Assembly (NCBI GenBank): GCA_004369045.1
Contig: ML213535.1
Coordinates: 172,131-236,130, forward strand
Length of the DNA: 64,000 nucleotides
DNA from: Heliocybe sulcata
Lineage: Eukaryota > Basidiomycota > Agaricomycetes > Gloeophyllales > Gloeophyllaceae
Reading direction: 5' to 3'
Positions 1 to 64,000 of this stretch are shown piece by piece. Position 1 is the first letter of the stretch; the number at the start of each line of letters is the position of its first letter. The notes under the pieces were generated by a model. That model ran no database searches, was not told where the DNA came from, and was given only the letters and a program-made list of their open reading frames with translations. The position numbers and the translations under genes were made by a program.

Positions 1-2241
1 TAATGGGTGACGGAAATAGATCCGTCAATATGTGCACCTATAAAAGCCGAGTACATCCCGGGCTGCGATAGAGCACCATCCACTCTATGGCCATGCCCAG
101 CGACGACTGCTAGCTGAGGGCGAATGACCAGGAAAATCCGCAATATGGATCTATATATGGCTCAGGCTGGGTAGCTTTGACGCGTTTAATAGCATACGAT
201 CATCTAGCGATCCATGTTTCTAGACGGCTGTCAAGCTCCACGGAGCATGAAACGGAAGACACCACCCTCAGGGCACAGCGAACATAGAGACTTAACATAC
301 CATAGCGTTAGTGATATGCGGAGTTTGCCGTTCATGAGTACGGCGAGAATCCCGAGACATGGGTCAATGGATAGTATTCTTGATGTTGACTAGACAGTGA
401 ATCGTTCGAATCCTTGGTTCAAGGATCATATCTCTCACCTCCCTCTTCCTGGAACACGGCGCACCGCCAGCTGCGGAACAGAAGAACGCGTCTTTTCCTG
501 TTCTTGATTTCGGTCGGAAATGCCGGAAGAAGACAACGTTTCCTGTATATCATGGCGCCTACCCGAGGCAATGAGCGCCTGCAGAGCAATTCTGTTGGCT
601 GATTCCTACAATTATAATCTATCTTCCTGGTCAAGCCAGAATGTAAAGCGGAGAGAGGCGTCGCGCGAAGCGCCGTGACACGCCTGCATCACGGTGGTCG
701 TGACTGGATCACATCCAAATTCGATTCTTCACTCTAGCGTCTCGGACTGGTGTCAGACCATGATCAGACATACATTCAAGCTATCCTGAGTAACTTCCCG
801 TTCACAACTATTGGTTGGCAGTCACCGGCAGTAAGATCACTTCAAGGCCAGTGCAGCTCTATTTACGTGGACTCCCATGGCAGAAATCCCGATATGTGGA
901 CCATGAACGTTAACGACGGTGCCAGACCTGCCAAGGGGTGCTAGGCAAGGTAATTAATGCGGCTCATTATGAGCCGCATACATGGTATGTGCTACGCCGT
1001 GCATTGCTACTCCTGGCTTGCTGCACAGAGTCACAGACCCTGTATTGACAGATTCGACTTTCTCGACAGATCTTCAATTCCAGCTTACGGTGTATATGAT
1101 TCATAGTGGATGGCACCGTTGCCAAGTCATGGTCCGACACAATCCTGAAATTATACCATCCGTGGTGTATGAACGCTCTATGCCCTGAAGATCTCCAGGA
1201 ACAGGATGGCCGACGCTCACAGTATTAGAGAACACATCACAAATTTAGCACAAGGTATATGCTCAAAGTCAAAATAACGAAGCAGGGCAGGACCCCGTAT
1301 TTCTCGCTCGTAGTTATCACATACTACTCAGGAACTTGAAGCGGGGCTTGGATGGTGGTAATAACCTGCAGCACAGTGTTGGCACCCAGCTTGTCCCTAT
1401 CCTTTGTTCTCTTTTTCAGATTTCTAGCTGATAACATTCCGCGACGCGTCCTCGAGAGACCCAGTACTTACGTTACAGGCTGCCCAGCAAAAGTTAATGC
1501 GCGTCTAAATTGTCAGTTACCACGCTCTTCTTGTGCTTCTCGCAACCCGCTGTATCCGTAAGTTCGGCAGTTATGTTGAGAGATAAAAATATCATGAGAT
1601 TTTTCCGGTGGCTTACCGTGGAACTTCCAGGACTCTGAAGTTCGCAGCCAAGCACGTAATACTGGATCAGCAAGGGCGTTGGGATCTTCAAGTCTTACCT
1701 CAGAACATTGACCCTGCTCGTAGATGGACGTCCGTATCCAAATGGTATCAGCATCTTCGTCGATCAGACCGGAGGAACTATTCCATTTTTCTGGCGCCCT
1801 TCCATCGACACCACCGCATTATTGCGACCGTCTACATGCTCTCACTTCCGTTGCTCGGTTGACCTGACAGGTCGCACCATTCTCACGTCTGCGAGGTCAG
1901 TGGGACAGTCTAAACTCACCGTGTGCATCTCCCTTGGAGAATTGCTGGCCGCTTCCAAATCTCAAATCATCCGGCATCGCCTGTCTGCAGTCTAGACATC
2001 CTCCCTGGGAGCTATGCCGCGCAAATTTGGCAGCCTCTCCTGTTTGCCCTCAAGCTGCGCTTCCCAGATGCCCACGGAGTCACTTGCCTTAGAAACTGCA
2101 CCAGATCTGATCTTCGCGATGTTTGGATCCATGGCATTTGAGGCTGTATAAGACCGACCGCCGCGGCTCCCTCACCCCATGGGACGGATATAAGTGCGGG
2201 AACTTGACTCGCCCTACCACGTTCGTTTGCTTCCAGCGTCG
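1..2241. other. No recognisable gene; short unassigned ORFs
   Basis: I recognise no gene here. Several short plus-strand frames stay open, notably 750-944 (containing the stretch NPDMWTMNVND), 1608-1862 and 1708-1995 (overlapping in two frames). Possible intron borders occur around 1420-1510, so a multi-exon gene of unknown family cannot be excluded. None of the frames shows a domain, a signal peptide or a run of hydrophobic helices that I can name. The only striking structure is the palindrome at 957-979. Confidence 0.4.
957..979. repeat. Perfect 23-nt palindrome
   Basis: An 11-bp arm (ATGCGGCTCAT) is followed by a single T and then its exact reverse complement. It could form a cruciform or be a dimeric protein-binding site. 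It lies in the unassigned left end of the window, about 1.3 kb upstream of the DUF6534 gene. Confidence 0.85.
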
Positions 2242-4327
2242 ATGTCACTGTCCTTGGGCACGACATACGGGGTCTTATTCAAAGGCTCCATTGTCGTATA
2301 CGGGTACGTCACCTTTTGGCATACCCTGTGCTGCTTACCGACTGCATTTAGACTTTATGGTGTGACCTGTGCGCAGGTCATCCGCTATTACAACACCTAT
2401 CGAAACGACTCACCGGTAGTAAAGTGGCTCGTGAGTCCGCACTTCGTATCGCGATGATACCTCCTACTTAGATGAACGCAGGTTGGCGTTACCTGGCTGG
2501 TATGATGCGCTCATATATAACTTCTTTCTGCTAAGACCCTCCTAATTACCAGGTTGGAACGTTCCAACTGTGTCTCATCAGTCACGTCCTGTGGTATTAC
2601 CTCGTATCAAAATGCAACGGCGATCCCGACGGCTACAATTACGCCAACTGGTACGTGTGCCTCACCTTCGCGAAAGATGTTGCCCATATGGTCTGCCGCT
2701 GTAAATGCAGGAGCCTAATTGTGAGTGCTCTACACAGCCTGGGTTTATAGGCCTGGCATTTAGCGATACCTTCAGGGTGAAACCATCCCATCGGTCTGAA
2801 TGCGCCTCTCAACCCATGCAATTATTACTCTGACAACATAGATGCAGGAAATCGTCTTCATCCTGGTACAATGGTACGCTATATAACTCTTATATAATGG
2901 TTGGAACTGAGATCCGAGTCCCCATCCAGCTTCTTCATCTTCAAAATAAGAAAATGTATGGCCGCTCCCATTTCCGTGCAACATTATCTAACTATCTCTG
3001 GTAGTATCACGTAGCAAGATTGCCTATATATTGGTTAATATCTGAATTCCTCGACATGCCTGGTCCTCGTACTAACCTGGTCACCTTCAGCTTATACCCG
3101 CCTTCATAGGCCTCAGTAAGTGCTGTGTTCTCCAGCTACGGACCTGGGATATGACCTGAGATGTGCGATACAATATCCCAGTTTCAGCAAGTGGTAAGGT
3201 TTATGCGCTTCGCTCATGGAAGCCACCTAATTCTTGTAATGAACAGCATACATAGTGGAATGGTATGTAGTATCCTTGCGTTACCTTGCAGTGACGGGTA
3301 TCATATCATCTGCACAGGTACTCAGCACCCTCGCTCTCGGTCGCACCGAAGCAATTCCGAGTGGAAGCGGTAAATGCCTCTGTTGTATGGACGCGCACAA
3401 TCCATATGTGACTGATGATTCCCATTGTAGTGGCTTGTCGCATTAGCGTCCAGTTGCTATGCATTCACCGACCTGATGATAGCTATCACGATGTGCTATT
3501 TCTTGTTCAAGCAGCGTCAGCAGGGGTTCTCAGCATCGAGGTACGCATTACTAGTACTTCCCGCAGGCTGCCTTGAATAAGCATTCTTTCAGGTCGTTAA
3601 TTGGTTCTCTCATCAAGTATACCATCAGTACCGGTCTTGTCTCGAGGTAAGGTATCTACTATGAGAAGGTGCGCCGGTGCTGATGCTTAGTGACGGTAGC
3701 GTCGTGGCTTGCGTTTACCTTTCATGTGTACGTATTCCCCACACCCTGCTCAGTACGTAGCTGAATATCATTTCCTCCAGTATGTGGTGTACGCGAAGAG
3801 CGGTAGTATGCTAAACATCGGCGTATATATGATCCATGCACAGAGTAAGTGTTCACGTATCTGACCGGCTCTCAGCGCCATGCACTTACGTCGATTTCCA
3901 GTCTACTTGAACTCTATGCTGACATCGTGAGTGCTGAGCTACAGCCGGGTTTTCATCGCTGAACGTCTTCTCCCCTCAGGCTCAACAGCCGGAGGGCATT
4001 ACGAGCTCGGCTGGAACAAGCGGTGGCACAGGAATGGTAGGACGGCTACATGTCGCTTCGTTGATACCTGGAGATTTTGGAAGGAGCGTTGTACGATACC
4101 CATCAGATACCCTTATGGCCACAGATGCACCGTATTGTAGGAACGTCGATGTTTCAATATGGACGTTGATCGCGTTCGCCAGGGTCACTTGGAAAATCCC
4201 GGCTTACTGCGACCACCGCCTGTTCGCCTCGGCGCATATTGAAGGGATGCCCACTCGGGCCAAGGGTATGTCAGCGCCTCGAGTGGACATCAGATTTGAT
4301 GCTGGATTAGAAGCTGGGCCTAAATGA
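2242..4327 (+). CDS. DUF6534-type seven-helix membrane protein
   Basis: Predicted plasma-membrane or endomembrane protein of the basidiomycete DUF6534 group, which is GPCR-like in topology and of unknown ligand. The frame is split by about ten very short introns. Diagnostic pieces appear in order: the start region with TTYGVLFKGSIVVYG, then LYGVTCAQVIRYYNTYRND, KWLVGVTWL joined to VGTFQLCLISHVLWYYLV, NYANWSLI, YPSFSKW, the core FTDLMIAITMCYFLFKQRQQ, SLIGSLIKYTISTGLV and VYLNSML. A soluble tail of about 120 residues follows, rich in G, S and T at first, with a stop at 4325-4327. I chose the ATG at 2242 because the protein starts just before the first helix; an in-frame ATG at 2194 would add 16 residues. 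Exon borders between about 2,760 and 3,500 are uncertain. It lies tail-to-tail with ATG15. Confidence 0.75.
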
Positions 4328-4603
4328 ATGATTCCGGGCGCTGGGCCCCGCTTATCACCGTGGCCACTTATTTTGCCAGTCACGCGTCTTCAGAGGAATT
4401 GGAAACAGCTGAGATGGAGTAAAAGATTTAAGAGAGATAAAAACTTACCAGAGGATGCACGGACATCCGGTTGATGGCAGCCGCAAATGATAATATGGAT
4501 CAGCAATGGGAGGGAATTAGTCGTAACCTATTCTACAGGTCATCGATCATCAGCGGCACTACTAAAATGGAAGGGAGAAGTCATAACAGTTATGAAAAGC
4601 ATA

Positions 4604-6179
4604 CTACAGCGAACCTCCACAAGAGCCAGCTCCCATAAAGGACGCGTTCTTGTAATCTCCAAACTCCCAATTATAACAGTCCTACAAAGTCGCACGTCAG
4701 GCAGATTCCAATATGGGCCAGACAGATGGCATGTACTCACGATACAGTCCTCCTCATCGGTCAGTTCCGGAACTTCTCGTCCCTCCTCCCAGTCCTCCGC
4801 CAGTAGCCGCTCGACGATTACGCGGATGCCGTGTGTGCGTATGTCGACCGCCCAGCCGTGCTTCGTCACCGTATCGTATTTTCGCACTTTGCCTAGATGA
4901 CAACTTGCGGTCACGACCGTTAGCCTCGAAAACAACATGGAAAGAAGGTGGGACATACCGCGACTCCATCGCGTACCCAGCGATGGCGCAAGCAGAGGTC
5001 ACACCATTACAGGTGCCCATCGGAAATGGGTCTGCAGTGTGGTAGACGTGAGTGATGTGCTGAGTCGATGGCTGTGGGGGATGAGCGTGCGGTCCATGGA
5101 GACGGGATACGTGGGGCTTACTGGCGAAGGGAGGTGAAGTCTCGTTGCGGCGAGCTTCTCTCCCGGAGCCTCGAATGTAACTACAGGCACCCCGAATGTC
5201 ACGCCTAAAAGTGATGCCAGAGATCCTCCCAGGGAATGACCTTTAAAGGCATGTCAGATCGCTACGTTTGCCGAGTACAGAAGACCTTACCAACAAGCCA
5301 GATATTAGCTTCGGGATACATATAGGTTACGTTATTATACAGATTCTAGGTATCGTGCTTTAGGACGACGAGCCTGACAGTCGCTAGCGAACTTACCGTG
5401 CCAATGGGATAAAATAGGCTTTCTTTTGTCAAACTGGTCTCCAAGCAATTCTGGTCACAAAGCTTCCCTCCTCCCGAATAGCAGTCGCAGACGGTAGTCC
5501 ATGTAGGTCCGACCCTAGCGCAGCAGCAGGAAAATAGAACGTTATCATTCAATTTGTCCTTCCGAGTCGTCGGACCTCCTCCGCCCACGATCCATCCGGC
5601 GGAAGTGCCCTTGACCGAGATGACAACCGTGGAGTTGTCCTGAGACACAAATATATGACCTCGAAAGCCGTCGGCGTCAGGCTCCCATCCGAAAGGGTAA
5701 CTCTATATCGGAACCTCGAACAATATAGTATTCGGACAATCATCTAATTGCAGAGCACTTACAGAGTTCCAGTCCGGACCGAGGTCGTACCAGTCCTTCG
5801 CAGTAGGTTCTGTATAAGCATTACTCGTCATCTTGGCAAGCGTCAATAATGTCTCCCTCTTCTCCGTGTCTGGCCCCTCCACCTCAATCTCCTCCCAAGT
5901 CGGCGAATTTGTTCGTATCCGCTTCATTGCACTGACACGAGCATTCTGAAAGGCATTCTGAGATGAAGGTCGATGTAATTTGGAACGCCTGGTCTTCACA
6001 GAGAACGATTCGGCGACTAAAGACTGCCCAAGATCTGTGAAAACATTCCGCGTGCCGTTCGCTACACCATGCGCATGTCGCAGCTCAAATGTCAGAGATG
6101 GCTGTTCATAACGAGTATCAGACGACCAGAGGAGCGTGGTCCAAAGAAAGCGTAGAGCCCCCGGGAGTAACTGCAGCAT
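4604..6179 (-). CDS. ATG15 vacuolar/autophagic phospholipase
   Basis: Lipase that enters the vacuole through the multivesicular-body route and disintegrates autophagic bodies. The start at 6179 opens an N-terminal signal-anchor ([18 protein letters not shown]). Further on come [23 protein letters not shown] and WYDLG, then [35 protein letters not shown], the cysteine-rich [18 protein letters not shown], and the nucleophile elbow GHSLGG. That elbow is assembled across an intron near 5,215-5,290. After it come [36 protein letters not shown] and [12 protein letters not shown], the last carrying the expected catalytic His. The C terminus contains [10 protein letters not shown] and ends at the stop at 4604-4606. 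There are about six or seven exons. All hallmark motifs are present, so the gene looks functional. An ORF in the same strand at 5703-6290 starts farther upstream, but the anchor-first start fits the family. Confidence 0.9.
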
Positions 6180-6739
6180 ATCCAAGAGTGAACTAGAGGA
6201 GGTCGTGTTCCAAGAATATGATCTCGAATGTTTGAACGCTGCAGTGTGGCCGGGTCCACGACGGCAAATATACACAAATAGGCCTGCCACACCGGCTGAA
6301 GGATACTCTTGAAGTCACCTGCGTCGACCTACCAATGCTCGCAGCGCAGTTTATTTGGAGCACAAGATCGCTACGGAGTAGAGCCCTTATTTATCCTTTT
6401 GTAGGAGAAATGGTGGGATATGTCAAATTGACTCATCCACGATATACTGGTTTTGATGTAATAGCGCGACAGGTCCACGACAGTACATAGATATAAAGAA
6501 GGTCATGAACGCAACTAGACTTACATCTGAATATCGTGATCGCGATTTAACTTTGCGCAGTTCCCGGCCTGCCCCTGCTCTAAATCCAACATGCTCAAGA
6601 TATGCCTTCCGGTGATAGTCATGTGCGGATGCGGAGAGCTTGCCGGCTGGGGAGCTTTCATGTAAGCGGCCACCGACGAAGGATCCTTGTTAGGCAATCA
6701 TGCCTTCTTCTACAAAGCAAGGAAATGAAGAGTGGAAGT
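6180..6739. other. Intergenic, between two minus-strand genes
   Basis: This 560-bp stretch lies between the start of ATG15 and the end of the upstream DUF6533 gene, both on the minus strand. It should hold the ATG15 promoter and the 3' UTR of its neighbour. I see no clear TATA element or repeat and no conserved ORF. Confidence 0.5.
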
Positions 6740-8374
6740 CTAGCAGATAGCGTAGACATACCATGCCAAGTGCGAAGGGCCGTCCTTTCCGAAGGCCGCC
6801 GTTGATCCGTCCGAGTCGGTATGAGTAGTCGATACAACTTGTACTGGGCATCCAATCGCGGGAAGAGAGGACAATTCGTAGTCTCCAGCACTCCCCACTT
6901 CCACCAGAAGCTCCCCTTCCCGCTGGCCAGTTCTGAAATGCAGTCGACTCATTTCCAGATGGCTCAACAGCCATTCAGGACTCGTGTTTAGAGAGGCGGA
7001 AAGCGATCTAATTCGGAGCATCAGCCTTGACATCGCGACAGACATCGTTGACATCGGGAAGCTGGAATGACGGAGGAAAATTGAGCATGCAATGGTCGTC
7101 TACACGGGTCAACTCACTAACCCCGATAATTGGGCACCAATTGAAATCTGCAGATGGCCAAAGTCAACAACGGGATTCTGATGACCATCTTAAAGAGATC
7201 TCACACTAGTATTCCGCGATTGGGCACCGATGCTCACGGCCAGCAGCGAGACTATCAGAAAATCAGCGACTGCACCAAACAACGAATGCCGACGGACGCA
7301 GAGAAACGATCAAAAATATTCCTCCCCTACGCAATCAACATTAGCCGTCGTACTTGGGGACAAAATCAGATGACTTACTCCTTCAATGTCTGCTTCATGA
7401 GGAACCCTACGCTTCCTTGGGTGGATCTTGCTCGAAACGCTCGGATGAGCGTCAATGAATACAATAATACGTGAATAATGGTCGTAGGCAGCCAGATCAC
7501 ACCATTGGAGGGTTTCGCAGAAGACCAGGACTTTGCGAAGAAACCGATCGCAGTGAATTCGCCCACAACGTAAGACACCGAGAGAAGCCCTGTGACGGTC
7601 CGTAGGGGTTTGCTGTTGGGGAACATATACCACAGCCTCAGGGCATGCATAGCTGTAAGCAGATCGAACGACAGATCAGAACAAAGATCATTACATATAT
7701 TCAATCTCGACACGCCCACCTTCCACTAGACTCATCAACGACGCCGTCAGGAAGGCATCAGCAAAGATTCTGGTATCATCTGTCAACGGTCGGTGAGAGT
7801 CGGGTCTCCGTGATTTGCTTACAACTGTATGACAGGTCAGCGAATGCAACGATTACACAAGATCAATGGTCTTACTCGGTTAGGAAGCTGACCAGGATTT
7901 CCAGCGCTCAAGGTCTTCATGTAGACTTGGTCTGTGTACACATCTGATGAAATATCAGTCGTCGGACGCCCGTATCCACCAGACCCCGTACTGTAGACTT
8001 CCAGCCTGAGGTCCGGGTCACAAGCTGTCAAGTTCGACAGGACTGTCCACTCACAGAGCCCAAGCGAGACTTAAATAACGGTTCTGCAAAAAGGATGGTA
8101 GTTAGGGCATATCGCGAAGACGCACGTGTCGTCGCGCTTACCCACAGGAAAAGTACACGAGACAGGGTCCAGCGACCCGACCAGAAGTGTTGAACCTTCA
8201 TCGCAATCAATGCACGGATAGCGCACTGGGCGAAATGACAGTGCATACCTCCTTGTGAAGAGTAATGCAGTAATCCCAGATGATAAGCATGATGCTGCCC
8301 ATATTGCAGAGTGCGACGTTGTTAATCCCCTGCAACATCGGAACGACAGCCAGTACCGAAGCATTCGAGTCCAT
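6740..8374 (-). CDS. DUF6533 seven-helix membrane protein (copy 1)
   Basis: Basidiomycete integral membrane protein of unknown function, GPCR-like in topology. The start ATG is at 8372-8374, giving MDSNASVLAVVPMLQGINNV, then a first helix with MLIIWDYCITLHKE. Splicing joins this to VQHFWSGRWTLSRVLFLW and then NRYLSLAWAL, which reproduces the DUF6533 signature (W-D-Y, acidic residue, W, W-S/T, K/R-LF, NRY). Later pieces are LRLWYMFPNSKPLRTVTGLL and VVGEFTAIGFFAKSW (about 7.5-7.66 kb). The terminal exon carries MSVAMSRLMLRIRSLS, the S-R-L-x-L-x-L/I-R box that precedes the cytoplasmic tail in this family. The tail of about 85 residues ends at 6740. Exons between 7.1 and 7.4 kb and between 7.7 and 8.0 kb are not resolved. 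Confidence 0.75.
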
Positions 8375-9691
8375 GTTGAGTTAGCTGGAAGTACGACGCC
8401 ATTGCTAGCGCTTCATATAGAGCGCGCTGTTATGGGTTTCATGAAGCCAGCAGATCGCAGCGCTGATCTGGATAATAAGCTACAGCCTCCAGTGGAGGTA
8501 GCATCGACAGAAAGATGTTCGTACCATCCTCGACCAAAGGGTCGATTGTTTGCCGCTCACCTCCCGGGATATTATCGGAGCCCTTTTGCGGAGCATCACC
8601 GCATATTTTGAGGATCCACACTACGATTGGTGACGGATGAACTGGACATCTTTCAGATGCTGATACAGGACCACCGCCTACCGATATAAGGCCTAATTAG
8701 CCATCCAGGCGCTAGAACACGCTTATATCTCGCGACGGAGTGCAAGCGATAGAAGCTCCCCCACAAAGTACGAGGAGCGCCATACTTGGTCGGATAGTCG
8801 CGGACGAAGATTCCGTCAGATGAAGCTTTGGCGAAGTAGGTCGTTTGCGCTACATCAGTCACCTGATCACGAAGATGGGAGCTCCGAGAGATGATCTTGA
8901 TGAGCGCAGTCTTCATTGAACTAGGAATGGCAAGTGCGCCAGCCAAATATATATGGAAGCCGTAAGTTGTCGCGCAATGTAATGAACGCGCATTCCAGTA
9001 ACAGCAGTGAGGCTCTAGAGTTGGAGCCGCTTCCGACAGCATAGGGGCGGAGATCGGACGAGGTAAGGTTCGGTGCTGCCAGACTCCTCGTTATGATAGC
9101 ATAGGCCATAAAGATGCTTTGCTGGTCGGGACTGCCGTGACGCCAAACTAGAAGCAGATCCTCTCAAGGTCTGCTTGCAGCTCCGGGTCTGCCGGCCAGA
9201 ACCGCTCCAATACTACTTGCTCCGTGGCGCCTGATTTATCGCAAGAAGGCTGTAGACGTTCAAAGCCCTTGCGGTATAACCAAGAAAGAGATCTTCGTGA
9301 GCCAAGTTCAGCGTTGACAGGAGTATCCTCACGACAATTTATGTTCGAGGACATAGGACAATTAATCCGCCCTAAGCCAAAGATGCGAAGGTGGTTAGCC
9401 TGACGTAGTCGGCCGCAGGGCAGTTCAGCAATACCTTGTCTCATCGTTGGTCACAATTTTACTGTGAAGCACGGATTTCTGATCCATGATTGTTCTTCAG
9501 AGGCAAACTTAAGTGGTGGTGCAGAGCAAGAGCAGAGTACAGTACTATTTTATTTAGTTAATCACTGATTTAATTTGCATCGGTTAACCCATGCATTGTG
9601 ACGTAGCTGCATAACTAATTACTATAATATTCTTGACACCGTCCTGCTCACTACTTCCTCACTGCTGTGGCCGCCATCGACGACGAGCAAG
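8375..9691. other. Promoter region plus unassigned minus-strand ORFs
   Basis: Two minus-strand frames stay open: 8653-9042 (129 residues) and 9148-9444 (98 residues, containing NHLRIFGLGRINCP). They could be exons of one gene running divergently from the intersectin gene, and the second vaguely recalls the end of an F-box/LRR protein, but I recognise no domain and could not build a clean splice between them. The 250 bp before 9692 is AT-rich and is the probable intersectin promoter. Confidence 0.3.
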
Positions 9692-12600
9692 ATGTCGCAA
9701 TGGGGACAGCCAGGCTTTCAGTATCCTATGCAGACTGGAATGAATCCTCAGGTTCAGCAAGGATATCAGCAAGGCGGGCTCGCTCCTCAGCCCACTGGCT
9801 TTCCAGGTCAGCGGCCAGGAGGGTTCCTGCAACCACAGCAGACCGGATTTCCTGGTGCTCAAGGATTTCAGCAACCTCAGCAGACCGGATTTCCTGGCGC
9901 TCAGGGGTACCAGCAGCCTCAGCAGACCGGATTTCAAGGTATGGGTAGTGGGTTTCAACAGCAGCGCCCGCCAGTGCCTCCAGTTCCACCTCTTCCGTCG
10001 CAGTTTCAACAAGGACCTGGTTTCATGGGTCAACAGCAGTCCCAGCCGCAGAGTCGATTTATGTCACCAAGTCTGCAGCCTCAAGCTACTGGATTCCCTG
10101 GTGCTGGCAGTATGACTGGGCTTGGCCGCGGTGTAGGTGCTGGTGGAATGCCTCCGCCGGCTGCTCCTCTCATGCCGCAGATGACTGGCTATATGGACCC
10201 TCGACTCCAAATGATGTCCAGCACTTTCATGCCTGTAAACCCTGCAGCCCCGTATGGTGCTGGCGGGGTGCCTCAACTCCCTCCGCAGCCGCAGCAGCTT
10301 GGTGCTCCTTCCCTTCAGCAGTCTATTCAACAGTTTAACGAGGAGACAAAGGGCAGTGCCGCACCCAAATTGCCATGGGCACTGTCGAAGGCTGAGAAGA
10401 AGAGCTATGATCAGATGTTCAGAGCCTGGGATACCAAGGGCACTGGATTCATTGACGGTCAGACAGCGCGAGAGATATTCGGCCAGAGTGGCTTGGACAA
10501 CAACGATTTGGCTCGCATATGGTGAGGTTGTTCCTTCGACGTCGGATTCCTCTGCTAATTTACGCGAACAGGACACTTGCTGACGCCGACAACCGCGGCA
10601 AGCTCAACGTACAAGAATTCCACGTGGCGATGGGTTTGATATATCGTCGTATGTATTCCGCAATGCATCAAATGGTTAACGTTATATTTACATTTGTACC
10701 CAAGGGCTAAACGGAAACCCGGTACCGGACGAGCTGCCTGCCGAGTTGATTCCTCCTTCGCATCGTGATCTCGATTCCTCGGTCGACTTCCTCAAGCAGG
10801 TGCTCAAAGACGGCAGTCGCGCTCGTTCTCCCGCTGCTGTTGATGCTCCCGTATCCAGGCTCAAGGAGCGATCTTTCACTGGCAGCGGTGCTCCCGGAGC
10901 AGGTGGTCGACAGGATGCTACCGTGTACAGACATGAAGATCCAGAGCCCAGTCGCTTCTACCAGCCGCGCTCTCGGCATCTTGATCGCGACGCCGTCAGA
11001 GTTGGCAATGAAAGTTCAGCTGACGATCTGTCCGACATCAAGCGTCAGCTCGACAATACGGCCAAGATGCTGGACCGTGTCACGGAAGAGAATGCGTCCA
11101 GGAGTGCAGAAGATGAAGCTTTGGAACGAGAGCTGTCAGACCTGAAGTACCGCGTAAAGAGAGTTCAGGAAGACTTGGAGTACGCTTCTCGGGGACCCAG
11201 ATCTTCCGCTAAGGATGAAGATAGGAGACGACTCGAGAGGGAGCTCCTGAAGTTGATGCACGAGCGTGTCCCCGAAGTAGAACGCAAGATCAGAGATAGG
11301 GAGGAACGCAAGGAAAGAGAGAAGCGCGAGTGGGCTCGGGATAGGGACCGCAGGAATGATAGGTTCGGGCGTTATGATGACCGTGGCGATAGATACTCGT
11401 CTTCCCGGAGGTACGACGACGACGTGGACCGAGATCGTGGTCGGTACGTCGGCTCTTACGACCGTGATGACAGAGGTCGGGACAGGGAATATAGCAGGGA
11501 CCGCGACTATGACAGAGATCGCTCTGCGCGTCGAGAGCCGTCGTATGAGCGGCACAGGGACAGGGACTATGACCGACCTCGCAGTCCACCGGCTGCCCGA
11601 TCACCACCTCCGCCTCCCCCACCAACCGCTGCTACCAGTACGCTCAGCAAGCCGCCGCCACCCCCAGCGCCGAGTGCATCACCTGCTCCTGGTACTAAGA
11701 ACATGACACCCGAAGAGAGGAAGGAGTATATCCGCCAGGAAGCGCAGCGTCGCATGCAAGAACGTATGGCTGCTCTCGGAGTGACTACGGCTGGTGCCGG
11801 GGCTCGATCTTTGGACACAAGTGTCGCTGATAGGCTAGCTCAAGAGAAGAGAGAAGCTGAGGAGAAGTCCAAGGAAGCGGAGAGGCTTGCAGAGGAGAGA
11901 GAGAGACTCCGCAAGGAAAGACTGGAGGGTGAGAAAGCCCTGAAGGAGGGCGGAGGCACTCCTCAGACTCCCGCAACCCCATCGTCTTCTGTGCCTCCTA
12001 CGCCGACCGCAGCACCGACCCCCAAACCTCCCGCTCCCCCTGCTCCGAAGAGGGCTCCAGCGCCTCCTCCGCCCAGGAAGGGCGCTGCACCTCGCCCTCC
12101 GGTCTCGCCTCGCGTACAGACTCCGGCCTCTCCTGCCCCTCCACCCCCGCAAGCGCCTCCGGCTGTAGTATCTCCTCCTGTCTCCTCTCCTGCGCCGCCG
12201 CAGGAGCCGCTGATTGATCCAGAGGAGCAACGGCTGAAGGAAAGAGAAGAGGCCCTGCGCAAACAGCGGGAAGAGCGGCTGGCCCGTATCCGACAACTGG
12301 AACAGGAGGAAGAGCAAGCTCGCAAGGCTGAGCAGGAATATGAATCCAGGAGGAAGGCGTTTGTTACGGCCAGCAGTGCGGCTTCGCCGCCGCCGCCTTC
12401 TACACCTACAGCGCCTCCTGCGCCTCCAGAAGTGGAGCCTGCTATTTCCTCTCCTGCACCACCGCCGCCGCCTCCTCCGCCCCCACCCGCTGCTTCATCT
12501 CCTGCTGTCCCGACGCATGAGAAGTCTGGTACCAACCCATTTAATCGGATGATGAAGGATGCGCCTGCTGCTAGCCCCATTCTCCCAGCCAACGGAAGCA

Positions 12601-15600
12601 CTAATCCGTTCTTCCGTAGCCAAACTGTCCCTCCTCCGGCGCCGGCATCTCCTGTCGTGCCACCTCCCAAGAGCTCTACACCTGTTCCTGTGAAGACGGC
12701 CTATCATACTGCTCCCTCAGATGATAGTGACTGGGATGATGTACAAGAGAAGGATGACGAGGATAGTAGCGACGACGAGATTGCGACGTCTCGTCAGTCT
12801 CGAAGTGCTTTGGCGCAGGAGTTGTTTGGCAGTATCTTGCCCCCCGCGAGACCAGAATCTGCAGGTCCTCCTACCCCTAGAGCATCAGTGACTCCGGCTC
12901 CTGCAGCACCCCCTGCTCCTCCCGCACCCGCAGTACCCGCAGCGCCCCCGGCGCCCCCGGCGCCTGCTATGCCTGTCGTTCCTCCTCCCCCTCCTTCAGC
13001 GCCGATACCGCCACCTGCTCCTGCTGCTCCCGGAGCTCCACCACCACCACCACCTACTTCGGCATCCATTCCTGCCCCTACGGGAGATCGCAGTGCCTTG
13101 TTGGGTGCGATCCAAGGCGGGGCCCGACTGCGCAAGACGGTCACGAACGACCGCAGTTCCGCGCCCGTTAGCGGCAAGGTTCTAGGCGATGCCGCCCCGC
13201 CGGAGCACATTAATGCTGCCCCGCGACTGCCTTCGCCGCCACCCATCGTGCAGCCCGCTGCCATCTCTCCCGATCCCGCAGCGGCTGCCATGCCCACCAT
13301 GCCTTCCATGGACTCTAAGTCGACCAATAGGCAGTCTGTGGATTGGTATGCTGGCCTTGCAGCCGATCAAGGTGGGGCATATCAAGAGCAACTTCCTCCC
13401 ACCATCGAGGAGGACGAAGGCTATGAAGTCGTAGACAAGGAAAGTGCTGTTCCAGATATCCAGGTCTCCGAACATGAGACCAATGGGACCGCCGGAAGCG
13501 ATCCCATGGAAGATATTGACAAATCTACCAGTAAGCAGACCCGTCTCCTTGCTGATATCGCAATATACTCACCGGCTGCAGATTACCGAGTGCGCTCTCT
13601 GTACCCTTATGAGGGCCAGCGGTCCGAAGACCTTAGTGAGCTACATCTTGCGCAGTAGTCTTCGACAATTGGTTGCTGACTATCGCTCCAGATTTCGGAG
13701 AGAACCTGGTGCTTACGGCGCATCCAAGCAAGTCAGATGGTGAATGGTGGTACGGAACTCTAGTTCGTGATGGCCAATCTGGATTCTTCCCGAAGACATA
13801 CGTGCAGGTGCTCGACAACGGTACGGTCTCATGGCTTCTTTTGATTCTCCCTTCTCATGGGTTTTGCAGTCATCAAGGCCAAGGCTCTATATGCCTATAC
13901 GGGTGGTAGCGCCGACGAGCTGCCACTCGCTGAAGGCGATGAAGTCGTCGTCGTCGACAGGAGTGATCCGGACTGGTGGAAAGCCGAGCAGGGCGGTGTC
14001 GTTTTCATTGTGCCAGCTGCGTATCTGGAGATTATAGAGGGTTAGTTGTACGATCGTTCCATGAGTGCTTCCCGTTCTCATCCAATGCTGGATATAGGCT
14101 AAAATACACTGTTCTCTTTTTTCTATATTGACAATATAATCGTTCACACTTGCATCGGACTCCTGTGTAATCAGACGGTGTGTCGTCTCCTCGGAAGCGC
14201 GACTTCGACGAAGGGTATCCAACCGTCGAACAACCTCCGACAGCTATAGAAAGCTTAGCGGAATCCGAGTCCGCGGAAGATTCTGATGATACATCTGATG
14301 AAGAATATTTATCCTTTTCAGATTCAGATTCAGAGCCTGAATCAGAGCGGACTGAGGAGGAAAGACATCGCGAGCGGGAGGCTAGAGAGCTCGAACGACA
14401 AAGGGTTCTTGAAGCTGCAGGCCTGGTCGTGAAAGAAGATGCCGACCGACACTCTAAACCGATGCGCAAAAAGTCTTTACGCCGCCGTCCTCCTCCCGCC
14501 GTACCTCATAGATCGTCTATTGTGTCTACTGCGTCCGAGAAAGACCTTCCTGCGACTCCGCCGCCTGACGCGGACGAAAACGTCGTAAGATTGGACGATG
14601 CGTATGAACGCTACGAAGCATTCAAGCAAACGAAGGGTCATACCAGCCGGCTCTCGACTTCCTCGCTCGATACAGGACCATCGTCGCCGCTCCCTCCTCT
14701 CTCGCCTTCGTCCACGTTGGCCCGCACGGTTTCGAGAGAGAGCGAAGGCGCAGTCCGCACATACTCACATTTTCTTCATTTCTTAGGGAGGCGCACTCCT
14801 GGCACTGAGCCAGAGAAACGTGCCATGCCCATCATATCCGGCCCGATCATGGATAGAGCGGTCACGCCAGTCCAGCAGGAAGGCGATTCATCCTTCGGAT
14901 CTGTGAGTGCTCTTAGTCAGCTCCTTCAGCTAGTAACATACGGGGCGTATCTAGTCTTGGTCGAGCCTTGTAGATAAGACCGCACTAGAGGAGATACCTG
15001 CGCATGAACGGCGAAGACAAGAGGTGAGAGGCGTCTCGTTAGAGTTCGGGAAAGAATCTGAATTTTATCGTGCAGGCAACCTTTGAGCTGATCGCAACAG
15101 AATCCGCATATGTTCGAGATCTGCAACTCATCGTTGAGGTCAGTCCAGGATTGGCCCTTCGCGACTTGTTACTCAGACATCGAAAATAGGTATTCTATGC
15201 GAGCCTTCTGCCGCTGCTCGACACGAAGGCCATCACCGTCATTTTTGCAAATGTAGAGGATATCTTGCTCACAAACACGGTATAGTGGCCCAGCCTCGAT
15301 GCGTACTCGGCTCTTACAAAGTGTCGGCAGACCTTCCTAAGTTCCTTGGAAGAGAGACAGAAAGAATGTCGTCTCTACATCGATAGGATCGGTGACATCT
15401 TGGAAAGCAATATGTCTAAAATGGCTGTATACATGGTGCGTATAGCCCTGGCTTCTTTCCCGCATCCCTAGACAGGACATGTATAGGACTATTGCGTCAA
15501 CCAAGCGACGGCCATCAAGGTTCTCCAATCAATGAGGGAGTCAAATCCGGCACTGGCTGCCCAGCTTCAGGTCTGTGCAAAGTGGTCTGGTTCAGAAGCT

Positions 15601-16550
15601 CACTCTGACATTCAACGCGAGAACAGAGGCTGCGCGACGACCCAATAGTTCGAAATCTTGACCTATCAAGCTATCTGCTGGTTCCAAGTAAGTCTCCCTT
15701 TCTCATGAGGGATCTCTCAAACTAACCGTTCGGTCCTAGTGCAGCGCATCACAAGATACCCTCTCTTGATCAAACAGGTCCGTTACTCGAGCGTCCCTGC
15801 ATACGTGACGGGACAAACGCTTTATTCAGATACTTCACTATACCGAGACGGCAGACGAACGTGGAAGGATTGAAAATGCACTCGAGATTGCAGAACGCAT
15901 CCTTGATCACATTAACGAAAGTATTCGGGAGCAGGAGGGACGTGAGCGGCTGAAGACTATTTCCCGAGATCTCTGGATTGGCCAAGGGTAAGTAATCAGG
16001 CATGCCGGGCTTGATGATGCTGCAGCAGAGTGTGATCTGACCGGAGAATACTTAGGCGCCTCGACTTGACCGCTCCTACTAGGTATATGGGTTCCAGAAA
16101 GTTGCTCAAGGAAGGAACAATTGCAAAGGCCAAGAGTGGACGGAAACTCCGGGCCTTCCTATGCAGCGATATCTTGGTGTTGACGGACGACGCAGCCAAG
16201 TCCTTATATCGCATGGTCAGTTCTCCCTGATATAAGTCGGATCATCCTTGAGCTAATCCTTTCGGTCAGCCTATACCGTTGTCAGAGGTCAAAGTCCGGG
16301 ATATACCGGGAAGCAAGGGTATGATTTACCTTCAGCTGTATCTGTTTTAGGCGGCTAATGTCCATGTCCACGTAACGCAGATGACAGCACATTCCAGCTG
16401 GCGCTACCGTATCCGAGGGGCGGTGAGACTGTCAACGTTAGGGCAATGTCCGTCCGTGACTGTCAACTGTGGATGCAAGCAATCGAGTCAGCCTCAGATC
16501 GGTGCAAAGTAGCCGAGAAAAGGGCTCATCGAAAGACTCTGTCCACATGA
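9692..16550 (+). CDS. Intersectin-like endocytic scaffold with RhoGEF (Cin1/Pan1 type)
   Basis: Multidomain adaptor linking endocytosis to actin, comparable to Cryptococcus Cin1 and animal intersectin; its EH and WH2 parts resemble yeast Pan1. Order: Q/P-rich N terminus with PQQTGFPGAQG-type repeats; one EH domain at about residues 220-310 (WDTKGTGFIDGQTAREIF, then LADADNRGKLNVQEF); a coiled coil and an R/D/Y-rich segment (about 420-600); long poly-proline stretches; a WH2 motif (RSALLGAIQGGARLRK); two SH3 domains (VRSLYPYEGQ...GEWWYGTL and KALYAYTGG...DPDWWKAE); an acidic linker; a DH RhoGEF domain (FELIATESAYVRDLQLIVE, LLVPMQRITRYPLLIKQ); and a PH domain, with the stop at 16548-16550. The first exons I resolve are 9692-10521, 10572-10648, 10705-13530, 13582-13635, 13692-13820, 13870-14040, 14175-14902 and 14979-15023. 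The phases agree. About ten more short exons follow. The total is near 2,000 residues. Confidence 0.88.
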
Positions 16551-17183
16551 ATTTCGCCGTGCAGATAGAGTTTCTTATGCCATTCCCTTCGTTGCAGCGG
16601 GTCCGACTGCATTTCGGACCATTCATCGCGTATCATGTATCGTAAAATCTTGTCTAATTGGGACGTTATACGGCCTTGTGGCGCGACCTCCATTTTAATG
16701 CAATTTCCATGTCTGATGGACGCTACGTTCATTTCAAAAATTTGTGCTCGCCAATATATTCAGAACAGCCCTGTGCGATTACTCTCTGGAGGAGTTTGAC
16801 CATACGATTGCCCGACTCAACATCCCTGTACGCGCGGGAGTCGACAAGTCTGCTACGGGACACTCAGTTAGAGACCGTTCAGATCCACCTCAACGCTCAA
16901 CGATTAGGCTTTGGGTACTCAGGGTACAGCTTACACGTCACTGCGCAGCTTGAGAGCTTGAGAGCAAGAGATGTGGTAACCGGAGTGCAAAGTACCTACA
17001 CTATCTGCAGCCCATCATCGCGCTTCCCGGGCGCGTATATATATTTACGAAGCAGAAGCTTGCATGATCTTGTCACGACAACAGTCGATGGGATTCATCT
17101 ACCATCCCACATATCCACGCGCACAAAGCCTGAGTCGGGGTTGAACGTTGAGTGATGAGACCCTTAGAGTTATACGAACATAC
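16551..17183. other. Convergent intergenic region
   Basis: This lies between the 3' ends of the intersectin gene (plus) and DUF6533 copy 2 (minus), so it should be mainly 3' UTR. A 165-codon plus-strand frame at 16658-17155 has no recognisable domain and I treat it as chance. Confidence 0.5.
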
Positions 17184-18875
17184 CTAGTTGCCGGAGAGCA
17201 CGGTGTCAAGAGTGTCCGGTTTGGAGCCTCTAACATTGAATGCCAAGGCACTCATTTCGTAATCTGTGGTCGTTCCTTTCGGTTCCAACATGCCCCTAAT
17301 GTTGAGCAAAAGCCTACAAAACGTGAGGATCCATGCCGGACGGCATCGGAAGTGGACGGACCTTGAGCACACGACGATTTGAAGGCAGCGCATCAAGCTG
17401 TGAGTTGTTTAGACATTGAGCCACTCAACAGAGGCATAGCTGTACCTCGTAGCGACATACACCAGAGAAATCGGTGCGAGAATCCAGATCAGCAAGTTGC
17501 AGACTGAGATGGCTGTCTTCACTGGTAAGACACTGCAAAAACGATCAAGCGGACACCAGACATACACATGATGACTGAAAGACATCAGCTGGAATGTTAG
17601 CAATCACGGAATATTATGTGCTAGCAGACTTTACCGATGTAATAGATAAAACCTGGACGGCCGTGTCAGTAGTTCTGATCTTGCTCCCAAACAGTCACGA
17701 ACCATCTCGGTAGAGAACTTTTACGAAGGCCGTGCTGTATACAAACCCGGATGCTAGAATGAGAGAATGAGGGAACGGTTGCTATACGCACATTCTGAGA
17801 CTCACAGTTCCTAAGAGCCTTGTAAACCGTCAACCCAAATATACCTGCGGATCAACATTAGACAGATGGAATAAGCAACCATGAGACGATTCCAAGAGCA
17901 CGTACTAGTTTCGGTAACAAAGAATGGTATCCAAAATGCAGTGAGCATCCTTCTGCAGATGGGTGCGGTACATTGTGGCGTGCATCCGACCATTACGCCT
18001 GGTACCTCGTTCGGGACGACTAGATGATAGGCAAGCTCTGTATGTCAGTAGCAATAGAGATTGATGGATCGAATATGACGGACATTCAATCAGATGTTTG
18101 TACAACCAGATACAAGTAGCCATCATGGTGGCCACGGCGCACTGTAGTTTGGCATGAACCCTGTTTGGGTTGAGCACGTCACTGTCTACGTACCACAGAG
18201 AGGAAAGTGAGTAGAACCAAGAGAAATCGGTTATTCCTGTACAGTGCGTAAGTCCTCAGGACCAGGACATCTGATTCTCCGATGTGAGCGCGGAGAAAAA
18301 AATGGTAATGCACAACTCACATTCAACGGTTCCGAGAGTGAGGATTCCTAGGATGTTCGGGCCTAAGAATGCGCTGGAGCAGCTTCAAACAACAGTAAGA
18401 TGTTTCAACAGCCGATAGTGATAGAATCAAAAGGGACATAAAACTGTGCGCAATATCAGCCAAGTCGCCCTGGATTCGAGCCATGACTGATGAACTCACT
18501 CGTGGACCCAGCGACGGGTTTAGTTGATCTATGGTAGATAAGCCAGAAGCGGATGGTGAGATGGAGTCGACTTACAGTTGAGATCGATTCCAAAGAGGAC
18601 AAATGGAACATAGCGATTCTGGATCTTGCAGTCAGGAGACCGGAACGCGAGCGGGGGGAGGCTACTTACGAATAAGAAAAGATATTTTCCAAACGAGTTC
18701 CCGGCCTTCCAGACGCGCGCCACCTAAAGTATTGCGCATAAGCAAAGCGCGATAGAGTGAACTACGCTCTGCCTACCTCCTCGTCGAACGTCAGCAGGAG
18801 GTCCAACAGGAGGATCGTGACGGCAGCGACTGCGCAACGAATGTGAGGACATTCATCTGTGACAATGTAGTACAT
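17184..18875 (-). CDS. DUF6533 seven-helix membrane protein (copy 2)
   Basis: Second member of the basidiomycete DUF6533 family, function unknown. The ATG at 18873-18875 gives MYYIVTDECPHIRCAVAAVT, then LLLDLLLTFDEE. An intron of about 48 nt joins this to VARVWKAGNSFGKYLFLF, and the next exon starts NRYVPFVLFG, so the acidic residue, W and NRY signature is complete. Further on come a helix, VCNLLIWILAPISLVYVATRY (positions about 17,440-17,500), and a terminal exon with CRLLLNIRGMLEP and an acidic, serine-containing tail ending at 17184. Middle exons (17.6-18.5 kb) are short and not all resolved. It is convergent with the intersectin gene and divergent from the P450 pair. Confidence 0.75.
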
Positions 18876-20037
18876 TGGTTATGGATTTTGAACACACCGT
18901 AGGTGTACTAGAATGACAAATATCGATCAGTATTTCATGCCACTGCCTGTAATCAGCAGCTTGACTTGCCTTCGTGTCCCTCAGATCTTCAAGTGATTTA
19001 ATTAGAGAGGTTACGGCGGAAGCCTCCGACATGTTCACTCCGGCCAGTAGTGCAGATGCTAGGTTAACGAAGACTTGCAGAGTAGACTTGGACTTGATCG
19101 GACTTGGCGAAACACCTACTACTTATTATATGAATCTGCTATTAAAATACACGGCATTTCAGCATATAGCGCCGGTTCACTCGTAGTCGCTGATAAAGTA
19201 TCAAACAGAAGAACAACCGGACGGAAACACTCATCACTATCCGCCACTCAGTAGAGTTTGAGTGCTGTGACCTGCCGGTGCCAAGTATAATCGACAGGCC
19301 TGTCTGTCGCCGGCATCCAAGCATCACTTTCTTGGAAAGGGGACAAGCAAGTTGCGGATGGTCTGATATACGGACCCACAACTGATCTATAATCCACAGC
19401 ATTAGAGATCATCCGCCACTAGGGCCTGAGGCTAACCTTTAAGGAAAATCAGTGATGAGGCACCCGTCCTATGCGAGAGAGTAGTATTAATCGGCTCCAC
19501 ACATCACATCTTAGCCTGAGCGCATCTCAAATGAATCAAGAGCTGTCGTTCGCCGTTCCAGCGCAGCACACTAGCTCCGAGTCTGACTCAAGTCACAGGC
19601 AATATGGCCCCGGAACATCGACACCGAAAAGCTCAGCTGGAGTGAAGAAGCATGACCCTCGTGGTATGGATAAACTTCAAGCGTCAGCAACACAGATGTA
19701 TAGCAAGACGAGGAATTTAAACGAGAGAGGAAGTCCGTGAACGTTTGAACATTGGCCTTCGGGTGCATTGTCGGCTATTGCCGTCGATCTGCAACGGACA
19801 TGTAAAGCATGTTCTTGCCATTGAATTAACTTCGCGGCGTCTAAGCAGAGCACCTTCGAACATCTGTCCGCTGAATCAGAAGGCTATGTTTGTCTGTTCT
19901 CGACCACAATGCCGTGTCTTCACCGTGGTACCTTCAAGCTGACGCCCGAGAACACCGCTGCGCTTCCATAAGTTCCGTCTCAACAACCTGCTCTTGTGCC
20001 CAGTACTGCACAGGCAATATCTGCGCTCGCGCAACCC
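18876..20037. other. Divergent promoter region
   Basis: This 1.16-kb stretch separates the starts of DUF6533 copy 2 (minus) and P450 copy A (plus). Short open frames (18974-19186, 19471-19740, 19745-19942) have no recognisable domain. I see no repeat or clear TATA box. Confidence 0.45.
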
Positions 20038-22381
20038 ATGTTGTCCTTATTGCAAGTGGCTGCCTACGCAGCTGCTGCTGGAATAGTATGAACAATTCCT
20101 ATATGTTCGCGTACCGCTTCTCATACCTTTTCTATTCTTCTCATGTGATTGTCAAGCGCACTGAACCAAGCGTTCCAACAGCCCTCCTTGTTTTGTTGGT
20201 GCTAGTAGCGGCATCGACAGTTGGCTTGTGGCATGTCGGAACTGCGGTCCTTACTGCTGCTGTCAAAACCAGCGTCGTCGGTTTAGTCACGTATCTGGCT
20301 TCCCTATCGGCGTCCGTCATTCTATACCGACTGTCGGGATTCCACCCCCTTGCACAATATCCGGGTCCGATACTGGCAAAAACTTCTAAATGGTGGATGT
20401 CGGTTTGGATTGCCAAGGGTAACCGTCACCTAAAGCTACAAGAGTGCGGTCACCATCGACATTCTGTGTACTGTACTTACGGGCACATCGTCACAGACTC
20501 CACAGAACTTACGGGCCATGGGTTCGGATTGGTACGTCTTGGGCATGGGTCGTTTCTCCAACTCTTCAATCTGTGTTGCAGGTCCGAATGAGCTCTCTGT
20601 CAATATTCCGGAGGCTATCAAGCCAATTTACGGGCAAATGTTCCGGGCTCCGTTCTACCAAGGTACATCAGCAAGGCGCAATACCGATATGTGTGCTAAG
20701 ATTTACAACATGCAGGCGCACCTCAAGACGCGGCAGCTTTGGTAACAACTCTCGATCGCAATGAACATGCCCGAAGATTAGTCGTAAGCTCATCAATGAC
20801 ACAGCATCGTATTTCTCCATCTCATCATCATATAGGCTTGGAGCAAAGCGTTCAGCAGTGAGATGGTACAGACATATCGAGAGTCTGCTATGGTTGGTGC
20901 ACCGCTACCATATGAACTGCTGTGTAAACCGAACTTTGAATAGGCACGCACAAACCAACTGATTGACGTCCTGAAGCGAGAAGGAAAGGGAGGAAAGCGT
21001 GTCTCGCTATCCCATTGGATTGCTTTGTGGGCTATGTAAGATATCAAGGGCGGTTTATTCGAACATCATGCTCACTTTTCTCAGGGATGTGATGGGCGAC
21101 ATGGCATTCTCGGGTGGTTTCGAGACTCTGGCTGCTGGTCAAGATAGCGAGGGTTGGATGGAAGTCGTATGTTTACTCCCCGATCTCGAGTCCAATCTCA
21201 GGATTCTAACCATACGCCCAGCTATCTATGGGGGTACTATTCGTGGGTAGTGCGTAATCCAGAAGTTTGGAAAAGGTGCTGTGAATGACATGCATTCCGA
21301 CAGTCCTCGGCCAAGTTCCGTGGATGAGGGACGTCATTGCCTTGCTTCCTCAACCCGGCCCAATCGTAACATTTCAGCAGGTCGGAGTCTTTTTCAATGA
21401 TCCCCACACTAGATTGACACCCTCTTCACAGTTTGCGGGGCAAAAAGTTAAAGAGACGAAGGCGACGATGACGGGCATGAGCAAGGACATTCTCGGGATT
21501 ATAGTGAGTCTTGCGACTTGGAGCACTTGTCAGCTTTGGACTCATCTTATGCCTCCAGCAAGATGAAAGTTCCGGTGGTCCTCCACTCAGCTCCAAGGAG
21601 GCTGCTGCGGACGCATCCTTCATGGTTGTTGCGGGTTCCGACACCGTGGCGCAAGCGCTCATGGCACTGTCGCGATACATAGTTGGGAACAAAGACATCC
21701 AAACTCGCCTTCGTGAAGAACTTAGCCAGCTTTCGGACGATGGCTTTGGTGATGTTGATGCAACGACACTGGCACACCTGCCGTACCTCGACGCATGTGT
21801 GCAGGAAGCCCTACGCATGATACCGCCCGTGCCAGCTGGGCCGCCTAGGTACACTGGCGACCGAGGGTATGAAGTCCTTGGTAAATACATTCCGCCGCAC
21901 ACTACCGTGGCCACTCCGATTTACACTCTTCACCGAGACCGTGAGCAGTAACTTGCTTCTTCTTTGGGAAGTAGCTGACTCGACATTGTCTAGCCGCTAA
22001 TTTCGCGCGTCCAAATGAGTTCATCCCTGAGAGATGGCTTCCTGACTCGACAGTCCTGCCTCACAACAAGGAGGCGTTCATGCCGTTCAGTTACGGGATT
22101 GGGATATGTATCGGAAAGCAGGTCGCCTTGCAAAATATGAAGTGAGCGCAACGAGCACTAAGAGCCTTCAACCGTACTGAATATATTCAAGGCTTTTTAC
22201 CGCTGCTTTATTACACGCCTTCAAGCTTGATTTTGCAGATGCATTCGACCTTGCCAAATACGATGCCTCGTACAAGGTTAGTGCATCTGCTAGTACATCA
22301 GGCCAGATATTGATGCGGGTGTAGGAACATAACCTCTGGCTACATGCTTCTCTCGACGTTACACTGGTGCCATCGAACTAA
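20038..22381 (+). CDS. Cytochrome P450, tandem copy A
   Basis: Membrane-anchored heme monooxygenase with an unknown substrate, possibly CYP5037-like. The start ATG at 20038 gives a short hydrophobic exon (MLSLLQVAAYAAAAGI). An intron leads to RTEPSVPTALLVLLVLVAA, a second hydrophobic stretch, then YRLSGFHPLAQYPGP. Conserved pieces follow: LHRTYGPWVRIGPNELS, AWSKAFSSEMVQTY, DVMGDMAFSGGFETLAAG and VLGQVPWM. The I-helix is VVAGSDTVAQAL (the AGxDT oxygen-binding motif), the K-helix is EALRMIP (ExxR), PERW follows, and the heme loop FSYGIGICIGK keeps the ligating Cys. The C terminus is HNLWLHASLDVTLVPSN with the stop at 22379-22381. There are about 13 exons. All catalytic motifs are intact. It is paralogous to copy B, with matching intron placement. 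The acceptor of the first intron (around 20,160) is uncertain. Confidence 0.87.
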
Positions 22382-24014
22382 GGCTCCCAGCAAGGACCGC
22401 TTTGGGTAAGCTGAAACAGTATGAAAGGTCATTCCGTTTGGTGTATCTTGTGCGTTTGCTGTGCCCCGCTGCCTTCGACATAATCCTTCGGGACCCCGCC
22501 ACCTCTCCGTGAACTCGAGTTAATCCTTGATGTCTGATACTGTACCGTGATGTACAGAAGAATTATGATTATCGATTGAAGATGCCACCAAGCAGATGCG
22601 AAACTACCAGCTTGGATGTTCTCCCGAATCAGTCTCGTGCCTCTCGTTCATCTCCGATGTGTTGACTATATCTCTGATTCCTAGTCTTCGATACATCCCG
22701 TGGGCCGGGTGATTGATAGGCATTGCGTTTAGACATCAAGCTTGTGCCGCAGCTAGATCTGGTTTAGCAGGTAGGAGAGTTCATCGTGGTTAGCATGATC
22801 TCGGAAGCAACACATCTGTTCAGCTGAGCATAGGTAAAATGCCCTAAGTCACGAAGATCATGATAGCACGGATATCTACCACACAGCCGCTGCCGGCGCT
22901 TGGGATCGTTTCGTAAGTACACCTTCGTGAACATCATCTTGATCATCTGTCGGCTCTGCTCATGAACCTCACATAGGAACTACATCAGCCAGCACCCAGC
23001 TTCACCGAGTGGCAGACTAAAAGGATGCTTCATAATCATGGACAACGGGGTTACAGAGGAACGAGCAGTGCCTCCACGCCTAATCGAGGCCAGCATCGGA
23101 ATGACTCACTGCCTTGAGTACTACCCTGATCGCGATATCACTGATCAGGGAATACCAGATATGGCTGTCCTTTTACTGATCCATCAGGGGGAAACATCAT
23201 CGTATTCTGTCTCCTGGTCCCGCGACACCTGATTCAGATCTCGCGAGCAGGACAATTGCAAAGTCCTGATATGGTCTAGGTGATTACTACGTACTACAAT
23301 GGTAGAAGCTGTCAGGATTACCTGAGCGCTGACCAAGGCATGCCTGTGGCAACACTACTTCCATCAATATCACCGACAGAAGACTGCTCGAGATCGTACT
23401 GACATTCAGGCCTGCAGGTGCCGGCCATGCCTGATATTGCTTAGCTGCGCGGCTCTTCTTGCATCGCTCTCGCAACATCATTCATACAGGCTCAGACTCC
23501 GCTGATATGGGTCCAGGTATGCCATGCAGTACACACTACCATATCGTTCAATCAAGGCGTGCTGGCCATCGTGCCCACTATGCCCTGATACCTGTCCTAT
23601 CCACGGGCTAATTGGTGCGAAATCTGTGTTTTGACGTCTACTGCGTATAGGTTCTCAACTTGAGCATGTGTAGGTGTTCCGTTCCATGAAACCTAATTGC
23701 AGTCCTGGAGAAACTCCGACGCAGCCATCGTGATGTTTTCAATTATGCTCTATCCTAGGTCTCGGATACTATGGCCTGATACTCGCTTCAATCAGAAAGG
23801 ATAGGCCAACAAGTGAGGGCAACACCAGCACAGGCCGATGGAAGGCTTTGCACTGCCTGACAATCTAAACCTGTCCAGTACGCTCCAGTGAAGACAGTGT
23901 GCTCTCTCACATTCGATGATCTGGGATCAATCATCATCCATCTCTTGAGTCTATAAGGCTCAGGATCCAAATTGATGGGGTTATTCCACTCCTTCACTGA
24001 TCACGCTACTTACA
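22382..24014. other. Spacer between tandem P450s
   Basis: This 1.6-kb stretch holds the 3' UTR of copy A and the promoter of copy B. Frames such as 22764-22946 (minus), 23038-23232 (plus), 23287-23481 (minus) and 23788-23997 (minus) have no recognisable domain. I see no P450 remnants or mobile-element ends. Confidence 0.45.
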
Positions 24015-26472
24015 ATGATTACCAGCCTCTATGCATGCGCATCTCTCGCAGGTTTAGTAAGTAGCTTCCCATTATCCTGACTTGTTCAATCTAATACTAG
24101 TCGCAAGGTCTCCCACTTCTACTTTCGCGCCAAAGAGCCGAACCCCATCGTCTTCTTGGCAGGTTTAATGGCCTCAACTGGCTCGATCTGTCTCTATTTA
24201 TCAGTGCTAAATGCTGAAACCGTGACTTTACACAAATCTATCCTCGCATCTCTCCTATGCACTTTCATTTACTTGACGACATTGTGTCTTTCTATCACCA
24301 CCTATCGCCTGTCTCCCTGGCACCCTCTAGCGGAATTTCCTGGCCCTAGAGTCGCTTCTCTTACTAAATGGTGGATGGTCCATCAAATTCTGATGAACGG
24401 AGGTAGACACAAGAAACTGCAAGAGTGCGCAAGCATGTTGATGCATTTATGTCATGGCACTGACGTTTCCCGCAGGCTCCATGCTCGACACGGCCCCTGG
24501 GTCCGCGTAGGTACGGTTATATACCCTTCTGCGCTACGTACGCCACTCAGCCATGTTCCAGGCCCCAATGAACTATCAATTAATCTGCCTTCGGCTGTAC
24601 GTCCTATATACACTAAGCTCGATAGAGCATCCTTCTACGCTGGTATGTGCCTCTATGCGTAAATGTACAACATGGCTAAACCACGAGCTTAGCTGTACCA
24701 GCTACGGCGGAGACATTGATCACAGTCCGTGATCGCCTTGTCCATGCTCACAGACGCCAGGTTCGTAGTTGTTTACGGGCTTTTCTCTAAACACTAATGA
24801 TTGACCTTGCACATCTCGAAAGGCCTGGACGAAATCTGTCACCTCGGAAGCCATGCAGTCATACGTTCCATTCCTACAGGTGACAGACCGTCATAGCTAA
24901 TCCGGGATTGGGGCAATTTGCTGATGAAAGCTGGACAGAGACGAATAGAGCAGCTCGGCAGGATCCTTGACAGGGAATGCACACAAAGTCCTGTCAAGAT
25001 AGACCACTGGCTTAATCTATTCTTGATGTATGTCTTTACGCTCTCATTCAGGTAAACAGACATCCTGACACCTAAACTTGGTTAGGGACCTCATGGGCGA
25101 CATGGGATTCTCAGGAGGATTCGAAACTATGGCAGCTGGCAAAGACACTGAAGGATGGGTGGACATCGTGAGTTTCAATTCACCCTTTTGATTGTATTCT
25201 CATGTGATTTTCTGCCAGTTGTCAAAAGGCGTGGTCTTTGTAAGCTGTGAGTCTAGTTCCTGGAACGTTCGCCGCCATTTTACTGATAAAACGCCGCCAC
25301 AGCAATCGGCCAAGTCCCATGGGTCAGGGCCATAGTCGAATGCCTGCCACAGCGAGGACCCATCGAGTCCTTCCAGAAAGTGCGCTTCGCTATACATCTC
25401 GCATTGAATCAGCGCTGATGGCCATGTCAGTTCACCAATAATAAAGTAGAAGAAATCAAAGCGCAACGCAATAGTCCTAAGAGAGACATACTCGGAACCC
25501 TGGTACGTAACATGCCCTGGCACCACCGTCCAAGCCGCTGAATGGATCTGACATGCAGCTCGACGAATCGACTGCTGTCTACCGCCTTAGTGAAGCTGAA
25601 GCAGCGGCGGACGCTGCCCTTATTGTCGTTGCAGCTACAGATACAACTGCGCAGACTCTGATCACACTCATCCGGTATATCATGTGTGATAAAGGCGTGA
25701 TGCGGAGGCTTCAAGAGGAAATAGCGAGTACGTTCACGTCTTGCAGAGGTGGCCTTGACGATATGGACATTTCGCTTGTGTTGCGCCTTCCCCTGCTGGA
25801 TGCATGTATCCAAGAAGCATTGCGGCTCATGCCACCTGGTCCATTTGGTAAGCTAGTATCGGTGTCAGCGGGCGCTAGGAACAATCTAACGAAGCATTCG
25901 ATAATAGGGCCACCTCGTACCTCGGGTCCTGGTGGAACGAAGATCAATAACGTCTACATCCCGCCGAATACGACGGTCCATGTTCCAATATACACTATGC
26001 AGCGGGATCCGGCCAATTTTGGCCAGGATGCCGATATGTACGTGCCAGACAGATGGCTCGTAAGCTCTCATCCAGCTGGATACGATCATGCATCCGGGAA
26101 AGGCTTGGATGTGGAGGAGTCTAGACTGAACAGAGATGCTTTCATGCCCTTCAGCGCCGGGTACGGCAGCTGTGTGGGGAAAAGGCTGGCGCTTCAGAAC
26201 ATGAAGTGAGTACTTGCGGTTATCCCAGCATTGTCCGTTCATGACATGCATATCAGGATCTTTGTGGCATGGCTCCTGCATACCTACGATATTGTCCCAA
26301 CAGTGGACTTCAACCCGCAGGTCTTTGATTTATCGTACAAGGTGGGCCTACCATTCACGTTAACCCTGGTGTCATAGTACTCAGAGTTCCCTAGGAGCAT
26401 GGACTATGGGCGCATGACCCTCTCGAAGTTTCTCTTCATCGCCGGGATGTGGATCTCAAAGGAGCTCCTTAG
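24015..26472 (+). CDS. Cytochrome P450, tandem copy B
   Basis: Paralogue of copy A, same subfamily. The ATG at 24015 gives MITSLYACASLAGL, an intron, then VSHFYFRAKEPNPIVFLAGL and two more hydrophobic stretches before YRLSPWHPLAEFPGP. It continues with LHARHGPWVRVGPNELSINL, DLMGDMGFSGGFETMAAGKD and IGQVPWVRAI. The I-helix is VVAATDTTAQTL, with Ala where copy A has the usual Gly of AGxDT. The K-helix is EALRLMPPG, and the heme loop FSAGYGSCVGKRLA retains Cys. The ending is DLSYK joined to EHGLWAHDPLEVSLHRRD and the stop at 26470-26472. It carries an insertion relative to copy A after LMPPGPFG, which may be a retained intron rather than coding sequence. Same orientation as copy A and 1.6 kb downstream, which indicates a tandem duplication. 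Confidence 0.87.
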
Positions 26473-28283
26473 CAGAGTCGGCGGCATATCTCAGATGAAT
26501 GGGGGGACCAGTATACTCTGCCTTCGTGTATATTTTGCTTTTGACTTTGGGTTACGGTAGCGGTGGTTGAGGTAATCTATGCGCGCCTCTAGGTCTCAAG
26601 TCGTTCGCTTCATCTGCCTGTGGAGCAAAGCTGATAGATAGTCCTAAGGTGATCATGAGAGAAGGCATGGCATATTAGTCTATCATCACGCACGGAAGAG
26701 AGATACTCTTCGCGGTGCCAAAGCCTGTGGACCGCACCTCATGATGCGCCTCGCTTGTCGGGCTGCCGCCGGCTGTCAAAGTCGTTCGTATACTTCGTCT
26801 CGGGTGCTGCGCTATTAGATACGCGATCCGTGTGCGAAGAATCACTCGTAAACCCTTCATTCTCGAGTTGGGCCAGCTCTCCAGGAAGCAGCGTATAGCT
26901 GGCGGAACTAGCGGCGGCGACAGGTCTCTTAGACTCGCTCTATCCTCACAGATCCACTAAGTTCTGAGCACAGCACCCTCACGCCCGCTGCCATCCACGA
27001 CCTTATCTACTGCCATACGGTGCGCGACCGCGATCCGGACGAGTCTGCGCACACAGTCCCAGCGAGTCTGTGTCATTCGGCTCTTGCTTTCCCCTCCCCG
27101 ATGCGCCGAGACTACGCACCGACTCCCCGCGTGCAGACCATGCTCGTCTTTCCAGTGTTCCAGCCCACCTCTTCCCGACCGCTCCGTTCCCAGATCGGCG
27201 CAAACTACTCATTCAAACCTGCAGAACGCGGCGGAGAGGTCCCGCGCCGCCCTGCTGCGTTTCTGCGTCGCACGTGTTTGACCGTGCTGGAGATCGACGT
27301 ACGGGCGTGTCGACGTCCCGTAGGGACGTCCTACGTTCCTTCCCGCTCTTTCCACCCGCCGGGGACAGTCTCGAGGAGATTGTCCATATCAGCCCGGCCG
27401 CCTTCCATGCTTCGCCTACGCTGTCATTCAAGTTTAGCGACGCATCGGCCTCGTCGTACGCGGTTGTCTCCGACAAGCGCACGCTCTGTCGCTACACCCG
27501 GCTACAATGAAGACGGTACATATGAACGCCCCCCTGCCGGACCGAGCGGGCGCCTACACGTGCTGAACGCGCGTCTACATTCGGTTTTAGCCTTACGAGT
27601 ATCGCGATGCAGAACCATGAAAAGGCTCTGATTTCTGTCCTCTATCCATATCTCACCTGGCAACATCCCCCAACTGGACATCGTCAAGGGCATGCAAGGC
27701 GCGACTTGTCTGGGAGACCATCGGCAAGCTGGGATCCCTGGCTACTCACGCAATTTGCTGCCCCACAGGAGATGCCTGGTCTACCTGCTTCGCTGTATGC
27801 TCACTTTCGCTCAGTTGAGAGCGTATTCGACGGCTATTGCATGCCGCTCTGTTCATGCTAGGAACACCAACTCGATGGTAATCCCATCTGCTTCCGACCT
27901 AGGGTCAAAGGGAGCTATCTCTGGCCCGGTATGTCATTTTGACTCCAGTTCTCTCAGCGCTGTCGACCTATGCCACTGACATATGTATGGACAAGATGAA
28001 TGATCACTGACTATTGTATACTATAAAGCGTGGACGGAGTGGAATCATGATGATGTTGTACGCCTGAGCCATACCGTCATCACATCTTGATCATCTGTCC
28101 AGGCAAATGCGAGTCCGGAACCTTGTCTTCTCCGGAGACCTCACAGAATCTGGGCGGTAGATAGTGCCTGCGCCTGTTAATAGATGAGGACTTTACTATA
28201 TAACAGCACGTAGACTCGTCTCTCGCTCTTCGTCGCCCAAGCTAGAAGGTTGATTTATCCACGCCGGAACTGGCTCGGACAAT
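26473..28283. other. Intergenic; one unassigned GC-rich ORF
   Basis: A 1.8-kb stretch. The segment 27,000-27,600 is GC-rich and stays open in several frames (plus 27020-27631 and 27070-27510; minus 27213-27482). The 27070 frame reads like protein (GDSLEEIVHISPAAFHASPT), but I know no family for it. It could be an exon of an unrecognised gene or a decayed insertion. Nothing else is recognisable. Confidence 0.3.
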
Positions 28284-30039
28284 ATGGAAGCAAATCTACA
28301 AGAGTTTATGACTGTTCTATCCCATCTCCAGATTGAACGTTATTCTGCTGGTGAGTTCACTCGCGTCGGTGCTCTCATGAGGCGTACTACCAAAGCCATG
28401 CAGTCGCTGGCCTGGCTTTCTATGCCTACCATTTCAGTAAGTCAGGTCACTCTTTCAAGGGATAGGATGACATACTTTACTATAGTTCAGACCATGCCGA
28501 CGGAAGTACGTGTAGCCCTCGTGAGCTAATTAAATATCCACGACTGACTCTTTATTAGGTAGAGCTCATCTGGGTGAGTTACTACCCGAGAAACTTGCAG
28601 CAAGGACGGATGAGGGGCTGACAAGAGCACCGTAGGGCACACCTTTGTCAATCATGAAGGTCCTCTATATGCTAGTAAGCTAGGCAAATCCGGTGCTACG
28701 GGACACTATCTGACAATCGGCACCGTACTCACAGAACAGGTATTATGGCATCGTCGCCATTGTACCGACCGTATACTGTGCGTAAGCTAGAGGCCAAACT
28801 CGCCGTAACTCTGCTCACTCCACTTTTCTTAACCCTGCCAGTGTCATTTGATGCCGATCCAACCCGCATATCGTGAGTGACTCTCCCTATTTGTGCGGGT
28901 AACTGCTGATAGTAACCATACATTTTCCACGGCGTAGATGCATGTTTCATGGGCTCATCAATTGGCTTGGATATAGACTCATTTGTTATTTACAGGCAAT
29001 TTGTGGTCGGAATGGGGCTCCTGGGCAGGTGAGCAGCTGATGGGGCAAGAACTAAACATAGATACCTTACTAACGTTCTCATTTCTGCCAGGCTTGGTGC
29101 TAACACAACTCATAGAGAGTGAGTTTGACGCGCACTTTTACCCTTCTGCCTCCCCACATTGTGCAGTAATTCTTCAAATCCGTCTCCATGCCATACTCGA
29201 GCACAGTACGTCCCCCTGCTTTGGAGCAGCCAGACCTCACAGTAATCCCGAAATAGAGAAACTGCCAATGGTGGTCGTCAGTGTACTATACGTTTGCGAA
29301 GTCATCACAATGCTTGTCATGGGCATTATCAGATGCAGGACCGTTAACTGTGAGACAGCAACCATATGATAATCCTTTAAAGAGACTCTGATGTACTTAA
29401 CAGCGGGCGTCATTGATGTGTACGGCTTCAAATCGTGTTCTGGCACTACTCCGACATACTTCTATGCATGGTGGTGAGCCGCCGGTCCCAGTTCGACGTC
29501 CTGTGGATTGATCGACAGTCTGACAGGATCCCGATCATGGTGTTCGACGCGATGCTCATGTTACTAATCATGTACAAAGCGGCAAGCCATATGCGTAGTC
29601 AGGCAAAGTCGCAATTGCCCAAGGAATGGGGATACGCTAGCCGGCTGTTGTTCATCCTCGCAAAAGACTCTGTCGTGTACTACGTCGTGTGAGTAGTCCC
29701 TTGGCATGCAGTTCGTTCGTGGCGCTCATTCGAGGCTTTTACATGTAATTCTTCAGCATCTTCTGCGTATGGATGGGAAATACGCTGTTATGGGAGCTTG
29801 GGTCTGTTGATCTTTGGGGTGTCGGGTCGACATGGGCAATGGTTATCCCTTCGACTGCCGCAACATCCATAATGCTGAATCTGCGCGCGGAGTCAAAGCG
29901 TAGCACGTGGTCGGCATTTTCGACCAGTAGCTTCGCTCGAGAAGCACCCGAATCATTCGCTATGCCCAACCGACAGACGGCATCCAGCCTTAGGTTTACG
30001 CATTCTGAGATGGGCGAAGGTACTTCCGGTTATCCCTGA
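28284..30039 (+). CDS. DUF6533 seven-helix membrane protein (copy 3)
   Basis: Best-resolved member of the family in the window. The ATG at 28284 gives MEANLQEFMTVLSHLQIERY, joined by short introns to SAVAGLAFYAYHFIQTMPTE, then VELIW, GTPLSIMKVLYML and NRYYGIVAIVPTVY; together these form the full DUF6533 signature. Then come VILQIRLHAILEHS, the helix KLPMVVVSVLYVCEVITMLV, CSGTTPTYFYAWW, VPIMVFDAMLMLLIMYKAAS, LLFILAKDSVVYYVV and IFCVWMGNTLLWELG. After the last helix, SIMLNLRAESKR begins a serine-rich cytoplasmic tail of about 50 residues, ending at the stop at 30037-30039. It lies directly upstream of the duplicated ERG26 block. The family's function is unknown; topology suggests a receptor-like protein, which is inference. 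Confidence 0.82.
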
Positions 30040-30199
30040 AGGGTGGACATGCGCAGGAGCGCCATGCATACGAAAATTGGTTTTCTTCTTGGGACTTTAC
30101 GAATCAATGAGCCTTGCGATATTTGTACCATTACAGAACAATGTCTTTGTGTATCTGAATCACGGACATGGCGAATGCTATTTATCATGAGAAGCTTCC

Positions 30200-30649
30200 T
30201 GCGAAGCGGGCAGCTCGGCATAACCCGGCTTCTGGATCCTTGGCCAATATGCGCAGAATACTGTCAGTGCAGACACGAAGACGCTCAATTCACAAGCAAA
30301 GTTGGAAGTCTTTCTGCGTGCGCTCAGAACCGCATACCCTGTACACCATCTCAGTTGGTGGATTAAGAGGAGCAGCTGGTTCTGGACAGGATGGTTTCGA
30401 GCCCAGGCAATATTTGTGACCAGGTAAGGACGTACGTATTCGTTATACCGCGGTCAATAGATAACCGAGGACATACTTAGCTCTCCTGATCCATCATATC
30501 CTACCGCCGGATAACGTCCGCTTGAAAGTTCTTGTGGGCGCCTGCTTGTCTATAAATTGAAGCAATATTTCGCGGGACCCGAAGGTAAAGAACTTGCTTT
30601 TTCCTGACGCTCTCGACTAAGACGGACGAGGCCTCTTCGACCATGTAAG
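30200..30649 (+). repeat. Duplicated upstream block of ERG26 (inverted copy at 47,943-48,330)
   Basis: This segment aligns by eye with the reverse complement of 47,943-48,330. Shared islands include GCCAATATGCGCAG, the CTCAGTTGGTGGA-type stretch, CCGAGGACATA and TTCTTGTGGGCGCCTGCTTG. It is the former promoter and upstream flank of the pseudogene that follows. The TATTTAA-like element of the intact copy (near 48,111) reads ACTTAG here. Confidence 0.75.
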
Positions 30650-31454
30650 ATGTCCAGCAACAATTCGTTGCTCGTCATTGGGGGAAGTGGCTTTCTCGGC
30701 CGCGCCATCGTCGACATGCTCTTGGAGAGAGGGAACCAACGCGTCGCCGTCTTTGACTTGAAGACCGACGGGAACTTTGACCCCCGGATCCAAGTCTACC
30801 AAGGCAACATACTGAACGAAGACCACCTACTCAGTGCTTTTAACAATGTATGTATTCCTTTGCGATCTCAAGCAAGCTGCCTAACAATCTCCAAGTCTGG
30901 TACGACCCGCATCATCCACACGGCGTCCCCGATGCCAGGAGCCCCAGCGCCCTCAATATTCTGGAAAGTGAATATGCATCGATGGCACTCGCACCGTGAT
31001 ATCTGCGGCTGGAAAAGCAGGGGTTGACCATGCAACTCGGCGACAACACGAACCTTTTCGACTTCTTGTATGTCGAGAACGCGGCGTATGCAGTCATCCT
31101 CGCTGCAGAAAAGCTCTCTGGTCCAGTGGAGGAAAACCCGGTTACGGGTCAGGTGTCTATTATCACGAACGACGATCCCCCGCCGTTCTGGGACCTTGCG
31201 CGGGCTGTCTGAAAGGGCCTTTAACACGTACCGCCAAAACAACCATCGTTCCACGGCCCGTCGCAATGTTCGTCGGCCTCATCTCAGAGTTCCGGGGGTG
31301 GCTGACCGGCAAGCCAGCGCTCTGAATCATCACGAGGTTCCGAGTCACATTCGCGTGTGCGAGTAGGTTTGATATCAGAAAGGCGAAGGTGCTTCTCGGT
31401 TACAAGCCATTGTACACAATGGACGAAGGCGTTCAAAGATTGGTAGAGGTAAGT
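30650..31454 (+). pseudogene. ERG26-like sterol dehydrogenase pseudogene
   Basis: Near-identical but broken copy of the intact minus-strand gene at 46,818-47,942. The start exon is preserved (LLVIGGSGFLGRAIVDMLLE, the Rossmann NAD-binding motif), as is the first intron. After GCAGGGGTTGA at about 31,027 the sequence jumps to CCATGCAACTCGG. In coordinates of the intact copy this removes about 326 bp (47,246-47,571), including the second intron and the YxxxK catalytic site. The rest also carries frameshifts and stops: near 31,210 a TGA ends the frame where the intact gene reads VWKGLGHV. Homology continues to the old C terminus (YKPLYTMDEGVQ) and slightly past it. No functional enzyme is expected. 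Confidence 0.88.
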
Positions 31455-31729
31455 TAGCGCAGCGCACCGAGGCTGCCGCGCATGCGTTGGCAGACAGCGG
31501 TGCCAGTTACTAATGATAAAGTAGTGAAAGTCGCCTGTGGTGCAAGCGACACACGCCAGGACTGGGACGAACGAAATCGCATCGCACAAATACAGCGCTG
31601 TGTGCAAGGTACAATTGAGAGATGGTACGATATGATGTCACTCGTCATGGCGAACACTTGACTATAATCCCAGCTCGAGCACCCAAAGGAAACAACGCTG
31701 TCCATGCCCGCAACACCACCTCGCAACTC

Positions 31730-34162
31730 CTAGCACAACGGACAAACAGTCATGGTGTGCCTGATGTCCCGACTGGTGAACCCGAGGTTAAGCGTAAACG
31801 TGCCCTCAGGAATCCTCCACTGCTGCGCCTCCACATCCCAGTAGCTGATATCTCTCCTCGTCAACCCAAATGTCACCGTCTCAGCCTCTCCTGGGCTCAG
31901 CGTTAACTTGTCGAAACCGCGCAGTTGCTTTGGGGGCGTACGCGGCGGCACGGTGGACGGCATGCCCACGTAGAGTTGTGGAACAGTAGCGCCCGAGACG
32001 CTGCCCGTGTTCTGTACCTGCGTCGTGACGTTCAGCACGGTCTCGAACAGCGCGGGGTTCCCGCCAGGCACAACTGCCTGCGCGGGAGGCAGCGCAGAGA
32101 GGCTACCGCCTGCCACGTCCTCGATCGTCATATCTCCGAGCGAGAAGTTCGTGTAGGAAAGACCGTATCCAAACTCGTACAGCACGGACTTGTTCGCGTA
32201 GTCGAAGTAGCGATAGTCGACGAGGAGAGACTCTGTAAAGTTCAGCTGCCAATCATTCAGTCCCGCGTTTGTGAGGTTCAAGATCGGGGTGTTGTAGTCG
32301 CTCTCGTTGAGCGCGATGGTGTAGGGGAGACGACCAGACGGATTGACATCGCCGTACAAGACGTCCACGATGGAATTCCCGGATTCCTGGCCTGGGTAAT
32401 GCGCAGCGAAAATGGCGGTGACGTTCGGGTGTGAGGCAAACGGCAGAACGTTTACGCCAGCAGAGTGCGTAACGACGACAGTGTTGTTGCAGCTCGCCGC
32501 GATGGCCTCCACGAGAGTGTTCCCGTCCCAGTCGACGTCCAATGAGCTCCGGTCGTAGTTCTCGGTTGCCCAGGTCTTCAGGAACACCAAGCAGACGTCG
32601 AGCTCCTGCGCCGGCGGGTACAACGACGACAAGTCAGTCGACGCCATCGTGTTGTTCAGTATGTACTGGACGAGAGAGCCGTCTATCTTTGCTCTGGCCT
32701 TGATCGCGTCAAGAGGGGGTACGATGTAGGTCAGTCTGCCTGTGCCAGAGCCGCCACCCATAGGCAGCGTCCCGTACGCATAATTCCCGCTGAAGTCGGT
32801 GCGGAAGAGATATAACGAGTTCGTGAGGTCGCCGGCGTCATTGCCGAAGACGCCAATGTACTTCGGGTTCTTCAGAGGCAGCGCACCATTGGTGTTCTTT
32901 AACAAGACTATCGCAGAAGCGCCGAGCTCGCGGATCAGCGTCGCGTGATTATCTCGCACGTCACGGTTGCTAGTCCCGTTCAGGTCGAACTGGTAAACCC
33001 ATTCGCTCTGCGGGAAAAGGACATTCATGTGCACAGACGAAGGATCAACGGTTGGGTAGCCCTGGTCCTGATTCAAGTAGAAGTAGGGCGTCATGACACG
33101 CCGGACCATGTCGTCCACGCGTTCTTCGGCTAGCGAGCCATTCTGGACAGCGATGGTGATGTTCTGACCGAAGTAAGAGGGCGTAGGGGATAAGAACCCG
33201 ATGCTGCCGGGCATGTCCATGTCCAACCCTGCCTCGATTGCAGAGACGCCAGCGTACGTCGCGCCCCAATCGGACAAGACATATCCCTGAAAGCCAAACT
33301 CCGTCTTAAGCATGCCATTGAGCGTGTAGGAATTTTGGCACGCATAAGACTGGTTCAAGCGGTTGTAGCTGCACATGACGCTCGAGACGCCAGCGCGAAC
33401 GGCATCGGCGAAAGGCCACGAGTAGATTTCGTGGATGGTTCTGTCATCGATGTTCGAGGATACAGCCTCGATGGTTTGACCATCGGAAGAGATAGTGGGA
33501 TTACGTTGCGTTTCTTGTTCATATCCGATGAAATGTTTCGCGCATGCCTGGATTCCAACAGATTGAATGCCCATGATCGAGTATGCCATCGCAACGCCGT
33601 TGAGGTAGGGGTCCGGAGAAAAGCCTTCCCAGTTCCGCCCACCGTAAGGGCTCCTTCCCAACGGCTCAGAGACTGGACCTAGCAGGACATGGGCACCTTT
33701 CGCCTTTAACTCCTCCGCAGTCTCAGCACCCCTCTGATAGATCAGGTCTCGATCCCAAGACGCCGCGGCAGTGACACCCGCAGGGAATACACTGACGAAG
33801 TCGGCTTGGCGCGCTCCAAGCGGGCCATCCTGCAAGCACAGACCGTTGAAGCCGAGGCGAGGAATAGGTGCAATGTTCCCCTCACAAGGGCCGGGTGTGC
33901 CAGTCACCATCTGCGCCTTCTCATCTAGTGTTAACTGGGATAGGAAGGCGTCTGCTTTCGCGAGCGCGGACTGCCATCCTCCAAGACCAGTCATATTCGC
34001 TAGGGTTGTACGTGGTCAGCAAGACGCTTGATATTCACCATATCGTTACTTACGAGATGGATACACGGGAGGGCTATACCCGTACGAGCCAGATTCCCAT
34101 TGGGCGGAGGCCCCACAGGCCAGCAAAGTAAGTAATGCCGCTCGATATGACACGAGAACCAT
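31730..34162 (-). CDS. Secreted GH3 beta-glucosidase
   Basis: Glycoside hydrolase family 3 enzyme that releases glucose from the non-reducing end of beta-glucosides. CDS complement(31730..33999, 34054..34162), 792 residues. The first exon encodes a signal peptide (MVLVSYRAALLTLLACGASA) and ends in YPS; a 54-nt intron follows, and exon 2 begins PNMTGLGGWQSALAKADAF. Hallmarks: GFNGLCLQDGPLG, KHFIGYEQETQRN, SSVMCSYNRLN, and GYVLSDWGATY with the catalytic nucleophile Asp in SDW. The C-terminal half has GH3-C (AIVLLKNTNGALPL, NPSGRLPYTIALNESD, EFGYGLSYTNFSL) and a fibronectin-III-like end (LRGFDKLTLSPGEAETVTF). Many NxT/S sites suggest glycosylation. Length and motifs are normal. It is convergent with the ERG26 pseudogene. 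Confidence 0.94.
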
Positions 34163-34207
34163 GCTGAGCAACGGATTTGGCTTGAACGAGCCCTCAAAAC
34201 GAGTTGC

Positions 34208-34214
34208 TTTTATA
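34208..34214 (-). promoter_or_regulatory. TATA box of the GH3 gene
   Basis: TATAAAA on the minus strand, 46 bp upstream of the GH3 start codon, in a plausible core-promoter position. Confidence 0.5.
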
Positions 34215-35854
34215 GACGTTTGGGAGGTTGGCCATCGTGAATTCGGCAGGTTCCCTCGACTCATCCCGATCCTGCAGGCCTGGGAAACAACGAGATTGCG
34301 TTGGCCCGGCGCTAAGAGCTTGATCATGAGAGCATGAATGAACTCTGCGATGTCTCGTGACTTCCGAAGGAGTGGCCTGATGTCTGGACGGCAAGCGTCG
34401 ATTCATGAAGTTCACCCGGAGACTTCGAAGGTCGGAGCCGCACCACATGCAACACAGGTGGTATGACCGATCAAGGCATGATCGCCTCGGCATCAGGTCA
34501 CGGACCTAGTACACGAAGACGTGAGCTGCATTGGAGTGATTGTAGACACAGCCCTGTTTGGTAGATCACGCATAGAGATGAAGCCCTTGTATGAAGAAAG
34601 CCACCTTAAGGCAAGCATCGAGGCGCGCCCAATATCCATATGATCCTGATGCCCATGACGAGAGACACAGTTTTCTGGGCAACGATGCATCGCTTGCTAC
34701 TATACGTTCTGAAGGAAATCCAGGGCCGCTGCGGTTCGAGTGGTCATGACAGACTGGCGAATGAATAGCAGGCTGAGTTCCTGTTATTCTGCCGTAGCTG
34801 GAGATCCCCGCTCCTAACGCAGACTCGTCATGAAATCGCACCGTCTTTCGTTATGATCCAGACAACTGTTGAAGGAAGCCACTCTGGAAGTATATCCAGC
34901 TGTAGTTCCATTGTTCTTTGGAAAGACGGATCCTGTTTCGTACTCTGATGTCCAGGCACGTATAAAGCATGATCTTGTCTCGTGCGAGAATTCCCGCCCG
35001 ACAAAGTGACCGCCCCGTCGGAGAAGTGGCGGTCCCGTCGGCTATGTGACCGTTCCGTCGGATCCTGGTATGAAATTAGTGTTGAGGAAGTTACACCTAG
35101 TACACCCAGTGAACGTACTCCGGTCCATGGGATGGAATAACATATCATTCACGGCATATATGTGGGCACCATCATGTTTGCTTGCTTCGTATTCCAGTTG
35201 GAATCCGTAGAAAATCGCGGAACCGCTCAGAAAAAGAAACCACGCCGATAGCCTGCCAGCTGAGAAGGTCCAGTACTTCAGGTGCCAATCCAGAGAAATC
35301 GTCGACACTAGTTCGATGCCTTGAGCACAGTAGAGGAGTGTAGAACACTTCGACAGCATTGTCCCAGCTTCCAGTGACAAGTATGTCTACCCGATGGCTC
35401 TCGATCTACCTAGTGCTTTCACAGGCGCATCGCGCGCTCTGACATGGGAGGATTGTCCGGCTTGTGCGTCGAATACCCCCCGCCAAGTTGCAGTTATCAG
35501 CTCCTTGGTAAAGGTTTCGGGGTTACACGCAATGCCGGGCGTTACGCGTTATGTATGGCGTCTGAGAATCCATTGCGAAGCCAGCGTTGTTGAGGAATCG
35601 AGTCCAGTCGACGGAGTGTCGTGATTGGATGACGGAGTGAAGCGACGCATACATGGCCTTTTGACTATATTTCCCGCGTCCGTCGCCTCTGTACAGGACT
35701 GCATGTTATAGGTCCCTTGTGAGCTCCGATCACCAGTGGGCGTCCGAGCTTGGGCAACCTAGGCGGTTGAGTACCGGGCTCACAAGAGTAGAGTAGTGGT
35801 TTAACGGATAAGAGGTGGCGAATGCAGCCCTTGTCGTTTGTGCGTCACACTCGC
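34215..35854. other. GH3 upstream region, no gene recognised
   Basis: This 1.6-kb stretch lies between the GH3 gene and the inverted element pair. Minus-strand frames at 34493-34841 and 34828-35380 stay open but show no domain. It contains the 20-bp tandem repeat at 35,002-35,061. Confidence 0.4.
35002..35061. repeat. Three 20-bp tandem repeats
   Basis: Three consecutive 20-nt units each end in CCGTCGG, and the first and third contain GTGACCG. They lie about 840-900 bp upstream of the GH3 start, so they may be a regulatory array, but no factor can be named. Confidence 0.7.
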
Positions 35855-36442
35855 ACTTGGGGGTAGCCGGCCACCGCGTCGCGTGGCATTGATACGAGTC
35901 CTGAGTAGATCTGTGGTAGCGTTGTGATTGAGTAACACTATATATAATACTATACATATGATACTACAGTGATTTCCGCAAATAAAACCCTCCAGTTGAA
36001 TATACTTCACGCATCATGCCATAGAACCTGGCTCAACTGACCTGCGCCACCGACTACAAGTCCCATTCAATGCGTATTCCCACGGTAACAGAGGTGAATT
36101 CGACAGGTTTGAAGGGTGAGGGATGCTAAAGGGATGATAAAATCTTGAAAATATTCCAGTACGCAGGTCCCATTCTCATATGCTTATATTCAAAATTTGA
36201 GGTGCAAAAGAGTGAGCATCATGGAGACCGACAAGAATTAGTGATCGGGACCACTACAAAACGTGTTTCATACTCCGCTTGTAGTCTCAATAGGGGCGGG
36301 GTTTCATTTGAGTGTATTGATAACTACAAAGACGTTCATACTCCGATCACTCGGCATCTACTTTCCCACGGCGGGAACGTTCGGCAGCGCGCCCAAAAAA
36401 TGCATGCAAAGACTCATCCTTCGTAAACTCAGGACTCGTAAC
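35855..36442 (+). repeat. Left arm of a 588-bp inverted repeat
   Basis: Reverse-complement partner of 36,897-37,483, with a spacer of about 454 bp. The arm contains a 544-bp TA-flanked element plus about 38 bp of shared outer flank (GGGTAGCCGGCCACCGC). Inner flanks diverge right after GTAAC. Confidence 0.9.
35895..36438 (+). mobile_element. MITE-like element, copy 1 (544 bp, TA-flanked)
   Basis: Non-coding element bounded by the terminal inverted repeat CGAGTCCTGAGT and flanked by TA on both sides, as expected for a Tc1/mariner-type target duplication. It carries no transposase-like ORF. Copy 2 has exactly the same length and the opposite orientation. Confidence 0.75.
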
Positions 36443-36590
36443 AAGTACTGTGGCGCGAAGTTCGGAGGTTGTGTTAAACCACGGCCTTACTTTGATGAAT
36501 AACATTAATGTCTCTATTGACTGTATCCGGGCTCGCGTCAATATTAAGCCACTCTTTATCTGTCCTTGCATCCATGAGCTTCAAGCCGTT

Positions 36591-36732
36591 ACAAGAAATC
36601 CGTCTGGTCGTCTCCCCAACACCATCGCACACAATGAGAGCGAATACAGCGTTCCTATTTTGAACTTCACAACCATTTTAGTGCAGTATTATCATTATCG
36701 TGATCAGCTGGTGATCTATGTCGGCGATATCT
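36591..36732 (+). pseudogene. GH3 beta-glucosidase gene fragment
   Basis: The plus-strand frame reads NPSGRLPNTIAHNESEYSVP followed by ILNFT, matching NPSGRLPYTIALNESDYNTP of the intact GH3 gene 3-4 kb away on the minus strand. It continues with an alignable but shortened piece (LVQYYHYRDQLVIYVG against LVDYRYFDYANKSVLYEFG). Flanking GH3 sequence is not recognisable. The fragment lies wholly within the spacer between the two inverted elements. It is too short to make an enzyme. Confidence 0.8.
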
Positions 36733-36896
36733 ATGTCGGCGATGATTTGCTCTTATCATCGCAGATATAGCCTTTGTCTGTCTCCATGAATTGATCTCGA
36801 TTAATCACCAGATGTGTACATATCATATATAGTACTGCTCGTATTTCAATGATGTAACTGATGGCTGGTTCCATTCAGGTTGTAGTTTACATCGAG

Positions 36897-37483
36897 GTTA
36901 CGAGTCCTGAGTTTACGAAGGATGAGTCTTTGCATGCATTTTTTGGGCGCGCTGCCGAACGTTCCCACCGTGGGAAAGTAGATGCCGAGTAATCGGAGTA
37001 TGAACGTCTTTGTAGTTATCAATACACTCAAATGAAACCCCGCCCCTATTGAGACTACAAGTGGAGTACGAAACGCGTTTTGTAGTGGTCTTGATCACTA
37101 ATTCTTGTCGGTCTCCATGATGCTCATTCCTTTGCACCTCAAATTTTGAATATAAGCATATGAGAATAGGACCTGCATAGCGGAATATTTTCAAGATTTT
37201 ATCACCCCTTTAGCATCCCTCACCCTTCAAACCTGTCGAATTCACCTCTGTTACCGTGGGAATACGCATTGAATGGGACTTGTAGTCGGTGGCGCAGGTC
37301 AGTTGAGCCCGATTCTATGGCACGATGCATGAAGTATATTCAACTGGAGGGTTTTATTTACCGGAATCACTGTAGTATTATATGTATAGTATTATATATA
37401 GTGTTACTTAATCACAACACTACCACAGTTCTACTCAGGACTCGTAAAAATGCCACGTGAGCGGTGGCCGGCTACCCACAAGT
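36897..37483 (-). repeat. Right arm of the inverted repeat
   Basis: Partner of 35,855-36,442. The arms are nearly the same length (587 and 588 bp) and differ by scattered substitutions, for example near 37,050-37,100 and 37,380-37,470. Confidence 0.9.
36901..37444 (-). mobile_element. MITE-like element, copy 2 (544 bp, TA-flanked)
   Basis: Inverted copy of the element at 35,895-36,438, with the same 12-bp terminal repeats and TA flanks and identical length. No transposase is encoded, so it would depend on an enzyme supplied elsewhere. Confidence 0.75.
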
Positions 37484-37542
37484 ACGTCAACTATTGATAA
37501 TGGCTCGCAAGGGGCACGATAACGATACCACTGCACTAAAAT

Positions 37543-37584
37543 AAAAAGAAAAAGAAAAAGAAAAAGAAAAGAGAAAAAAGGGGA
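37543..37584 (+). repeat. A/G microsatellite, (AAAAAG)n-like
   Basis: Uninterrupted purine tract made mainly of AAAAAG and AAAAG units, 60-100 bp outside the right inverted-repeat arm. Confidence 0.9.
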
Positions 37585-38821
37585 TTGGCTCAAAGAGCCA
37601 TGTGGCCTATCCAGATGCAGTTACTGTGGCTGAGGGGGTCCGGTACCTGGTCTTCTGAGCACGTAGAACCACGATTCCCGGTATTTCAAGGTACTCAAAA
37701 CTCTTCAGAGTTGATGTACTTAGAATACCGGCTCATATTCTCAAAGCTCCATTTTTTCTTCCCGGTCTTCGACCGGTAACTGATCAGTACCGAAGCACAA
37801 AGCTTCTCACAGCAGTCAGAGCCGCAGGGTCCCATATCTGAATTAATGAACCTTCATTACAGATTGCGCCTGCTTAGGAACTTGACATTGCTAAAAGCAT
37901 GCTACATAATGCCTCTAAGGCTGAACGGTGGGCGAGAGAGCACGCATCGCAGCTCACACGGTTCAAACTCCGCTCGATATCAACGGTGGCTGGAAATGTG
38001 ATGCCTCCTATGAGGGGCTGTTGCCCATAACATCCTCAGCTCCTGCATACCCCAGCTAAATGAGGTGTTTCAAAACAGAATCCATTTTTTTCCCATTTTA
38101 ATACGTCCCATAACCCGTCCTACGGATCACCTCTGATATTGAGCGGAGTACGAATTATCCAGTTCAGTCCGGCAAAATCCGCCGTGCTTCAGCGACAATG
38201 TCGCTCCTACAGCAGCCACGGTAATGCATATGCTGACCACCTAGGAGTTACAGAATATATTTTACCTTGAACATGTTTATTTTATAGGTGCTCTGTGACC
38301 TTTTTGACAGTTTATACATCTGGAAAGCTCTGTACAAGTTGCTGTCCGCATTGCCACCCGACACGTGAACTTGCCTATTATAGATTGGAACTCCGCTCGA
38401 TATCATTATCAATATCATGCCTGGGAGTGAGTAACGGGCCTCGCAAGGAGCACTTCTGGACAAGTACTTTCAGGGGATCTAAACCAAGAAGGATCTGCTG
38501 GTCTGCCAGTGCATATCACCTAGTCCCTATACAAAAGCTTCAAATGAAGGCGCTGCCTCGACTCGACATCGTCACACCACCAATATCCGAAGACATCCGC
38601 CGAGATTCATAATTTCTCACCCTAGGAGCTTCTACTGCGTCCGAAGTACTAGTGGGAATTTCCCATCATCATGGGACATACGCAGTTTGCCATGGAATGA
38701 AAAGTATGTGGTAGTCTCTGCACCTCGTCACGTACGTTCGCTTGGCCAGCAGTCTTTCATTGACCACCGTCGGCCCTCAAGCTAAACAGTGGCCCGTTAT
38801 TAGTCTGGGTTGCGCGACGAC
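37585..38821. other. Gene-free stretch with a dispersed 17-bp repeat
   Basis: No gene is recognised. The 17-mer AACTCCGCTCGATATCA occurs at 37,966-37,982 and 38,389-38,405, and a near-match in reverse complement at 38,134-38,150. These may be remnants of another small element. The last 100 bp should hold the promoter of the P450 that follows. Confidence 0.5.
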
Positions 38822-40952
38822 ATGATCAGCCTTCACGCTGTGGTGCTTTATGGATTATTGCTGCTCTCTCTAGCCTGGTGGCTCAGCCTCCGCTCAGCAC
38901 GGACACGTCGGTCTTTGGATGCCATCCCTGCCATAGGATCCACCAATCCGGTTCTCTCTTGGATTGAAGCGTTCCGCTTCTTGACTCGGTCGGATGTATA
39001 TGTGCAAGAAGGATACAACAAGGTACGACCTGATGGTTAAAGCGCTGTGATCATGACTGTCTATCTAAATGCGCGTTGACTCTTGGAATATCTAGTACAA
39101 GGGCGGTCTATTCAGGGTTCCCAGATTCGATGGATGGAGGGTCTATGTAACCACACCAGAGCTCATCGATGAGATACGCAAGGCGCCGGACGATGTGCTC
39201 TCATTTGCAGAGGCAACGAATAACGTGAAGTCTTCATCTTTCTGCACATACTGCTACTGGACCTGTCGTGCAGGAACTCCAAATCACCTACACTCTGGGC
39301 AAGAATGTTCACGAGAACGGGTACCACATTCCGATTGTCCGCTCTCAGTTGACGAAGAACTTGGCTGTCCTGTTTCCAGAGGTCAGGGATGAGATTCTTG
39401 CTGCGTTCAATGATGTTATACCGAAGCAAGCTGAGACGGGTAGGTGCTTCATCAATTTCGGCTATGCATGGCCATAACCGCTCAACCACCGTTGCTCAGA
39501 CTGGGTGGAAGTACCAGCCATGGCGTCGATCATGAAGATCATCTGCAGGACCTCCAACCGCATCTTCGTCGGATTGCCCAAATGTACGCATGGCATTTCG
39601 CTTACTCGAAGTTCCTATAAGCTTACGGCCCGCTGTCATAGGTAGAGATCCGGATTATATCGAGCTGAATACGCGTTTCACGCTGGACGTCGTTCTTGGG
39701 TCGGCAGTAATCAACTTGTTCCCTACGTTCCTAAAGCCGTCAGTCATACCGGCACAGTATCCTGTCTATCGTCTGTACTGACTTTGATATCAAGACTTGC
39801 AGGCCGATTGTTGACGAACCTGAACAAGAGCATTCAAAGGGGTATTAACCATCTGAAACCCATCATTGAAGAGCGCCGCAAGCAACGACACGAGTATGGT
39901 ATTGACTACGAAGGCAAGCCTGTGAGTAGTTGCAATAGACGCGGCCCTGCGTGAAGCTGAACTACCTCCAGAACGACATGCTATCCTGGCTTATGGACGA
40001 AGCCGACGCAACAGAATCGACCATTGAGAATCTCACACGCCGTATACTCACAGTAAACTTTGCCGCCATTCACACATCATCGACCGTGAGTCGTGCAGAG
40101 TTCGGCTACTATGCACTATCTAAAGCGCACATCTCTGCATCAGAGCTTTACAGAGGCCCTATATAACCTCGCTCTCCACACCGAGTACGTCGCACCACTG
40201 CGTGAAGAGGTGGACAACATCGTGGCCGAATACGGCTGGACCAAGGTTGCCATGCAGAAGATGAGGAAGCTCGACAGCTTCATGAAGGAATCTCAAAGGC
40301 TCGAAGGACTGGGTAACAGTCAGTCTCTCCGCCTCGCATCATCCATGTCCAGATACAGCTAAATCTGCCCGCCTCAGGCACGATGTCCCGCCTGGCGCTC
40401 CAAGGCAAGTCCTTCCATCCCACCACCAGCTTACGCTAACAAAAACTCAGACTTTGTCTTCTCCGACGGCACCTTCATCCCAAAGGGCACCGTGCTGCAA
40501 GTCGCCGCGGGGCCCCTGCATCACGACGACGCCGTCTACCCGCGCGCAAACGACTTCGACGGCTTCCGGTTCGCCAACATAAGAGAAGAGGAGGGAGAGG
40601 GCACGAGGCACCAGATGGTCGCCACTACGACAGAATATGTTTCCTTCGGGCACGGTCGGTCTGCTTTCGTACAAAGTGCAGGTAGAATTGTGTCTTATTC
40701 ATACTTGTGCTACTATAGGTCGGCATGCTTGGTGAGTACTCGAGTTGATTCATGCATCGTGAGTACTAAACGAGACCTTGCAGCCCTGGACGTTTCTTCG
40801 CTGCAAACGAATTAAAGGCAATGATGGCGCATGTCGTCTCAACCTACGACATCAAATTCGCCGACGGCGTTCAGCCAGCCAATACCTACTTTGCCACAGC
40901 GTGCGTACCTGACAACAAAGCGAAGGTACTCTTCAGGAAGAGGAGCAGCTGA
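38822..40952 (+). CDS. Cytochrome P450, CYP512-like
   Basis: Membrane-bound monooxygenase. The N-terminal anchor is MISLHAVVLYGLLLLSLAWW, followed by LDAIPAIGSTNPVLSW, EGYNK joined to YKGGLFRVPRF, and ELIDEIRKAPDDVLSF. Then come ELQITYTLGKNVHENGYH, MKIICRTSNRIFVGLP, NDMLSWLMDEADATESTIEN and the I-helix VNFAAIHTSS. The K-helix is FMKESQR (ExxR). The heme loop is rebuilt across two introns as FGHGRHACPGRFFAANELK, with the ligating Cys. The stop is at 40950-40952. The GINHLKPIIEERRKQRHEYG stretch and the whole pattern match CYP512, a family that in polypores is associated with lanostane triterpenoid oxidation (from memory, not searched). One intron (about 40,407-40,451) appears to use a GC donor. 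It converges with ERG7, 245 bp away, so a pathway link is plausible. Confidence 0.9.
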
Positions 40953-41197
40953 TGAGTTTTCGGGCTCCTGATCTGGCTAGCGACCAGACAGCGCTCGCAG
41001 AGAACAGGTTGCTTTTCTTGATTACCCTCTGCTTTGTCGTTCTTCTATATTGCAGTGTACTTCTATAATCGCGGACAATGACAGGACTCTGTAGCGGACC
41101 CATTCGCCATATAATAGAAAATGGTCCACGGCAGAGCGACACAAATAGCTAACAAACGAATCTACGAGCGTCAAGCACTGTCCGACACAGCGTCCGC

Positions 41198-43889
41198 TCA
41201 CCCCTCCTTCGGCGCCCTCAACTTCGGAACATACTCATGCGCCTTCCCAAGCATCCACACCGTAAATATATGCTTAAAATTCGGATACGTGATCATGCAA
41301 TTCTTGTTAAACACGCCCTCGATCGCCTCCTGTGGCCACGACCCGTCCTACCCAGCCCAACATCAGCACCATCTCCCAAATTCCAATAAGAGGATACACG
41401 CACCCGCTGCTGACGCGACATGACCAGCTTCACCGCCCTCTCGATGGGCACAGGATCAGGGTACTGCGCATACATGAGCGCCATCGCCGCCCACGCCGTC
41501 TGCACCACCTGCGTCCTCTTATGCTCCACCCACCTCTCCCACTCGCACGACTGCCAAATCATCCCTCAGCACCCAAACCCATAGGAAACTAGACGCAAAA
41601 TGCACTTACCAAATAACTCTCCCCCCACCCCCCGTCCGCCCGCTGCTTCGAAATCAAAAACGTACACGCCCGCTTCACAGCCTCGCTATTCGCATACGTC
41701 TCGCCCACCAGCGACAGGCTCTCCAGCGCGAACAGCGTCGCGTACGTGAAACAGATCCCCCACGAGCCATACCACCCGCCCTCCGGCCGCTGCGCAGCGT
41801 GCAGATACTTTATAGCGCCTTTTATGCACCGCCTGGTTATCCAAGTATCATGAGCAAGGTCACGGGAGAGGAGTGAGGGAGGGCGCCCACTTGATATCGC
41901 TCTTCCGGTAGTCGGGGTAGTACTTCTGGAAGATGCTCAACGCTGTGATAACCGACGTGGTGCATTCCGGGTATGTGTACTCCGTCATGATATTACCTTG
42001 ATACGACTCAACAAGGTGAAAGTGGGTCAATCAAGATGACTCACCAAATACCTCCGCCGGGTTGATCAGCTCGAGCATATGCGTCGCACGGATCCCCTCA
42101 TAGCTCGCAAACCCGCCGTCATCACATTGCATCCCAAGCATCAAATCAACCGCGTCGTATATCCGCTGGTCAGGCACAGGTTTCGGCGAATCCCTGCACG
42201 GCACAGTGAGCCTCCTCCCACTCTCGAGACGAGAAAACTCTCACTTCCAGCGATTTTGAAGATATAGCACAGCCTTCAGCGCCTCGCCCGTGCAATCCGA
42301 CAACGTATACCCCTGCTCCTTCGTACTAAACCCCCAAGCGCCCTTCGTCCTCTGCCGATACGCCTCCTTATAGTACTTCGGATCCTCCGTCATCTGGCTC
42401 TCATCGATCCACTTCAACGCCCTCAACACGCTCTCCCTATTCTCCTCCACATCCACCAAACCCGTCTCGACGAGCGCCTGCGCCATAAACACCGTATCCC
42501 ACAGCTGGCTCCCGTTCGTCCCGCAGACGAGCAGGCCCTCCGCGGACACCCACATGACGTCCGCGCGCTTCAGCGCGTGCTGCTTCATCGCCTCGCTGTC
42601 CGCACCGTCCGCGTGGAACCGGCAAACCATCTGCATCATCTTGTTCACCGGCGCCAGGTCCTGGTAGGCCGTGTTCTCGTCCTCCATGCAGATCAGCTCG
42701 TACGCCCGCTTGAGCGCGAGGTTGTGCAGCGGCGGGAGCGGACAGCTCTCGAGGGTGTGGCTCATGAGCGCGTTGAGGGCATCGAGGAGAAGGGTGTGCG
42801 GGGTGTAGAGGTCGACTTTTGCGATGTTGTTGCGCTGTGCTGGCCAGTCGATGGTATGGTACGGCTCGACATAGATTTCCTTGGAATTTGCATGAGCAAG
42901 CGACCATACAAGGAGATCAACAACAGACCTCTCGCAGAGCCTGAACGATGGGCGTCTCTGGACCTTGGAACTTGACGCGATACAGATAGCCCATTGGCAG
43001 ATAGACCGCGCGAGTGTGTATCCACCACCGGTGAGGATGAATAGGGAGCCAGTCTGGAAGTAGCCTGAAGAAGACTTAGCATATATGCAAACTTGCGATG
43101 AGAGAGAAAGGCACACCAAAGCTCTGGTGGAACAGGGTTATTGCCATCCCATGAATATACGTTAAGAACGGTCAACCAAAACTTGCCCCATGAAGGGGCG
43201 GCAGCAGCACCGCCTGCACACGCTTAGCGAAGAGACGGGCAGGAGACAATGAGCATACCATGCCTATGCAGAGTGGCCCGTGCCTTGACCATCGCCGGGT
43301 GCTCCCTGTCCACACCTAGGAGGCGCAACGTGCAATAATTCAAAGCTGTCCCAAAGACAGTAGACGGACTCTCAACATGACTGCATATGCCTTTAGATCG
43401 ATGTTCCAATATATCCAGGCCAACTCACATGCCCCATCCGCCGTCCTCTGGATGTGCTCGATTCAGCAGATACCGGATCATCTCCAGGCGCTCCTCCTCC
43501 TCGAACCAGAGGCCAGTAACGTACGAGGCAATGACGAGCCCAGGTAGGAGGAACATGGGTCCCCCGTATTCGCCTGCCCAGTGCCCGTCGGGCGCCTGCA
43601 ACCGCTTGAAGAACTGGTACCCGTTCGCGGCTGCCGACCGCGCATCCTTGGCTGGAGGGAGCGTAGGCGCATTCTTCCAGCGCATTAGCATCTTATCACA
43701 TCCGAGTATGTAATATCCACGTACGACAGGCAACCCAAGCCAATAACGGTCAATGTCAGTCTGTGGCCACCGCTCGCACTCGTCGTCGGTGCGGAGGTAC
43801 TTCCAGGTATGCCTGCCTCCGTCGCCGTTGACAAGCCTCCATCGTGTATAGTCTGTGAATGGCTTGCTGGGGTCTGTGGGGATAGACAT
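41198..43889 (-). CDS. ERG7: Oxidosqualene cyclase (lanosterol synthase)
   Basis: Cyclises 2,3-oxidosqualene to lanosterol, the first sterol and triterpenoid skeleton, at ER or lipid-droplet membranes. The ATG at 43887-43889 gives [20 protein letters not shown]. Features in order: QW motif [115 protein letters not shown]; the catalytic motif as [11 protein letters not shown] (usual form DCTAE); [60 protein letters not shown]; and the C terminus [13 protein letters not shown] with the stop at 41198-41200. There are about ten exons and the protein is of normal length, about 730 residues. Substitution of the Ala in DCTAE leaves the Asp intact. Divergent from CDC73 with a 1.0-kb spacer. Confidence 0.95.
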
Positions 43890-44912
43890 GGCGTCGAGAG
43901 GGGACTGCCAGGCCACGTCGTACAGAACGTATTTAAGTCGGCCAACATTTCCTGGATGAGGCCACTAGGTCGATTACGTACCACGGATTACCCTGCGAGT
44001 GCCGTGGGAAAATACTTTGAATCCTTATTTCACGTGATATCACGCGTCGCGATTTATGAGCGCAACTGCATTCTCTAGAACGACATCTTTTCCAGTGAGA
44101 TCGACGTACTCCCAATGACTGCCTCGGTCTGGCCAGGATGCTGGGAATGTGGGGGTTTGAGGGAAAGGAGGCGCGCTGTTCCTTGAAAACAGGGGATCTT
44201 ATATACCGACAACACGTCAATGCCACACAAAGTAGCCTGCGTACCGAACAGGGAGGTTCAGGAGACAGTGACACGCCTCCGGGATAGCCTCTGATGCGCA
44301 CGCTCGACCGAAGGTACTTATAAGTATGCGCGCGGGCGAATGTCCCAGAACAAAGCTGCGTACTTTACTGGTGCGTTATAATACGACCTCTAGATCTGAC
44401 ACTGGTTTGTAGCGTATCCTCGTTGTAATCAGGATCTCACTCTCATACGATATGGGCAATCCACAGACTGCGACTTACTCCACCAGAAATGATGCCAGGA
44501 CGAAACAGCACTTGTAGACAGAGAGTCAGCGAAAATTTAGAAGAATATCTCAGAAAATTATGTGGAAGCGTACGGAACTGAGGAAAGCAGAACGGAACAC
44601 GACACTACAGTACGAATCACGAAAAGTAACAAAATCGTGTTCCACACTAGAAGCGGATGTTGAATCTGACGTTCAATATACTGATAGACACTACGCGCAG
44701 TTCCAACTCCGATTACTCGGCATCGACATGCGCTTAAAACGGCATAGAAACTCGCCTTCGCGCTCAGGACTCGTAAACACGTTCTCCTCGACCCTCCCTT
44801 GTCGCTCTGGCCACCGTTATAACTGTAACTGAAGAGTTTCTCTCAAGATTCTGTACCTAAGGTCCTCGTTGAAGTGCTGCGATTACGGCCACTTGCTCAC
44901 TGAATACGCGAA
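43890..44912. other. Shared divergent promoter of ERG7 and CDC73
   Basis: This 1.0-kb stretch separates two divergently transcribed genes. A TATATAAG sequence on the minus strand at 44,198-44,205 is a candidate ERG7 core element, about 310 bp upstream of the ATG. A degraded MITE copy lies at 44,636-44,775. No gene is recognised. Confidence 0.5.
44636..44775 (+). mobile_element. Truncated, degraded copy of the MITE-like element
   Basis: The right end matches the elements at 36-37 kb: CTCAGGACTCG followed by TA, and AACTCCGATTACTCGGCATC at 44,705-44,724 against ACTCCGATCACTCGGCATC. The left end and most of the interior are missing or unalignable. Confidence 0.6.
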
Positions 44913-46531
44913 ATGTCACTTCCTGACACAATGGTCGTCCTGCGACGCGCCGTACAATCTAACACGCCAGTATCCTACACAAAAAACGGAGAGGCAACGG
45001 CAAACCTATCCGACGCTACACACATTGAGATACCCCCTCACTCCTACCCCAAAGCCACGCCGACCCGCTTCCTGAAACCTGGGTCCCCCGCTTCGAGCGC
45101 GCCAGCCTCGAACCCCGACGATTTCTTCTCACTCGAAGCTGTTTACCTCGCATGGCGATTGAAAGATGCGCCTGGAGCAGAGTACATGAAGGCCGTGCGC
45201 GAGAGCGGGCTTATGGTCGGGTTTGTGAGCGTCACAGAGAGGAAAGCGCTTGTGGAATGGCTGGAAGGCAAGGCGCACGAATACGACAGGATTGTACCGC
45301 TCGTAGGTGAGTGCCGTTGTCTTCTCGGACTGTTAACCTTGTGATGGTTACTTCGTAGGCGCCGGAGACTCGACGACCCCTCCGGGCTCACCCTCCCACC
45401 CTGGCACCCGCGTCCCTGGCGACACCACTTCATCGCCATCAAAACGGAGATACATCGCAGACGCACAAGACGTCGACGTAGTCAAGAAGATCAAATCCAA
45501 CGAAGTCGAGTTGCGCGACCGAAACACCGTCTTGCGGGGTATCAAGCCCAATGTCTGTTCTCATCATGAGCTAAGACTGCCACCTACTCATTTATCTTCA
45601 GAACTTCTCCAGCGTACGAGATGCTTTTGCTGAAAAACTCAAGAAAGCGAAAGAGTCGAGTAAGCCGGGCGCTGCTGTACCGGCCGCCACACCCGCTCTC
45701 GGTCAGCCCCAGGTCCGTTTCTATCTGGCCCGCGCTGACTTCCTTGATACTCTCAGACCCCAAACTGCAAGCTCGGAAAGCTCGTGAGTCTTCCGCTTTG
45801 TTAACGCGAACTTTAGATAGACTTGTTTCTCGCAGGGAATATGTATCCTATCATAATGATCTCCTCGTCGCCCACCGCTCTCATCACCATGCACAACGTC
45901 AAACGTTTCCTCCAAGAAGCAATGTACGCAACCTCTCACTTGCCTGCAGCCTCATCTCACCTCACTACAGCTTCGAGCCCTCCTCCGAAGCCCGCGCGCG
46001 CGCTACCGCAGAGGGAAACACGCGCCCAGAAGACCTGCTCGCCATCTACCGCACCCTCACACACATCTCGCCTTCCGGTAAGCAAACAACGTCGCAGGCC
46101 CGCTATTTCGTTGTCGACTCCGTCGACGCGCTGTCGAAATTTGGCGCGGATGCGTGGGACCGAGTGGTATGTGTGATGACCACGGGCCAGGCCTGGCAGT
46201 TCCGGCCGTACAAATGGAATGATCCCAGACAATTGTTCCATAATGGTGAGCACGAGCGGATTTGGTTGAGACTGTGAGATGCTGATTTCCTGCAGTCAAG
46301 GGCATTCACTTCTCATGGACCAACGACCCGCCCAATACGAAAATCAAGGACTGGAATGTGACAGAGTTGAAGGTACGCTGACTGGAATGCCGTCCGATCC
46401 TCGCTGAGAGGCCATGTCGGTAGATCGACCCGCAGCGACGGCATGTGGACAAATCGGTCGTGGCGCATTTTTGGAAAATCCTAGATACGTGGACGTTGTC
46501 CAACAAGCCTTGGCTGATGAAAACTCCTTAA
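44913..46531 (+). CDS. CDC73: CDC73, Paf1-complex subunit (parafibromin homologue)
   Basis: Nuclear subunit of the Paf1 complex that travels with RNA polymerase II and supports elongation and histone modification. The start at 44913 gives MSLPDTMVVLRRAVQSNTPV, then YTKNGEATANLSDATHIEIP, DDFFSLEAVYLAWRLKDA and GFVSVTERKALVEWLEGK. The middle has KRRYIADAQDVDVVKKIKSN and NFSSVRDAFAEKLKKAK. The C-terminal Ras-like CDC73 domain has NMYPIIMISSSPTALITMHN, RARATAEGNTRPEDLLAIYR, QARYFVVDSVDALSKFGADA, DRVVCVMTTGQAWQF, GIHFSWTNDPPNTKIKDWN and VAHFWKILDTW, ending at the stop at 46529-46531. There are about eight exons; the border near 45,710-45,765 is unclear. It is unrelated to sterol metabolism although it sits between ERG7 and ERG26. 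Confidence 0.94.
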
Positions 46532-46817
46532 GCAGCGTTGCCAGAGTACTGCAATTTTTGGAGCGGCTGATCGTGAATGTCACAAGTAGCTGCACCTACC
46601 TTGACCTCATCCTTCAGGCAGTATCAACACGGCGAAGAAAAATAGGTCCGCGTATCGAAAATCAGCAGCCTTTCTATTCCAACGGAAATGTCATGTATTG
46701 TAGCATGGAGGAAGGCAAGTGACGATGCCCGATCAGTAGCCACGTTTGCTGCCTTCGTTTTTCCACCACTGCACCAGGCAACTATGTTAGCATGCGCGGC
46801 AGCCTCGACGCGCTGAG

Positions 46818-47942
46818 CTAACTTGCCTCTACTGATTTTTGAACGCCTTCGTCCATTGTGTACAATGGCTTGTAACCGAGAAGCGTCTTCGCCTTGCTGA
46901 TATTAAACCACCTCGTCGCGCACGCGAATGTGACTCGGAACCTCGTGATGAGCGCTGGCTTGCCGGTCAGCCATCCCCAGAACTCTGAGATGAGGCCGAT
47001 GAACATGGCGACGGGCCGTGGAATGATGGTTGTTTTTGGCGGTACGTGTCCAAGGCCCTTCCAGACAGCCCGCGCAAGGTTCCAGAACGGCCAGGGATCG
47101 TCGTTTGTGATAATAAACACCTGGCCCGCAACCGGGTTTTCCTCCACTGGACCAGAGAGCTTTTCTGCAGCGAGGATGAATGCGTACGCCGCGTTCTCGA
47201 CGTACAAGAAGTCGAAAAGGTTCGTGTTGTCGCCGAGTTGCATGGTCGTCTTCCCGTCATCGATGAGTCTCGCGTAGCTGGCGATAGACTGATAGTCCCC
47301 CGGTCTGAACATTAGCGGAGGAAGACGGGAAGCGTCAGAGGCATGACGAGTCTCCGAGGGTAGTGGGACGTACCCGAATATGCCGGAAGGACGCAGCACC
47401 GCGGTCTTGAGGCCGCCGTGGCCATTAGCATCTACTATTATCGTTTCAGCAATCGCCTTGGTCTCGTTGTAGGTATCCATATGCTTTTTCGGGAATGGCG
47501 TTGTCTCATCGACGCCTGCGATGTCAGCACCGTTGAAAATTGTGCTTGCACTCGACGTGTATATCAGTTTCTCGACCCCTGCTTTTACAGCCGCAGATAT
47601 CACGGCGCGAGTGCCATCTACATTCACTTTCCAGAACGAGGGCGCTGGTGCTCCTGGCATCGGGGACGCCGTGTGGATGATGCAGGTCGTACCAGACTTG
47701 CAGGTTGTTAGGCAGCTTGCTTAAGATCGCAGAGGGATACATACATCGTTCAGAGCGCTGAGTAGCTCGTCTTCGTTCAGTATGTTGCCTTGGTAGACTT
47801 GGACCCGCGAGTCGAAGTTCCCGTCGGTCTTCAAGTCGAAGACGGCGACTCGTTGGTTCCCTCGCTCCAAGAGCATGTCGACTATAGCGCGTCCGAGGAA
47901 GCCACTGCCCCCAATGACGAGAAACGAATCATTGCTAGACAT
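46818..47942 (-). CDS. ERG26: ERG26-like C-3 sterol dehydrogenase (C-4 decarboxylase)
   Basis: NAD(P)-dependent enzyme of the 3-beta-HSD short-chain dehydrogenase family. With ERG25 and ERG27 it removes the C-4 methyl groups of sterols after lanosterol, at the ER. CDS complement(46818..47304, 47374..47696, 47745..47942), 335 residues, phases consistent. Evidence: SFLVIGGSGFLGRAIVDML (Rossmann motif), IIHTASPMPG, NVDGTRAVISAAVKAGVEKL, YTSSAS, the catalytic YxxxK as DTYNETKAIAE, VLRPSGIFGPGDYQSIASYA across the second intron, GDNTNLFDFLYVENAAYAFI, GQVFIITNDDPWPFWNLARA and SKAKTLLGYKPLYTMDEG. The 69-nt second intron has no stop and a length divisible by three, so it can be misread as coding. The gene has a broken inverted twin at 30,650. 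Another sterol- or triterpenoid-specific 3-beta-HSD is possible. Confidence 0.88.
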
Positions 47943-48330
47943 CGTACAGGGTCGGATAAGTTGGTCTCAGTGGACTCGGGGAGTGCCAGGAAAAGGAAAA
48001 CCTTTCGAACCCGCAACTACGCTTCAGTTTATGAACAAGCAGGCGCCCACAAGAAGAAGAACTGTCAAGCAGAAGTTACCCGGCAGCTCGGGAATGATGG
48101 ATCTGGAGGGTTAAATATGTCCTCGGTTACCTATTGACCGCAGTACACCGAATACGTACCTGCAGTGGTAGCATTTGCCTAAACTCGAGACCATCCTCTC
48201 CAGAACAAGCTGCTCCTGTTAGTCCACCAACTGAGGTCGGATTCCTGCGCATATTGGCGAAGAAGAAGCCATTTATGCCGGCCGAGTTGCCCGCTGCACA
48301 GCCTTCATCTCTGTTTCGGCTTCTTGTCTC
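47943..48330 (-). repeat. ERG26 promoter block, duplicated at 30,200-30,649
   Basis: Upstream region of the intact gene, shared in inverted orientation with the pseudogene. On the minus strand it contains TATTTAA at about 48,111-48,117, roughly 170 bp upstream of the ATG, a candidate core element. Confidence 0.7.
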
Positions 48331-48815
48331 AGGCGCAACTCGAAATCGTAAGATGCGCTCTGTAAAATGACATGGTGGCATCCTTATAATGGTCTAGTGA
48401 TAGTGTAAGGTGGTACGACCGCTCCCTACCAAACCTCTATATCTGTAATATCGTGTGAGCACCAAGTCTAAGCGTTCTGCGCCGTGTTAACTGCTCACTG
48501 ACCCGTTGAAGTTCTTCCCGGTCCAGAGCATCGAAGTGTTCACGCACAAGGTCGTGCCGTCCATAATGCATAAGACTCTATGTACTACCTTACTGCACGC
48601 CGATGAAAACAATACCGTCAAGGCTCCACTAGTCATGATCATGATTTGAGTAGACCTAGACCACGATCTCGTCAGGCAGCTCGAAAGGGGATATCTATGC
48701 ACTCACGCCTGCGCTAAATATTACATGATCTAGATGTGATTCTTTGTAAACCGTCCTTCCGAAAAGAAAATATGCAGCATTATATCGCTACAGATAACGA
48801 GGAAATACCTTCACA
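48331..48815. other. Intergenic, nothing recognised
   Basis: About 485 bp between the ERG26 upstream block and the end of the F-box gene. A minus-strand frame at 48487-48702 has no recognisable domain. Confidence 0.5.
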
Positions 48816-50117
48816 CTACAGGTCCTCTACGTCAACACCTTCACGCATCCGCAAGGCCGTGCCATCGGAGTCCAACAAGTCAAACTTACAGCCATGCAGC
48901 TTCGCCAGACCGCGAGCCAGAGCCTCAGGCTTCTGGCTGCGCAATCTCGCAATGTCCCTCGTGTGGACTATTTTCACTGTGTGGACTTCTTCAGCCTGCA
49001 TTGTCGACAGGGACGCGAACATATCCATGCAGTCTCCAGTGGTCGAATTTGGCTTGGCAGACATGAGCGCTATACGGGGCACGGGAGGGAACCAAAGGTG
49101 CGGTGTAAATCGTGACCAAGACCTGAAGCATACTAACAAAGTCTCCAGATGAGGGCATAGCTCTCGCACTAAATCGAGATGTCCCTGCGTGTCCGCAGCG
49201 AAATGGTGAAGAATGAGGGTTATGGTTTTGAGCTGGTCGCCATAAAGTTGTAGCAGGCTTCGCCAGGCATGCGGGAGGCAGGAGTCGCAATCATGATAGC
49301 GTATATGGCGGAGGGAAGGGAAGGGATGTACAGGTCCAAGATATTCTTTGCAGACCTTGTTGGAAACCGTGAGAGTCGTGAGGAGAGGGAGGACCGGCAT
49401 CTCTCGTTGATGGCTGTCATATCCCCTGGAGGAGAAAAGCATGTCTGAACAGCGGAGCGCTCTGAGACTCGAAGCGCGTCCTAGCAGCATGCGCCATTCA
49501 TCCGGCTTGGGATCGAGCACCCTCCCGACCCGACTACCGGAATCTGGCCAGTGCAAGACCTGCAGCGACGAACCGCAAGTGTCGGCGAGGGCGTGCATGA
49601 TGCTGGCGGGCATCGTGTCTGGATACTGCTTAGTGGTAACATCAACAGTGAATATGGCGAGATTCGGGAGGCATCGGATGATCTCCGCAAGGTGCTCGAG
49701 TTCCTCGTAAGGCGTGGCATCTCGTACGTGAGTTTGGCCACGAACGCATAGGTCTAACCTGCGCGTGTACCAGCCCAGAGCACGACTTCCACTGCTAGAT
49801 CCCGCAGCACTCTGAGAATTGACCAGGGTATCGCGCAGAGATGGGATTGTGTATCCACGCCCAATGACGAGGGTTTGATATAGGAACTTGGAAGCGAGCT
49901 CTCTCCAGCTTTTACAGACGCGGACGATGTATCGCTTGGTCACCAGCGAATCTCGCAGTGCTTGATCTTCTCTCCTTTTGGAGCGACCACTCTGAGGCAT
50001 GTAGAGCTCATCCTCATGGGTTGATTCGGGGACCAATGTCGCGCTCTCCAGGATACAAAGCCATATCTCCGCAGGCACTGAAGACGAAGCAGAAGCCGTC
50101 GGACGTCGTAACACCAT
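48816..50117 (-). CDS. F-box-like protein, single exon
   Basis: Intronless 433-residue protein of the large basidiomycete F-box-like group, which probably supplies substrate recognition to SCF ubiquitin ligases. After a Ser/Ala-rich start (VLRRPTASASSSVPAE), the F-box-like helix set reads PAEIWLCILESATLVPEST, then YIVRVCKSWRELASKFLYQT. The rest is a leucine-rich, LRR-like body (AEIIRCLPNLAIFTVDVTTK, DLVRELCPHLETLLVCF) that ends REGVDVEDL. The first ATG of the frame at 50115-50117 places the F-box at the N terminus as usual. The target is unknown. Confidence 0.8.
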   Translation of the reverse strand: MVLRRPTASASSSVPAEIWLCILESATLVPESTHEDELYMPQSGRSKRREDQALRDSLVTKRYIVRVCKSWRELASKFLYQTLVIGRGYTIPSLRDTLVNSQSAAGSSSGSRALGWYTRRLDLCVRGQTHVRDATPYEELEHLAEIIRCLPNLAIFTVDVTTKQYPDTMPASIMHALADTCGSSLQVLHWPDSGSRVGRVLDPKPDEWRMLLGRASSLRALRCSDMLFSSRGYDSHQREMPVLPLLTTLTVSNKVCKEYLGPVHPFPSLRHIRYHDCDSCLPHAWRSLLQLYGDQLKTITLILHHFAADTQGHLDLVRELCPHLETLLVCFRSWSRFTPHLWFPPVPRIALMSAKPNSTTGDCMDMFASLSTMQAEEVHTVKIVHTRDIARLRSQKPEALARGLAKLHGCKFDLLDSDGTALRMREGVDVEDL

Positions 50118-50420
50118 ATCGCCCTATTGAGAAGTCAGGGAATACTGCATGGATGAACGGAATCCGCTTACGGCTAGTAGCATCTAGTAGGAGGGCACTG
50201 TGGATAGCGGCCAGCTGGACCGACTTTATCTAACGCGGCAAGACATCCTGTTCACGACCACTAAAAGGGCAATGCCGTAAGTGACAGCTAGAGCGCTGAA
50301 GCGTCCATCGAACGTTCTCGAGGGTGATTCGGAGGGAGGAAATCCCCGCAGTTTTCAGGCTAGTGAGGGAAAATCGATTCGTCGACTGCATAGAAGGCCC
50401 TCAGGCAGAGGGAACATTTG

Positions 50421-51262
50421 CTAAAGCCGCCGGGCATCAGCGCCAAAGACTGGGGTACTGAAGGCCTGCACATCGAACCCGGGGTATGTGGGAGCGCCAC
50501 AACGATAGGTCCTATACTCCTGCGACTGGGGCCGATGAAAGCCTTGTGAACAGCGACTTCGGCACATTTTGGGCTCTAAGGGTCTGCATTCTAGCCCTTC
50601 TCGTGGCACTGATGTGTCCTCCGACGCGAGCGAATGTCGCCTTGAGCAGCCAGTGAGAGCAGAGAAAGACTCCTAGGTGGACACGTATGCCCATTTTCAA
50701 TGACCGAGCTGGTACCCACAGTACGCTACCTGGACTTCGGAGTGATCGAAGGACGAGTCAATGCACATAATAGGCCCATCAACTCCAAAGAGTGAGGAAA
50801 TGTCGGAAAAACAGCATGGGACATACATGACGTCTCAGGAAGCGGCAGTCCAATGGCACGATTGGGATAGGCTATCTGTCCATTATCTGCGAAACCTGTA
50901 GTCAAAGAGAGCTGTCTCATTCAATTTTGCCTCGATACGGAGCCTATGTGAGAAGGTTGTCGGCCAAGAATAGCTGGATCGCAAGCAATGGGTGGAGATC
51001 TGCTATCGTAGGCGGCCGAACGACACGAGGTCTCGTTGAGAATTTCAGACATCCTGTGGACAATGAGCCAAAACGTGAAGTCCTTATCTGATAATCGAGT
51101 CGAACTTACCCTCGACGCCAAGTTCCTTTGACTTGAGTGAGAAAGAGAAGCAGCACTGATCGCCAGCTGAAGTGCCAGGAATAGACCGCGGAGGCTTCGG
51201 ATTACGACTGGCATAAGCATGGCCACAAGCTGGTGGCTGGTCGATTTGTGAAGACTAGCCAT
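50421..51262 (-). CDS. Possible small membrane-protein gene, unrecognised
   Basis: Tentative. A minus-strand ATG at 51260-51262 opens a 113-codon frame with one hydrophobic segment (VVIRSLRGLFLALQLAISAA), and further open pieces lie downstream at 50726-50920 and 50421-50609. They would make a multi-exon gene if joined by short introns, but I could not confirm the joins. The N terminus is somewhat like small fungal tetraspan (MARVEL-like) proteins; this is only an impression. It is divergent from the PL14 gene, with starts about 120 bp apart. Confidence 0.25.
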
Positions 51263-51381
51263 CGCGTATCACGATCTGGACCGCCTAGGGATTTGTCTCA
51301 GACATATCGACGGAAGACGTCGGATATGAGGCCTCCCGCGGATGACTCCCGCAAAAGCACTTGGAGCACGATACCATAAAA

Positions 51382-52993
51382 ATGCATCCCAGTGTCCTCC
51401 TTTCCTTTACCTGGCTCGAAAGTGCTGTCGCCATGGTGTATCTTGCGTTTTTGCTCCTTTCGCTCGCTCTTTTGAACCCAGTCGCTCTTTCAGTTCCGGT
51501 TAAGGCTGCTGGCAGCACAATCCAAATCGACTTACCATGGCTGTCAACTTCCACTGTCACGGACGGCTCCACGGCGACCGGAAGTCCAACTCTTCATCTC
51601 GACGACGTACCATTCTTCCTATCCATCGCCTCTCCGGTTTCGGAAGGTTCGCCGTCGCATGCGAGTGTTAACCCGTCGATCGCTACCCCAATATCCACCG
51701 TGGTACCCACCTCACCCAAACCCCAAGAGACTCCGTCAAGCATCTCAGACAGCGTCTCCACATCGATGTGGACGTCATACACGTCCGATGCGACTACAGC
51801 CCAGCCTACCTCGACATCTTCCTTGTTTCCACAGCCGACGCCATCACCTGCTCAACGTTCTTGGTCTTCCCCTGCGAAGATGAGCGATCTGGATTCCTTC
51901 AATATCACCTATTTCCCGAGCGGCCAAGGAAACTTACATATCGTGTCGCCCTACGCCAACCAAACAAACTCCAGTTCAACGCTCGCGATGACTTCGTCTG
52001 ACAGTGTCAGTGTCCCCGGCGACGATAGCATTCTGGAACTGTTCTACCCGGCCAACTCGATCAACCCTGGAAATTCGCCTCAAGGAGGTGCGGAGTTCTA
52101 CGCGCAGCCGCTTGATTTCTCCAATGCTTCGAAGGTCACGCTGGAATACAGCGTCTTCTTCCCGGAGGATTTCAATTGGGTGAAGGCCGGGAAGCTGCCC
52201 GGCATCTACGGCGGCCACACCGGGTGCTCAGGAGGTACCGATGCGGACGACTGCTTCAGCACGAGGCTCATGTGGCGAGAAGGTGGAATGGGGGAGCTCT
52301 ACCTGGTGGGTCCTTCATTTTCCCATAGTAGGTTTAAGCTGAACTGGATTGTATTCAGTATGCTCCCAGAGACCAGCAGGCCAAGTCGCTCTGCGAGACT
52401 CCACCGCAGTCCATCTGTGATTCGAGCTATGGCTTGTCTATAGGACGAGGGTCGTTCAATTTCACCAAGGGCAACTGGACGCACGTCAGGCAGACAGTCA
52501 CCCTAAATACGCCTGGGAAGCCGGATGGTTCCTTCTTGTTAGAAGTCAATGGCGAGCCGGTCATCAGAAGCGCCGAGGTATTCTACAGGAGCATGCCCAA
52601 TCCATCTTCAGGGAAGAAAGGTACCAAGTCTGCCCCCTCTGGGAAGGAGCCGGACGCAAGCAGTGGAGGCCTCCTGGGACCATTGCTGGGCGGTTTACTC
52701 GGAAGGGCCCCGCGCAACAACATCCAAGGATACAATAGGCTCGTGGAACAGCTAGACAGCACTCCTCCTGCGATAGACCCAGACGCAACGCCGTACCAGG
52801 TAGAAGACCAGAGAGGTGATCCTGTCGGTTTCTTAGGGTTATTCTTCAGGTAAGCGTCACTCCTGTTCTGCGTTCGAATAGTCACTGAGAGCATGTGATT
52901 AGCACGTTCTTCGGAGGACATGAGCAAGACTACGCAACACCGAAAGACCAGTATACTTGGTTCAAAGGTTTCAACCTGACGATAGATGCATAA
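51382..52993 (+). CDS. Secreted polysaccharide lyase family 14
   Basis: Predicted lyase cleaving uronic-acid-containing polysaccharides (PL14 members act on alginate or glucuronan). CDS join(51382..52305, 52359..52849, 52903..52993), 501 residues, phases consistent. The N terminus is hydrophobic; the ATG at 51433 (MVYLAFLLLSLALLNPVALS) would give a cleaner signal peptide than the ATG at 51382. Then follows a Ser/Thr/Pro-rich region of about 140 residues that looks like an O-glycosylated stalk. The catalytic domain has GGAEFYAQPLDFSNASKVTL, EYSVFFPEDFNWVKAGKLPG, YGGHTGCSGG, STRLMWREGGMGELYLYAP, SIGRGSFNFTKGNWTHVRQT, NGEPVIRSAEVFYR and the closing STFFGGHEQDYATPKDQYTW. Loop cysteines are consistent with secretion. 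The substrate is not determinable from sequence. Confidence 0.85.
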
Positions 52994-53416
52994 CGGTAGC
53001 TCACCTGTGCGGCGGAACACGTAGATTATTCCCGTAGAATTTTGTAGATTAGCAAGTCGAAAGAGATATCGTATTCTCCGACGTATCAAAGGCGTCAGTA
53101 AGTTTCGGAGGGTAGCCTGCCAATACAGTCAAAACATGAGGCGAAAGTCTCCTTGAAGTTGCACTGCAGGCCACTGCAACTCGGAGTTGCAGTGGCAAGG
53201 GGGGACGCAGGATATTCACACGCCGCCGGGACCTGGAACCTCTGACATTCACTTCAACCTCACTCTGATTCATTCATGACGGTGACCAGACATCTGCGGT
53301 ACGTGCTAATGCGCATACAGCATTTCCCTGTTTCTGACTCATAAGCCAGAGTTAACTTTATCTCTTACAATTGTTGGTCTGAAGTGTAATTGCATCGAGT
53401 GCATGTCCGATCCCGC
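52994..53416. other. Intergenic between PL14 and ALG2
   Basis: A 423-bp tandem spacer, PL14 3' UTR and ALG2 promoter. It contains a short imperfect hairpin around 53,158-53,195 (GTTGCACTGCAGGCC...CTCGGAGTTGCAGTGGC). Nothing else is seen. Confidence 0.5.
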
Positions 53417-55128
53417 ATGAACGACATGGCTTCAGACTCGAAGAAGTTGAAGGTCGCATTCTTGCACCCTGACTTAGGGCTAGGTAAGCTCTTCTTCGAC
53501 ATGAATCATATCCATTGACATTTCCAAGGACTCTAGGTGGCGCTGAACGTCTCGTCGTGGACGCGGCTCTCGGTCTCCAGAAGCTCGGGCACTCTGTAGA
53601 CGTCTACACCTCTCACCACGATCCGTCACATTGTTTTGAGGAGACAAAAGATGGTCAGCACGTCTTTTCAAAGATCTGCTGCATATAGATCACAGACTGG
53701 TTCATAGGCACCTTGCGTGTACACTGCCCGAAGCCTCCGTTCCCTAGGTCGATCAAGGGGAAGTTGCACATCCTGTTAGCGCATGCCCGCCAGCTACACC
53801 TCACCCTTCACATCATTCGCACATCCGCCAGCAATTTCGATGTGTTCTTCGTCGATCAGCTGTCGACCTGCGTCCCAATCCTCCGCTTCTTCGCGGGAAA
53901 GCGAGTAGTATTTTATTGCCACTTTCCGGACAAGCTTCTCGCGGACGGTGCGTATGTTGAAGGCAAGGCAGGACAGGGAGGTAGTCTGCTGAAGCGGCTG
54001 TACCGGCTGCCTATGGATTGGCTGGAGGAGATCACAACCCGTGCGTGCTGCTCGAGTGTTCGCTATTAGACTGCAGATCTAACCAGGAGCTCGCCAGGTC
54101 AAGCTGACGTCATTGTCGCGAATTCCGAGTTCACGGCAGGCGTGTTCAGGAGACACTTCAAGAGTATCCAAGTTCATCCTCGAGTCATATACCCGGGTGT
54201 CAACCTGACTGCGTACGAGTCGTCCCCTGATTGGGATGATCCAGACGTGCGGCAGGTAGTCTCGTAAGTTGGTGGCTCTCATCGAAATGTTCAAGTTTGT
54301 AACTCAGCACCAGCGATCGACCAACACTGCTCTCTCTCAATCGGTTTGAGAAGAAGAAGAATACGGCATTGGCAGTCAATGCTTTCGCCCTTCTTCGAAA
54401 GAGGTCGTCCTCGGCCTCCGTCGCGAACATGCGACTGGTGATTGCAGGTAAACAAGAGTCAGAATCGACCTCCGGTTGGTATTGACAAGTGCGCAGGCGG
54501 CTACGATCCTCGTTTAGAAGACAATATGATGACATTAGTCGGGCTCATTGACCGCGCGAAAGCCGACTCCCTTTCCTACACTATCCTCCAGCCATCCTCC
54601 TCTAAAGCAACAATTCCGCCCTTCAACATGAGCTCAGCCAATCCCGATATCCTCTTCCTCCTAAACTTTACCACAGCCCAGCGCTCTGCCCTCTTATCCT
54701 CGCCATCTACCCTCGCTCTCCTCTATACGCCTACGAACGAGCACTTCGGGATCGGTCCGATTGAAGGAATGGTCTCCGGTCTTCCAGTGCTGGCGTGCAA
54801 CTCTGGCGGGCCAACAGAGAGTATCATCGACTCGCCCGAGGAGGAGCGCACCGGGTGGCTTCGTCCGCCTGACGAGGATGTTTGGGCGGAGGCGTTGGAT
54901 GAGATTATCGGTCTGTCGGAGGACCAGCGGAGCGCGCTTGCGGAACGAGGGCGCAGGAGGGCTAAGAGTAAGTTTGGTATGGATGCCATGGCAAGTTCAT
55001 TGGAAGATTCCCTGACCGAGGCTGTGGCTTTGGGGAAAGTGGCTTCAATTGGCGCGTGGACGCCGTTATTGGCATTTCTGTTAGCTTTCATGGTTGGGAT
55101 CGTTTCGAATATGTTCTTTACGAAATAG
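53417..55128 (+). CDS. ALG2: ALG2 alpha-1,3/1,6-mannosyltransferase
   Basis: Adds the second and third mannoses to dolichol-linked oligosaccharide on the cytosolic face of the ER during N-glycan precursor assembly. CDS join(53417..53483, 53537..53653, 53708..54040, 54098..54263, 54314..54447, 54497..55128), 482 residues, phases consistent. Evidence: [20 protein letters not shown] (GT4 nucleotide-sugar entry loop), [100 protein letters not shown], and the GT4 EX7E region [20 protein letters not shown] with [12 protein letters not shown]. The C terminus has a transmembrane segment ([18 protein letters not shown]). Normal length and motifs. Confidence 0.95.
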
Positions 55129-55295
55129 ACGTGTATTCAAACTCATCTATAGTACAGTTATGTCAGTCGTCCCGCCAGATCTTCGCGCATACACCAACAA
55201 CGCGTCGCGTGACGTGACCACCGCGCCCCGTCACGCGTCCTCCGTCAACGGCCACAACGACGGATCAAACCTGACACTGCACCACTCCTTTCCGT

Positions 55296-57870
55296 ATGCC
55301 TGCTCTACCTGATGAGATCGTCAATGAAATCCTGAAACCAGTGCTCAGAGTTCCTGATGAAGTCTTCTGCGATACGAGTCCTCGCTCTTTCAATTTCAAG
55401 GGAGAAATATCGACCTCCGCAATCCTGCTCGTCTGTAAACAATGGCTGCGAGTCTCCACGCCCCTGCTGTTTGAAGTTGTGATACTACGGTCCAATGGCC
55501 AAGCAAAGGTCCTCGCTCGAGTTCTCAAGACGAACAAGCAGTTCGGCCAGTTCATTCGCATGCTTCGGGTAGAAGGAGGATATGGTATGGCCGTGAACAC
55601 CATCATTACTGCAGCGCCGCGGATCAAAGATATATTTATTACTCTCGCACTGCGCTCTCCCGACAATACCCAGGGACTATGCAAAGCGTTGCCCACCATT
55701 AACCCCTGTCGTCTAATACTGCACGAAAGCCTGGATCTCAGGAAGCCACTCGTCAACGCGCCCATCACGCAGCTCACAGATTCTCTGTGCGAGTGTATCA
55801 AATCAAAATGGACCAACTTGGTATGATAATGTACCATACTTCGGCGATATTTCTCACATTCCTTTATATCCAGCGCGTCTGCTATGTTCCTTACGCCCAA
55901 GGGAGCTACTACACATTACCAAGGGCGAGAGCCTCCTTGCTTGCAAATGCACTCAGACAGTCGGAATCTCTGGAGGAAATCGTTTTCTCGGGTCTATCTT
56001 CCTATACGCACTATGTGGCTTCGCACACCACGACATTGGAGGCGTTCGCTGCCAATCCTCACCTGCAGAGGATCTTACTCATGGCGAGCAGTGCGGACGC
56101 CGACGCCCGCGGCATGACCCAGCACCTGCCGCGAATGCCCAACCTGGCGAGACTTATTCAGTTCCAGGCCCCATTGTGAGTGCTACCTGACAATGCCGCT
56201 CCTCAGGGTTGCTGACCTCTCCACAGGACTGGAGGTGCACAAGACAAAGAGATTGACGACAGCGGTTGGACAGCCAAATCATATGCCCACCTTAAATCAG
56301 TCTCTGAAGACGTGCAATCGCAAATATGGTCACGGATTCTATGGTTCGCCATGGAAGCCGAAACTACGCAAGCCTTCATAAACGATTCTCTCACGGACCG
56401 AGGCGGAAATCTTCGGAGGCTGAACAGGAAGCGGCTCAATTTCTTGCTTATCAGTAAGCAGATCCAGGTGAAGTCCTTCCTTCGCCTGCATTCCCGACTA
56501 TATTGAGTGTAGCTATCAGAGAGCTGCGCTTCCTGTCCTATATCGGTATGCCCCGATAAGATCTGTGGCAAAGCTCCGATCTTTCTGGGGTGAGCTCTGT
56601 CTGCATCCGCAACTGGCGGCCGAAGTGCGCTTTCTTGACTTTGAAAATTACATCTCTGCGGAGGCATGGCCCGATGAATATGAGGATCCGACCGATGGTG
56701 ACGAAGAGCCAGAGAAGGATGTAGTGGAAGATCTATTATCACTCACGAATAATCTTCAGCGGCTTTGTATCTCTGCCGGGGGTTACATGTCTTTCTGCCG
56801 TCTTCGGTTGACGTGGACGGCATTTGAAATGTTGCGCTACGCGGCGGGAGGATCTTTGCTGGTACTGCATGGCGCTGAAGTCAAAGCTCCCGATGATATC
56901 CAGGAGTTTTCGTTCTTCAATGGTTTTACTGCCATTCGTTCGCTGGAGTGGCGCTCGAAGACATCCTTCTTATATGACGATGACGTCGGCCAGGCAACTT
57001 GCCTGTCGTCCCTCGAGGAGATCATTCTGGCTGATTATCACGAGACAATGATTGACGCGCTCTCGAAATTGGAGTCGGTACCCCTCTCCTCAGCTAAGGC
57101 CTATCACGATAGCTGACGTACTCTCTTCGCTAGCCTGCCATCTTTGACGACTGTTAGTTTCAGAGCGCGAAGTTTCGGGACTCGTCCATCCGTTATGCCT
57201 ATCTTCACAAGTCACGGGTACAAAATACTTCGCGTCAAACTAGTGTCCGGACACGCAGTTCTCCCGGACTTACTAAGCCTTTGCGAAAACCTGGAAGAGC
57301 TCATGATCGAGACGCTCATTGGCAGTTCGTATCCACAAGTGAGTATTCGGCCTATGTTGGGATAGCGTGCGATAAACAAGGCCTCGTGAACGAATAGAAA
57401 GAAGAAATTCTGGATCACATCCATGCTGGCGAATCCAACTCGCTCAAGAAGATCATCATCAAATCTGACTGGTAATAATCAAGTCGTTCTCTTTCTCTCA
57501 TCTGCTGATCTATTTCTCTTACATATATCAGTGATGATACTTGGCTGCACGAAGAGCGCTACAAGTCCATGACAGAAAACGGAGATGCAAAGTATATCAG
57601 CAAGACGTGGGCCCCCGTGTTCAATAATCTCGCCCTTGATTCGCTGCCCGCCTTACGAGAAATTCAATTGCTGTGGAATATATGGCCAATCAATCAGTAA
57701 GTCCGGATATTAGTGAAGGTTGTATCGTACGGGTTTAATGATGCGACTCATCGCACAGAAGGGCGTATTCGAAAAGTCCCTGGATCAAGTGGGCGTCGGA
57801 CTTGAAGACAGCTTGGAACGTGGATCTTACAGATGTCGCAGGGAAACCCTGGACGGGTCGGCTAAAGTGA
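55296..57870 (+). CDS. F-box/LRR-like protein, multi-exon
   Basis: Large basidiomycete protein of the F-box-like type with about nine exons. The start reads ALPDEIVNEILKPVLRVPDE, then SAILLVCKQWLRVSTPLLFE, an F-box-like helix set. It continues with LR-rich segments (ARASLLANALRQSESLEEIV, LEAFAANPHLQRILLMASS). A second F-box-like stretch follows (VQSQIWSRILWFAMEAET, RLNFLLISKQIQ), then further repeats (SLTNNLQRLCISAGGYMSF, SLEEIILADYHETMIDALSK, LLSLCENLEELMIETL). The final exon, AYSKSPWIKWASDLKTAWNV, ends at the stop at 57868-57870. The second F-box-like stretch could mean two fused genes or simply a long member; I see no stop or start that separates them. Probable SCF substrate adaptor with unknown target. 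Confidence 0.65.
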
Positions 57871-59048
57871 TTCTGATTGCTTCGAGCAGCAGCCCTGATC
57901 GCTTTCATTCATCGTTAATAGCAGTGCACGGTACAGTAGACTTCACTTTAGACTATGTTATATGCAGGCGACTTGGTCTTATTATCCATTGCTTCGAAGC
58001 CCAGTTTTGCTTTACGAGCCCTCACGTCTACTCGGCGGCGTCTCGTGCACCGCTCGCCAACGCAGTGGTCGGGAAGTCGGACATGCTAACAGCATCGCCT
58101 CGTCTGCAGCTGCTACCAGTCGTCCCCGGACCACCCATGGGCCCAACGGCAAAACACTTGCTTCCCACTGTGAAGAAAACACTTCTCGAAGTCAGATCAG
58201 TCTGTCCTAATCAGCAGAGCGCCATCGAAGGGTCTGTCCGTCAGTTCGATAGGACACGAACGAGCGCAGGCGTACGGACGCACATCCTGGGTCGCAAGGT
58301 ATAATCGGATGAGGCCTTTCGCAAGCAACAGCGGTATTGTAAGAGAGCCACAGTCACATATGTGAAGGTTGCCAGCTGACTACGTTAGTGATGAGGAACC
58401 ACAAGACCTGTGTATCCTGCTCCGCGATGCTCTTCAGGATTGGTCGCGGAGTTGCGGTATGTGGCGTCACCACGCTGGAAAGATTGAATAGCTCGGACAG
58501 TCTGATATATATGCATCCAGGAACCACTTGGGCGTGGGCCTCTTGTGGTTGACGCAACTTAGAACAGACAGGTACTGCTGTGGACCTCATCGTGACAGGA
58601 ACATATAGATATCGTCCATTAGGCATATGATGTCCGGCTATCACTCGAGAAGTACGCTGGTACAGCATACCGGGCTCAAAGTACCATGTGAATGTGCGGT
58701 TCCTGCTCACAGCGGGACGGCCTCACAGGACTTACAACATTAGGTTCTAAGTTTTCTAGAGCCGACACAGATCCTGCCTATGGTTGAAGGCTATTGTAGG
58801 TTGTATCTCCCCGACACCCGGTACTTGTCGACCTGGCTCTATCTGTCAAACTTCAAAGCCGACATGTCTATCCACCCAGTTGTCAGGTTGACAGCGGGGC
58901 GAAACGCGGCCCTAACACAGGCGCGTAGGTTCCACAGGAACAAGTGGTATACGCGGTACTAATTTGTTGTACACTAGAGTACGTAGTCCGAAACTCCAAC
59001 GACCATACGCCTATTACCACATATTACGTGAAGGTCCCAAACGACGCA
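57871..59048. other. Convergent intergenic region
   Basis: This 1.2-kb stretch lies between the F-box/LRR gene (plus) and the dioxygenase gene (minus). A minus-strand frame of 118 codons at 58354-58710 and a plus-strand one running past 58304 show no domain and are treated as chance. Confidence 0.45.
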
Positions 59049-60436
59049 TCACAACTTAGCCCAGGTATCACGCTCCTCGTGGTGCAAATCCGCCCGAAGC
59101 GCTTCGACCTCCTCGAGACTCGCGAGGACGAACTTGTACTTCCAAACCCAGACACGGCCGTTCCGTACCTCGTCCTCCTTAAAGCCCATCTCCGCCCAGC
59201 GCTGAGGATTGTACTCTGGGTAGACATCACAGATGAGAGATTTCTTCGTGGCGAATACAGGATCAGTCCCAAGGAAAGGCGAGTGAGCCGGATACAGAGC
59301 TGTGGTCAATCTGCCAAGCGAGCGTCACTCAGTTGTCGTCGGTGAAAAGATGCATGCAGCTACATACTCGTCATAACCAGGCGCGCGCAGATGGAAGTGA
59401 ATATGCGATGAGCGATGCGGGTGGCGTCCTACGAATAGCCGAGATCCGGTTTCTCAGTGCCGGTGGTATACCTGGAAATAGATACGGTACATACCAAGTA
59501 GCCGGAGTAGGTCACCCACAGGACCATCGCTCGGCTGCAGTGCGTTCATTAGCTTACGAAAACCGGATCACGTCGAATCCACTCACTATGGGGTACGCTG
59601 TCGGGAGTATACCGCGATAGCAGAAGGAGCCGTCACTCTCGGCTAGTATCCTCGCCCGATCGTTCGCCTCGTCTCGCTCTGGGTCTTGAACGTCGTAGAC
59701 ACCGTCACCATCGGCTTGCCACTGAAGAATGTTGAGTCCCGTGCGACGTGGTCTGCCAATAGAGCACTCACGAGGTCAATCTTCGCGCCACTGATGCCTT
59801 CGTCCTTGGTATTCGTAATTGTCGCCTCGAAATACATGTTCTCTCCTGTGGTATCCGAACTAGCGACCGAAGATCCAGACGGCATCTCGGGCATGTCGCT
59901 CGTCCAGAAAGGGCCCTCCTCGCAACTGTCGGTGCAACCCTGAGAGGCATGATATGTCAGGTTGTGAGGTGATGATAACAAAACTTGTTTGCGTACAGGT
60001 GGTTTCGGGTGGTTCAGCTCATCGATGAGGGCGCTCATACCAAGCACGTCGCTCAGGCAGACGAACTCGTTCTTGTTTTCCGTGCTTTCTCGACCACAGC
60101 GGGTCAAGAAATCGATCGTCCTAGCCCATTCGTCGTGGGTCGGAAGTGTCTCTCGCGCAAAGGCATGTAGATGCGTGATCAATGAAGAGAACAGCTCGAG
60201 CGTCCTGGGGTCCTTCACTAACTTGGCGTGAAGGTCGTGAATACTGGAAATTGAAATCAATGACCGGCCCACGGCAGAGTATAAAGGAAGACCACGTACT
60301 GGTCAGTAATCGTGTAGTCGGACCTTTCACGGAAGTCGCGTTCCAATGGTAAGTCCAAAGGTATCTCGTCCTCGAGCTGAGCACGGATCGCTTTGCCCAC
60401 CAGAAGCGGGTTCTTCATTTGCTGTTCGGTAGCCAT
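59049..60436 (-). CDS. Intradiol ring-cleavage dioxygenase (catechol/hydroxyquinol 1,2-type)
   Basis: Non-heme Fe(III) enzyme that opens catechol-type rings between the two hydroxyls, feeding lignin-derived aromatics into central metabolism. CDS complement(59049..59310, 59368..59428, 59495..59534, 59587..59721, 59772..59939, 59985..60243, 60300..60436), 353 residues, phases consistent. The N-terminal dimerisation helices include IHDLHAKLVKDPRTLELFSS, THLHAFARETLPTHDEW, NEFVCLSDVLGMSALIDELN. The catalytic domain has GCTDSCEEGPFW, ISGAKIDLWQADGDGVYDVQ, FCYRGILPTAYPI (with a Tyr expected to bind iron), GPVGDLLRLLGRHPHRSSHI and HIHFHLRAPGYDE (the His pair). The C terminus is RNGRVWVWKYKFVLASLEE. 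Intracellular, no signal peptide. Hydroxyquinol dioxygenase is the likelier substrate class in wood-decay fungi, but this is inference. Confidence 0.93.
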
Positions 60437-60508
60437 CGTGAAGCAGTACAGGGCTGAAGGGTAGGTGCAAGAGAGATCGTTGTGAGTGCCTCTGCATGTT
60501 ACACCGCC

Positions 60509-60516
60509 TTTTTATA
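60509..60516 (-). promoter_or_regulatory. TATA box of the dioxygenase gene
   Basis: TATAAAAA on the minus strand, 73 bp upstream of the dioxygenase start codon. Confidence 0.5.
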
Positions 60517-63209
60517 CCTGCAGGGTCACCAGGGATGCGCCACTGAACGTTGTGTCTTGAAAAACCACAGCCGGAATGAAGCGGCGGTGGAACACAGCCA
60601 TATGAGGTAATTGCGTAATAGCAGTCTCTCCGCGTTGGCACCGGTGACTTCTTGCACCTGACTGCGTATATTCGGCTCTGGCAGACGAGTGCGGAATGCC
60701 TTCAGAAACAAGGTCGTCCCGAATGTGGACCCTTACTCATCCGTAGGAGCGGAACAGGCATGCGACCTGCTGGACAGCACACCTGATGACGGATAGACAC
60801 CAAGTCGCCGTCGTAAGATTAAGGTCCGGAAGCACTTTAAGCCACTCTTGAATCATCATCATCTCTGTAAGTGCACGGTATCCGGAAACGATCTTGCCTT
60901 CCCCGTTCCGTCGTCATCGAAGTTCATTCACAGTTCAGAAATAGCACAGAGTGGCGAGCGCAAAGTCGCACGCTGCTCCAGGCTGAATAAGAGAGAATGA
61001 GGGTGGCATATATAGCATCCGAAGCCACCGAAGTGGCACTGATGGGCAGTACTGTTACGCCAATCGACCAAGCACATCATATTCCTGGAATGCCACCACT
61101 AGGTCCATATGGCGAGCATGATACGGATATTGTTGCCTGTCGTGCCTGGTCGTGCCTGGAAATGTCCTGAAGATTTCATTAATTGCAAGCGTTGCTAGCT
61201 GCCAGTCGCAAAAAGCTCAGACACAAAGCACATGTCGACTATATTCGAATGGCGGAACACATAACTTGGAGCGTAGAGGCCGGGACGAAGAGCCTGATGA
61301 ATGAGAAGTGCATGCATGCGGCAGGCTTCACAAGCTCTTCTCGCCATTGTAGGACCAACGTGACGGAATATTACAGGATGTTGTACTTCGCCACTCAGAA
61401 TATCCGGCTACGACACTCTCTTGGCTGAGGACTTCCCCGAAGAAGACACGATGCGTAAGCCGGAGAACAAGTACTTTGTCATGTCGACTTCGATTAATCA
61501 CCGGTCACCAGTGACGTCGAGGAGCTGCGGAGAAACGCTGGATTGTCGCCGGAGGAAGAGGTTCTGCCAGACTGAGGTACTTGAGGAGGGACGACAGCAC
61601 GGCGCACGCAGAGCAACGGATATGATCGTCCCAATCAATTCCGGGCAATATTGGAGAAAGGTTCCATATCTCTTCGTCGTAATGTGCCAGATACCTAGTC
61701 TGAGTCTGCTAGCTTCGAGTTTGCTCTAGAGAGGCTTGCACGTACACCGAATAGACCAATCGAATGACAGCATGCAGTAAGATGTTCTTGAGCGCAAGAC
61801 ACATGAAAACGAGTTGCACAACCGATAGTCCGTCCCCAGGTAGTACAGTAAATGAGAATGTCCGGCATCTCCTGTATTGTTACCAAGTTGTGACGAAGTA
61901 ACGCTATTGGGAGTCTCGGGACATTTCGGATTGCGACCCGGCGACGATATCCGGACATCTCCGGTAATTGGTCAGTCCTTCCTGCTGCACTTAAAAAGAC
62001 TCGAGAAGCGCCTGCGCGTTCGCGCAGGGCAAGTACCTTGCGACTTTCGCTTCCTTGTTCAGTAATGGACGTACTAACTGTGTATTGTCACTGTGTATTG
62101 TCGGTGCTCGGGCTGCACTGACCACTAGGTAACTTCTATCTATACTATTGTATTCCGAGTGGACTTTCGCTTCTGTTTCTTGCGCGGGCTCTCTAGCTAA
62201 AGCGGCATCACTAGGTCATCTTCGGAATTAACAACAGGTTTGAGCATGCATATGCCGACAATGTCAGCTTCAAATACCCATTGCTTGTTGATAACAATGC
62301 ACAAGATCAATATCACCAGCGCTGTATTATCCACAATGATATATTAAATAGAGATACTTAACATGAGCGGGTGGGCAGGCTGCTATGACGGACCGTATTG
62401 GACAAAAATATGTACCAAGTCGTTCCCCCTAGTCTGGCATCGCGTGTCATTAGAGATCATCAATGTGCATCAATGCGCATCAATGCGCACCACGCTTCAC
62501 CATGTCTTGGCACCGGCACCAGCACCAGCCTTGATGCCCACTGGTGCCGGTGAGTGCTGCACCCTAGCGCCATGCTGACGGCACTGATCGGCACTGCATG
62601 CACAGCCACATCACGTTGATGCTTCCTTGTGTTCCGGGCATTGATCGGCACTGCTAGCACTGGTGCCCGCGCCACTGATGCGCCTTTCCACACTCTAGTG
62701 TTGCCCCAGCGGTCCGGTGGATGCACAGGCACCGTCGCGCTTGCACCCAGCGTAATGACCCTGTGTCCGGGCAGCGCACAAGCAGGGTCACCCTAGTCAG
62801 CGCTGCCTTCGCCCTTCGCGCTGATACGGTCACGCACGGCTGCGTCGATGGTTGAAGTTAAAATGTTGACGGACTCGAACATTTCAGTCAGTCCGTGGAC
62901 GACAATCAGACTCTGATTAATGATTGACGATGTTTGTAGAAGCTCTTAATGACAAGAGAATGTATTTAATATAGATCTGTAGTCTGTAGATAGTAGTTGT
63001 GTACTGTACAGGCTTGCCCTTTAACAACGCTACCACACTCACACTGAGGTTTGATCACGACCGCACCCTGAGATTTGATCACGGCCATGACCTCGATCTT
63101 CGGCCTGTACATTTTCCACCGGATACCTACATACCTACTTAGGTAAGCGCCTTATCACAACACACAATTTTCATTTCCTTTTGCCATTATCCTTCCTCCT
63201 CCCCTGCTC
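60517..63209. other. Gene-poor stretch with small repeats
   Basis: No gene is recognised in 2.7 kb. Open frames at 61183-61428, 61421-61729, 61695-61958 (minus) and 62363-62578 are short and featureless. Repeats include CTGTGTATTGTC twice near 62,080-62,102, the 10-bp tandem at 62,458-62,487, a GC-rich stretch at 62,500-62,780 where TGATCGGCACTGC occurs twice, and TTTGATCACG twice near 63,048-63,085. Confidence 0.45.
62458..62487 (+). repeat. Three 10-bp tandem repeats
   Basis: CATCAATGTG, CATCAATGCG, CATCAATGCG in succession, at the left edge of a repetitive GC-rich stretch. Confidence 0.85.
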
Positions 63210-64000
63210 ATGGATCCTGTCGCCCATATCCCAAATCTCGGCGGGTGCGCGGAGTGCACATGCAGGAGTTACTGTTTCTATGCCCTTTCCGAGAGGCAAA
63301 TGCGAGGTGTACGTCGCTTGCATTTCTTTCCAGCTTCCCCTCTAATCACACTCCCACCCTCATCGTCGTAGTATGCCCTCCATTGCAATGAGTTATGCCT
63401 TTGTACACACCAAGCTCAGTCTCATGCACCCCTCTCCACAACATCTCCTGTTCCTATCTCGGTTCTTGTCGCAGCGCATACATCGCAACTCCCAGTCCCC
63501 GCCAACATGTCGGCACCTCCGCCGCACTCTTTTCTACCTGCAGCTTCCGCGCCCCTTCACAACACTGGGGCAGCGCCCGTTATTAATCCGTTCCTCCCTC
63601 CCGTCCCGCGTCCTGGTAATACTGCCCAGAATAGGCATGATTCCATGCAACGTTTACCCCAGCACCTCCCATCCCATCCGACACTACCCCACATTGACTC
63701 ATCTGTCCTTTCCGCTCCGTCCACTCGGCGCGGCGGTGGTCGACACACCGCTGTCTCTCTGTGCACACGGTCACCGGCCTCTCGCCCTTCATCATCTGAT
63801 GTAGGCGCATTGGTGGCTGCAATGGGTATACCTCGCCTCGTACCTCAAGCCATTGTGCACCCCTGCATTGATTATGTCATCTTCTTTTTTCCTTTCAACG
63901 TACGTCTGTCCATCTCTATGTGCTTCGCCCTTCCCATGCTCAATTCCTCTTAGCTGGACAAAGCCTATAGCCACCCTGGGCGCTCCACGCCCATTTTCAC
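63210..64000 (+). CDS. Probable 5' part of an unrecognised gene, cut by the window end
   Basis: Tentative. An ATG at 63210 opens MDPVAHIPNLGGCAECTCRS, a short cysteine-containing exon with donor-like sequence near 63,305. A second ATG at 63507 opens a long proline-rich frame (SAPPPHSFLPAASAPLHN). That frame could be followed by an intron at about 63,899 (GTACGT) with an acceptor near 63,953. The two starts may belong to one gene or the second alone may be real. No domain is recognised. The coding end lies beyond the window. Confidence 0.3.

Follow-up and report, generated by a model that had tools for sequence, protein, structure and literature searches.

In the genome of Heliocybe sulcata, an oxidosqualene cyclase gene lies next to a cytochrome P450 gene and close to a gene resembling the sterol dehydrogenase ERG26. 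This arrangement raises the question of whether the three genes form a selected triterpenoid locus, are loosely grouped around a common metabolite, or are neighbours by chance. The stretch of DNA analysed (the window) comprises the final 64 kb of a 236130-bp contig (C33) in a genome of 31.63 Mb and 51 contigs; positions are given within the window unless a contig is named. On the best reading, the locus combines a lanosterol synthase present in one copy with two neighbouring genes that are candidates for lanostane modification; it is not a demonstrated cluster.

Gene models were predicted by hand from the sequence alone, using three-frame reading and manual splicing, and their coordinates are provided in Table 1. 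The P450, the cyclase and the ERG26-like dehydrogenase all spliced to intact predicted genes with no internal stops, and 22 of their 23 introns are GT-AG (the remaining one, in the P450, is GC-AG). Together with the family matches, these models bear out the three enzymes that an earlier note on this DNA had proposed at these positions. That note had also described a complete cyclase 245 bp from a convergent P450, and a gap of exactly this length was recovered (40953-41197) beside an intact cyclase frame. The ERG26-like gene, placed by the same note about 3 kb beyond the cyclase with CDC73 alone in between, was found across a gap of 2928 bp, inside which CDC73, recognised by its CDC73_C match, is the sole gene.

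Table 1 Features of the locus, in window coordinates
Feature	Position	Strand	Description
CYP512-like cytochrome P450	38822..40952	+	12 exons, 499 aa, intact; Pfam p450 163 bits
Oxidosqualene cyclase, lanosterol synthase type (ERG7)	41198..43889	-	11 exons, 724 aa, intact, single copy
CDC73 (Paf1 complex subunit)	about 44913..46531	+	CDC73_C 70.6 bits; start and stop read from sequence
ERG26-like sterol-4-alpha-carboxylate 3-dehydrogenase	46818..47942	-	3 exons, 335 aa, intact; 3Beta_HSD 224 bits
Broken ERG26-like copy, inverted	30491..31485	+	326-bp deletion, other indels and stops; from inverted repeats and alignment
ERG7/CDC73 divergent upstream region	43890..44912		about 1 kb; no SREBP-type motif in scan

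For the cyclase, Pfam SQHop_cyclase_N and SQHop_cyclase_C both scored above cut-off, as did TIGR01787, and the narrower bacterial model TIGR03463 scored under its cut-off (639.8 vs 851). The closest solved structure is human lanosterol synthase (1w6k; residues 8-717, 730 bits, best of 15), to which the similarity is full-length. The DCT-E aspartate and stretches with His, Tyr and Cys (a 19-residue stretch and PECT) align with their 1w6k counterparts, although the human motif is SDCTAE and that of the window cyclase SDCTGE. We take the aligned residues to be catalytic. The protein is supported as an oxidosqualene cyclase of the lanosterol synthase type, with lanosterol as its predicted product. 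In a search of the genome for a second ERG7, a check that had been suggested earlier, no other cyclase gene was found: the only match to the Pfam C-terminal domain (1 of 1) and all six matches to the whole protein (6 of 6) are exons of this gene. Given that it is the single cyclase found in the genome, it should serve ordinary sterol synthesis rather than act as a dedicated secondary-metabolite enzyme. This double duty counts against reading the locus as a small lanostane triterpenoid cluster anchored on the housekeeping ERG7, in which the P450 would oxidise the skeleton, the ERG26 homologue would make a C-3 ketone, possibly with C-4 demethylation, and the linkage would have been selected.

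The P450 has a haem loop, FGHGRHACPG, with the haem-binding Cys, and a K-helix ExxR motif (ESQR). On a straight reading its frame breaks before the haem loop, and a pseudogene was considered; this was rejected because a GC-AG intron (40405-40450) and a 13-nt exon in the haem-binding loop (40719-40731), both needed by the model, restore the intact frame. The best PDB matches are CYP51 at about 55 bits, which is too distant for naming the P450 family, and "CYP512" is kept here as the label of the earlier note rather than as the result of a comparison with named CYP512 sequences. Using the P450 as a query, exon matches were obtained on C1, C12, C18, C23 and C27, corresponding to seven similar genes besides the window gene (three in tandem on C1 and one on each of the other four contigs; segment identities 24 to 61%), a count without the weak matches to single exons on C24 and C9. 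Because 92 of 262 candidates were scored in the genome-wide search with Pfam P450, and the window P450 itself was not listed, P450 counts are minimum values. With seven similar genes elsewhere, the window P450 is, judged by these matches, a member of a dispersed family, neither unique to the locus nor a recent tandem copy.

The predicted ERG26-like protein has a conserved Rossmann GGSGFLG, a YxxxK motif (YNETK) and RPxGIFGP. Its closest solved structure is the human sterol-4-alpha-carboxylate 3-dehydrogenase NSDHL (6jkg; 147.6 bits, best of 58 PDB sequences), with which it has the 3Beta_HSD family, the Rossmann glycines and YxxxK in common, and from which its activity is predicted. Using the protein as a query, the genome gave ten matches, two of them in the window gene, three in the broken copy of Table 1, four in a C7 homologue and a single weak one on C14. 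A second ERG26, which the earlier note had proposed looking for, is therefore present: the C7 homologue (L048 3500-5250) is intact, splices to a 454-aa protein, shares the positions of its two introns with the window gene, and is 51% identical to the window protein over 331 aligned residues. Its score against 6jkg is 166.2 bits vs 147.6 for the window protein. Extra ERG26 genes are not new in mushrooms, given that Taiwanofungus camphoratus W1 was annotated with four Erg26 orthologues in the available part of PMC8865532.

With a second intact homologue on C7, one of the pair would be free to specialise, and the existence of this unlinked gene favours selection of the window copy for a lanostane cluster. 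A possible but doubtful alternative is that the window gene serves as the housekeeping ERG26, that the substrate of the P450 is an unrelated compound, and that the position of the three genes was not selected. It is favoured by a relative-rate comparison against human NSDHL, in which the window gene was not the faster of the two (21 window-only vs 19 C7-only changes, 212 columns, p 0.87), and by a long internal insertion in the C7 protein that has no counterpart in the window protein. On this flat rate result, the idea of the window gene as a faster-evolving derived paralogue was rejected. A point against chance neighbours is that two His common to human NSDHL and the C7 protein are replaced by Tyr and Phe in the window protein.

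The broken copy, which was missing from the earlier note, aligns in inverted orientation to the ERG26-like gene and lies about 16 kb from the intact one. Differences between the two copies by codon position number 21 of 249, 9 of 250 and 29 of 248 at first, second and third positions, and 38 of 221 in noncoding columns. So few changes at second positions suggest that the intact copy at least is constrained and that, for a while following the duplication, both copies may have been. Though not a formal test, these codon-position counts suggest purifying selection on the intact gene. The local duplication weighs against a merely loose grouping of the three genes and favours a selected cluster.

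As the orientations run convergent between P450 and cyclase, divergent between cyclase and CDC73, and convergent between CDC73 and the ERG26-like gene, no promoter is common to any two of the three enzyme genes. Three upstream stretches were scanned for four published SREBP motifs (three in the available part of PMC9810662, with its fourth alternative), and nothing above background was found. The human-type motif TCACNCCAC occurs once, 250 bp upstream of the P450, and twice in the window, against an expectation of about two; of the 47 occurrences of the G. lingzhi motif GRVGRVGRVGR in the window, one is upstream of the ERG26-like gene; and the remaining two motifs have zero occurrences in the three upstream stretches. 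The shared regulation put forward by the earlier note thus gains nothing from the layout or from the motif scan. The same separate promoters and background-level motifs, together with the interruption by CDC73, argue against a selected cluster, which we regard as unlikely.

Two other sterol-type families were searched, squalene epoxidase (SE; matches on C17 and C12) and FA_hydroxylase (matches on C8, C9, C21 and C13), and neither has a match on C33, which fits the remark in the note that sterol genes are usually scattered. The probability of the exact trio arising by chance was put at about 1.5e-6, and that of any P450 together with any sterol gene falling within the same distances of any one among 25 sterol genes at about 0.5%; both are rough, post hoc estimates that assume 90 P450 genes, 25 sterol genes and uniform placement. 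Since P450 genes cluster, the true chance is higher than estimated. The low value for the exact trio makes chance neighbours unlikely under these assumptions, and, together with the adjacency itself, favours some selection for linkage over a loose grouping. The family-wise value of about 0.5% for the looser trio is easier to reconcile with chance, given how many genomes and windows are scanned. The linkage is no more than suggestive.

The neighbourhood is mixed in gene content. Other Pfam matches among the window ORFs searched are to GH3, polysaccharide lyase 14, glycosyltransferase group 1, the N terminus of catechol dioxygenase, and DUF1720/EH/WH2; this subset of ORFs contained no recognisable acyltransferase, transporter or transcription factor, a further point against a selected cluster. 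Two further P450 exon groups, absent from the earlier note, lie on the forward strand at 21508-21945 and 25511-26203; both match Pfam p450, resemble each other and, being unmatched by the window P450 query, are of another kind. Another P450 lies at C33:162162-162779. These groups make the region P450-rich, which counts against a loose grouping around a common metabolite.

A 564-bp repeat with inverted, TIR-like termini is present in two copies of opposite orientation (35879-36442 and 36897-37460), 1.4-2.9 kb upstream of the P450, and recurs at 21 further places in the genome over 500 bp or more at 90-98% identity. Between the two copies, a 76-bp piece of the GH3 gene (32269-32344) recurs inverted at 36597-36672, 84% alike. 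A subtelomeric location was considered, as the window ends at the end of the contig, and was rejected, as no tandem TTAGGG was found.

On balance, the evidence tips slightly towards three genes that are linked through a common metabolite pool and that each have their own promoter, forming at most a loose grouping rather than a co-regulated cluster. By its family membership, ERG7 would cyclise oxidosqualene to lanosterol, both for ergosterol and for any lanostane triterpenoids. The CYP512-like P450 may then hydroxylate or otherwise oxidise the lanostane or sterol skeleton. The ERG26-like protein, as a putative NAD-dependent 3-beta-hydroxy dehydrogenase of the C-4 decarboxylating type, would oxidise the C-3 hydroxyl and, where a C-4 carboxyl is present, may decarboxylate as well. 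The sequence itself establishes the intact frames, the families, the active-site motifs, the copy numbers and the layout; we infer beyond it that the P450 and the ERG26-like enzyme probably act on lanosterol-derived molecules and may be linked in function through them. Against this loose grouping around a metabolite pool stands the possibility that the substrates of some CYP512 enzymes are unrelated compounds.

The arrangement bears on the C-3 oxidation of lanostane acids. According to the available part of PMC12234687, an attempt to isolate the C-3 oxidase of Ganoderma lucidum failed and heterologous enzymes were used instead, and a C-3 dehydrogenase, AcSDR6, has been reported from Taiwanofungus camphoratus (cited in PMC12355660, available in part). 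A sterol dehydrogenase homologue linked to a lanosterol synthase would be a concrete candidate of a different kind. With the native oxidase of Ganoderma lanostane acids not found in that study, the value of the locus lies in offering a second ERG26 homologue beside ERG7 as a testable candidate. In a stronger version, which is quite improbable on present evidence, the ERG26-like enzyme would be specialised for C-3 oxidation of lanostane triterpenoids; duplication would have recruited it from the sterol pathway, and it would have stayed next to ERG7 and a skeleton-oxidising P450, giving a mushroom-forming fungus a minimal triterpenoid locus anchored by an essential housekeeping gene. If the linkage is due to chance, the locus yields ordinary annotation only. 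In the titles and abstract openings of mostly non-subscription literature, no description of an ERG7-P450-ERG26 linkage was found. The genes are of known kinds, in a suggestive, unproven arrangement.

Among known systems, biosynthetic genes in basidiomycete mushrooms are usually scattered (PMC9748899, available in part). The same source describes Ganoderma CYP512W2, CYP512A2 and CYP512U6 as modifying ganoderic acids, and the likeness of the window P450 to them is the proposal of the earlier note. There, the substrate of CYP512W2 and CYP512A2 is the lanostane acid HLDOA, and lanosterol is not used; a P450 of that kind is therefore not expected directly after the cyclase. A parallel is the helvolic acid (hel) cluster of Aspergillus fumigatus, in which, as in the window, a cyclase, a P450 and a 3-keto-forming dehydrogenase lie near each other, a likeness drawn from activities and not from the sequence of HelC (PMC5696383, available in part). 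This source has the cyclase HelA, the P450 HelB1 and the dehydrogenase HelC acting in this order, HelC giving the 3-ketone and, with HelB1, C-4 demethylation. Such a trio can thus be a working unit in an ascomycete, and its matching activities lend weight to a selected cluster in the window. The hel cluster differs in comprising nine genes around the protostadienol cyclase HelA, whereas the window holds a single-copy cyclase of the lanosterol type with CDC73 in between.
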